From the NCBI GenBank assembly GCA_030680995.1, contig JAUXUM010000185.1:1-43703 (forward strand): a DNA stretch of 43,703 bases, in the 5' to 3' direction. Positions 1 through 43,703 of the stretch are shown in pieces (the stretch's first letter is position 1; every line of letters starts with the position of its first letter). Both the position numbers and the translations under genes were made by a program. This stretch comes from Devosia sp. (GTDB lineage Bacteria; Pseudomonadota; Alphaproteobacteria; Rhizobiales; Devosiaceae). Under the pieces are notes generated by a model. It saw only the letters and a program-made list of their open reading frames with translations, did not search any database and was not told where the DNA came from.

Positions 1-966
1 TTCTTCGGCGGCGGCACCCCCTCGCTGATGGATCCGCGCTCGGTGGCCGGCATCCTCGATGCCATCGGCCAGCACTGGGAAATCGACTCCAAGGCCGAGA
101 TCACGCTCGAGGCCAACCCCACCAGCGTCGAGGCCGGGCGCTTCAAGGGCTACCGCGCCGCCGGCGTCAATCGTGTGTCGCTGGGCGTGCAGTCCCTGCG
201 CGACGGCCCGCTGGCCGAACTCGGCCGCCGCCACAGTGTCGACGAAGCCATCGCCTCCGTGCATCTGGCGCAATCGATCTTTCCGCGCTCCAGCTTCGAT
301 CTGATCTATGCCCGCCCGCGCCAGACGCTCGACGATTGGAAGGACGAATTGACCGAAGCGCTCTGGCTCGCCCAGGGGCATCTCTCGCTCTACCAGCTCA
401 CCATCGAGATGGGGACGCGCTACTACGACCTGTTCAATGCCGGCAAGCTCAAGATGCCGGACGAGGACCTGAGCGCCGACTTCTACGAGCTGACGCAGGA
501 GCTTACGGCCAAGGCGGGGCTGCCGGCCTACGAAATCTCCAACCATGCGCGCCCGGGCCAGGAGAGCCGGCATAACCTGCTCTACTGGCGCTATGGCGAA
601 TATGCAGGAATCGGCCCCGGCGCCCATGGGCGGCTGCTGATCGGCAACCAGCGCCACGCCACCGCCGCCGAAAAGCTGCCCTTCGACTGGCAGAAAAGGG
701 TCGCGGCCCGCGGCCACGGCCTGGTCACCGACGATATCCTCACCTGGGAAGAGGAAGGCGACGAGCTGCTGGTCATGGGGTTGCGCCTGCGCGAGGGCAT
801 CGACCCGCGCCGCTTCACCCAGCTCTCCGGCCGCGCCATCTCCGACCGCCAGATCGCCGAGCTCAAATCCATCGGCTTCGTCGAGACCCTGCCCAACGGC
901 CATATTCGGGTGACGGACAAGGGCTGGCCGGTGCTGGACGCGGTGGTGGCGGACCTGGCGGCTTGA
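1..966 (+). CDS. hemW: Radical SAM heme chaperone HemW, 5' truncated by window edge
   Basis: The reading frame is open from base 1 and ends at TGA 964-966, so the start and the CxxxCxxC cluster-binding segment lie outside the window. The first visible residues are FFGGGTPS, the conserved glycine-rich stretch of the HemW/HemN radical SAM barrel. Next come a VSLGVQS segment and DLIYARPRQ (the GLPGQ-like motif of the family), then EISNHARPG and the C-terminal HemW domain. Known family role: a cytosolic heme-binding protein proposed to deliver heme to respiratory enzymes; it lacks true coproporphyrinogen oxidase activity in the members tested. It is followed without a gap by the next gene (TGATG overlap). 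HemN itself is less likely because of the length and the ending. Confidence 0.92.
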   Translation, partial: FFGGGTPSLMDPRSVAGILDAIGQHWEIDSKAEITLEANPTSVEAGRFKGYRAAGVNRVSLGVQSLRDGPLAELGRRHSVDEAIASVHLAQSIFPRSSFDLIYARPRQTLDDWKDELTEALWLAQGHLSLYQLTIEMGTRYYDLFNAGKLKMPDEDLSADFYELTQELTAKAGLPAYEISNHARPGQESRHNLLYWRYGEYAGIGPGAHGRLLIGNQRHATAAEKLPFDWQKRVAARGHGLVTDDILTWEEEGDELLVMGLRLREGIDPRRFTQLSGRAISDRQIAELKSIGFVETLPNGHIRVTDKGWPVLDAVVADLAA

Positions 967-1535
967 TGCCGACGAAAGCTGACGAAATTCGGCGCTTGGC
1001 TGGTGAGGGTCTCTCTGTTGGAGACATCGCAAGGCGTCTTGGCATCCGGTACCAGCACGCATACGGCGTCCTCCGTCGTAAGGCAGGGGATGCCCCAGAG
1101 GTGACGAAGACCACATCACCCGGCAACTCGAAGCCGGGTCTCTTGGTCGAGACCCTGTTGTCGTCAGGCTTTCGACACGTCGGGGCGTGGAGTGCAGAGG
1201 GCGGTCGGCTCGTCACCCTGCCTGGGATGCCTAAAGACGTGGGCGTCTATGCGTTCGCGGTTGGTGGCGTCGTTCAGTACGTCGGCGTCGCGACGATGGG
1301 GCTTGCGAAACGAACCTACTTCTATGCTCGGCCGGGGGTGACGCAGCGCACCAGTCTGCGCATCAACGAACTACTCCTCGATCAAACAGCTAGCGGCGCT
1401 GTTGTCGATGTGTACGTCGCCACACCGGAAAACCTAGCGTGGCGAGGGCTGCCCGTTCACGGCGCTGCCGGTCTTGAGCTTGGCCTGATCAAGGCGTTCA
1501 ACCTGCCTTGGAATAAGAGAAGCGTCGGCCCCTAA
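966..1535 (+). CDS. HTH plus GIY-YIG nuclease-like protein (accessory)
   Basis: A 189-residue protein. The ATG at 966 overlaps the hemW stop (TGATG); a TTG three bases upstream is possible. Residues 5-40 read as a small helix-turn-helix (EIRRLAGEGLSVGDIARRLG). Residues 93-184 look like a compact GIY-YIG domain: GVY at 93-95, QYVG at 104-107, a following arginine at 116, a glutamate at 171 and an asparagine in PWNK at 183, all expected catalytic positions. Family knowledge: GIY-YIG enzymes cut DNA in repair, restriction and homing; the target here is unknown. Base composition is lower in GC than its neighbours, with more mixed third positions, suggesting acquisition. Its stop overlaps that of the convergent lipoprotein gene by three bases. 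No mobility gene is adjacent. Confidence 0.6.
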   Translation: MPTKADEIRRLAGEGLSVGDIARRLGIRYQHAYGVLRRKAGDAPEVTKTTSPGNSKPGLLVETLLSSGFRHVGAWSAEGGRLVTLPGMPKDVGVYAFAVGGVVQYVGVATMGLAKRTYFYARPGVTQRTSLRINELLLDQTASGAVVDVYVATPENLAWRGLPVHGAAGLELGLIKAFNLPWNKRSVGP

Positions 1536-2773
1536 AGCTTCGGCCCGTCCACCACGTTGGCGCCGCCGATCGTCACCTGCTTGACCACCAGCGCGTATTC
1601 GCTGCGGCCGTCGGCGAGGAACCGGAACACGCCGTCGCGGCCGTTGAAGCCGCCCGGCAGCGTCAGCTGCGCCCGGTCGTAGCGCGGCGTGCCCAGCGCC
1701 AGCGACGAGGCATTGGCGAGGATGGTGGCGGTATAGGCGATGGTGGCGAGCGCATGCGGGGCCGAGCCGAACTTGGCCTGGTATTCCGGCAACAGCGCCT
1801 GATAACCGGCATCGTCGACCGCCGGATAGACGGCGCCCACGAGGTAGGGCGTCGCCGCGATATTGGCGTCCCCGTTCCAGTCGGCCGAGCCGATGAGCTG
1901 CACCGTGCCGGTGGGGACCGCCGCTTCTTCGAGCAACACCCCGAAGCTGGGCGCGGTGGCCCGGTCGGGGATGAAGAGCGTATCGATCTGGCCCTGCTGC
2001 AAGAGCGGCGCAAGCTGCTGGATCACCGTGCGGGCCTCGGCTTCACTGGAGAAGTTGTAGACGGCGCGGGCATTGAGCCCGAGATCGGCGGTAGCCTGCC
2101 GGAAGGCGCCCTCCTGGATGCGGCCGAAATCGGTATTGGGGAAGATGCCCGCGAAGGCCTTCCTGCCCTGGGCCTTGGCATAGGCCATGGTGCGGCGCAC
2201 CTCGCTCTCGGGCAAGACGTTGAGCAGGTACACCCCAGCCGACGCCGCCCCCGAATTGTTGGAAAAGCCGATCAGCGGAATGCCGGCCGCCCGCGCTACG
2301 GCGCCCGCGGCGCTCACCTGGTCGGCCTTCAGCGGTCCCAGGATCAGGCTCGCCCCCTCGCTCACCGCCGCGCTCGCCTGCTGCGTCGCCCCGGATGCGG
2401 TGGCGCCGGTGTCCTTGAGAACGATGGTGATATTGTCCCCGATGGTCTCGCTCTTTTCGATGAAGTCGATGGCGAGCCGGGCCGCGTTCGCCATCGAGGT
2501 GCCGACGGCCGCCAGCGCCGGATCGCCGCTCAGGGGCAAGAGCAGCGCCACCCGCACCGGCCCCTTGCCGAAGCTCTGCCCTTGGGCCAGCGGCAGACCG
2601 TTCTGCTCGACGCCGCTGCTGCCCGGGCCGCCGTCGAAGGAGCCGAAGCTGCCAGGCGAGCAGCCCGCCAGCGCCGCCAGCAGCACCAACCCCGCCCCCA
2701 GTCGCCGCACCACCAACGGCAAACCGCGCTGCCCGGCCGTCCCGGACCCGTCCCGGGCCAATGTAAACGTCAA
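1532..2773 (-). CDS. LpoA/YraM-like periplasmic-binding-fold lipoprotein (PBP activator family)
   Basis: A 413-residue lipoprotein from a TTG start at 2773, preceded by an AAGGA-like site. An in-frame extension to 2878 is open, but its residues look random and a candidate promoter falls inside it. After an arginine pair (VVRRLG) comes a hydrophobic stretch and the lipobox LAALAGC (Cys38), so it should be lipidated and exported. The mature part is a type 1 periplasmic binding fold: VRVALLLPLSGDPALAAVG, then LKDTGAT, LILGPLKADQV and IPLIGFSNN. Relatives next to hemW/rsmI are annotated as penicillin-binding protein activators; a branched-chain amino acid ABC-type binding protein is the main alternative, but no transporter genes are nearby. 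It is divergent from rsmI. Confidence 0.75.
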   Translation of the reverse strand: MTFTLARDGSGTAGQRGLPLVVRRLGAGLVLLAALAGCSPGSFGSFDGGPGSSGVEQNGLPLAQGQSFGKGPVRVALLLPLSGDPALAAVGTSMANAARLAIDFIEKSETIGDNITIVLKDTGATASGATQQASAAVSEGASLILGPLKADQVSAAGAVARAAGIPLIGFSNNSGAASAGVYLLNVLPESEVRRTMAYAKAQGRKAFAGIFPNTDFGRIQEGAFRQATADLGLNARAVYNFSSEAEARTVIQQLAPLLQQGQIDTLFIPDRATAPSFGVLLEEAAVPTGTVQLIGSADWNGDANIAATPYLVGAVYPAVDDAGYQALLPEYQAKFGSAPHALATIAYTATILANASSLALGTPRYDRAQLTLPGGFNGRDGVFRFLADGRSEYALVVKQVTIGGANVVDGPKL

Positions 2774-2837
2774 TGTGCTATCCTTCGGTGTCCCAACCGC
2801 CGCGCCGCCCCTTGCCGCCGGGCATTCCTTGGCCGCG

Positions 2838-2866
2838 TCTATACAAAATCCGGGCCGCTGCATAAA
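2838..2866 (-). promoter_or_regulatory. Candidate sigma70-type promoter for the LpoA-like gene
   Basis: On the minus strand TTTATG (2866-2861) and TATAGA (2843-2838) are separated by 17 bases. Transcription would start near 2831 and leave a leader of about 58 bases before the TTG at 2773. The -10 matches four of six consensus positions and the -35 three of six, so support is moderate. Confidence 0.35.
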
Positions 2867-2906
2867 GACTAGCTTCATACTTTGTTAATCGAAAGGACGC
2901 CGCCGG

Positions 2907-3809
2907 TTGACCACCCCTGCTGAGAAGGCGCCGGCGTACTTCGTGGCGGGGACCGCCTTCCCCGCGCCGCCCCTTGCCGCTGGGCTCTATGTGGTCTCCA
3001 CCCCGATCGGCAATCTGCGCGACATCACCATTCGGGCGCTGGAGACGCTGGCCGCCGCGGACGTTGTTTATTGCGAAGACACCCGCATGTCGGCGCGCCT
3101 GCTCGATCACTACGGCATCAAAACGCCGCGCAAGCCGCTGCACGAGCACAACGAACGGGCCCGGGTCGACGCCATCCTCGAGGATCTGGCGCGCGGCGCG
3201 AGGATTGCGCTGATTTCGGATGCGGGGACCCCGCTGCTCTCCGATCCGGGTTTTCCGCTGGTCCGGGCTGCTCGCGAAACGGGATTGCCGGTTTTCGCCG
3301 TGCCCGGCGCCTCGGCCCTGCTCGCCGCCCTTGCCATTGCGGGGCTCCCCACCGACTCCTTTGCCTTCATTGGCTTCCTGCCGCCCAAGGCCGGGGCGCG
3401 CGCCAATGCCCTCGCCGCGCTCGGATCGCGCACCGAAACGCTGGTCTTCTACGAATCGCCGCGCCGGTTGGGCCCCGCCCTTGCGGCCATGGCCGAGGCC
3501 TTCGGGGCCGGCCGCGAGGCTGCGGTCGCCCTCGAACTCACCAAGCGCTTCGAACGCCTGCATCGCGGCACGCTCGAGGCCCTGGCGGCCGAATTCGCCG
3601 CGGCCGAGACCAAGGGCGAGGCGGTGATCCTCGTCGCCGGCGCCGGCGAAGCCGCGGCTCCTTCCGAGGCCGATTGGCACGAAGCGCTGGCTCAGGCGCT
3701 CGATGGGCAGCCGCTCCGCGCCGCGGTCGACGCCATTTCCGGGCAATACGGACTCAAGCGCAAGGAGGTCTACGATGCCGCCCTCGCCCTCAAAGCCCAA
3801 AAATCCTAG
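2907..3809 (+). CDS. rsmI: 16S rRNA 2'-O-ribose C1402 methyltransferase RsmI
   Basis: 300 residues from a TTG start preceded by AAAGGA. The tetrapyrrole/SAM methylase fold is clear: VVSTPIGNLRDIT near residues 29-41, EDTRMSARLLDHYGI, ISDAGTPLLSDPGFPLVRAA near 104-123, and the middle motif FIGFLPPKAGAR followed by LVFYESPRRL. Family knowledge: uses S-adenosylmethionine to 2'-O-methylate C1402 in the decoding centre of 16S rRNA, together with RsmH. The C-terminal tail LKRKEVYDAALALK is typical. It overlaps yraN by 35 bases, and the order rsmI-yraN-gshB is conserved in related bacteria. Confidence 0.95.
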   Translation: MTTPAEKAPAYFVAGTAFPAPPLAAGLYVVSTPIGNLRDITIRALETLAAADVVYCEDTRMSARLLDHYGIKTPRKPLHEHNERARVDAILEDLARGARIALISDAGTPLLSDPGFPLVRAARETGLPVFAVPGASALLAALAIAGLPTDSFAFIGFLPPKAGARANALAALGSRTETLVFYESPRRLGPALAAMAEAFGAGREAAVALELTKRFERLHRGTLEALAAEFAAAETKGEAVILVAGAGEAAAPSEADWHEALAQALDGQPLRAAVDAISGQYGLKRKEVYDAALALKAQKS

Positions 3810-4164
3810 GCGGCTGCGGGCCGAAACCTTCGGCCGCCGCGGCGAGGACCTCGCTGCCTGGTACCTGCGCGGCAAGCTCTATCGCATCCTCGTCAGGCGT
3901 TTCAAAACCCCGGTCGGCGAGATCGACCTCATCGTCTCCCGCTTCGGCGTCACCGTCTTCGTCGAGGTGAAATCGCGCCAGAGCCGCGGGCGCGAGCTCG
4001 ATGCACTGGAACACGTCAACCGGCGCCGGCTGGTGCGCGCCGCCCAGTATTACATCGCCCGCAATCCGCGCATCGCCGAACAGCCCATGCGTTTCGACGT
4101 GATTTTCCTTGCGCCCATGTCGTGGCCGCGCCATGTGAAGGATGCCTTCGACGCCACCCGATGA
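3775..4164 (+). CDS. yraN: YraN family (UPF0102) endonuclease-fold protein
   Basis: 129 residues. The ATG at 3775 is chosen because AAGGAGG lies at 3762-3768, six bases upstream; the gene therefore begins inside rsmI. Residues RAETFGRRGEDLAAWYL, TPVGEIDLIV and VFVEVKSR carry the conserved E, D and ExK of a PD-(D/E)XK nuclease-like core. The biochemical role of the family is not settled; its members resemble Holliday-junction resolvases. Translational coupling to rsmI is likely. Confidence 0.9.
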   Translation: MPPSPSKPKNPRRLRAETFGRRGEDLAAWYLRGKLYRILVRRFKTPVGEIDLIVSRFGVTVFVEVKSRQSRGRELDALEHVNRRRLVRAAQYYIARNPRIAEQPMRFDVIFLAPMSWPRHVKDAFDATR

Positions 4165-4190
4165 CAAGCAGGCGGGAAACCAGGTTCAGC

Positions 4191-4222
4191 GCCCTCGTGT
4201 TCGGCAGGCTCACCATGAGGGC
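4191..4222. repeat. REP-like hairpin element in the yraN-gshB spacer
   Basis: The arms GCCCTCGTG (4191-4199) and CATGAGGGC (4214-4222) pair over nine positions with one G-U wobble, around a core containing TTCGGCAGGCTCAC. Very similar short palindromes are scattered between genes in many alphaproteobacteria. It has no T-run, so it is not an obvious terminator. Confidence 0.5.
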
Positions 4223-4288
4223 GGGAGAGATGGCCTTCGCGAAGGACGAGGTCCGGGCACGATGGAGGGCGGAAATGGGGCTTGAGAC

Positions 4289-5239
4289 GTGACGACTCAT
4301 CTGAAAATCGCCGTGCAGATGGACCCGATCCAGAGCATCGATCCGGCCGGGGATTCGACCTTTGCCCTGATGCTGGAGGCGCAGAGCCGCGGCCATGCCA
4401 TCTCCTACTACACCCCTGACAGCCTGTCGCTGCGGGACAACAAGGTGAGCGCCAGCGTTGCGCCGGTCGCCGTCTTCGACCGGCCCAAGGGCGAGCATTT
4501 CTCGCTCGGCGCGGCGAAGCGGGCCGATCTCTCCACCTTCGACGTGGTGTTGATGCGGCAGGATCCGCCCTTCGACATGAACTACATCACCCTGAGCCAC
4601 ATCCTCGAGCGCATCCACCCCGAGACCTTCGTCGTCAACCCGCCTGCGGCGGTGCGCAACGCGCCCGAAAAGATCCTCGTCACCGAATTCCCCGAACTGA
4701 TGCCGCCGACCCTGGTGACCCGCGACCGCGCCTTGATCCATGCGTTCCGCAGGGAGCACGGCAACATCATATTGAAGCCGCTTTACGGCAATGGCGGCGC
4801 CGGGGTGTTCTTCATCCAGGAGGGCGACCACAACCTCGCCGCGCTGATCGAGCTCTTCGAGCAGAACTTCCGCGAGCCCTTCATGGTGCAGCGCTACCTG
4901 CCCGAGGTGCGCCAGGGCGACAAGCGCATCATCCTTGTCGATGGCGAGCCGGTCGCGGGGCTCAACCGCGTTCCGGCGGAGGGCGACGCGCGCTCGAACA
5001 TTCATGCGGGAGGCCGTCCGGAGCTTTCCGGGTTGACCGACCGCGAGCGGGAAATCTGCGCCGCCATCGGCCCGGCGCTGAAGGCGCGCGACATGATCTT
5101 TGTCGGCATCGACGTCATCGGCGGCTACCTGACCGAGATCAACGTCACCTCCCCCACCGGCATCCGCGAGGTCAAGCGCTTCGGCGGCCCCGACATTGCC
5201 GTGCTGATCTGGGACGCGATCGAGAAGCGGCGGAGGTAG
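4289..5239 (+). CDS. gshB: Glutathione synthase
   Basis: 316 residues from a GTG start ([27 protein letters not shown] follows directly, as in the family). It is an ATP-grasp ligase: N-terminal domain with [19 protein letters not shown]-binding loop [14 protein letters not shown], catalytic strands [21 protein letters not shown] and the end [20 protein letters not shown]. It joins gamma-glutamylcysteine and glycine with ATP in the cytosol, the last step of glutathione synthesis. No gshA is in the window. Length matches the usual 310-320 residues. It is preceded by a 124-base spacer with a REP-like hairpin and followed by a repeat cluster. Confidence 0.95.
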
Positions 5240-5268
5240 CGTGCCGAGGGGCACGATCTTTCGGACGG

Positions 5269-5432
5269 TTCTCCCGCCCCCTGGTGGGGAGGGACGCTGA
5301 GCCGAACTTGGCCTGCCAAGTTCGTTGCGAAGCCGGGTGGGGGGTTGCCTCTCGATTTGTGAACGACACTCACCCCCACTTCGGCGCTTGCGCGCCGACC
5401 CTCCCCACAAGGGGGAGGGAGACGCAAGAGCC
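5269..5432. repeat. Composite intergenic repeat: two inverted CCCTCCCCAC elements around a palindrome
   Basis: Two copies of the same short element face each other. One, on the minus strand at 5269-5297, reads CCCTCCCCACCAGGGGGCGG. The other, on the plus strand at 5373-5432, contains CCCTCCCCACAAGGGGGAGG and then GAGACGCAAGAGCC. Between them is a perfect hairpin, CGAACTTGG (5303-5311) with CCAAGTTCG (5316-5324) and a four-base loop. A related copy of the plus-strand element lies at 38796-38854. It looks like a non-coding dispersed repeat rather than a gene. Confidence 0.7.
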
Positions 5433-5511
5433 GAAGTTTCTCTCCAATTCGCTCCCGCCGGCCGGTGGCGACCCTAGCCACCTTGCACAATCTGCGGCAT
5501 TGTCGGTCGCC

Positions 5512-6147
5512 ATGCCCACCGAAACCGTCCTCATCGCCCTGACCACCTTCTTCGCCACCATCGGCCCGGCCGATCTGGCGCTGGTCTTTGCCGCGCTCAC
5601 CCGCAAGAACACGCCAGCCGAGCGCCGGGTCATGGCGCTGCGCGGCGTGCTGGTGGCTGGCGGCATCCTCTTGTTCTTCGCGGTGTTCGGAGAGCCGCTG
5701 CTGCGCCTCTTCGGCATCACGCTGCCTGCCCTGCGAGTGGCCGGCGGCATCCTGCTGCTGCTGATTTCCGTCGACATGGTCTTTGCCCGCCATTCGGGTG
5801 GCACCGGCACCACCCCCGAGGAGGAGGACGAGGCCGCCCATCGCGACGATATCTCCGTCTTTCCCCTCGCCATGCCGCTGATCGCCGGGCCGGGCGCCAT
5901 CAGCGCCACCATTCTCCTCACCACCGGCACCGGCGGCTTCGGGCTCGCCTGGTTCGCCGTGGTCGGGGCGCTGCTGGCGATCCTGGTGGTGAGTTATCTC
6001 GCCATGCTGGTCGCCATCCCGATCCAGCGCCTTCTGGGCCTGACCGGGCTCGCCGTGGTCTCCCGCATCGTCGGCGTGCTGCTGGCGGCGCTCGCCGTGC
6101 AATTCCTGTTCGACGGCATCAGGGCCAGCGGCATTATCGGCGGCTGA
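5512..6147 (+). CDS. MarC family integral membrane protein
   Basis: 211 residues from the ATG at 5512. The open frame runs further upstream through repeat DNA, but MPTETVLIALTTFFATIGPADLALVFAALT is the normal family start. Around six hydrophobic segments, with the family features ATIGPADLALVFAALT and FPLAMPLIAGPGAISATILL, mark the MarC/UPF0056 fold. The transported substrate is unknown; early links to multiple antibiotic resistance were not upheld. No Shine-Dalgarno site is obvious. The dispersed repeat ends about 80 bases before the start. Confidence 0.88.
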   Translation: MPTETVLIALTTFFATIGPADLALVFAALTRKNTPAERRVMALRGVLVAGGILLFFAVFGEPLLRLFGITLPALRVAGGILLLLISVDMVFARHSGGTGTTPEEEDEAAHRDDISVFPLAMPLIAGPGAISATILLTTGTGGFGLAWFAVVGALLAILVVSYLAMLVAIPIQRLLGLTGLAVVSRIVGVLLAALAVQFLFDGIRASGIIGG

Positions 6148-6198
6148 CAAAAGGGCCGCGGCGATAACGCCACGACCCCGACCACCAGCCATAAATGT

Positions 6199-6318
6199 CT
6201 ATTTCTTCTTCCCGGCCGTCGTTGCCGTCGCGCTAAGGCCGGCCGTGGCCGCGACTTTTGGCTTTTCCTTCTTCGGCTTCTTGGCTTCCTTGTTCGAACG
6301 GAGCTGACCTTTTGCCAT
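6199..6318 (-). CDS. 39-residue lysine-rich small protein
   Basis: ATG at 6318, TAG at 6199-6201. The peptide begins MAKGQLRSNKEAKKPK and ends TTAGKKK, with lysine and alanine dominating and no cysteine or membrane segment. AAGGGGA ends a few bases upstream and gives a good ribosome site. Similar very short basic proteins with a MAKGQxRSNxE start are common unnamed genes in Rhizobiales genomes as I remember them, so I regard it as real. Function unknown; a nucleic-acid-associated role would be a guess based on charge only. Confidence 0.65.
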   Translation of the reverse strand: MAKGQLRSNKEAKKPKKEKPKVAATAGLSATATTAGKKK

Positions 6319-6424
6319 TTGCTGTCCCCTTCTTTTTCGTGCCGGCGCCAACCGGCAAATCACTCGGGAAGGCTATTGGTTTCGCCAAGTGGTTACAAGT
6401 GAGAGGCCGGCCGGCGCGGCCAGG

Positions 6425-7273
6425 TTATTTGAGGCTCTGGCAGCGGCCCTGCGGCCCGAGCCGGTCGAGCAGCCGCGGATCGCACCCGGTCAGCAGGAAC
6501 ATGATCCACTCGTCGGCGCTGCCGTAGAAGGCATTGCGGTCCACCTCGACGCCCACGCCGGACATGGTTCCGGTCTGCGTCCACTGCCAGAACAACCATT
6601 GCCGGCTTTGATATTTGTAATGCGGCTCGGCCGCGGTCGAGCGCAGCCAGAAGGCGTTGTCGAAGTGCTCGCCGGCAAGGATGTCGCGGTGGAAATTGAT
6701 GTCGGTATAGATGATCGGCACCTTGCCGGTGTGGGCTTCCATCGCCGCCAGCATCACCCGGACCTTTTCGAGGATGTCCTCTCGGTTGTGCTTGTTCTTG
6801 CACTTGGAGTGGTTGTTCCACTCGAGGTCGAGCACCGGCGGCAATGCGTCATTGTCGTTGGGCACGTTGCGGACGAACCAGGCCGCCTGCTCGGAGGCGA
6901 GCGAGCACCAGGTCATGAAATGGTAGGCGCCGCGCGCCACGCCGGCCGCGCTGGCGGCGCGCCAGTTCTCGGAAAAATTGGGGTCGATGTAGTCCTTGCC
7001 CTCGGTCGACTTCATGTAGACGAAATGGGTGCCGCCGCGCCGCGCCGCCTCGAAGTCGATCCGTCCCTGATAGCGGGCGACGTCCAGCCCCTGCACCGGC
7101 AGCGCCCGCGCCCGCACCACGCCCGGATGCGGATCGTTGTCGCCGGGAATGGCGGCCCGATGCGCCGGCCCCCGGGCGCAGGCCGCGAGCAGGGCCAGCA
7201 CCAGCACCACCGCCAGCGACTTGAGAAACATTGAAGGGCGGCTGGAGACGGCGGAAACCATGCTGGGCGACAC
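6425..7273 (-). CDS. Glycoside hydrolase family 25 (lysozyme-like) lipoprotein
   Basis: 282 residues from GTG 7273, or 278 from ATG 7261; neither has a clear ribosome site. The N-terminus is a signal peptide with lipobox LALLAAC (Cys32 from GTG). The GH25 barrel follows: VQGLDVARYQGRIDF (Asp64), THFVYMKSTEGKDYIDPNF, ARGAYHFMTW, LDLEW with Asp149 and Glu151 as the expected catalytic pair, IIYTDINF, and LFWQWTQTG near the end. Family knowledge: hydrolyses the beta-1,4 MurNAc-GlcNAc bond of peptidoglycan. Lipidation implies an envelope-anchored remodelling enzyme rather than a phage lysin, and no phage genes are nearby. Confidence 0.9.
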   Translation of the reverse strand: MSPSMVSAVSSRPSMFLKSLAVVLVLALLAACARGPAHRAAIPGDNDPHPGVVRARALPVQGLDVARYQGRIDFEAARRGGTHFVYMKSTEGKDYIDPNFSENWRAASAAGVARGAYHFMTWCSLASEQAAWFVRNVPNDNDALPPVLDLEWNNHSKCKNKHNREDILEKVRVMLAAMEAHTGKVPIIYTDINFHRDILAGEHFDNAFWLRSTAAEPHYKYQSRQWLFWQWTQTGTMSGVGVEVDRNAFYGSADEWIMFLLTGCDPRLLDRLGPQGRCQSLK

Positions 7274-7613
7274 TCAAAGGCAATAGGAAGTGAAGCCTTT
7301 GAATCAACATGGTCCGATTAATGAAACCTTGCCCTAACCCTTTGGATTTCCAGCATGGTTAATGACGGCGTAGGGTTCAGCCGGTCAAATATCCCCAAGC
7401 TTTGAGCGCGGAGCTGATCGCCTCGGAGAATTCCTCGAAGTCCACCATCGTCTCGCATTCCTGACCGGCACGGAAGCTGAGATCCGCCCGGCCGGGGGTT
7501 GCGGCCCTGCTCTGCCGGCAAGGATGGACGGCGCCATCGTTCCCGAAACGTTCTTGTCGAGCTTGACCATTCCTGATAGCGTCCGCTCGCGTTTGGGCTG
7601 GGGGGCGGCACGC
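7274..7613. other. Spacer between the lysozyme gene and the YifB gene
   Basis: 340 bases with no convincing gene. The minus strand holds a 23-codon frame (7448-7377) with protein-like composition (MVDFEEFSEAISSALKAWGY) and only a distant AGGA. ATGGTTAA at 7355-7362 is the reverse of TTAACCAT, a CtrA-like half site, placed about 80 bases upstream of the lysozyme start. The direct upstream frame of yifB (7524-7613) is open but unlike known relatives. Confidence 0.4.
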
Positions 7614-9137
7614 ATGGCGACACGGGTGCAGACCGTCGCGTTTCAGGGTATCGAGGCCGTACCTGTCGACGTGCAGGTGCAGATCGCCACGGGCGGGCTG
7701 CCGATACTGGTGATCGTGGGCCTGCCCGACAAGGCGGTCAAGGAATCGGGCGAACGGGTGCGTGCGGCCCTCACCGCCTCCGGCCTCAGCCTGCCGGCGC
7801 GTCGCATCATCGTCAATCTCGCCCCGGCCGACCTGCCCAAGGAGGGGAGCCACTACGACCTGCCCATCGCGCTGGGCCTCATGGCTGCCATAGGGGCCAT
7901 CCCCAACGACGCGCTTTCCGGCCATATGGCGCTCGGCGAACTCGGCCTCGACGGGCGGCTGGCACCGACCGCCGGCGTGCTGCCGGCCGCGATCGCCGCC
8001 CACGCTCGCGACCTCGGCATCATCTGTCCGGAGCCCTCGGGTCCGGAGGCCGCCTGGGCCGGCGAAGAGATCGACATCATCGCTGCCGAAAGTCTGCTCG
8101 CCCTGGTCAACCATCTGGGCGGCTACCAGCTCTGTTCCCGGCCGGTCGCGCGGCGCCGGCTGTTGCCGGCCGGCCTGCCCGATTTGGCTGAAGTGCGCGG
8201 CCAGGACGTTGCCCGCCGTGCCCTCGAGGTCGCCGCCGCCGGCGGCCATAATCTCCTCATGATCGGGCCGCCCGGCGCCGGCAAGTCCATGCTCGCCTTG
8301 CGCCTGCCCTCGATCCTGCCGCCGCTCAATCCGCGCGAACTGCTGGACGTCTCGATGATCCAGTCGATCGCTGGGGAATTGGCCGACGGCGCGCTCTCGG
8401 ACCGGCGCCCGTTCCGGGCCCCGCATCACTCAGCCTCGATGGCGGCCCTGGTCGGCGGCGGGCTCAAGGTGCGGCCGGGCGAAGTGTCCCTCGCCCATAA
8501 CGGCATCCTCTTCCTCGATGAACTGCCCGAATTCACGCCGTCGGTGCTCGACAGCCTGCGCCAGCCGCTCGAGGCCGGCGAGACGGTGATCGCGCGGGCC
8601 AATACGCGGGTGACCTTTCCGGCGCGCTTCCAGCTGGTGGCGGCGATGAATCCCTGCAAATGCGGCCTTGCCGGAACCCCAGGCCATACCTGCAAGCGCG
8701 GCGACGCCTGCGCCGCCGACTACCAGGGTCGAATTTCCGGGCCCTTCCTCGACCGCATCGACATCCGCATCGATGTTCCGGCGGTCTCGGTCGCCGATAT
8801 GATCGGACCGGCGAGTTCGGAGCCCTCCGCCGCCGTTGCCGCGCGGGTCGCCGGCGCACGCGAGCGCCAGCGCCAGCGTTTTCTCGAACGCGGGCACCCC
8901 GGGATCTTCACCAATGCCGCGGCCGGCCCGACTTTGATCGAAGCGGTGGCGAATCCCGATCAGGAGAGCCAAAACCTCCTGCTGCAGGCGGCCGAGCGTT
9001 TTTCGCTCTCGGCCCGCGCCTATCACCGGGTGCTCAAGGTCGCCCGCACGCTCGCCGATCTGGGCGGCGCCGAAAAGGTCGCCCGGCCTCATATCGCCGA
9101 GGCCCTGAGCTACCGGCTGAATCTGGGGGTGAGTTGA
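7614..9137 (+). CDS. comM: YifB/ComM family Mg-chelatase-like AAA+ ATPase
   Basis: 507 residues from ATG 7614 behind GGGGGCGG; the open frame extends 30 codons further up, but MATRVQTVAFQGIEAVPVDVQVQ is the standard start. The N-terminal Lon-protease-like fold (to about 170) includes GLPDKAVKESGERVRAAL. The Walker A motif GPPGAGKS is at 218-225 and the Walker B LFLDELPEF at 299-307 (Asp302, Glu303). A cysteine cluster NPCKCG...C...C follows, and the C-terminal helical domain holds SARAYHRVLKVARTLADL. ComM of naturally transforming bacteria is a hexameric helicase that promotes branch migration during DNA integration; many relatives are called YifB without tested function. A DUF2441-like gene follows after 11 bases. 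Confidence 0.93.
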   Translation: MATRVQTVAFQGIEAVPVDVQVQIATGGLPILVIVGLPDKAVKESGERVRAALTASGLSLPARRIIVNLAPADLPKEGSHYDLPIALGLMAAIGAIPNDALSGHMALGELGLDGRLAPTAGVLPAAIAAHARDLGIICPEPSGPEAAWAGEEIDIIAAESLLALVNHLGGYQLCSRPVARRRLLPAGLPDLAEVRGQDVARRALEVAAAGGHNLLMIGPPGAGKSMLALRLPSILPPLNPRELLDVSMIQSIAGELADGALSDRRPFRAPHHSASMAALVGGGLKVRPGEVSLAHNGILFLDELPEFTPSVLDSLRQPLEAGETVIARANTRVTFPARFQLVAAMNPCKCGLAGTPGHTCKRGDACAADYQGRISGPFLDRIDIRIDVPAVSVADMIGPASSEPSAAVAARVAGARERQRQRFLERGHPGIFTNAAAGPTLIEAVANPDQESQNLLLQAAERFSLSARAYHRVLKVARTLADLGGAEKVARPHIAEALSYRLNLGVS

Positions 9138-9148
9138 AAGGACACCAA

Positions 9149-9745
9149 TTGCTGGTGGTAGATGCCGAACTCTTTCACGTCGGCAGAACGGTTGCCTGGA
9201 ACACCCACCCACCTCTCGTGGTTGGGTCCAAACTTGCGGTTGGGACGCAGCGAAACCCCTTCTTCGGCTTCTGCGGGCGGCCACGAACTGAGCCAGTCAA
9301 CACCGAAACGGGTGTGGTCCACGTGGGGTCGGTCAAATTTCTCAAAGAGGTGCGTTCGGGAACCGTCAATGCGCCCGAACTGGCGCGTATCGCTGATGAG
9401 ACGGTCGCGCATCTTTTGATGCTCGTCCGAGAATTGGTTTTCGGGGAAGTACGTTTGAAGACTGCGGCAGACGTTCCATCCCGCCAAACGTGCCTGTGGA
9501 TGGTGGAAACGCTCGAGGCCGCAAAGTCCTGGAAGGTGAGGTTTGACAACATTGGCGATGTGGTTCGCCTGCGCGCAAGCGGCAAAGTCGCGAAAGTAGA
9601 TGCTGGCTGGCTGCCCGGTGAACTGTATGAGCTGAGCAGAATATACTCGGCCGCTAAATCCTACCGGGAGGGCTCAGCGGCTACCAATTCAGAACCGGAG
9701 CTGCTCTTTTCAGGTGACCTGGAGGTGTTGGAGGTACTTCAATAG
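9149..9745 (+). CDS. DUF2441-like accessory protein of unknown function
   Basis: 198 residues from a TTG at 9149, chosen because AAAGGA lies at 9137-9142. No canonical ATG fits. The first part (LVVDAELFHVGRTVAWNTHP) is beta-rich. The centre HLLMLVRELVFGEVRLK, then VPSRQTCLWMVETLEAAKSW, resembles the PSR...L...AxxW pattern I associate with DUF2441 proteins, and the end GEPELLF-like stretch with LEVLEVL fits too; this match is from memory. No function is known for the family. GC content drops sharply compared with yifB and cfa (lines near 9361-9480 are about 55 per cent), and codon use is mixed, which suggests acquired DNA. Its TAG directly abuts the stop of the convergent cfa. Confidence 0.6.
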   Translation: MLVVDAELFHVGRTVAWNTHPPLVVGSKLAVGTQRNPFFGFCGRPRTEPVNTETGVVHVGSVKFLKEVRSGTVNAPELARIADETVAHLLMLVRELVFGEVRLKTAADVPSRQTCLWMVETLEAAKSWKVRFDNIGDVVRLRASGKVAKVDAGWLPGELYELSRIYSAAKSYREGSAATNSEPELLFSGDLEVLEVLQ

Positions 9746-10861
9746 CTACCTGATGCTGTCATAGCCGCCCGGTACCCCCTCGGGCGAAAGCACGATCTGC
9801 CAGAGCTGGATTTTCCGTGCCCGGAACACTGCGGCGAAAACCAGGAGATAGAACCGCCACATGCGGTAGAAGCGCTCGCCGTACTTCTCCCGTAGCCGCA
9901 GCCAGGCGGCGTCGAAATTGGCCCACCAGGCCATCAGCGTCCGGTCGTAGTCGGCGCCGAAATTGTGCCAGTCTTCCATGACGAAGAGCCGTTCGGTCGC
10001 CGCCGCGATCTGCCGTGCGCTGGGCAGCATGCCGTTGGGAAAAATGTACTTCTCGCTCCAGGGGTCGCCATGGGTGGTCGAGAAATTGTTGCCGATGGTG
10101 TGGAGCACAAACAGCCCGTCGCTCTCGATCAGGCTTCTGGCCTTCTCGAAATAGGCCCGGTAGTTCTTGTAGCCCACATGCTCGAACATGCCGATCGAGA
10201 TCACCCGGTCGAACCGGCCATCGAGGTCCATGTAGTCCATCAACCTGGTTTCGACCGGCAGGTTGCCCCGATGCGCCTCCGCATAGGCGGCCTGCTGCTT
10301 CGAGATGGTGATGCCGACCCCTTCGACACCATGGCGTTCGGCGGCGAAGCGCAGGAATCCGCCCCAGCCCGAGCCGATGTCGAGCACCCGCATCCCCGGC
10401 TGGAGGCCCGCCTTGCGGCAGATCAGGTCGAGCTTCTGCTCCTGCGCCTGATCGAGCGTCTCGACACCTTTCCAGTAACCGCACGAATAGATCAGCCGCT
10501 TGTCGAGCATCGCCTCGTAAAGGTCGTTGCCGATGTCGTAGTGCCTTTCTCCGACCTCGGTGACCTTGAGCCGCTGCAGGTTGAGCAGCCGGCCGCGCAG
10601 ATAGCTGAGCAGCAGGCCGATATCGGGCTTCAAATGGTCGTAAATGCCGAAATCGAGGAGCTTGAAGACGAACTGGTCGAGCGCCTCGGCGTCCCACCAG
10701 CCGTCCATGTAGGACTCCCCGAAGCCCAGCGTGCCGTAGGCCAGGAGCCGCCCGTAGAGGCGATCGTCGTGCACCTGCATGTCCCACGGCCGGCTGCCGC
10801 CGATCTCGATGTGCGCGCGCGCCAGCAGGTCTGAAAAGAAGCTCTTGGCCGTGGTGTTCAT
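9746..10861 (-). CDS. cfa: Cyclopropane-fatty-acyl-phospholipid synthase
   Basis: 371 residues from ATG 10861, close to the 382 of the E. coli enzyme. Visible motifs: LGFGESYMDGWW (46-56), HYDIGNDLYEAMLD, the active-site-region SCGYW near 126-130, the SAM-binding loop VLDIGSGWGGFLRF (149-162), ISIGMFEHVG and DPWSEKYIFPNG. It adds a methylene from S-adenosylmethionine to unsaturated acyl chains of membrane phospholipids, generally in stationary phase or acid stress. The ribosome site is weak (GGCCGGAA), and the ATG overlaps the stop of an upstream short frame as ATGA. It is convergent with the DUF2441-like gene with no spacer. Confidence 0.95.
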   Translation of the reverse strand: MNTTAKSFFSDLLARAHIEIGGSRPWDMQVHDDRLYGRLLAYGTLGFGESYMDGWWDAEALDQFVFKLLDFGIYDHLKPDIGLLLSYLRGRLLNLQRLKVTEVGERHYDIGNDLYEAMLDKRLIYSCGYWKGVETLDQAQEQKLDLICRKAGLQPGMRVLDIGSGWGGFLRFAAERHGVEGVGITISKQQAAYAEAHRGNLPVETRLMDYMDLDGRFDRVISIGMFEHVGYKNYRAYFEKARSLIESDGLFVLHTIGNNFSTTHGDPWSEKYIFPNGMLPSARQIAAATERLFVMEDWHNFGADYDRTLMAWWANFDAAWLRLREKYGERFYRMWRFYLLVFAAVFRARKIQLWQIVLSPEGVPGGYDSIR

Positions 10862-11046
10862 GGCGAAATTCCGGCCCTCGGCGGGCGAAGGCGTTGAACG
10901 GATTGGTATGGGTGAGCTGCACGATGGTCGCCGCGTCGGTGCCATGGGCGCGGAGCCGCCGCGGCGGCACCTTGCAGCACGTGCTCCAGGATCATGCCGG
11001 GCAGGTCCTTGCGGGGCGGTCCGAGAGTGCTGGAGAGCTGCGCCAT
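10858..11046 (-). other. Possible 62-codon frame or gene remnant upstream of cfa
   Basis: A frame from ATG 11046 (GGAAGAG nine bases upstream) starts MAQLSSTLGPPRKDLPGMIL and ends at TGA 10860-10858, overlapping the cfa start as ATGA. The first 32 codons have GC-rich third positions like a real gene. After about 10945 this bias moves to another frame (DAATIVQLTHTNPFNAFARRG), as if a frameshift had occurred. That second frame has no stop before cfa. I cannot name a family; it may be a leader frame or a degraded gene. Confidence 0.25.
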
Positions 11047-11280
11047 GCCGGCACTCTTCCGCAAAAGCACCTGGATGGCAAACCTTACTGCGCATGCGAT
11101 ACCCCGGCCGGAGCCGGGATCTTGCGGGCTGGCCGGGGACCGCGCCAGGCGGCGCTCGACCCTGTCCTTACCCTCGACGGACTCTATGTCGACGCATTCG
11201 AGGGCGGCACGCCCGGGCCGGGTGCCTGGGCGGGTCGATGGGCCTTGCGCCGCCAGGGCTGCCGCCGGCAAGGCCGGAGG
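10862..11280. other. Gene-poor spacer between cfa and the aldose epimerase
   Basis: 419 bases upstream of cfa and downstream of galM (both minus strand). Apart from the short frame at 10858-11046 I see no recognisable gene, RNA or strong hairpin. A plus-strand frame through 11130-11280 (VLTLDGLYVDAFEGGTPGPG) has fair codon bias but matches nothing I know. Confidence 0.4.
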
Positions 11281-12294
11281 TCAGGCGATCTCGATCTCGC
11301 ACCAGTGGCTGTAATCCTTGCCCGGCCAGTACCAGACCGAGGGGAAGTGGCTGTGATGCACTGCATCGGGGAACGCCTGATCCTCGAGGCAGAAGCCTGA
11401 ATGATTGCCGTAGTGCTTGCCGTGGAGGCCTGGCACCGGGATGTCGGTATAGACGCCGTTGTAGAATTGCAGGCCCGGCCGGTCGGTCCAGAGCCTGAGT
11501 GTCAAAGCGCCATCCGGTCCCTTGACCGTCGCCGCCGGCTGGGTGAGGTCGCGGCCGCTGTCGAGCACGAGGTTGACGTCGTACTTGACCGGCTTGCCGG
11601 CGCCGTCGCGCAACGTGCGCGGTGTTTGGAGGTCGTATTGCGTGCGCTTGACCGGCAGGATCACCCCCGTCGGGATCAAATCCTCATCGGTCTCGGTGAA
11701 AGCGTTGGCGTTGATCTGGAACATGTGGTCGAGCACGTCCGGCCCGGTGCCGAGATTGAAATACTGGTGCTGCACCAGGCTGATCGGGGTCTTGCGGTCG
11801 GTCGTCGCCGAGAGCCCGAGCCGCAACCGGTTGCCCTTCAGGCTGTATACGGCCTTGAACGCCACATTGCCGGGATAGCCCATGGCGCCGTCCGGCGAGA
11901 GATGGGTGAAGGTCACCGCGTTCGCGGCCTCGTCGGGCTCGGCGCTCCAGACGATGCGGCCGAGGCCCTCCGGCCCGCCATGCAGCGAATGAGTGCGCTC
12001 ATTTGCCGGCAGCGCGTAGGTGACGCCGTCGACTTCGAAGCTCGCCCCCCCGATACGGTTGGCGACGCGGCCGGCGAGCGAACCCAGATGCGGCGAATGC
12101 GATTCGTAGGCTGGGAAATTGCCGAAGCCGAGCACGACGCTGCGGGACTGGCCGCTGACGGGCACCCGCCAGTCGCGCACCGCGACGCCGTAGGTGATGA
12201 GGTCGACCTCCACCCCGCAGTCGCTCCTCAGCGTGAACTGGTCGACCGGCTTGCCCTCGAACTCGCCGAATTTCTCGCGCCTGATCGTCATCAT
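11281..12294 (-). CDS. galM: Aldose 1-epimerase (galactose mutarotase)
   Basis: 337 residues from ATG 12294; ATG 12291 is equally possible, and GGGGGAA sits just upstream. The open frame continues to 13200 but that part is antisense to the regulator gene. Family features: YGVAVRDWRVP, VVLGFGNFPAYE, LAGRVANRIGGASF, the catalytic-histidine region ERTHSLHGGPEGLG and QHQYFNL, and the glutamate region SGFCLEDQAFPDAVHHSHFPS. It interconverts alpha and beta anomers of aldoses; beside xylB-xylA the likely substrate is xylose. It is divergent from the LacI-type regulator across a 136-base region with a perfect palindrome. Confidence 0.92.
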   Translation of the reverse strand: MMTIRREKFGEFEGKPVDQFTLRSDCGVEVDLITYGVAVRDWRVPVSGQSRSVVLGFGNFPAYESHSPHLGSLAGRVANRIGGASFEVDGVTYALPANERTHSLHGGPEGLGRIVWSAEPDEAANAVTFTHLSPDGAMGYPGNVAFKAVYSLKGNRLRLGLSATTDRKTPISLVQHQYFNLGTGPDVLDHMFQINANAFTETDEDLIPTGVILPVKRTQYDLQTPRTLRDGAGKPVKYDVNLVLDSGRDLTQPAATVKGPDGALTLRLWTDRPGLQFYNGVYTDIPVPGLHGKHYGNHSGFCLEDQAFPDAVHHSHFPSVWYWPGKDYSHWCEIEIA

Positions 12295-12316
12295 TTCCCC
12301 CATTCTTCTTGGCCCG

Positions 12317-12344
12317 CTGATAGCCCGCTTTGCGCGTGGCGCAA
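12317..12344 (-). promoter_or_regulatory. Candidate promoter for galM
   Basis: On the minus strand TTGCGC (12344-12339), 16 bases, then TATCAG (12322-12317). The -10 has four of six consensus bases. The -35 and most of the spacer lie within the 23-base palindrome, so binding there would block this promoter. Confidence 0.4.
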
Positions 12345-12348
12345 AGCG
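12326..12348. promoter_or_regulatory. Perfect 23-base palindrome, likely operator of the LacI-type regulator
   Basis: The arms CGCTTTGCGC (12326-12335) and GCGCAAAGCG (12339-12348) are exact inverted repeats around GTG. It is in the divergent galM/regulator spacer, 83 bases before the regulator start and over the proposed galM promoter. Operators of LacI-family proteins are palindromes, usually with a central CG, so the three-base centre is slightly unusual. The assignment to this regulator is by position only. Confidence 0.6.
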
Positions 12349-12430
12349 CACGGGCACCAGGCAACGGGAAATTGTTGACGGCGCGCCGCTGAGCCGCCAA
12401 GTCTTCGACTTCAACCAGGGCGGGGGCCGT

Positions 12431-13471
12431 GTGAGCGAGAAGCAGGTGCAGAAGCGGGCGACCGTGCACGATGTCGCGCGCCAGGCGGGCGTTTCGCTGG
12501 CGACGGTCGACCGTGTGCTCAATGGCCGGACCGGCGTGCGGCCGGCCACGGCCGAAAAGGTCGAGGAGGCGATCCGCGTTCTCGATTTCCGCCGCGATCT
12601 CTCCGCCTCGCTGCTCGCCCGCGCCCGCGATTTGCGCGTCGTCTTCCTCATTCCCGACGGCAAGAACGAGTTCATGGCCAACCTGACCGCGGCCATTGCC
12701 CGAAAGTCGCGCAACGTCAAGGCCGAACGGCTGACACTCGAGACCCGGCACATCCGTCCCCTCGATGCAGAAGCCCTGGCCCATGCCCTCAATGCGCTTG
12801 AGCCGAAAAGCTGCGATTGCGCGGTGATCGTCGCCACCGAGGACCAGGCCGTGCACCGGGCCGTCGACGCGGCCACCCGCCGCGGTATCGCGGTGATGAC
12901 GCTGGTTTCCGACCTCCCGGGTTCGGCGCGAAAACTCTTCATCGGCATCGACAACGTCGCCGCGGGCCGCACCGCCGCCTCGCTGCTCGGCCGCTTCTGC
13001 CAAAAGGGCAAGATCGGTATCATCGCCGGCTCGATGGGCCTGCGCGACCATCGCGAGCGGCTCGAGGGCTTCACCGCCCTCCTGCGCAAGGAGTTCCCGG
13101 CGCTTGAAATCCTCGGGCCGGCCGAGGGGCACGACGAGCGGAGCGAAACCGAGCATCTCGCCGCCGACCTGCTTGCCGACCATCCCGACCTCTCCGGCAT
13201 CTACAACCTGGGCGCCGGCAATCCGGGGCTCCTCGCCGCGCTCGAGAAATCCGGCCGCGCCGGCCAGGTGCGGGTGATCGCGCACGAACTCACCGAAGCC
13301 ACCCGTTCGGGGCTCCGATCGGGTGCCATCGACGTGGTGCTCGACCAGAATCCGGATGGTGAAATCCGTGCCGCCATCGCCGCGGCCCGCGCCCTGGCGC
13401 TGGGGCAGGGCGGCGACTATCACGCCGACCCCATTGAAATCGGCATTTTCCTGCGCGACAATTTGCGCTAG
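12431..13471 (+). CDS. LacI-family transcriptional regulator, likely of the xylose genes
   Basis: 346 residues from GTG 12431 behind GGGCGGGGG. The helix-turn-helix is at the N-terminus ([26 protein letters not shown], residues 9-34) with the hinge helix near 55-62. A type 1 periplasmic-binding-like ligand domain follows ([87 protein letters not shown]). Such proteins usually release DNA when the sugar binds. It is divergent from galM and lies 90 bases upstream of xylB in the same direction, so xylose or a related sugar is the probable ligand (inference). Confidence 0.88.
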
Positions 13472-13546
13472 AGGGACCTTTCAAGAAAGACGAACCGGCT
13501 CCAAGCCGAATGGGGAGGGCAAAGGCAAAATGTGTGTACCCTGTCT

Positions 13547-13562
13547 TGAGGTACGTGCCTCA
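13547..13562 (+). promoter_or_regulatory. Imperfect palindrome at the xylB start
   Basis: TGAGGTAC and GTGCCTCA are inverted repeats with one mismatch and a central CG, running into the A of the xylB ATG. The GAGG inside also serves as the only visible ribosome site, ten bases upstream. It could be a LacI-type operator, but its sequence differs from the palindrome at 12326. Confidence 0.3.
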
Positions 13563-15025
13563 TGAGCTATCTCGGCATCGATATCGGCACCTCCGGGGTC
13601 AAGGCCTTCCTCATCGACCGGGCCGGCAAGCCGCTCGGCGAGGCCAGTGCCAAGGCGGTCGAGCCCGTGCGGCCCAAGCCCGGCTGGTCCGAGCAGAACC
13701 CCGACGACTGGTGGCAGGCGACGCTCGAGGCCGTCGACCGGCTCGCAGCCGCCCGCTCCAGGGAAGTCGCCGCCGTCCGCGGCATCGGTCTCTCCGGCCA
13801 CATGCATGGCGCCACCCTCCTCGACCGCAACGACAAGGTCCTTCGCCCCGCCATCCTCTGGAACGACGGCCGCGCGAGCGCCGAGTGCGCCGAGATGGAA
13901 GCGGCGCTCCCCACCCTGCGAGACATTGCCGGCAACATCGCCATGCCCGGCTTCACCGCCCCCAAGATCGCCTGGGTGCGCAAGTACGAGCCGCGGACCT
14001 ACGAGAAGATCGCCAAGGTGCTCCTGCCCAAGGCCTATGTCCGCCTCTTGCTCACCGGCGAGCATGTCGAGGACATGTCCGACGCCGCCGGCACCCTCTG
14101 GCTCGATGTGGGCAAGCGCGACTGGTCCGACGAGCTCCTCGCGGTCACCGGGCTGAACCGCTCGCACATGCCGCGCCTGGTCGAAGGCTCCACGCCCTCG
14201 GGCGAACTCAATGCCGAGCTTGCGCGGCGCTGGGGCATGAGCGCCGGGGTCGTCGTTGCCGGCGGGGCCGGCGACAATGCCGCCTCGGCCTGCGGCATCG
14301 GCGCCATCCGCCCCGGCGAGGGCTTCGTCTCGCTGGGCACCTCCGGCGTGCTCTTTGTCTCCAACGACCGCTTCCGCCCCAATACCGGGGGCGCCGTGCA
14401 TGCCTTCTGCCACGCCATCCCCGAAACCTGGCACCAGATGGGCGTCATCCTTTCGGCGACCGACAGCCTCAACTGGCTGGCCAAGATCACCGGGCAGGAC
14501 GCGGCAAAACTCTCCGGCGACGTCGAGCAGGGCTTCCAGGGGCCCGGCGAGGAAATCTTCCTGCCCTATCTGTCGGGCGAACGCACGCCGCACAACAATG
14601 CCGGGGCCCGCGGCTCCTTCGTCGGGCTCTCCCACCTTTCCGACCCCGCCCGTCTCGCCCAGGCGGTGATGGAGGGCGTCGCCTTCGCCGTGCGCGATTG
14701 CCAGCGCGTGCTCACCGACGCCGGCACCGAGATCGACCGCCTGCTCGCCGTCGGCGGCGGCTCGCGCTCCGAACTCTGGCTGAGGATCATCGCCACCAGT
14801 CTGGATGCCGAGATCGCCCTCCCCGAAGACGGCGACTTCGGCGGCGCGCTCGGTGCCGCCCGGCTGGGGTTCTGCGCCGCCGAAAACGCCGACCCCAGAG
14901 ACGTGATGACCATGCCCGGGATCAGGAAGGTGATCGCGCCGGATCCCGCCCTGCGTTCCGCCTACGCCGATCAATATGCGCGCTACCGCGCGCTCTATCC
15001 CGCCATCGAGGAGGCCCGTACGTGA
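13562..15025 (+). CDS. xylB: Xylulokinase
   Basis: 487 residues, a FGGY-family sugar kinase. Visible: [17 protein letters not shown] (phosphate-1 loop, residues 6-22), [63 protein letters not shown] (phosphate-2), [19 protein letters not shown] and the adenosine motif [11 protein letters not shown]. It phosphorylates D-xylulose with ATP to D-xylulose 5-phosphate, which enters the pentose phosphate pathway. Its stop overlaps the xylA start (GTGA), so the two are one translation unit. Confidence 0.95.
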
Positions 15026-16329
15026 CCGATTTCTTCAAGGGAATTAAGCCCGTCAAGTTTGCCGGGCCGAAGTCCAGGAACCCGCTTGCCTATCGCCATT
15101 ACAACAAGGACGAGATCGTTCTGGGCAAGCGCATGGAGGACCATGTCCGGCCCGCCATCGCCTACTGGCATACCTTTGCCTGGGAGGGTGGCGATCCCTT
15201 TGGCGGCCGCACTTTCGAGAGGCCCTGGTTCGGCCCCAGCCTCGATCACGCCAAGCTTAAGGCCGACGTCGCCTTCGAGCTGTTCGACCTGCTCGATGCG
15301 CCGTTCTTCTGCTTCCACGACCGCGACATCGCCCCCGAGGGCGAGACGCTGGCGGAAAGCAACAGGAACGTCCGCGCCATCGCCGAAGTGTTCCAGCGCA
15401 AGATGGAAAAGTCGCGCACCCGGCTGCTCTGGGGCACGGCCAACCTGTTTTCCCACCGCCGCTACATGTCCGGCGCCGCCACCAATCCCGATCCGGATGT
15501 CTTCGCCTATGCCGCCGCGCAGGTCAAAAACGTGCTCGAGATCACCCATGAGCTGGGTGGCGACAATTACGTGCTGTGGGGCGGCCGCGAGGGCTACGAG
15601 ACCCTGCTCAACACCCGCGTCGGGCAGGAAGCCGACCAGATGGCCCGCTTCATCTCGCTCGTCATCGACCATGCCAGAAAGATCGGCTTTACGGGCCAGA
15701 TCCTGATCGAGCCCAAGCCGCAGGAGCCCTCCAAGCACCAGTACGATTTCGACGTCGCGACGGTCCACGGGTTTTTGAAGAAGTACGGCCTCGAGCAGGA
15801 CGTGAAGTGCAACATCGAGGTCGGCCACGCCTTCCTCGCCAACCACTCCTTCGAGCACGAACTGGCGCTTGCCGCCTCGCTGGGCCTGCTCGGCTCGGTC
15901 GATGCCAACCGCAACGACTTGCAGTCGGGCTGGGACACCGACCAGTTCCCCAATTCGGTGCCCGAAACCGCGCTCGCCTTCTACCAGATTTTGAAGGCCG
16001 GCGGGCTGGGCAAGGGCGGCTTCAACTTCGATGCCAAGGTGCGGCGCCAGTCGATCGATCCCGCCGACCTGCTGCACGGCCATGTCGGCGGCCTCGACGT
16101 GCTCGCCCGTTCGCTCAAGGCCGCGGCCGCCATTATCGAGGACGGCACCTATGACAAGGTGATCGACGCGCGCTACGCCGGGTGGGAGGAAAAGGAAGCC
16201 AAGGCCATGCTTGCGGGCAAGCGCTCGCTCGAACAGATCGCCAGGCGCATCGAGCGCGAGAACCTCGACCCGCAGCCGCGCTCCGGCCAGCAGGAATATC
16301 TCGAGAACCTGATCAACCGGTTCGTCTGA
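15022..16329 (+). CDS. xylA: Xylose isomerase (class II)
   Basis: 435 residues from GTG 15022, with GAGGAGG eight bases upstream; the start overlaps the xylB stop. The open frame reaches far upstream, but that part lies inside xylB. TIM-barrel motifs are in order: [12 protein letters not shown] with the catalytic histidine and aspartate, [26 protein letters not shown] (metal glutamate), [37 protein letters not shown] (metal aspartates) and FNFDAKVRR. It converts D-xylose to D-xylulose with divalent metal. Length and the N-terminal extension fit class II. No xylose transporter genes are in the window. Confidence 0.96.
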
Positions 16330-16382
16330 CCGGCGAAGCCGTCCGGCACCGGACAGCATTGGGGATCGATGCGCGGCGGGCG

Positions 16383-16411
16383 TTGGCATCGCCTGCCAAA
16401 ACCCATAAGTT
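16383..16411 (+). promoter_or_regulatory. Weak candidate promoter before mutS
   Basis: TTGGCA (16383-16388), a 17-base spacer and TAAGTT (16406-16411). The -35 matches five of six positions, the -10 about three. It would begin a short leader ending at the mutS ATG (16441). Confidence 0.3.
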
Positions 16412-16440
16412 TGCGGCCCTCCCTGTCGCAGCCGTGAGCA

Positions 16441-19107
16441 ATGGACCAAGCGCCCCTCGACACCAGCCCGCTCGCCGCCTCGGCCATCACCCCGATGATG
16501 AGCCAGTATCTCGAGTTGAAGACTCTCAACCCGGGCTTCCTGCTGTTCTACCGGATGGGCGATTTTTACGAGATGTTCTTCGAGGATGCCGAGATCGCCA
16601 GCCAGGCGCTCGGCATCGTGCTGACCAAGCGCGGCAAGCACCGGGGCGAGGACATTCCCATGTGCGGTGTGCCCGTTCACGCCGCGCAGGATTATTTGAA
16701 GAAGCTGATCGCGCTCGGCCACCGCATCGCCATTTGCGAGCAGGTCGAGGATCCGGCCGAAGCCAAAAAGCGCGGCGGCAAATCGGTGGTCAAGCGCGAC
16801 GTTGTGCGGTTGGTGACCCGCGGCACCATCACCGAGGACGATCTGCTGCCGCCCCGCGCCAGCAACTACCTCGTCGCGCTTGCCATGCTTCGTCACGGCG
16901 AGACCGATTTCGCGTTGGCCTGGGCCGATGTCTCGACCGGCGAGGTTTCCGTCATTGATCTTTCTGCGGCGGCGCTCGGCGATGAACTGGCCCGCATCGA
17001 TCCGGCTGAAATCCTCTTGACCGAAATGACCAGGTCCGCCCTTGTCGAAGCCCATGTCCAGTTGCCGCAGGCGGCGCTGCAACTGGTCGATGCCGATCTG
17101 TTCGACAGTGAGCGCTCTCCCGCCCGCATCGCCGAGGCCTTTGCCGGGGATGAGGTCGACCCGACCGCCTTCTCCCGCGCCGGCCGCTCGGCGCTCGGCG
17201 CGCTGCTCGGCTATGTGCGCGAGAGCCAGAAGGGCGCGCCGCTGGCGCTGCGTCCGCCCTCGGCCGAACAGGCCTCGGCCCACATGGCGATCGATGCGGC
17301 GACGCGCTCGTCGCTGGAGCTGCTGGAGACCCAGCGCGGCGGGCGCAAGGGCTCGCTGCGTCGCGAGATCGACCTCTGCGTCACCCCGCCCGGCTCGCGC
17401 CTCCTGGCCCGGCGCCTCTCCGCGCCGCTCCGCGATCCGGAGGCGGTCAATGCGCGGCTCGATTCCGTCGGGGCCCTGCGTGCCGATTCCGGCCTCAACG
17501 ACCGGTTGCGCCAGACCCTCAGATCGGTCCCCGATCTAACGCGGGCGCTGACCCGGCTGGCCTTGCGGCGCGGCGGGCCAAGGGACCTGCTGGCCATTGC
17601 CAATGCCGTTGGTGGCGCGCGGCTGCTGGCACAACGCCTTGCCGCGCTGAGCTATGCCCCCGCCGAACTCTCCGATCTCGCGGCAGTCCTGGCAGATGCA
17701 CCCGAGGCCATGGCCGCCGAATTGCTCCGCGCCATCGACGACGAGCCGCCCTTTCTCGCCCGTGACGGCGGCTTCGTGCGCAAGGGCTACAATCGGGAGC
17801 TCGACGCAGAACGTGCTCTGGCCTCGGAGACCCGCGCCGTGGTCGCGGCACTGCAGGCCCGGCTGATTGGCGAGACCGACGTCAAATCGCTCAAGATCCG
17901 GCACAATGGGGTACTGGGCTATTTCGTCGAAGTGCCCGCCGCGCATGGGGCCAGACTGCTCGAGGAGCCGCATCGCGCAACCTTCATCCACCGCCAGACC
18001 CTCGCCAACGCCATGCGTTTCACCACCGCCGAGCTGGCCGAACTGGAGGGGCGGATCGCCCGCGCCCACGAAGCGGCGCTGGACATCGAGACGGCGATCT
18101 TCGAGCGCCTGTGCGCGGCGGCGCTCATTGGGTCCGACGGCCTGCACGCGATCGCCGATGCACTGGCTGTCCTCGACGTAGCCACGGCTCTTGCCCATCT
18201 CGCTGCCACGCGCAATTTCTGCCGGCCCGAGATCGACGATTCCATGGCCTTTGCGATCGAGGCTGGCCGTCACCCGGTGGTCGAGACCAATGTGCGGGGT
18301 GAAAACCAGGTTTTCGTCGCCAATGACTGCGACCTGTCGGGCGGCGCGCTCTGGCTGGTGACCGGCCCGAACATGGGTGGCAAGTCTACCTTCCTGCGCC
18401 AGAACGCCCTCATCGCCATCCTTGCGCAGATGGGCTCGTTCGTGCCCGCCGCGAGCGCTCATATCGGCGCCTTCGATCGCGTCTTCTCCCGCGTCGGCGC
18501 GTCCGACGACATCGCCGGCGGCCGCTCGACCTTCATGGTCGAACTGGTCGAGACCGCGGCGATCCTCAACCGCGCCACCCAGCGCTCGCTGGTGATCCTG
18601 GACGAGATCGGCCGCGGTACCGCTACCTTCGACGGGCTGTCCATCGCCTGGGCCGCGGTCGAGGCCTTGCACGACGACACCGGTTGTCGTGCCTTGTTTG
18701 CTACCCATTTTCACGAGATGACCAGTCTCGCCAAAACCCTGACCCGTGTCTCCAACGTGACCATGAAGGTGCGCGAATGGGAGGGCGAGGTCGTCTTTCT
18801 GCACGAGGTGGCCGAAGGCGCCGCCGACCGCAGCTACGGCATCCAGGTGGCAAGGCTCGCCGGCGTTCCCGAAACCGTGCTCAATCGGGCGCGGCAAGTG
18901 CTCTCCGTGCTCGAGCAGCGCTCTTCCGATGGCGGCGCTGCCGTGCTAGACGATCTGCCGCTCTTTGCGCACCAACCCGCGCCCCCGAAGGTTGGCGTTA
19001 ATCCCGTTCATGAGATGCTCGACAAGGTTCGGCCCGACGAACTGACCCCGCGCCAGGCGATCGACCTGGTCTATGAGCTCAAGAAGGCCCGCGATGCAGC
19101 TCGCTGA
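16441..19107 (+). CDS. mutS: DNA mismatch repair ATPase MutS
   Basis: 888 residues from ATG 16441. The mismatch-reading motif is GDFYEMF (Phe42, Glu44). Connector, core and clamp regions follow (RKGYNRELDAERALASETR, GYFVEVPAAHGARLLEEPHR). The ABC-type ATPase has Walker A GPNMGGKS at 642-649, the signature-like SRVGASDDIAGGRSTFMVE, Walker B LVILDEIGRGTATFDGLSIAWA and the H-loop FATHFHEM. MutS binds mispaired bases and recruits MutL. The C-terminal segment ends near VHEMLDKVRPDELTPRQAIDLVYELKK, matching the tetramerisation tail. It overlaps glnD by 14 bases. Confidence 0.97.
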   Translation: MDQAPLDTSPLAASAITPMMSQYLELKTLNPGFLLFYRMGDFYEMFFEDAEIASQALGIVLTKRGKHRGEDIPMCGVPVHAAQDYLKKLIALGHRIAICEQVEDPAEAKKRGGKSVVKRDVVRLVTRGTITEDDLLPPRASNYLVALAMLRHGETDFALAWADVSTGEVSVIDLSAAALGDELARIDPAEILLTEMTRSALVEAHVQLPQAALQLVDADLFDSERSPARIAEAFAGDEVDPTAFSRAGRSALGALLGYVRESQKGAPLALRPPSAEQASAHMAIDAATRSSLELLETQRGGRKGSLRREIDLCVTPPGSRLLARRLSAPLRDPEAVNARLDSVGALRADSGLNDRLRQTLRSVPDLTRALTRLALRRGGPRDLLAIANAVGGARLLAQRLAALSYAPAELSDLAAVLADAPEAMAAELLRAIDDEPPFLARDGGFVRKGYNRELDAERALASETRAVVAALQARLIGETDVKSLKIRHNGVLGYFVEVPAAHGARLLEEPHRATFIHRQTLANAMRFTTAELAELEGRIARAHEAALDIETAIFERLCAAALIGSDGLHAIADALAVLDVATALAHLAATRNFCRPEIDDSMAFAIEAGRHPVVETNVRGENQVFVANDCDLSGGALWLVTGPNMGGKSTFLRQNALIAILAQMGSFVPAASAHIGAFDRVFSRVGASDDIAGGRSTFMVELVETAAILNRATQRSLVILDEIGRGTATFDGLSIAWAAVEALHDDTGCRALFATHFHEMTSLAKTLTRVSNVTMKVREWEGEVVFLHEVAEGAADRSYGIQVARLAGVPETVLNRARQVLSVLEQRSSDGGAAVLDDLPLFAHQPAPPKVGVNPVHEMLDKVRPDELTPRQAIDLVYELKKARDAAR

Positions 19108-21901
19108 AGCTGAAATCCGTCCACGAAAACCGCATTTCCGGCTACAGACCGCCGAGTTCATACTCGACGATATCGGGCGGGCGATCGGCACGGAATCGCC
19201 GAAATCGGGGCAGGCGCGTGCTCTGGTCCTGACCCATATGCGCAAGGCTCTGCACGAGGCACGCAAGGGCGCCGAGGCCGAATTGATGGCCACCGGCAAA
19301 GGCACGCGCTGCGCCATGAACCTGTGCGCGGCACAAGACGAGATCATCCGCGCCATCCACCTGTTCGCGACCCGAAAGGTCTATCCGGTCGACAATCCCT
19401 CCGGGGCCGAGGCGATCGCGCTCGCCGCCGTCGGCGGCTATGGCCCCCGCACGCTGGCGCCGGGCACCGACATCGATCTCCTCTTCATCCTGCCCTACAG
19501 GCAGACTCCCTGGGGCGAGCAGGTCACCGAATACATCCTCTACATGCTCTGGGACCTTGGCCAGAAGGTCGGCCATGCGGTGCGCTCGGTCGACGAGTGC
19601 CTGCGCATGGCGCGCTCGGACATGACGGTGCGCACCGCAACGCTGGAATCGCGCTATCTGACCGGCGACAAGGGACTGTTCGAGCAGCTCGTCAGCCGCT
19701 TCGAGAGCGAGATCATGCCCAGGACCGGGCCCGAATTCATCGCCGCAAAGATGGCCGAGCGCGAAGAGCGCCACCGGCAGATGGGCAATACCCGCTATGT
19801 GGTCGAGCCCAACATCAAGGATGGCAAGGGCGGCCTGCGCGACCTCAACACGCTATTCTGGATCGGCAAGTACTTCTACAAGGTGAGGACCGGCGCCGAG
19901 CTGGTCGGCAAGGGCGTGCTCTCGGCCGACGAATACCGGCTGTTCCAGCGTGCCGAGGATTTCCTCTGGGCCATCCGCTGCAATCTCCACTTCCTCACTG
20001 GCCGCGCCGACGAGAAGCTGACCTTCGATGTGCAGCCCGACCTCGCCGCCCGCCTCGGTTTCTCCGACCGGGCCGGCATGCTCGGGGTCGAGCGCTTCAT
20101 GAAGCGATACTTCCTCGTCGCCAAGGATGTGGGCGACCTGACCCGCATCTTCCTCACCTCGCTCGAATTCAACCACGCCAAGGCGCTCGATGTGATGGGC
20201 CGCATGCTGGCACCTTTCCGGCGCGGCAAACAGAAGATCAAGGACGAGCCCGATTTCGTCGTCGATAGCGGCCGGCTCAATACTTCTGGCCCGAACGTGT
20301 TCGAGAAGGATCCGGTCAATCTCGTCAAGTGCTTCGTCATCGCCGGCCAGATGGATCTCCTGTTCCATCCCGACGCCATCAAGCAGATCACCCGCTCCCT
20401 ACGGCTGATCGGCCACGATCTGCGCAATGCCCCCCAGGCGAACGCCTGTTTCCTCGAAATCCTCACCTCGCCAAAATCGGTCGAACGCATCCTGCGCCAG
20501 ATGAACGAGAGCGGCGTGCTCGGCCGCTTCGTGCCCGAATTCGGCAAGATCGTCGCCCTGATGCAGTTCAACATGTATCACCACTACACCGTCGACGAGC
20601 ATCTGATCCGCGCCGTGGGCGTCATGGCCGAGATCGCCAATGGCGGCCTCACCAACGAATTGCCGCTGACCCACGAATTGTTGCCGCATCTGAGCGACGT
20701 ACGGTTGCTTTATGTGGCGCTGTTTCTGCACGACATCGCCAAGGGCCGGCCCGAGGATCATTCCATCGCCGGCGTCCGCATCGCCCGCAAGTTCTGCCCG
20801 CGCATCGGGCTCTCGCCGGCCGAGACCGATACCGTGGCCTGGCTGGTCGAGCACCATTTGCTGATGAGCGAGGTGGCGCAGGCCCGCGACATCCAGGATC
20901 CCGAAACCGCCAAGGCCTTTGCCGATGTGGTGCAGTCGCCGCAGCGCCTGGCGCTCTTGATGATCCTCACCGCCTGCGACATCCGCGCTGTCGGCCCCGG
21001 CGTCTGGACCGGCTGGAAGGGTTCGCTGCTGCGCGCGCTCTATTATGCCACCGAGCCGCTGCTTTCGGGCGGCCATTCCCAGGTCAGCCAGCGCGATCGC
21101 ATCGAGGCGGCAAAATCTGTCCTCGCCGGCTCGCTCGCGGCCTGGCCCAGGGAGGAGGTCGAGGCCTACGCGGCCCGTCACTACGATCACTATTGGCTGC
21201 GCGCCGAGCCCGAACTGCAGGTCGAGCATGCGCGCATGATCCGTGCCGCGGACATGGTGCGCAATCCCTTCGCCGGCTCGATCCGGGTCCAGGCCTTCGA
21301 GGGCATCACCGAGATTTCCTTCTACACTCCGGATCATCCGCGGCTGCTCTCGCTGATCGCCGGCGCCTGCACCATGTGCGAGGCCTCGATCATCGGCGCA
21401 CAGATTTTCGGCACCCGCGACAGCCGCGCCGTGGACACCTTCCGGCTGCGTCGCGCCTTCACCTCCGACGAGGACGAGAAGGTCCGCGCCACCCGCATCA
21501 TCGATACCGTCAGGCAGCTCCTGCAGGGCCATCGGCAGGTTCTTATCGATCTGGGCAAGGAGAGCCGGCACAACCGGCGTCTGAAACCCTTCTCGCTGCC
21601 GGCCCAGGTGCAGGTCTCCAATACGCTCAGCGAGAAATTCACCGTCATCGAGGTGATGGGCCTCGACCGCACCGGCCTGTTGCACCAGTTGACCCGCGAG
21701 ATCGCCGATCTCAACCTCACCATCCATTCGGCCCATATCGGCACCTATGGAGAAAAGGCGGTGGACGTCTTCTACGTCACCGACCTGGTCGGCCACAAAA
21801 TCGATTCCAAGGTGCGCCAGAAGAAGATTCACGACGCGCTGCTGGGGGTGTTCCAGGCGCCGGCGCAGGAGGAGCGCGCTCCCAAGGTGGCCAATGGCTG
21901 A
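19094..21901 (+). CDS. glnD: PII uridylyltransferase / uridylyl-removing enzyme
   Basis: 935 residues from ATG 19094, preceded by AAGAAGG (19082-19088) inside mutS; an ATG at 19073 is in frame but less well placed. Order of domains: nucleotidyltransferase GGYGPRTLAPGTDIDLLF (Asp126, Asp128), the GlnE-like helical linker with NIKDGKGGLRDL, the HD hydrolase ALFLHDIAKGRPEDHS (His546, Asp547), and two C-terminal ACT domains (QAFEGITEISFYTPDHPRLLS; EKFTVIEVMGLDRTGLLHQL). It adds UMP to PII proteins when glutamine is low and removes it when glutamine is high. The order mutS-glnD-murJ is typical of Rhizobiales. Confidence 0.97.
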   Translation: MQLAEAEIRPRKPHFRLQTAEFILDDIGRAIGTESPKSGQARALVLTHMRKALHEARKGAEAELMATGKGTRCAMNLCAAQDEIIRAIHLFATRKVYPVDNPSGAEAIALAAVGGYGPRTLAPGTDIDLLFILPYRQTPWGEQVTEYILYMLWDLGQKVGHAVRSVDECLRMARSDMTVRTATLESRYLTGDKGLFEQLVSRFESEIMPRTGPEFIAAKMAEREERHRQMGNTRYVVEPNIKDGKGGLRDLNTLFWIGKYFYKVRTGAELVGKGVLSADEYRLFQRAEDFLWAIRCNLHFLTGRADEKLTFDVQPDLAARLGFSDRAGMLGVERFMKRYFLVAKDVGDLTRIFLTSLEFNHAKALDVMGRMLAPFRRGKQKIKDEPDFVVDSGRLNTSGPNVFEKDPVNLVKCFVIAGQMDLLFHPDAIKQITRSLRLIGHDLRNAPQANACFLEILTSPKSVERILRQMNESGVLGRFVPEFGKIVALMQFNMYHHYTVDEHLIRAVGVMAEIANGGLTNELPLTHELLPHLSDVRLLYVALFLHDIAKGRPEDHSIAGVRIARKFCPRIGLSPAETDTVAWLVEHHLLMSEVAQARDIQDPETAKAFADVVQSPQRLALLMILTACDIRAVGPGVWTGWKGSLLRALYYATEPLLSGGHSQVSQRDRIEAAKSVLAGSLAAWPREEVEAYAARHYDHYWLRAEPELQVEHARMIRAADMVRNPFAGSIRVQAFEGITEISFYTPDHPRLLSLIAGACTMCEASIIGAQIFGTRDSRAVDTFRLRRAFTSDEDEKVRATRIIDTVRQLLQGHRQVLIDLGKESRHNRRLKPFSLPAQVQVSNTLSEKFTVIEVMGLDRTGLLHQLTREIADLNLTIHSAHIGTYGEKAVDVFYVTDLVGHKIDSKVRQKKIHDALLGVFQAPAQEERAPKVANG

Positions 21902-21942
21902 AGACTTCGCGCGCGGGGGGTTGTCGACATCGAAGGCGCGCT

Positions 21943-23505
21943 GTGACCCTCTATAGGAACTTCCTCTCCGTCGGCGGGCTCACCCTGCTCTCCCGCGTCT
22001 TCGGCTTCGTCCGCGATGCGCTGATGGCCGCGGTGCTGGGCGCGGGGCCTGCCGCCGACGCCTTCTACGCCGCCTTCCGCTTCCCCAATCTCTTCCGGCG
22101 CCTCTTTGCCGAGGGTGCCTTCAACACCGCCTTCGTTCCCATGTTCTCCGGCGCGCTCGAACAACGGGGCGGTGACTATGCCCGCGAGCTGGCGGCGCGG
22201 ATCATGGCCTGGCTGGTGCTGCTCCTTCTGATCCTCACCGTCATTGCCGAAATCTTCATGCCGTGGGTGCTGATCCCCTTCGTTCCCGGCTTCATCGAGG
22301 ACAAGGAGAAGTTCGAGCTTACAGTGCTCCTGACCCGCATCCTCTTCCCCTATCTCGCCTGCATGTCGCTGATGGCGGCCTATGGCGCCATCCTCAATTC
22401 GTTGAACCGCTTCTTTGCGGCCGCCTTCGCGCCGGTGATCCTCAACATCGTCAACATCGCCGTGCTGATCCCCCTGGTGAGCTTCGCCGCGCAGGGGCCG
22501 GAGGGCGCCGCCGTCTGGGTGGCGATTGCCACCGTGGTGGCCGGAATCGCCCAGTTGGCGACCGTCTGGTGGGCGGTGCGCAAGGCCGGCTTCCTGCCCC
22601 GCTGGCAATTGCCGAAAATCGATCCGGAAGTCCGCCGCTTCTGGCTCCTCGCCCTGCCGGCGATCCTCACCGGCGGCATCACCCAGATCAATCTCTTCAT
22701 CGGCACCATCATTGCCTCCGGCGCCGCGAGCGCCATTTCCTATCTCTACTATGCGGACCGGCTCTACCAGCTCCCCCTCGGCATCATCGGCATCGCCATC
22801 GGCACCGTGCTGCTGCCGATGCTGGCCGGCCATCTGAAAGGCGGGCGCGAGGCCGAGGCCCGCGATGCGCAGAACCAGTCGCTTATGGTTTCGATGTTGC
22901 TCTCCATGCCGGCGGCGACCGCCCTGATCGCGCTCGCGGTGCCCATCGTCCGGGTGCTGTTCGAACGCGGCGAGTTCGACGCCACGGCAACGCTGCAGAC
23001 CGCCGAGGCGCTGATCGCCTTCTCCGCCGGTCTGCCCGCCTTCGTCCTTATCCGCGTGCTCCAGCCCGGTTTCTTCGCCAGAGAGGACACCGTGACGCCC
23101 ACGATCTTCGCTGCTATTTCCGTGGTGGTGAACGTGGGCCTTTCGTTGCTGCTCTTTCCTTCGCTGCAGCACACCGGCATCGCCATTGCCACCTCGGCCT
23201 CGGCCTGGGGCAATGCCATCATGCTCGCGGTCTGGCTTGCCCGCCGCAACCACTTCCGCCCGACCCGCGCCGAACTGGGCCGGCACGGGCTGCTTCTCCT
23301 CATCAGCCTCGGCATGGCGTTGGTGCTCGTCGGGCTCCATTGGCCGCTTGCCGGGGTCTTCGCGTCCGGCGCCTCGCTGCTCCTGCAGCTCGTCGCTTTG
23401 CTCGCGCTCTGCGCCATCGGATTCGTCGGCTATTTCGCCGCCGTCCACTTCACTGGCGTGCAGCCGCTCGGCATGCTGCTCAAGCGGCTTCGGCGGGGCG
23501 GTTAG
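21943..23505 (+). CDS. murJ: Lipid II flippase MurJ
   Basis: 520 residues from GTG 21943 with GAAGG six bases upstream. About fourteen hydrophobic segments form the MOP-type exporter fold. Conserved features: LTLLSRVFGFVRDALMAAVLGAG, DAFYAAFRFPNLFRRLFAEGAFNTAFVPMF, and the strand YLYYADRLYQLPLGIIGIAIGTVLLP. MurJ moves lipid-linked peptidoglycan precursor across the inner membrane. It follows glnD by 41 bases and precedes trpS by 63. Confidence 0.95.
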   Translation: MTLYRNFLSVGGLTLLSRVFGFVRDALMAAVLGAGPAADAFYAAFRFPNLFRRLFAEGAFNTAFVPMFSGALEQRGGDYARELAARIMAWLVLLLLILTVIAEIFMPWVLIPFVPGFIEDKEKFELTVLLTRILFPYLACMSLMAAYGAILNSLNRFFAAAFAPVILNIVNIAVLIPLVSFAAQGPEGAAVWVAIATVVAGIAQLATVWWAVRKAGFLPRWQLPKIDPEVRRFWLLALPAILTGGITQINLFIGTIIASGAASAISYLYYADRLYQLPLGIIGIAIGTVLLPMLAGHLKGGREAEARDAQNQSLMVSMLLSMPAATALIALAVPIVRVLFERGEFDATATLQTAEALIAFSAGLPAFVLIRVLQPGFFAREDTVTPTIFAAISVVVNVGLSLLLFPSLQHTGIAIATSASAWGNAIMLAVWLARRNHFRPTRAELGRHGLLLLISLGMALVLVGLHWPLAGVFASGASLLLQLVALLALCAIGFVGYFAAVHFTGVQPLGMLLKRLRRGG

Positions 23506-23568
23506 CCTGCTCTTGCCTATTGCCCCGGCGATGCGCGATAAGCCCGGCTACCAATTGGGAAACTCGAT

Positions 23569-24603
23569 ATGACCTTTCCACCCCGCGTCTTCTCGGGCAT
23601 CAAGCCGTCCGGGGACCTGCATTTGGGCAATTATCTGGGCGCCATCCGGCGATTCGTGCCGCTGCAGAAGACCCACCACTGCATCTATTGCGTGGTCGAC
23701 ATGCACGCCATCACCGTCTGGCAGGAGCCCGAGGACCTGCGCCGCGCGACCTACGAGGTTGCGGCGGCCTATATTGCGGCGGGCATCGACACCAAAAACC
23801 ACATCATCTTCAACCAGTCCCAGGTGCTCCAGCACGCCGAACTGGCCTGGATCTTCAACTGCGTGGCGCGCATGGGCTGGATGAACCGTATGACCCAGTT
23901 CAAGGACAAGGCGGGCAAGAACTCGGAAAATGTCTCGCTCGGGCTCTTCGCCTACCCCTCGCTGATGGCCGCCGACATCCTGCTCTATAAGGCCACTCAC
24001 GTTCCGGTGGGCGAGGACCAAAAGCAGCATCTCGAGCTGACCCGGGACATCGCGCAGAAATTCAACAACGATTACGGCAAGCGGATCAAGGATTTGCACC
24101 TTGACGCGGGATACTTCCCGCTGACCGAGCCAATGATCGCCGGCGCGGCCACCCGGGTGCGTTCGCTGCGCGACGGTACCAGGAAGATGAGCAAATCCGA
24201 CGCCGCGTCGGACATGGAAACCATTTATCTGCTTGATGATGCCGACGCGATCGCCAACAAGATCAAGCGCGCCAAGACCGATCCGGAACCGCTGCCCGAG
24301 GACGTCAAGGACCTCGAAAACCGCCCCGAGGCGGACAATCTGATCTCGATCTATGCCGCGCTCGCCGATAAGACCAAGCAAGAAGTGATCGCCGAATTCG
24401 GCGGCAAGGGTTTCGGCGTCTTCAAGCCGGCTCTGGCCGAGCTTTCCGTCTCGGTGCTGTCGCCCATCGCCACCGAGATGCGGCGCCTCGTCGGCGACAA
24501 AGGGGAACTCGACCGCATCCTGCGCGATGGGGCCGACCGCGCCCGCGCCATCGCTGAAACCAATATGCGGGAGATCCGCGAGATCGTCGGCTACGTGCGC
24601 TAG
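23569..24603 (+). CDS. trpS: Tryptophanyl-tRNA synthetase
   Basis: 344 residues, the usual size of bacterial TrpS. The class I signatures are [14 protein letters not shown] (HIGH equivalent, residues 13-26) and [11 protein letters not shown] (KMSKS) near 203-214. Also visible are [17 protein letters not shown] and [21 protein letters not shown], which form the tryptophan and ATP pocket. It charges tRNA-Trp in the cytosol. GGGAAACTCGAT precedes the ATG, a modest ribosome site. Confidence 0.97.
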
Positions 24604-24662
24604 CTTGCCACATCCGCCTCCGGGTGGGACAATGGGCTGGTCGATCGGCAAGGGGTGCGGGC

Positions 24663-25148
24663 TTGCGTAACATCGAGAACGAATACAAGCGCAAATTCCT
24701 GGTGGTGATCGACGACACCCCGGAATGCGACCGGGCAGTGACCTTCGCCGCCCATCGCGTCAAGCGCACCGGCGGCACGGTGGTGCTGCTGTCGGTGATC
24801 GATTCGGCCGATTTCCAGCAATTCCTCGGCGTCGAGGAAGTGATGCGGGCCGAGGCCCGCGAAGAGGCCGAGCGCCTGCTGGACGCGCGTATCGCCCGTA
24901 TCGCGGCGATCGGCGATGTCCGCACCGAGACCGTGATCCGGGAAGGCCGCCCGATCGAGGAGATCGAGCGCGTGATCGCCGCGGATCCCGCTATCGCCAT
25001 CCTCGTCCTCGCGGCGAGCACCTCCAACGAGGGCCCCGGCCCGCTGGTCACCGCCTTCGCCAACCGTTCGGGTGGCGGCGCGCTGCCAATTCTGGTCGCC
25101 ATTGTTCCCGGCTCGATGACCGATGAGCAGATTATCGCGGTGACCTGA
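24663..25148 (+). CDS. Universal stress protein (UspA family)
   Basis: 161 residues from TTG 24663, chosen because AAGGGG lies seven bases upstream; a GTG at 24624 would add thirteen unlikely residues. The fold is a single Usp domain: RKFLVVIDDTPECDRAVTFAAHRVKRTGGTVVLL, the charged helix EEVMRAEAREEAERLLDARI, then AILVLAASTSNEGPGPLVTAFANRSGG near 114-140. The usual ATP-binding GxxGxxxxxxxxGS(T/V) pattern is only partly present, so nucleotide binding is uncertain. Role in stress resistance is known only at family level. It sits 59 bases after trpS. Confidence 0.85.
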   Translation: MRNIENEYKRKFLVVIDDTPECDRAVTFAAHRVKRTGGTVVLLSVIDSADFQQFLGVEEVMRAEAREEAERLLDARIARIAAIGDVRTETVIREGRPIEEIERVIAADPAIAILVLAASTSNEGPGPLVTAFANRSGGGALPILVAIVPGSMTDEQIIAVT

Positions 25149-25157
25149 TCGCCGCCC

Positions 25158-25186
25158 TTGCGCGGGTGAGGCCGAAGTTCTATTTT
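25158..25186 (+). promoter_or_regulatory. Candidate promoter of the NifU-type gene
   Basis: TTGCGC (25158-25163), 17 bases, TATTTT (25181-25186). The -10 matches four of six consensus positions. Its last two bases are the first two of the palindrome at 25185-25199, so a bound protein would cover the start of transcription (about 25193). Confidence 0.45.
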
Positions 25187-25199
25187 AGAACCGTTCTAA
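25185..25199. promoter_or_regulatory. Irr/ICE-like palindrome
   Basis: TTAGAAC, one base (C), GTTCTAA: a perfect 15-base inverted repeat in otherwise GC-rich DNA. It resembles the iron control element (TTAGAA-N3-TTCTAA type) bound by Irr in Rhizobiales. It touches the candidate -10 and is 23 bases before the start of a gene for an Fe-S cluster protein, which is a plausible Irr target. No irr gene is in the window. Confidence 0.6.
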
Positions 25200-25221
25200 C
25201 AGCAGTCCTGAAAGCGCGGAA

Positions 25222-25785
25222 ATGTTCATCCAGACCGAAGCGACCCCCAATCCGGCGACGCTCAAATTCCTGCCCGGACGCGACGTGCTCATTGGCGAGC
25301 CGCGCGATTTTCGCAATGCCGAAGCGGCCGTTGCCGTTTCCCCGCTCGCCGCGGCGCTGTTCGAGGTGCCTGGCGTCACTGGCGTATTCCTCGGTTCCGA
25401 TTTCATCTCGGTCACCAAGGATGTGACGGAGTGGAACCACATCAAGCCCGCGATCCTCGGCGTGATCATGGAACACTTCCTCTCGGGTAAGCCGGTGCTC
25501 GCCGAAGGGACCGCCGAGCCGGAACTGTCGGGTGAGGAGTTCTTCGATGCCACCGACAGCGAAACCGTCGAAGTGATCAAGGAACTGCTGGCGACGCGCG
25601 TGCGTCCGGCCGTCGCCATGGATGGCGGCGACATCACCTTCAAGGGCTATCGCGACGGCACCGTGTTCCTGCATATGCAGGGCGCCTGCTCGGGCTGCCC
25701 GTCCTCGACCGCGACTTTGAAGAGCGGCATCGAGAACCTGTTGCGCCATTTCGTGCCGGGCGTGGAAGCGGTCCAGCAGGTCTAG
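25222..25785 (+). CDS. NifU-domain Fe-S cluster scaffold/carrier protein (Nfu type)
   Basis: 187 residues. The N-terminal Nfu domain starts MFIQTEATPNPATLKFLPG, as in mitochondrial and alphaproteobacterial Nfu1, and includes LFEVPGVTGVFLGSDFISVTK. The C-terminal NifU domain has VRPAVAMDGGDITFKGYRDGTVFLHMQGACSGCPSSTATLKSGIENLL, in which Cys156 and Cys159 form the CxxC that binds a 4Fe-4S cluster between two subunits. Known role: passes clusters to target enzymes. It is preceded by a promoter with an ICE-like box. Confidence 0.94.
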   Translation: MFIQTEATPNPATLKFLPGRDVLIGEPRDFRNAEAAVAVSPLAAALFEVPGVTGVFLGSDFISVTKDVTEWNHIKPAILGVIMEHFLSGKPVLAEGTAEPELSGEEFFDATDSETVEVIKELLATRVRPAVAMDGGDITFKGYRDGTVFLHMQGACSGCPSSTATLKSGIENLLRHFVPGVEAVQQV

Positions 25786-25812
25786 GCGGCGGCATTCTCC
25801 CGGCAACCACCG

Positions 25813-25848
25813 GCCGTCATCCCGGCGCATTTTCGCCGGGATGACGGC
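25813..25848. repeat. 15-bp-stem GTCATCCCGGC-type hairpin repeat
   Basis: GCCGTCATCCCGGCG (25813-25827) pairs perfectly with CGCCGGGATGACGGC (25834-25848) around CATTTT. Elements with a GTCATCCCGGC core are familiar intergenic repeats in alphaproteobacteria. It is 28 bases after the NifU-type stop and could also end transcription, though no T-run follows. Confidence 0.65.
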
Positions 25849-25928
25849 ATGGAGGACTGGCAACTTCTGCAGCGGCAAACCTCCTTTCCCCTCGACTAAG
25901 CACCCAATGCGCACTATCCCTTCACCCT

Positions 25929-26531
25929 ATGCTCACCCTCCTCGCCATCGATACCGCAGCGCCGCGTCTGCAACTGGCGCTTCGGCATCAGGGCGCCACC
26001 GATATTTCGGTCGATGAGATCGCCCAGGGCCATGCCGAGCTGATCTTCCTCCGCATGGAGGCGCTGCTCGCCCGCAATGGCGTTGCCTACAGCGATCTCC
26101 AGCGTATCGCCGTCACCACGGGACCGGGCTCATTCACCGGCCTGCGCATCGGGCTGAGCGCTGCCCGCGGATTGGGCCTCGCGCTCGCCATCCCGGTGCT
26201 CGGGATCCCGAGCCTGCTTGCCATTTCGCTCTCCGCCCCGCCCGGTCAGCCTGCCGTGGTGCTGCTCGACGCGCGCCGTGACGAAGCCTACTTCCAGCGC
26301 TTCGCCGGCCCCGGGCTCGCTTCCGACCGGCCGCGACTGCTGCCCATGGCCGAGGCCCGCCGCCGCCTCGCGGCCGGAGCAAATGTCATCGAGTCCCCCT
26401 TCGTTGACATTGCCCGGCTTGCGACCTTTTCGGCCCATCTCGATCCCGCGCGGTATCCTCCCGAAGCAGCCTATGTGCGCGATGCCGACGCCAAGCCGCA
26501 GGAGAAGTTCCGGGTGGCGCGAACGGCATGA
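25929..26531 (+). CDS. tsaB: tRNA t6A biosynthesis protein TsaB
   Basis: 200 residues of the ASKHA fold: LLAIDTAAPRLQLAL (residues 4-18), AQGHAELIFLRMEALL and the hallmark ITTGPGSFTGLRIGLSAARGLGLA-type segment near 63-86, then VVLLDARRDEAYFQ. TsaB partners TsaD and TsaE to place threonylcarbamoyl on A37 of ANN-decoding tRNAs. It lacks the metal site of TsaD, which is normal. rimI follows after 25 bases, the common arrangement. Confidence 0.95.
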   Translation: MLTLLAIDTAAPRLQLALRHQGATDISVDEIAQGHAELIFLRMEALLARNGVAYSDLQRIAVTTGPGSFTGLRIGLSAARGLGLALAIPVLGIPSLLAISLSAPPGQPAVVLLDARRDEAYFQRFAGPGLASDRPRLLPMAEARRRLAAGANVIESPFVDIARLATFSAHLDPARYPPEAAYVRDADAKPQEKFRVARTA

Positions 26532-26556
26532 GCGCAGAAAAGGAGGCCGCGCCGTG

Positions 26557-27033
26557 ATGAAACTCTGGATGGCTCCGCACGGGCTCCATGTCGAGCCGGC
26601 CGAACAGGCCGACGCCGAGGCGATCGCCGGACTGCACGCGCAGGGCTTCTACCGCGGCTGGCCGCGCGAGGATTTTGCCGCCTATATCGCAGGCGCGGAT
26701 ACTCCGATCCTTGTCGCCTGCGACGCCAGACGCCGGATCGCCGGTTTTGCCATGCTGCGGCTCGCCGCCGACGAGGCCGAGCTGATCACCATCGCCGTCG
26801 ACCCCAGATGGCGGAAGAAGGGTGTCGGCCTCGCCCTCATGCGGGCGCTGTTCGAGGATCTGCGGATGACCCCTGCCAGACGGTTGTTTCTCGAGGTTGC
26901 CGCCGACAATCCGGCGGCGCTGAGACTCTATGCCAGGCTGGGATTTGCGAAGGTGTCGGAGCGACAAGGCTACTATGCCCGCGCCGACGGTCAGCCCGCC
27001 ACCGCCCTTGTCATGGCGCGCGATCTTGGATAA
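26557..27033 (+). CDS. rimI: GNAT N-acetyltransferase, RimI-like
   Basis: 158 residues from ATG 26557; GTG 26554 directly before it is an alternative, and AAGGAGG at 26540-26546 supports either. The GNAT motif A is ITIAVDPRWRKKGVGLALMRALFEDL (near 78-103), with the acetyl-CoA loop RKKGVG, and motif B is FLEVAADNPAALRLYARLGF, followed by RQGYY. RimI acetylates the N-terminal alanine of ribosomal protein S18 in enterobacteria; in this lineage the target is inferred from the tsaB neighbourhood. No SD-independent oddities. Confidence 0.9.
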   Translation: MKLWMAPHGLHVEPAEQADAEAIAGLHAQGFYRGWPREDFAAYIAGADTPILVACDARRRIAGFAMLRLAADEAELITIAVDPRWRKKGVGLALMRALFEDLRMTPARRLFLEVAADNPAALRLYARLGFAKVSERQGYYARADGQPATALVMARDLG

Positions 27034-27073
27034 CCCGGAACTGTCGGTCTTGGGACCAGGAAGGGCGGGCGCG

Positions 27074-27517
27074 ATGAGCAAACCCAGCCAGAGCGCGGAG
27101 ACGCTCGAGGAGCAATGCGCCGCCAAGGGCATGCGCATGACCGAGCAGCGCCGCGTCATCGCGCAGGTGATCGAGCAGTCGGCCGATCATCCCGATGTCG
27201 AGGAACTCTACCGGCGTGCCAGTCAGATCGATCCGCGCATCTCGCTCTCCACCGTCTATCGTACGCTTAACCTGTTCGAGGAGTCCGGGCTCGTCACCAA
27301 ACACGATTTCAAGGACGGCCGTGCCCGTTTCGAGCTCATTCCGGACGAACACCATGACCACCTGATCGACATCCGTTCGGGCACGGTCATCGAGTTCCGG
27401 AACGAGGAGATCGAGGCTATCCAGGAAGTGATCGCCAAGCGTCTGGGCTACCGGCTGGTCGATCACCGGCTTGAGCTTTATGCGGTGCCCTTGGGCGGCG
27501 AGGGCCCCAGGAAATGA
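27074..27517 (+). CDS. mur: Fur-family metalloregulator, Mur type
   Basis: 147 residues from ATG 27074 behind AGGAAGG. The winged helix has GMRMTEQRRVIAQVIEQSADHPDVEELYRRA and the recognition helix ISLSTVYRTLNLFEESGLV. The metal and dimerisation part has HHDHLIDIRSGTVIEFRNEEIEAIQE and ends RLVDHRLELYAVPL. This pattern matches the rhizobial proteins named Fur and later Mur, which repress manganese-uptake genes with Mn2+, rather than Irr, whose C-terminus differs. It lacks the C-terminal CxxC of many zinc-containing Fur proteins. Its stop overlaps the following acyltransferase start (ATGA). Confidence 0.88.
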   Translation: MSKPSQSAETLEEQCAAKGMRMTEQRRVIAQVIEQSADHPDVEELYRRASQIDPRISLSTVYRTLNLFEESGLVTKHDFKDGRARFELIPDEHHDHLIDIRSGTVIEFRNEEIEAIQEVIAKRLGYRLVDHRLELYAVPLGGEGPRK

Positions 27518-28326
27518 TCTTCCGCGTGCTGCTTTTCCTCTTCGTGCTGGTGCCCTATCTGCTGGTCTGCGTTCCCTATCAGGTGCTGGCATCGCGGCTG
27601 GGCCTGCCTGGCTGGAACGGTATTCCCAAGGTCTTTCACAAGATCGCCGCCGCCTTTCTCGGGCTCAGGGTGACGGTCGCCGGCAAGCCGGTCGAGAACC
27701 GGCCGGTGCTGATTGTCTCCAACCACATCTCCTGGACCGACATCATCGCCATCGGCTCGGTAGCCGATGTCACCTTCGTCGCCAAGCAGGAGGTGCAGAA
27801 GTGGTTCTTCGTCGGCTTCATGGCTTCCCTGCAGCGCACCCTCTATGTCGACCGCACCCGCCGGTCGGACGCCAGGCGGACGACGCATGAGATGGCCAGG
27901 CGCATGGCCTCCGGCGGCGCCGTGTTGCTTTTTGCCGAAGGCCAGTCCGACATCGGCACCCATGTGCTGCCCTTCCGTTCGGCGCTGGTCGGTGCCGCCC
28001 AGCATGCCATGCTCGAGGCCGGCGCCAAGGAAGTCCTGATTCAGCCGTTGACCGTCGCCTACACACGGCTGCAGGGACTGCCGGTCAGCCGCAATGATCG
28101 CAGCCTGATCGCCTGGATCAAATCCAAGAGCGTCAAGCAGAATATCGGGGAGATCCTGACCGGCGGCATGAAAGAGGTGACGGTTGCCTTCGGGACACCC
28201 AAGCCGCTGGCGGAAGGAGTCAACCGGAAGACTCTGACCCGGGAGGCCGAGAACGAGGTGCGGCGCATGCTGGTGGCGCTCAACCGCGGCCTGCCGCTGC
28301 CGGAACTGGGCCAGGCCAAGGCCTGA
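27514..28326 (+). CDS. 1-acyl-glycerol-3-phosphate acyltransferase (PlsC-like)
   Basis: 270 residues with one N-terminal membrane segment (IFRVLLFLFVLVPYLLVCVPYQ). LPLAT motifs: NHISWTDIIAI (HxxxxD), the segment LQRTLYVDRTRR, and FAEGQSDIGTHVLPFRSALV (the EGT-like motif). It probably acylates lysophosphatidic acid at the inner membrane, or makes ornithine-type lipids as some rhizobial paralogues do. The start overlaps the mur stop, so the two are coupled. Confidence 0.88.
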   Translation: MIFRVLLFLFVLVPYLLVCVPYQVLASRLGLPGWNGIPKVFHKIAAAFLGLRVTVAGKPVENRPVLIVSNHISWTDIIAIGSVADVTFVAKQEVQKWFFVGFMASLQRTLYVDRTRRSDARRTTHEMARRMASGGAVLLFAEGQSDIGTHVLPFRSALVGAAQHAMLEAGAKEVLIQPLTVAYTRLQGLPVSRNDRSLIAWIKSKSVKQNIGEILTGGMKEVTVAFGTPKPLAEGVNRKTLTREAENEVRRMLVALNRGLPLPELGQAKA

Positions 28327-28337
28327 AGGCGCGCCGC

Positions 28338-29540
28338 TCAATCCAGCGCCTGCTCCAGGTCTGCGAGCAGATCTTCCGCATCCTCGAGGCCCGCGGAGAG
28401 GCGAAACACCCCGTCGCCCGCCCATTCGCGGTACTTTGCCTCCGCCGTTCCGTCGAGACGGAAGGACGATTTGAGGATGTCGTCGGTCGGGATGAAAAAG
28501 CAGAGACTCTTGGTCGAACCGAGCGACACCGCATACGAGATGAGCTTGAGCCTCTCCGCCAATTGCCGCGCCATGCCCTGACCGTCGGCCCGCACCGAAA
28601 AGCTCAGGAGCCCGGAAAAATTGCGCATCTGGCGCTGGGCCAGTTCATATTGCGGGTGCCGCGCCGAACCCGGCCACAGCACCTTTCGCACCTTGGGATG
28701 GGTGGCGAGAAACGCCTCCAGCTTGCGTGCGTTGGCTTCATGCAGCGCCATCCGCGGCGCCAGCGTCTCCATGCCCCTGAAGATGAGATAGGCTGAAAAC
28801 GGTGCCAGCGCGCCACCCATATGGATGAGTTGCTCCTTGCGTAGTTCGGCCAGCAGCTCGGCCTTGCCGATGATCGCGCCGCCCAGCGCGTCGCCGTGAC
28901 CGCAGAGATACTTGGTCAGCGAATGGCAGACGTAGTCGGCGCCGAACGCCAGCGGTTTCGTGCCGATCGGCGTCGCGATGGTGGAATCCACCGAGAGCTC
29001 GGCGCCCCCGGCGTGAGCGACCTGGGCGATCGCCGCCATGTCGGTGAGCTTCAGGATCGGGTTCGCGGGTGTTTCGATATGGACCAGCCTGGTGTTGGTC
29101 CGCATGGCCGCCGAGACGGCATGGGGACTTGACGTATCGACCGCCGACACTTCGATGCCCAGCTTCGGTAGCGTATGATGGGCGAATTCGGCCACGCCGG
29201 CATAGCAGACATCGGACAGCAGCAGATGGTCGCCGGTGCCCAGCCGGCCGAGGAACAGGGCGGCGATCGCCGCCATGCCGCTCGCAAAACTGACCGCGGC
29301 CTCGCCGCCTTCCAGGGCCGCCAGCCGGCCTTCCAGCAGTGCGAGCGTCGGATTGCTCCAGCGGGTGTAAAAATGCGGCGCGTTCGCCTTGAGGTCGGAG
29401 GCCGAGAAGCCGGCAGCATCTGGATGCGTGAAAAAGCTGGTCGCGGTCACGATCGGAGCCGCGACAGGCTGTCCCAACACGCGCCTCCCCTCGCCGCCGT
29501 GGATGGCGATCGTGGCGTCGCCGAGGGTCTTGTCGGTCAT
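28338..29540 (-). CDS. metC: Cys/Met metabolism PLP-dependent enzyme, cystathionine beta-lyase type
   Basis: 400 residues from ATG 29540 with AAGGAG seven bases upstream. Fold type I motifs: the N-terminal YTRWSNPT with Tyr58 and Arg60 that hold the neighbouring subunit's cofactor, [33 protein letters not shown], and the lysine loop [20 protein letters not shown] (Lys210). It cleaves or forms C-S bonds in sulfur amino acids. Cystathionine beta-lyase, gamma-synthase or methionine gamma-lyase cannot be told apart from sequence alone. It stands on the strand opposite to miaB, with 63 bases between their starts. Confidence 0.82.
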
Positions 29541-29566
29541 GGACTGTCTCCTTGCGGGCTCGATTG

Positions 29567-29595
29567 TTGGCACTTCCGAGCTTTGAGTGTAAACA
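29567..29595 (+). promoter_or_regulatory. Candidate promoter very close to miaB start
   Basis: TTGGCA (29567-29572), a 17-base spacer and TAAACA (29590-29595). Transcription would begin about 29602, within a few bases of the miaB ATG at 29604, so the message could be leaderless. The -35 fits well, the -10 only three of six positions. Confidence 0.35.
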
Positions 29596-29603
29596 CCGCC
29601 GCC

Positions 29604-31016
29604 ATGGAACAGAAGCTGACCCAGGCGACCAAGAAGCTTTTCATCAAGACCTATGGTTGCCAGATGAACGTTTACGACAGCAACCGCATGGCGGACGCGC
29701 TGGCGCCGCACGGCTATGCGCCGACCGCCGATATCGGGCAGGCGGACCTGGTCGTGCTCAACACCTGCCACATCCGGGAAAAGGCCTCCGAAAAGGTGTT
29801 TTCAGAGCTCGGCCGCCTGAAGGAGCTGCGCGACGAGCGCCGCGCAGGCGGCCAGGATCTGATGATCGGCGTCGCCGGCTGCGTCGCCCAGGCCGAGGGC
29901 GAGGAGATCGTCCGGCGTTCGCCGGTGGTCGATCTGGTGTTCGGACCGCAATCCTACCACCGGCTGCCCGATCTGATCGCGCGGGCCGGGCAAGGTGCTG
30001 TAATCGATACGGAATTTCCGGCGGAGGACAAGTTCGGGCACCTGCCGGCCGCAAAGAAGGAGGTGACGGTCGCCCGCGGTCTGACCGCCTTCCTCACCGT
30101 GCAGGAGGGCTGCGACAAGTTCTGCTCGTTCTGCGTGGTGCCCTATACCCGCGGCGCGGAGGTCTCGCGCCCGGTGGAACAGGTGCTGGCGGAGGCCCGT
30201 GGGCTGGTTGAAGCCGGGGTGATGGAACTCACGCTCCTCGGCCAGAACGTCAATGCCTATCATGGGTTGGACAGCAAGGGTCGCAGCGTCGGGCTGGGTG
30301 AATTGTGCCACCGGCTGGCCGAGATCCCGGGGCTGGAGCGGCTACGCTACACCACCAGCCACCCTCTCGACATGAACGACGAGCTGATCGGAGCCCATCG
30401 CGACCTCGAAAAGCTCATGCCCTACCTGCACTTGCCGGTGCAGTCGGGCTCCGACCGCATCCTCGAGGCGATGAACCGCCGCCACACCCGCGCGAACTAT
30501 ATTGACGCTATCCAACGGATTCTGAACGCTAAATCCGATATCGCTCTGTCCGGAGACTTCATTGTCGGCTTCCCCGGCGAGACCGAAGCCGATTTCGAGG
30601 CGACGCTCTCGATCGCGCGCGAGGTCGGTTACGCGTCCGCTTTCACCTTCAAGTATTCAACCCGTCCCGGCACGCCCGGCGCGGCCATGGACGAGCAAGT
30701 GCCCGAGCCGGTCAAGGTGGAGCGCCTGGCCCGGCTCAACGAGCAGATCATGAGCCAGACCCGCGCCTTCGCCAAATCCTGCGAGGGCAGGGTATTGCCG
30801 GTTCTGATCGAGAAGAAGGGGCGCAACCCCGGCCAGCTCGGCGGCCGCTCGCCCTATCTGCAGGCCGTGCACATGGAGGCGCCCGAACGGCTCATCGGCA
30901 CCATCCAGCCCGTCGAAATCCTCGCCGCCGGAAATAATTCATTGCTCGGCAAGATTGTCACAGTCGCGGAACCGAAATCTGCTAGCGTTGTTGAGTCTCA
31001 AGCATCGGTAGCCTGA
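29604..31016 (+). CDS. miaB: tRNA-2-methylthio-N6-dimethylallyladenosine synthase MiaB
   Basis: 470 residues from ATG 29604. The upstream frame is open but antisense to metC. UPF0004 cysteines are Cys19 (KTYGCQMN), Cys55 (NTCHIRE) and Cys93 (AGCVAQAEG). The radical SAM triad is CDKFCSFC (Cys170, 174, 177), followed by a TRAM domain near the end. It adds a methylthio group to i6A37 of tRNAs reading UNN codons, using two 4Fe-4S clusters. No ribosome-binding site is visible before the ATG, consistent with a leaderless transcript. phoH follows after 27 bases. Confidence 0.96.
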
Positions 31017-31043
31017 GGGCTGCCTCAACGGAGCCACAGAGAT

Positions 31044-32066
31044 TTGAGCAGGCACTTGTCCCCGACCGCCGACAACGCCCTTTCCTCACAGCTTGAACTC
31101 GCCTTCGAAGACAACCGCCTGGCAGCCCAGCTCTACGGCGATTTCGACCAGAATCTGGCCCTGATCGAACAGCGGCTTAGTGTGCAGGCGACGCCCCGTG
31201 GCAATCATGTGATGCTCAAAGGCGCCGCCTCCGGCGTCGATCAGGCGCGCCGCGTCCTCGAATCGCTCTATGGCTTGCTCGAAGAGGGCCGGCAGATCGA
31301 GATCGCCAATGTCGATACGGTGATCCGCATGGTGCAGACCGAGGACAGCCAGTTGACGCTCCCCACCATGGAGCGCAAGGGCAAGGTGCGGATGGCCCAG
31401 ATCGCCACGCGCAAGGCCACCATCGTCGCCCGCACCCCGGCGCAGGACGCCTATATGCGCGCCATGGATCGTGCCGAGCTGGTGTTCGGGGTCGGCCCGG
31501 CGGGTACCGGCAAGACCTATCTCGCGGTGGCGCACGCGGCGACCCTGCTTGAGCGCGGCGACATCAACCGCATCATCCTGTCGCGTCCGGCGGTCGAGGC
31601 CGGCGAGCGGCTCGGCTTCCTCCCCGGCGACATGAAGGAGAAGGTCGATCCCTATCTTCGCCCGCTTTACGACGCGCTCTACGACATGATGCGTCCCGAG
31701 CATGTCGAGCGTTGCATTACCTCGGGCATCATCGAGGTCGCCCCGCTCGCCTTCATGCGCGGCCGTACGCTGGCCAATGCGGTGGTCATCCTCGACGAGG
31801 CGCAGAACACCACATCGATGCAGATGAAGATGTTCCTGACCCGCCTGGGCGAGAATTCCAAGATGATCGTTACCGGCGATCCGACCCAGGTCGACCTGCC
31901 GCGTGGCGAACGCTCGGGCCTGGTCGAGGCGCTCGGCATTCTCGATGGCATCGATGGCATCCATATCTCGCGCTTCGGCGACAAGGATGTGGTGCGCCAC
32001 GCCCTGGTCGGGCGCATCGTCCGCGCTTACGAAGGCGCGACGGAAAAGACGGACAAGGCGCGCTGA
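31044..32066 (+). CDS. PhoH-like protein (PhoL/YbeZ type ATPase)
   Basis: 340 residues from TTG 31044 behind GGAG. The N-terminal domain resembles KH-like RNA-binding modules (LALIEQRLSVQATPRGNHVMLKG). The P-loop GPAGTGKT is at 151-158, then SRPAVEAGERLGFLPGDMKEKVDPYLRPLYDAL, Walker B NAVVILDEAQNTT, and VTGDPTQVDLP. YbeZ-type members act with YbeY on rRNA; the exact activity (RNA helicase-like or nuclease-linked) is not settled. Its stop overlaps the proposed CTG start of ybeY. Confidence 0.93.
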   Translation: MSRHLSPTADNALSSQLELAFEDNRLAAQLYGDFDQNLALIEQRLSVQATPRGNHVMLKGAASGVDQARRVLESLYGLLEEGRQIEIANVDTVIRMVQTEDSQLTLPTMERKGKVRMAQIATRKATIVARTPAQDAYMRAMDRAELVFGVGPAGTGKTYLAVAHAATLLERGDINRIILSRPAVEAGERLGFLPGDMKEKVDPYLRPLYDALYDMMRPEHVERCITSGIIEVAPLAFMRGRTLANAVVILDEAQNTTSMQMKMFLTRLGENSKMIVTGDPTQVDLPRGERSGLVEALGILDGIDGIHISRFGDKDVVRHALVGRIVRAYEGATEKTDKAR

Positions 32067-32536
32067 GACCGCCGCTTGAAATCGCCGTCGCGGTTAATTC
32101 CGAGGGCTGGCCCGAGGGGATGGAAGTGCTTGCCGAGCGGGCGGTGCTGGAGGCGCTCAAGCTCTCAAAGGCCAAGGTGGCGGGCATCGCCGAACTCTCC
32201 ATCGTTCTGACCGACAACGCTGAACAATGGGTCCTCAACCGCGACTGGCGCGGCGTCGACAAGCCCACTAATGTGCTGTCTTTTCCGCAGATCGAACCCT
32301 TCTCTCCCGTCATCGGCATATTGGGCGACATCACGCTGGCGCGCGAGACGCTGGCGCGCGAAGCTGCCGAACTGGGGAAGAGTTTCGAGGATCATTTCAC
32401 CCATCTGGTGGTCCACGGCTTTCTCCATATTCTGGGCTATGACCATCTCGAAGAGGCCGAGGCCCTTGTCATGGAGGCTCTCGAAACCCAGATTCTGGCG
32501 AGCTTGGGCATTGCCGATCCCTACGCGGATGGCTAA
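32063..32536 (+). CDS. ybeY: Endoribonuclease YbeY, proposed CTG start
   Basis: 157 residues if CTG 32063 is used. The zinc motif HLVVHGFLHILGYDH and the signature TNVLSFPQIE are intact, and WVLNRDWRGVDKPTNVLSFP is canonical. YbeY processes 16S rRNA 3' ends and takes part in ribosome quality control. No ATG, GTG or TTG exists in frame between the phoH end and codon 20; the next canonical starts (ATG 32120, GTG 32126) would remove the conserved first strand (LEIAVAVNSEGW). The CTG makes a CTGA overlap with the phoH stop, the same geometry as the GTGA at xylB/xylA. An AAGG four bases upstream is a weak ribosome site. Confidence 0.85.
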   Translation: MRPPLEIAVAVNSEGWPEGMEVLAERAVLEALKLSKAKVAGIAELSIVLTDNAEQWVLNRDWRGVDKPTNVLSFPQIEPFSPVIGILGDITLARETLAREAAELGKSFEDHFTHLVVHGFLHILGYDHLEEAEALVMEALETQILASLGIADPYADG

Positions 32537-32551
32537 CGTTCCCGATCCTGA

Positions 32552-32590
32552 ATGGAGAACCGGGCCGCCGACGGCGGCCGTACGCAATGA
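32552..32590 (+). other. 12-codon leader frame ending in ATGA with corC
   Basis: ATG 32552 reads MENRAADGGRTQ and stops at TGA 32588-32590, which overlaps the corC ATG. The corC start has no ribosome site of its own, and a hairpin GGCCGCC/GGCGGCC (32563-32579, three-base loop) sits just before it. Ribosomes crossing the leader frame would melt the hairpin and reinitiate. It may be coincidental in GC-rich DNA. Confidence 0.25.
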
Positions 32591-33633
32591 ACGAAACCGA
32601 CAGTTCCATCGGGCACAAGACGCCCGAGCCCAAATCCAGTCCTGAACCTGGCTCTAGTCCCGCCTCCGCCCAGCCGCGGGGGCCATCCCTCTGGGCCCGC
32701 CTCAAAGCGTTGCTGGCCTTGCGCACCGTCTCGCTGCGCGACGATCTCGAAGTGGCGCTGGAAAGCGAAAGCAACGGCGAGACCGCCGACTTCACCCAGT
32801 CCGAGCGCACCATCCTCAAAAACGTCCTCGAGCTCGGCGAAAAGCGCGTCGATGACGTGATGGTGCCGCGCGCCGATATCGAGGCGATCGACGCCGAGGA
32901 AACCCTGGGCGCGCTGGTCGCCCGCTTCCGGCAGGTCGGCCATTCCCGCATCCCCGTCTATGCCGAGAGCATCGACAACATCACCGGCTTCATCCATGTG
33001 AAAGACGCGCTGCGACGGATCACCGAGCCGCAGAACGAACCGGGCAAGGAACCGGTGCGGCTGGTTTCCACTGCGCTCAAACACCGGATCGGCAAGCTCG
33101 ATCTCGTCCGCACGGTGCTGTTCGTGCCGCCGCTGATGCCGGTGGGCGACCTGCTCCAGCAGATGCAGCTGAAGCGCGTGCACATGGCCATCGTCATCGA
33201 TGAATATGGCGGCACCGACGGTCTGGTCACCATCGAAGACCTGCTCGAAGCGGTGGTCGGCGAGATCGAGGACGAGCACGACGACGCCGATGTGGCGCTG
33301 GTTCGCAGGATCAACTCCAACATCTTCATTGCCAGCGCCCGCGCCGAGCTCGAGGAGGTCCAGTCGGTGATCGGTCCCGATTTCGATCTCGGCAGTCACG
33401 CCGGGGACGTCGATACGCTGGGCGGCCTCGTCTTCAATCTCGCGGGGAGGGTGCCGCAGCGGGGCGAAACCGTCACCGGCATCGCCGGCTTCGAACTCGA
33501 GGTCATGCAGTCGGACGCCCGTCAGGTCAAGCGCGTCAAGATCAAGCGGCTCAAGCAGCGCAGCGCCAAGCCCGGACAAGCGTCCGCCAGTTCCGCCAAG
33601 GATGGCGACGATAGCGCAGCGGCGGCGGAGTAG
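32587..33633 (+). CDS. corC: CorC/HlyC-type CBS-domain protein
   Basis: 348 residues. A proline- and serine-rich start (1-40), then the linker ILKNVLELGEKRVDDVMVPRADI, a CBS pair (near 85-205; GFIHVKDALRRI, MAIVIDEYGGTDGLVTIEDLLEAVVGEI), and a C-terminal CorC_HlyC domain (FIASARAELEEVQSVIG...DTLGGLVFNLAGRVPQRGE). It lacks the DUF21 membrane part, as is usual for the version between ybeY and lnt. Linked to magnesium and cobalt efflux in enterobacteria. AMP or ATP may bind the CBS pair. Confidence 0.92.
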   Translation: MNETDSSIGHKTPEPKSSPEPGSSPASAQPRGPSLWARLKALLALRTVSLRDDLEVALESESNGETADFTQSERTILKNVLELGEKRVDDVMVPRADIEAIDAEETLGALVARFRQVGHSRIPVYAESIDNITGFIHVKDALRRITEPQNEPGKEPVRLVSTALKHRIGKLDLVRTVLFVPPLMPVGDLLQQMQLKRVHMAIVIDEYGGTDGLVTIEDLLEAVVGEIEDEHDDADVALVRRINSNIFIASARAELEEVQSVIGPDFDLGSHAGDVDTLGGLVFNLAGRVPQRGETVTGIAGFELEVMQSDARQVKRVKIKRLKQRSAKPGQASASSAKDGDDSAAAAE

Positions 33634-33766
33634 GCTCCTCCCCCGCCCTCGATTCCAATATCCGCTTGGGAGCGCAGGCCCAGTTTCCCTGCCCTTGACC
33701 CTGCCCCCCGGCGCGGCGACGTTGCCGCATGACGTTTGATTCGCATTCGCGCCGGGAGATTCCGCA

Positions 33767-35383
33767 GTGACCTGGCTCGCCGAGACCGCCATTCTCTCCC
33801 ACGGCTGGCGCCGCTTCCTGCTGCTGGTCGCCGCCGGCGCCATCGCCGCGCTCAGCGTGCCGCCGCTCTTCGTGTTGCCTGCCCTGTTCATCGGCCTGCC
33901 CATCTGGGTCTGGTGCCTGGACGGCGCCGAGCGCTATCGCGGCCCGCGGCGCTTCCTTGGCCCCGCCTTTCGCATCGGTTTTGCGTTCGGGCTCGGCTAT
34001 TTCGCCGTCGCCATTCACTGGATCGGCGCAGCCTTTCTTCAGGAGGGCGGCTGGTTCATCGTCTTGATGCCGTTCGCCATTCTCGGGTTGGCGGCGATCC
34101 TGGCCTTGTTCTGGGCCACGGGAAGCGCCCTGGCTCACCTCTTCTGGTCGGGCGGCGCCTTCCGCATCGTCACCCTCGCAACCTTTCTGAGCGCGGCCGA
34201 GTTCGCCCGCGGCCACCTGTTTTCCGGCTTTCCCTTCGACCTCTTGGGCTATGCGCTGACGGCCAATGACGAGATGCTGCAGCTCGCCTCCGTCATCGGC
34301 GTCTATGGGCTCACCTTCCTCGTTGCGCTCCTCGCCATGACACCGGCTCTGATCTGGCCGGCCGACGAACGCGGTCTGGTGCAACGGCTGGCGCCATTCT
34401 TCCTGAGCGTCGCGGCCATCGCGGCGCAGGTCGGTTACGGCAATTACCGGCTGTCGACGGTGGAGGTCACGCCGCGCACCGACATGCGGGTGCGGCTGGT
34501 GCAGCCGATGATCGTCGATCACGCCGATTGGACCCTCGCCGATCCGGCCAATATCATGGACCGCCTGATCTCCCTTTCCGAGAGCAGGCTCACACCCGCC
34601 GATCCCGGTCTCGAGGGCATCACGCATCTGGTCTGGCCCGAATCGGTCTTTCCGTTCTTCCTGACCCAGTATCCGGACGCGCTCGCCCGCATTGCCCGCA
34701 TGCTGCCTGCCGGCGCCTTGCTGCTGACCGGCGCGCCGCGCGAACCCATCGGGCGCGACGGGCTGCCGGAGGAGGACAATCCGGGCTACAATTCCATTCT
34801 CGCCATCAACACCGACGGCGAGGTGGTGATGAGTTACGACAAGTCACACCTCGTGCCCTTCGGCGAGTATCTGCCATTTCCAGAGTTCTTCCGGCAGTTC
34901 GGCATCCGCCAGTTCGTGCCCGGCACCAATGGCTGGGCGGCCGGCGACGGCCGCAGGCTGATGACCCCGCCCGGCACGCCGCCCTTCCTGGCGCTGGTCT
35001 GCTACGAAGCCGTGTTCCCGGGCGACATCGGCGATCCGACCCGGGCCCAGTTCATCCTCAATGTCACCAATGACGCCTGGTACGACGGCTCCATCGGCCC
35101 TGCCCAGCACGGCCATCACGCGCGCATCCGGGCCGTTGAAACTGGTCTGCCGATGCTCCGCGCCGCCAATACCGGGGCTACCATGGTGGTCGATCCGCTC
35201 GGCCGGGTGACTGCCCGGCTTGCCGAGCAGCAGGCGGCGGTGGTCGACGTCGTCCCCGCCGAGCGCCTGGAAGGGCAGACGATTTTCGTGCGCTTCGGGC
35301 ACTGGCCGTTCTTCGCCGCGTTGCTGCTGGGCCTGCTGGCTTCGCTCTGGAGCGCATGGCGCGACCGGCGGCACAGAGCATGA
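33767..35383 (+). CDS. lnt: Apolipoprotein N-acyltransferase
   Basis: 538 residues from GTG 33767 with GGGAG ten bases upstream. Several N-terminal membrane segments (to about 200) and one at the end frame a periplasmic nitrilase domain. The expected triad is Glu292 (LVWPESVFP), Lys359 (YDKSHLVPFGEYLPF) and Cys412 (LVCYEAVFPGD), with NVTNDAWYDGSIGPAQHGHHARIRAVETG following. It transfers the third acyl chain onto the N-terminal cysteine of lipoproteins such as the two predicted in this window. The stop codon lies inside a repeat element. Confidence 0.96.
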   Translation: MTWLAETAILSHGWRRFLLLVAAGAIAALSVPPLFVLPALFIGLPIWVWCLDGAERYRGPRRFLGPAFRIGFAFGLGYFAVAIHWIGAAFLQEGGWFIVLMPFAILGLAAILALFWATGSALAHLFWSGGAFRIVTLATFLSAAEFARGHLFSGFPFDLLGYALTANDEMLQLASVIGVYGLTFLVALLAMTPALIWPADERGLVQRLAPFFLSVAAIAAQVGYGNYRLSTVEVTPRTDMRVRLVQPMIVDHADWTLADPANIMDRLISLSESRLTPADPGLEGITHLVWPESVFPFFLTQYPDALARIARMLPAGALLLTGAPREPIGRDGLPEEDNPGYNSILAINTDGEVVMSYDKSHLVPFGEYLPFPEFFRQFGIRQFVPGTNGWAAGDGRRLMTPPGTPPFLALVCYEAVFPGDIGDPTRAQFILNVTNDAWYDGSIGPAQHGHHARIRAVETGLPMLRAANTGATMVVDPLGRVTARLAEQQAAVVDVVPAERLEGQTIFVRFGHWPFFAALLLGLLASLWSAWRDRRHRA

Positions 35384-35443
35384 TCCCGAAAATGCCTGCC
35401 CCGGCGGAAGCCGGGGTTGCAGACTTTTCGGACAAGATCATGC
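35378..35443. repeat. Nested inverted repeat overlapping the lnt stop
   Basis: Outer arms: GCATGATCCCGAAAA (35378-35392) against TTTTCGG then, after four bases, GATCATGC (35425-35443). Inner arms: CCCCGGC (35399-35405) against GCCGGGG (35410-35416) with a GGAA loop. Elements with GCATGATC...CGAAAA ends are familiar dispersed repeats in Rhizobiales. The TGA of lnt is part of the first arm. Confidence 0.6.
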
Positions 35444-35487
35444 GGTAGGCTTTTGAGCATAGATTTCCCCAACCGACGCCGCGGGAC

Positions 35488-35503
35488 ATAAAGCTTTCTT
35501 TAT
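35488..35503. promoter_or_regulatory. ATAAAG-N4-CTTTAT palindrome upstream of metK (SahR-like box)
   Basis: Perfect six-base arms ATAAAG (35488-35493) and CTTTAT (35498-35503) in a GC-rich genome, about 95 bases before the metK start. I recall similar ATAAAG...CTTTAT operators for ArsR-family SahR regulators of methionine-cycle genes in alphaproteobacteria. The gene is S-adenosylmethionine synthetase, so the context agrees. No regulator gene is nearby. Confidence 0.5.
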
Positions 35504-35550
35504 ATTCGCTTGACCCAAGGCTCGCCGAGTGGCAGAAACTTGCGCGAACT

Positions 35551-35566
35551 ACGCGATTTTTCGCGT
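35551..35566 (+). other. Small hairpin in the metK leader
   Basis: ACGCGA (35551-35556) and TCGCGT (35561-35566) pair around TTTT and are followed by TTTGGGG and AATTTTT. It is only six base pairs and sits 30 bases before metK. It might act as a leader structure; known SAM-II or SAM/SAH riboswitch cores are not recognisable. Confidence 0.3.
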
Positions 35567-35596
35567 TTTGGGGCAATTTTTAGGGGTCTGGCCGTG

Positions 35597-36850
<1,254 letters not shown>

Positions 36851-36852
36851 CC

Positions 36853-37560
36853 CTGGCGAAACCCCATCACCCCCTGAACGTTTCCGGCGAGCCGCGGGCT
36901 TTTTTCGGCCGCCGGTCGGGCAAGCGCCTGCACCGGGGGCAGGATGCGCTGTTCCGCGACTTGCTCCCGGAACTGGAGATCAAGCTCGGCGAAGGCCCCC
37001 TCGAGCCCACGGCGCTGTTCCCGGAGGCCGATGGCTTCGTGCTCGAGATCGGCTATGGCGGCGGCGAGCATCTGGCGCGGCAGGCGCGCGAGCGTCCACG
37101 CACCGGCTTCATTGGCTGCGAGGTGTTTTCGGGCGGCATCGCCAAGCTGGTGCAGCAGATCGATGCCGCGGGGCTCAGGAATGTCCGCCTCTACACCGAT
37201 GACGCGCTGAAGCTGATTTCCAGGCTGCCCGACGCCTCGATCGATGAGGCGTTCCTGCTCTATCCCGATCCCTGGCCCAAGACGCGGCACCACAAGCGCC
37301 GCTTCGTTTCGCCGACCACGCTGGGCGAGCTGGCCCGTGTGCTCAAGCCGGGGGCGAACTTCAACTTCGCCACCGACATCGAGGATTACGCCAGCTGGAC
37401 GCTCGCCCATGTCCTGCGCTCTGCGGATTTCACTTTCGCGCCTGCGCATCCGGGCGCCTGGCACGAGCCCTATCCCGGCTGGGAGCCGACGCGTTACGAG
37501 GAAAAAGCGCGTCGTGAGGGGCGGTTGACGAGCTTTTATCTGAGCTTTGCGCGGCGCTGA
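36853..37560 (+). CDS. trmB: tRNA (guanine-N7-)-methyltransferase TrmB, proposed CTG start
   Basis: 235 residues if CTG 36853 is used. Motifs: RAFFGRRSGK (near 15-24), VLEIGYGGGEHLA, GCEVFSGGIAKLV, LYPDPWPKTRHHKRRF and the end RLTSFYLSF. It methylates N7 of G46 in tRNA using the product of metK. In this frame no ATG, GTG or TTG occurs before TTG 36961, which would remove the conserved FFGRR segment. CTG-GCG-AAA looks like an ATG-GCG-AAA start with one base changed, two bases after the metK stop, with GAAGG ten bases upstream. Confidence 0.85.
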   Translation: MAKPHHPLNVSGEPRAFFGRRSGKRLHRGQDALFRDLLPELEIKLGEGPLEPTALFPEADGFVLEIGYGGGEHLARQARERPRTGFIGCEVFSGGIAKLVQQIDAAGLRNVRLYTDDALKLISRLPDASIDEAFLLYPDPWPKTRHHKRRFVSPTTLGELARVLKPGANFNFATDIEDYASWTLAHVLRSADFTFAPAHPGAWHEPYPGWEPTRYEEKARREGRLTSFYLSFARR

Positions 37561-37627
37561 CGGGCGGCCGCCGTCCGTACGGAGTCCGCGCCGCCCGGGA
37601 AAGGCAGGCGCGGATACGCGCGCTGGA

Positions 37628-37666
37628 ACAGGGACCCCGGAAGTCTCGGACTACTCGGGTCCCTGT
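37628..37666. terminator. Large hairpin between convergent trmB and the aldo/keto reductase
   Basis: ACAGGGACCC (37628-37637) pairs perfectly with GGGTCCCTGT (37657-37666); the 19-base loop holds a second small stem AGTC/GACT. No T-run follows on either strand. It may be a bidirectional, factor-assisted terminator or a stable RNA structure. Confidence 0.4.
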
Positions 37667-37690
37667 GGCAAGACAATGAGCCGGAGTGCA

Positions 37691-37710
37691 GCTTCGAATC
37701 CGATCGAAGC
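37691..37710 (-). terminator. Hairpin just after the aldo/keto reductase
   Basis: GCTTCGA (37691-37697) and TCGAAGC (37704-37710) form a seven-base stem with a six-base loop, nine bases beyond the reductase stop. Without a T-run it is only a possible terminator. Confidence 0.4.
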
Positions 37711-37719
37711 AACGGCGCC

Positions 37720-38709
37720 TTAGTACCGTTGCGGGCCGGCCGGCTTGTTGCCGAGGATGGTCTCGATCTTTCCTACTACCTCGGCCGTGAGCTTGCCCTT
37801 GTGCTGGAGCGCGGCAAGGTTGTCGGTCAACTGGGTGGGGCGCGAGGCCCCAAGGATCACCGTCGAGACGTGCGGATTGGCGAGGCACCAGAGCAACGCC
37901 AGATGCGTGAGCGAGATGCCGATCCCGTCGGCGAGTGACTGCAGCTCGCGGGTCTTGCGCAGCTTCTCGAGGCCAAGCTCGGTGTTGAGGCTGTCGCGAA
38001 GCCACTCATAGCCGGGCAGGCTCATCCGGCTGTCCGCCGGGATGCCCTGGCTGTATTTGCCGGTGAGGATGCCCGAGGCGAGCGGCGACCAGATCGTGGT
38101 GCCGAGTCCGAGGAGGTCGTAGACCGGCAAGTAGTCGGACTCGACCTTCTGCCGCTCGAACATGTTGTACTGCGGCTGTTCCATGGTCGGCGGGGTAAGT
38201 CCGCGCGAACGGGCGACGCCCCAGGCTTCGGTCAATTGCTGGGCGGTCCATTCGGACGTGCCCCAGTAGAGGATCTTGCCCTGCGTCACGAGGTTATGCA
38301 TCGCCCACACGGTTTCCTCGATCGGGGTGTCGACGTCGGGGCGATGGCAGAAATAGAGGTCGAGATAGTCGACCTTGAGGCGCTTGAGCGCGGCGTGGCA
38401 GGCCTCGGTCACGTGCTTGCGGCTGAGCCCTTTCTGGTTGGGCTTGTCGCCGCCCCAGAACACCTTGGATGAAACCAGGAAGGTGTCGCGCGGCCATTTG
38501 AGCGCGCTCAGCACCTCGCCCATCACCGTCTCGGCGGCGCCCCGTTCATAACCTTCGGCATTGTCGAAGAAGTTGATGCCGTTGTCATAGGCCAGCGCCA
38601 TCAGCTCGGTCGCATCCTTCACCTGCGCCTGTTTGGCGAAGGTCACCCAGGCGCCGAAGGAGAATTCGCTGACTAGGAGGCCCGATTTGCCGAGGCGCCG
38701 ATATTCCAT
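37720..38709 (-). CDS. Aldo/keto reductase (Kv-beta-like)
   Basis: 329 residues from ATG 38709. The start MEYRRLGKSGLLVSEFSFGAWVTF and the length fit the subgroup related to potassium-channel beta subunits. The tetrad is Asp49, Tyr54 (FFDNAEGYERG), Lys82 (VSSKVFW) and His122 (FCHRPDVDTPIEET). Also WGTSEWTAQQ, YNMFERQKVE, SPLASGILTGKY and VILGASRPTQLTDNL, which hold NADP. It reduces aldehydes or ketones; the substrate is unknown. It interrupts the otherwise one-directional metK-trmB/rimP-nusA region on the other strand. Confidence 0.9.
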   Translation of the reverse strand: MEYRRLGKSGLLVSEFSFGAWVTFAKQAQVKDATELMALAYDNGINFFDNAEGYERGAAETVMGEVLSALKWPRDTFLVSSKVFWGGDKPNQKGLSRKHVTEACHAALKRLKVDYLDLYFCHRPDVDTPIEETVWAMHNLVTQGKILYWGTSEWTAQQLTEAWGVARSRGLTPPTMEQPQYNMFERQKVESDYLPVYDLLGLGTTIWSPLASGILTGKYSQGIPADSRMSLPGYEWLRDSLNTELGLEKLRKTRELQSLADGIGISLTHLALLWCLANPHVSTVILGASRPTQLTDNLAALQHKGKLTAEVVGKIETILGNKPAGPQRY

Positions 38710-38747
38710 TTGGAGAATCCATTATTGTGGGGAGGGAGAAGGCGCCT

Positions 38748-38776
38748 GATCTAGCAGAGCCTCGCCCCGGCGACAA
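38748..38776 (-). promoter_or_regulatory. Candidate promoter of the aldo/keto reductase
   Basis: On the minus strand TTGTCG (38776-38771), 17 bases, TAGATC (38753-38748). Both boxes are partial matches. The leader before ATG 38709 would be about 32 bases. Confidence 0.3.
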
Positions 38777-38795
38777 AGGGCATTCGTCAGGTCGT

Positions 38796-38854
38796 CCCCC
38801 ACTCCGGCGCTACGCTCCGACCCTGCCCGCAAGGGGGAGAGAGACGCAAGAACC
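38796..38854 (+). repeat. Second copy of the dispersed CCCxxCCCxCAAGGGGGAG element
   Basis: It aligns along its whole length with 5373-5432: CCCCCACTCCGGCGCT, CGACCCTGCCCGCAAGGGGG and GAGACGCAAGAACC, with a one-base gap and a handful of differences. It ends nine bases before the -35 box of the rimP promoter. Confidence 0.7.
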
Positions 38855-38862
38855 TCGCTCCC

Positions 38863-38891
38863 TTGCACGCAAACCCCATCGGCGCTATATA
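38863..38891 (+). promoter_or_regulatory. Promoter of rimP-nusA-ylxR-infB
   Basis: TTGCAC (38863-38868), exactly 17 bases, TATATA (38886-38891), in a GC-rich context. Transcription would start near 38898, giving a leader of about 95 bases that contains the hairpin at 38919. Confidence 0.6.
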
Positions 38892-38918
38892 AGTCTCAAC
38901 ATCATTGGCTCTCTTGGA

Positions 38919-38950
38919 GAGTGGGTGCCGCCTGGCCCCGCTCTTTTTTG
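38919..38950 (+). terminator. Intrinsic terminator/attenuator in the rimP leader
   Basis: GAGTGGG (38919-38925) pairs with CCCGCTC (38937-38943, one G-U), extended inside by GCC/GGC, and is followed at once by six Ts (38944-38949). An alternative stem CTCTC/GAGAG (38909-38921) shares its 5' arm and would disrupt it. This is the layout of an attenuator. A conserved rimP leader RNA is known from Rhizobiales, and this may be that element; I cannot align it here. Confidence 0.6.
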
Positions 38951-38992
38951 TTACCCCGGAGCGGCCGCGACGGCAGAAGGAACTGGACTGGC

Positions 38993-39619
38993 GTGGGCGA
39001 AAAATTCGACCTCACCGAACGACGCTACATCAAGGAAACCGGCCTCGAGGCGCGGATCGCCGCCATCGTTGAGCCGGTCGCCAATGATCTGGGCTATGCG
39101 CTGGTCCGCGTGAAGGTCACGCCGGAGAACGGCTGCACGCTGCAGATCATGGCCGAGGATGAAAACGGGCGCTTTGCCATCGCCGATTGCGAGAAGCTGT
39201 CCAAGGATCTCTCGCCGGTGCTCGATGTCGAGGATCCGATCGAGCGCGAATACCATCTCGAAGTCTCTTCACCGGGGATCGACCGGCCGCTGGTCCGCGC
39301 CCGCGACTTTGCGGCCTATGTCGGCCATGAAGCGAAGGTGGAACTCTCCGACCTGATCGACGGACGCAAGCGCTTCCGCGGCACCATCGCCGCCGTCAAC
39401 GACGAAACAGTGACCATCCGGCTGCCCGACGCGCCCAAGGACACCGATCCCAATCACCGCCTGCCGCTCGCCATGCTGGCCGAGGCCAAGCTGGTAATGA
39501 CCGATGCGCTCCTCAATATGGCGCGCGGGCACCAGGCAGAGCACCCCATCGATGACGATGCGGATATCGAAACCATCGAGCTCAGTTCAGACGACGAGAC
39601 TTCCGAGGAGATTGAATAA
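38993..39619 (+). CDS. rimP: Ribosome maturation factor RimP
   Basis: 208 residues from GTG 38993, with AGAAGG at 38975-38980; the frame is open further upstream but runs through the leader hairpin. Motifs: GLEARIAAIVEPVANDLGYALVRVKV, CEKLSKDLSPVLDVEDPI and YHLEVSSPGIDRPL, then a C-terminal SH3-like domain. It assists assembly of the 30S subunit. The acidic tail (DDDADIETIELSSDDETSEE) is longer than in E. coli. nusA begins on the base after the stop. Confidence 0.94.
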   Translation: MGEKFDLTERRYIKETGLEARIAAIVEPVANDLGYALVRVKVTPENGCTLQIMAEDENGRFAIADCEKLSKDLSPVLDVEDPIEREYHLEVSSPGIDRPLVRARDFAAYVGHEAKVELSDLIDGRKRFRGTIAAVNDETVTIRLPDAPKDTDPNHRLPLAMLAEAKLVMTDALLNMARGHQAEHPIDDDADIETIELSSDDETSEEIE

Positions 39620-41215
39620 ATGGCCGTTAGCGCGAACCGACTGGAACTGCTGCAGATCGCCGATGCGGTGGCACGCGAGAAGTCGATCGACCGCATGATC
39701 GTCATCGAATCCATGCAGGATGCCATCGAGAAGGCGGCCAAGACCCGCTACGGCGCCGAGACCAATGTGCGCGCCGAGATCAATCCGCGCACCGGCGAGC
39801 TGCGCCTGTGGCGGCTGCTCGAAGTTGTCGAAAACGTCGAGGAATTCGGCCGGCAGATTTCCCTGCCGGACGCCAAGGCCCGCAACGAGGCCGCCAAGCT
39901 CGGCGATTTCGTCACCGAGCCGCTGCCGCCCATCGAATTCGGCCGCATCGCCGCCCAGTCGGCCAAGCAGGTCATCGTGCAGAAGGTGCGCGATGCCGAA
40001 CGCGACCGCATGTACGAGGAATACGTCAACCGCATCGGCGAGATCGTCAACGGCACCGTCAAGCGTGTCGAGTACGGCAATGTCATCGTCGATCTGGGCC
40101 GCGGCGAAGCCATCATCCGGCGTGACGAACTGATCCCGCGCGAGACCTACCGCTATGGCGACCGGGTCCGCGCCTATATCTACGATGTCCGCCGCGAGCA
40201 GCGCGGGCCGCAGATCTTCCTGTCGCGCACCCATCCTCAGTTCATGGCCAAGCTGTTCATGCAGGAGGTGCCCGAGATCTACGACGGCATCATCACCATC
40301 CGTTCGATTGCCCGCGATCCGGGCAGCCGCGCCAAGATCGCCGTCACCTCCTCCGATTCCTCGATCGACCCGGTGGGCGCCTGCGTCGGTATGCGCGGCA
40401 GCCGCGTACAGGCGGTGGTCGGCGAACTCCAGGGCGAAAAGATCGACATCATCCCCTGGACCGACAACATTGCCGACCTGGTGGTTTCGGCATTGCAGCC
40501 GGCCGATGTGGCCAAGGTCGTGCTCGATGAGCAGGCCGAGCGCATCGAGGTGGTGGTGCCCGACGAACAGCTTTCGCTTGCCATCGGCCGCCGCGGCCAG
40601 AATGTGCGGCTCGCCAGCCAGCTCATCGGCTGGGATATCGACATCCTGACCGAGCAGGAAGAGTCCGAGCGCCGCCAGAAGGAATTCACCGAGCGCTCGA
40701 CTTTGTTCATGCAGGCCCTTGACGTCGACGAGATGGTTGCCCAGCTACTGGCTTCGGAAGGCTTTTCCTCGGTCGAGGAGTTGGCCTATATCGATGTCTC
40801 GGAGATCGCCTCCATCCAGGGCTTCGACGATGAGACGGCGACCGAAATCCAGAACCGCGCCGTCGAATATCTGGCCGCCATCCAGCGCGCCCATGACGAG
40901 GAGCGCAAGCAGCTCGGGGTCGAGGACGAGCTTTACGAGATCGCCGGCCTCAGTGCGGCCATGCTGGTGGCGCTGGGCAAGGAGGGGATCAAGACGGTCG
41001 AGGATTTCGCCGGCTGTGCCAGCGACGATCTGGTCGGCTGGGTCGAGCGCAAGGACAGCGAGGTCAAGCGCTTCGAAGGGACATTCAAGGATTTCCCGGT
41101 GAGCCGGGAGGAAGCCGAAGAAATGATCCTGCAGGCCCGTCTGAAGGCGGGCTGGATCACCGAAGCCGATCTCGCCGGGCCGGCCGAGGAAGCCGCGGAA
41201 GGAGCGCCCGCCTGA
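39620..41215 (+). CDS. nusA: Transcription termination/antitermination factor NusA
   Basis: 531 residues. Domains in order: the N-terminal RNA polymerase-binding part (LELLQIADAVAREKSIDRMIVIESMQDAIEKAA), S1 (GEIVNGTVKRVEYGNVIVDLGRGEAII), two KH domains (GSRAKIAVTSSDSSIDPVGACVGMRGSRVQAVVGEL; IEVVVPDEQLSLAIGRRGQNVRLASQLIGW), and C-terminal helix-hairpin repeats (SVEELAYIDVSEIASIQGF, GIKTVEDFAG). NusA controls pausing, termination and antitermination. Its product may act on the leader of its own operon, as proposed in other bacteria. Confidence 0.97.
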   Translation: MAVSANRLELLQIADAVAREKSIDRMIVIESMQDAIEKAAKTRYGAETNVRAEINPRTGELRLWRLLEVVENVEEFGRQISLPDAKARNEAAKLGDFVTEPLPPIEFGRIAAQSAKQVIVQKVRDAERDRMYEEYVNRIGEIVNGTVKRVEYGNVIVDLGRGEAIIRRDELIPRETYRYGDRVRAYIYDVRREQRGPQIFLSRTHPQFMAKLFMQEVPEIYDGIITIRSIARDPGSRAKIAVTSSDSSIDPVGACVGMRGSRVQAVVGELQGEKIDIIPWTDNIADLVVSALQPADVAKVVLDEQAERIEVVVPDEQLSLAIGRRGQNVRLASQLIGWDIDILTEQEESERRQKEFTERSTLFMQALDVDEMVAQLLASEGFSSVEELAYIDVSEIASIQGFDDETATEIQNRAVEYLAAIQRAHDEERKQLGVEDELYEIAGLSAAMLVALGKEGIKTVEDFAGCASDDLVGWVERKDSEVKRFEGTFKDFPVSREEAEEMILQARLKAGWITEADLAGPAEEAAEGAPA

Positions 41216-41236
41216 GGCGGGGCGTAGCGCGACCCG

Positions 41237-41854
41237 GTGTCCGACACGGAACAATTGAGCCGGCAATGCTCGCTCACCCGTGAGGTGAAGCCGGTGGCCG
41301 ATCTCATCCGCTTCGTCGTCTCACCCGATGGCGAGGTGGTGCCCGATACCGACGCCAGGGCCGAAGGCAGGGGCGTTTGGGTGACGCTGGGCTACAGGGC
41401 TGTCACGGAGGCCGTCAAGAAGAAGGCTTTCCAGAAGAGCCTCAAGGCCAATGTCGGCGTTCCCGGCGATCTCGCCGATTTGACGCGGCTACGGCTCGGG
41501 CAGCGCCTGACGCAGGCGCTGAGCATGGCGCGCAAGGCCGGGCAGATCGTCACCGGCGCGACCAAGGTCAAGGCGGCGATCGAAAGCGGCGCGGTGGTCG
41601 CCCTGCTGACGGCAACCGATGCGGCGGCCGATGGGCGGCAGAAACTGGTGGGCTCGCTCAAGGGGTTCACCATGGCCGCGAAAGAGGCCGGTTTAGGGGT
41701 GGAAGACGTGCCCCACCTCGAATTGCTCGATTCAGACCAATTGGGTTTGGCACTCGGGCTGGAAAATGTGATACATGCTGCCCTCGTCAAAGGGGCGGCA
41801 GCCGAGGCGGCGTTGAAACGGGCGCAGAGACTTGCCCGTTACATCGCCAATTGA
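41237..41854 (+). CDS. YlxR-L7Ae fusion RNA-binding protein
   Basis: 205 residues from GTG 41237. The first 85 residues are a YlxR domain (SRQCSLTREVKPVADLIRFVVSPDGEVVPD and GRGVWVTLGY). The rest is an L7Ae/L30e-like domain (LSMARKAGQIVTGATKVKAAIESGAVVALLTATDAA). Firmicutes encode these as two small proteins between nusA and infB; fused forms are usual in alphaproteobacteria. It probably binds RNA, with no defined target. Confidence 0.88.
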   Translation: MSDTEQLSRQCSLTREVKPVADLIRFVVSPDGEVVPDTDARAEGRGVWVTLGYRAVTEAVKKKAFQKSLKANVGVPGDLADLTRLRLGQRLTQALSMARKAGQIVTGATKVKAAIESGAVVALLTATDAAADGRQKLVGSLKGFTMAAKEAGLGVEDVPHLELLDSDQLGLALGLENVIHAALVKGAAAEAALKRAQRLARYIAN

Positions 41855-41887
41855 CCTGAGATTTTCGTAGGAAGAGACGCGAGTTAC

Positions 41888-43703
41888 ATGGCTGATAACG
41901 ACGACAAGCGTGGCGACGACGCGGGCGCTGGCGGCAAGAAGACCCTGACCCTGAAGGGTGCTCCCAATCTCGGGAGCCGCCCCGGCATGTCGCGCTCGTC
42001 GCGTACCGTGGTCGTTGAAAAGCGCACCCGCGTCGTTCGGCCGGGCGCGCCGGGCTTCTCCAATGGGCCATCCGGCGCCGCGCCGCGCCCGCACCCGACC
42101 CAGTCGGCGCCCCCGCCGCGCCCGCAGTTCCGCTCGCCGCAGCCGGCCCCGCGTCCCTCCACCGGCCTCACCTCCAATGAGAACGATGCGCGTCAGCGCG
42201 TCTTGCGCGAGGCGGCTGCCCGTCAGGCTGCCGACAACGAACGCTTTGCCGCCGAAGAGGCGCGCCGTGTCGAGGATGATGCGCGCCGCCGCGAAATCCG
42301 CGAGCAGGCCACCCGCGAGGAAGAGGCCCGCGCCAAGGCCCGCCAGCAGACCGGCGAAGAGCCCGCTGTCGCCCAGGACGAAGCCGCCGCGCCTGTCGCC
42401 CGCGATCGCGCCACGCCTGCGGTCCGCCGTCCCGGCGGCGCTCAGCCGCGCCCCGCTGCGCCGGTCGTCGATATTCCTCCGGCGCCGCCGTCCGAAGCCG
42501 ACGGCCGCAAGACCCGTGCCACGCCTGCGGCGCGTCCGGGCGGCTTCGTCAATGCCATCGAACTCGAAAACGCCCGCCGCGGCGCGCGCGCCGTGCCGGA
42601 GCGGCCGGTCCGCCGTGCCGGCGAAGAGGCCAATGTCCGCGGCCGCCTGACCGTCGTCAATGCCGGGGTCGAGGGTGACCGCGATCGCGGGCCCTCGCTC
42701 GCCGCCATGCGCCGCCGCCGCGACAAGAAGATGGGCCGCAACCAGCAGGTCCAGCCCAAGCTCAGCCGCGAAGTGACGATCCCCGAAGCCATCACCGTGC
42801 AGGAACTCGCCAACCGCATGGCCGAGCGCTCCGTCGACGTGATCAAGATCCTCATGGCCCAGGGCCAGATGGTCAAGATCAACGATATCCTCGACGCCGA
42901 CACGGCCGAATTGATCGCGACCGAGCTCGGTCACACGGTCAAGCGCGTCTCCGATGCCGACGTCGAAGAAGGTCTGTTCGATCTGCCGGCCGACGACAAG
43001 GCCGAGGATCTGACCGACCGCGCGCCGGTCGTGACCATCATGGGCCACGTCGACCACGGCAAGACCTCGCTGCTCGACGCCATCCGCGAAGCCAACGTGG
43101 TCGCAGGCGAGGCCGGCGGCATCACCCAGCATATCGGTGCCTACCAGGTTGAGAAGAACGGTCACAAGATCACTTTCCTCGACACCCCGGGCCACGAAGC
43201 CTTCACGGCCATGCGTGCCCGTGGCGCGCAGGCGACCGACATCGCCATCCTGGTGGTGGCGGCGGACGACGGCGTCATGCCCCAGACCATCGAGTCGATC
43301 AAACACGCCAAGGCGGCCGGAGTGCCGATCATTGTGGCCATCAACAAGATGGACAAGCCGTCGGCCAATCCCACGCGGGTGCGCACCGAACTGCTCCAGC
43401 ATGAGGTGTTCGTCGAATCCATGGGCGGCGACGTGCTCGACGTGGAAGTCTCGGCGCTGACCAAGGCCGGCCTCGACAAGCTTCTGGAAACCATCCTGCT
43501 ACAGGCCGAAGTGCTCGAACTCAAGGTTGCCCGCGACGGCCGCGCCGAAGGGCTGGTCATCGAAGCCAAGCTCGACCGCGGCCGTGGCGCCGTGGCGACG
43601 GTCCTGGTGCAGCGCGGCACCATCGCCATCGGCGACATCGTCGTCGCCGGTACCGAGTTCGCCCGCGTCCGTGCCCTGATCAACGACAAGGGCGAGCAGG
43701 TCA
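41888..43703 (+). CDS. infB: Translation initiation factor IF-2, 3' truncated by window edge
   Basis: The frame runs 605 codons from ATG 41888 (AGGAAGAG upstream) to the window end without a stop. The N-terminal third is a low-complexity stretch rich in arginine, alanine and proline with a charged helix ([21 protein letters not shown]), followed by an IF2_N module ([34 protein letters not shown]). The GTPase begins with GHVDHGKT (386-393), then [15 protein letters not shown] and NKMDKPSAN. It delivers initiator tRNA to the ribosome. Domain II is partly visible; the C-terminus is missing. Confidence 0.95.

Follow-up and report, generated by a model that had tools for sequence, protein, structure and literature searches.

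The window (the whole 43,703-nucleotide stretch of DNA that was analysed) is one contig of a 3.1-Mb genome with 257 contigs, whose NusA has its best named relatives in Devosia (91% to Devosia sp. 67-54, among the matches listed). It carries, on the forward strand, rimP (38993..39619, with a GTG start and 208 amino acids), nusA (39620..41215; TIGR01953, 440 bits) and, as next gene of the operon, the gene of a YlxR/RnpM-type RNA-binding protein (41237..41854; NF006622, 212 bits, over the cut-off), the product of which scores 51 bits with the RnpM model, under that model's cut-off. The open frame of rimP extends 5' as far as a GTG at 38921, within the terminator hairpin described below; the RimP matches of 60 other genomes of the order start at residues 2-11 relative to the GTG at 38993, so that the longer frame is probably not the gene.

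Upstream of rimP, a -35 element (TTGCAC, 38863..38868) and a -10 element (TATATA, 38886..38891) can be read from the forward strand with a spacer of 17, and would place the transcription start near 38898. An earlier note on this DNA had called this promoter clean. The promoter pattern is kept: of 166 leaders of the order (157 distinct windows), 145 carry TTG[CA]-N18-22-TA[TC]A upstream of the terminator hairpin, where base shuffling of the segments yields 2.1 on average. 'Clean' is generous, because TTGCAC agrees with TTGACA at 3 of 6 positions. That poor match is also why a generic scan of the window did not detect the promoter; the same scan did not detect the hairpin, which falls outside its loop and stem limits. 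From the end of the promoter pattern to the U of the GUGG in the terminator stem the median distance is 34 nt in leaders of the order, so that the hairpin P1, described below, would sit at the extreme 5' end of the RNA.

Farther upstream, an aldo-keto reductase gene (window 37720-38709, reverse strand) separates the rimP leader from what we take to be a trmB-like gene. In one relative (L030) the sequence immediately 5' of the leader resembles the end of the trmB-like gene, and the reductase gene may be an insertion in the window's own lineage. Between the reductase gene and the promoter (38795-38845) lies a G+C-rich, repeat-like stretch, CCCCCACTCCGGCGCTACGCTCCGACC...CCCGCAAGGGGGAGAGAG, which to the eye looks like an interspersed palindromic element; a similar one precedes rimP in L008.

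The terminator stem, P2 (38916..38946, forward strand), reads GGAGAGUGGG-u-GCC GCCU GGC CCCGCUCUUU. Its outer arms, GGAGAGUGGG at 38916-38925 and CCCGCUCUUU at 38937-38946, form ten pairs, to which RNAfold adds the inner GCC/GGC stem, making 13. The U tract (six Ts, 38944..38949, forward strand) is partly paired into the base of P2, and the combined unit (38916-38949) ends 43 nt upstream of rimP. No obvious short reading frame, such as a leader peptide would need, is seen by eye between the promoter and the U tract. The fold energy of P2 is -20.7 kcal/mol alone and -21.0 kcal/mol with the 5' leader; alone, it has z = -4.2 and is equalled by none of 200 shuffles. The energy of the whole leader is ordinary (z = -0.4); stability alone thus says little, and comparison across genomes is decisive.

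Directly before P2, and overlapping it, lies the candidate antiterminator hairpin P1 (38908..38922, forward strand; GCUCUC paired with GAGAGU across a UUG loop). The 3' arm of P1 is the base of the P2 5' arm: the exchanged strand, GAGAG (38917..38921, forward strand), can serve only one of them at a time. Both the ten-pair hairpin with its six Ts and the stem of CTCTC (38909-38913) with GAGAG are therefore present as the earlier note had described them, the latter using the terminator's 5' arm. The window's P1 ranks among the weaker examples (-3.8 kcal/mol, equalled by 65% of shuffles). A further proposal of that note, that GCCGC in the P2 loop (38927-38931) pairs with GCGGC downstream (38961-38965), is not supported: the letters exist, but a complement of the loop 5-mer is found downstream in 57 of 163 leaders as against 45 +- 5 for shuffled sequence, a slight excess at most. 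A stronger candidate, CCGCTC with GAGCGG (38938-38943 with 38959-38964), was rejected as chance along with it: among 163 leaders, only the window's own has GAG[CT]GG 3' of the U tract, while shuffled sequence gives 5.4.

Conservation in the order was assessed on 141 leaders, comprising those of 61 genomes (the window's included) and the best 80 of more named loci found via NusA; the sample includes near-duplicates. A P2-type hairpin, with a GYGG...CCGC-like stem, is parsed in 137 of the 141 (some windows lie on a wrong GNGG, at least L003 and L099, and are counted as they came), and in each of the four unparsed leaders (L127, L133, L136 and L139) a hairpin before Ts is seen by eye. The exact P2 motif is present as a single copy in the window's genome; a scan of 41 genomes gives a single match in each of 20, and all 20 are at rimP. 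Among 172 parsed leaders of the order, TTTT follows within 9 nt 3' of the stem in 137 (a different set from the 137 parsed of 141, its equal size being coincidence). Removing four mis-parsed rows (L009, L066, L101 and L262) and two duplicates (L242, identical with L119, and L258, identical with L103) from the 172 leaves 166, which represent 157 distinct windows. The 9-nt tail has 85% identity in 125 U-tract leaders. The element also extends through the class. A RimP match was found in 129 of 152 genomes sampled across it, and 69 leaders, mostly of the better matches, were examined; a GUGGGC...GCCC(A/G)C-like stem followed by Ts is parsed in 53 of these (52 of 68 when L169, which belongs to the window's order, is excluded), and several of the 16 unparsed leaders nonetheless show such a hairpin by eye.

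Some details vary. In 105 of the order's 137 U-tract leaders, GTT or ATT stands directly 3' of the U tract. The pair after GGG/CCC (pair 5, in fixed register) is canonical in 37 of these 137, the remainder including C.A (41), U.C (28, rows that include bulged leaders) and U.U (21); it is canonical in 27 of 29 leaders that have no U run (discussed below) and in 37 of 44 leaders from other orders. This mismatch may tune the strength of the terminator. A GU/GC motif in P2, which we liken to the S15-type motif, was considered and rejected: its U-G pair is U-A in 23 of 44 other-order leaders and C-G in 6 of 137 leaders of the order.

The rimP-leader of Naville & Gautheret (2010, PMC2965389) is described by its authors as a short terminator whose stem has the form GGGc(...)gCCC, and as the most ubiquitous transcription attenuator, rimP standing at the top of the genes with predicted attenuators. 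The window's element largely fits this broader description. The published element occupies the 5' UTR of rimP-nusA(-infB), and the window's too lies 5' of rimP-nusA; where the published definition asks for G-rich and C-rich arms and a T stretch at 4-130 nt from the start, the window has GGG/CCC, six Ts and 43 nt. It differs from the published motif in having a bulged U and then a G-C pair in place of c/g after GGG/CCC; in fixed register, C-G occupies that position in 15 of the order's 137 U-tract leaders but in 36 of 44 other-order leaders. The paper describes the general rimP-leader as having no visible antiterminator, with the exception of the tandem form found in several Gammaproteobacteria; in the window's order, by contrast, a hairpin overlaps the terminator arm. 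The stem conservation led the same authors to propose a specific protein, probably NusA.

Identification with the known rimP leader, which the earlier note had suggested together with a covariance-model search, thus holds if the term is taken as broadly as Naville & Gautheret (2010) use it, and does not hold for the Rfam family: RF01770 (gathering cut-off 47 bits) has no match in the window, none even at E <= 10, while the E. coli leader, run as positive control, scores 102 bits. The E. coli element heads the same operon and its second stem, GGGCUUUAGGCCC with its Us, resembles P2; it differs in having two tandem stems with a U run after each. No Rfam 15 model reaches its gathering score in the window or in 20 sampled related loci. 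Hits to L20_leader (E 0.053) and ar35 (E 3.3) score far under gathering and depend mostly on the terminator stem, and two further weak hits are located outside leaders; all were set aside.

Control of this operon has been analysed in other bacteria. The E. coli rimP gene is preceded by two terminators, and mutants impaired in NusA termination have higher levels of the operon's transcripts (PMC6511841); the CspA-type cold antitermination that had been proposed for the operon is disputed in the same paper. The metY-nusA-infB transcript of E. coli is cleaved by RNase III (PMC5371410). In B. subtilis, NusA is autoregulated through NusA-stimulated termination in its own leader (PMC12288461). The window's element shares with that system an intrinsic terminator in the leader of the nusA operon; the NusA-dependence that is found there is only predicted here. 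No description of an alphaproteobacterial rimP-leader element of this design was found in the literature consulted, as covered by titles and the beginnings of abstracts, nor in main-text passages of PMC2873474, PMC7717549 and PMC7815308.

The evidence that P1 is more than a fortuitous hairpin comes from two kinds of comparison. In the first, sequence upstream of the P2 5' arm is shuffled. Of 137 leaders of the order, 106 have at least four of the five arm bases paired upstream, against 31.5% of shuffles on average; taken leader by leader, 55 of 137 beat their own shuffles at 5%. The mean probability that the base of the P2 5' arm is paired upstream is 0.69 in the order (0.43 with shuffled upstream sequence), and exceeds 0.5 in 115 of 137 leaders; taken singly, 42 of the 137 fall below 5%. 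In other orders it is 0.37 as against 0.36 when shuffled (above 0.5 in 20 of 52). With one leader taken from each other family of the window's order (20 parsed of 24) the values are 0.55 and 0.49 (above 0.5 in 14 of 20), a slight excess over shuffles. Two mutually exclusive stems with one common arm, both conserved, are found in the order, and the signal is weak in the one-per-family sample. Shuffling is a blunt control for P1, because it preserves the CUCUC composition.

The second comparison is a swap test, in which the 5' half of one species is joined to the 3' half of another; it is alignment-free, and was chosen in place of pair counts on a MAFFT alignment because MAFFT misplaces the P1 5' arms. 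In the order, native sequences fold at -7.11 kcal/mol and swapped ones at -5.39 (cut 12; n=59, windows sharing less than 70% identity), a difference reached in 0 of 5000 permutations at each of six cuts; with n=44 windows below 60% identity the count is 0 to 12 of 5000. Native halves also do better in other orders (-8.94 and -7.33 kcal/mol; n=51; 0 to 1 of 5000). In these the number of paired arm bases is 1.86 native and 1.30 swapped (reached in 11 of 5000 permutations at cut 12, the effect weakening to 541 of 5000 by cut 15), implying that arm overlap is perhaps not special to the window's order. The swap difference at P1 is -1.73 in the order and -1.61 in other orders, to be set against -0.90 to +0.33 at seven other offsets used as controls. 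Three of the seven order controls are nominally below 5% (offsets -36, -78 and -106, with 3, 0 and 81 of 2000), reaching one third to one half of the P1 effect; one other-order control, again at offset -36, is nominally below 5%.

By eye, P1 pairing is kept between groups while its sequence changes, from UCUUgAUC/GAUgAAGA in rhizobia and UCUUgGUC/GACgAAGA in Mesorhizobium to UCUCuGCGAU/AUCGUGAGA in Aureimonas, CUCAAA/UUUGAG in Roseibium and UCUCaAACGA/UCGUUaGAGA in Kaistia. The arm-pairing and swap tests back the mutually exclusive terminator/antiterminator pair that the earlier note had proposed, in the form of the CTCTC/GAGAG-type stem. As judged from sequence comparison, a hairpin directly before the terminator is class-wide and overlap of the arms is clearest in the window's order; the overlapping P1 in that order, supported by the swap test, is among the new findings.

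Two alternative folds can be written for the leader. State A consists of P1 and a short P2 (GUGGG...CCCGC); in state B, P2 is long, with (R)AGA paired to UCUU at the start of the U tract. Both states can be written for 103 of the 137 leaders, and B is there the more stable by 3.4 +- 1.9 kcal/mol (between -1.0 and 6.8; these are model energies that omit the coaxial stacking term); in the window itself, the long P2 is favoured by about 6 kcal/mol. In state A the short stem ends about four bases from the U tract, and by the general rules for terminators a stem ending that far short should terminate poorly.

Transcription of the leader would then proceed as follows. RNA polymerase would start about 10 nt before P1, which would fold first and sequester (R)AGAG. 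With the emergence of GUGGG...CCC(R)C, P1 could persist beside the short P2, allowing read-through; alternatively, the (R)AGAG bases would shift to UCUU, forming the long P2 and terminating transcription about 50 nt into the transcript. Since the states lie only about 3 kcal/mol apart, the outcome could be set by a factor that acts on the hairpins or on RNA polymerase during a pause. NusA, as product of the same operon, would be the likeliest such factor, and its action would constitute negative feedback.

The anatomy of the element, its uniqueness and conservation, the matching of native P1 halves and the small model-energy gap are direct observations, and the leader element is almost certainly real. 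Premature termination in the window's organism is likely, and P1 probably acts as an antiterminator. NusA as the effector is argued by analogy and is plausible, a little short of probable. Taking these together, we incline, with some reserve, to the view that the element is an alphaproteobacterial rimP-leader, a transcription attenuator heading the rimP-nusA operon and subject to NusA feedback. Overall, it is an order-wide elaboration of a known attenuator, with unexpected natural variants that lack a U run. NusA being broadly conserved and often essential, control of its level is of general interest.

The variants without a U run are one reason for qualifying the attenuator reading. TTTT within 9 nt after the stem is absent from 35 of the 172 parsed leaders, 29 of them distinct after six rows are removed. 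These 29 comprise 21 from the Kaistia family (which has 27 rimP matches in 28 genomes, 21 of the 27 U-less), six from the family of genome G048 (eight genomes, six of the eight U-less), and those of Roseibium suaedae and Hansschlegelia beijingensis. In L267 a longer stem ends before CTTTT, which makes this leader doubtful and leaves 28. All 29 have canonical P2 pairs 0 to 3, a core that the search pattern required. The lower P2 stem is broken: pair -3 is canonical in 2 of 29, compared with 134 of 137 U-tract leaders. Mean pairwise identity over the 29 leaders is 75% in P1, which was not part of the search pattern; it falls to 66% in the promoter segment, to 63% still farther upstream and to 59-60% on the downstream side, shuffled sequence giving 55%. 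In the swap test native P1 halves fold better here also (n=11; 75, 9 and 12 of 5000 at three cuts). The double hairpin thus seems to matter even where there is no U tract, with two families supplying nearly all of the evidence. That 28 U-less leaders keep both hairpins is not what a pure intrinsic attenuator would lead one to expect, and the element probably does more than terminate transcription intrinsically.

A tentative, rather doubtful proposal is that what is conserved is not the terminator but the pair of tandem hairpins, which would bind a protein or cause pausing at the 5' end of the NusA operon and be selected also in U-less lineages, termination having been added by the four-base strand exchange. 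If so, a single order would use the same RNA scaffold for both intrinsic and U-tract-free autogenous control. The order's definable antiterminator and the natural variants that keep the hairpins without a U run make hairpin recognition testable separately from termination.

The strongest competitor of the attenuator reading holds that P1 and the short P2 serve chiefly to bind a factor or to direct processing (NusA, RimP, the YlxR-type protein, an RNase or some other factor) and that the U tract is optional, control being exerted through protein binding, Rho-dependent termination, pausing or mRNA stability and not by intrinsic termination alone. It draws on the 28 U-less leaders, with their retained P2 core, broken lower stem, P1 identity above that of the flanks and native P1 halves that outfold swapped ones, and on the argument for a specific protein from stem conservation (PMC2965389). 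We nevertheless consider it unlikely, since the U tract is retained in most leaders (137 of 172) with its 9-nt tail at 85% identity, since TTT is kept in 9 of the 29 U-less leaders, so that weak termination may occur there, and since these leaders come almost wholly from two families, in which shared descent or inertia could explain part of the retention.

Plain stable hairpins with no regulation, acting as a leaky terminator that trims expression constitutively, would be in keeping with the preference for the long P2 in nearly all two-state leaders (mean 3.4 kcal/mol, coaxial stacking omitted); this is very unlikely in view of the better match of native P1 halves than of halves from other species, and of the upstream pairing of the shared arm in most leaders. 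The compactness of a transcription unit with its own promoter and terminator, and the 379 mRNA-leader transcripts of a Sinorhizobium survey (PMC2873474), might suggest that the terminated RNA of about 50 nt is a trans-acting sRNA, or that P2 terminates an independent sRNA before rimP; but all 20 exact P2 matches are at rimP, P1 varies in sequence while its pairing stays, and the GGG/CCC core is common to the rimP leaders of other groups, which makes this highly improbable. Equally hard to credit is a boxA-type control, in which NusB-NusE (S10) would bind CGCUCUUU, the terminator 3' arm, and antiterminate: the arm and U tract do spell GCUCUUU, the first seven bases of the order's boxA-like rRNA-leader site, and E. 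coli suhB is under the control of the Nus complex via boxA (PMC5725501), but the second half, GACA, is missing, GCUCUUU is broken in L119, L125, L131 and L123, any GC-rich stem with GCUC before a U run would fit, and the authors of PMC5725501, working on gammaproteobacteria, found no boxA upstream of Nus-factor genes other than suhB, nusE and, via ribH, nusB.

With GCTCTTTGACATTGTG, the rRNA-leader site of the same genome, the P2 arm and U tract share just GCTCTTT, and the boxA reading was rejected. The naming of that rRNA-leader site as boxA is our own reading. Of 26 loci (L143-L168), 20 have a boxA-like GCTCTTTGA no more than 330 nt upstream of where 16S begins; 16S genes were located by a primer-site pattern, which matched in 23 of 61 genomes, the Rfam 16S model having found none. 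In the window's genome the boxA-like rRNA-leader site reads AGCTCTTTGACATTGTG.
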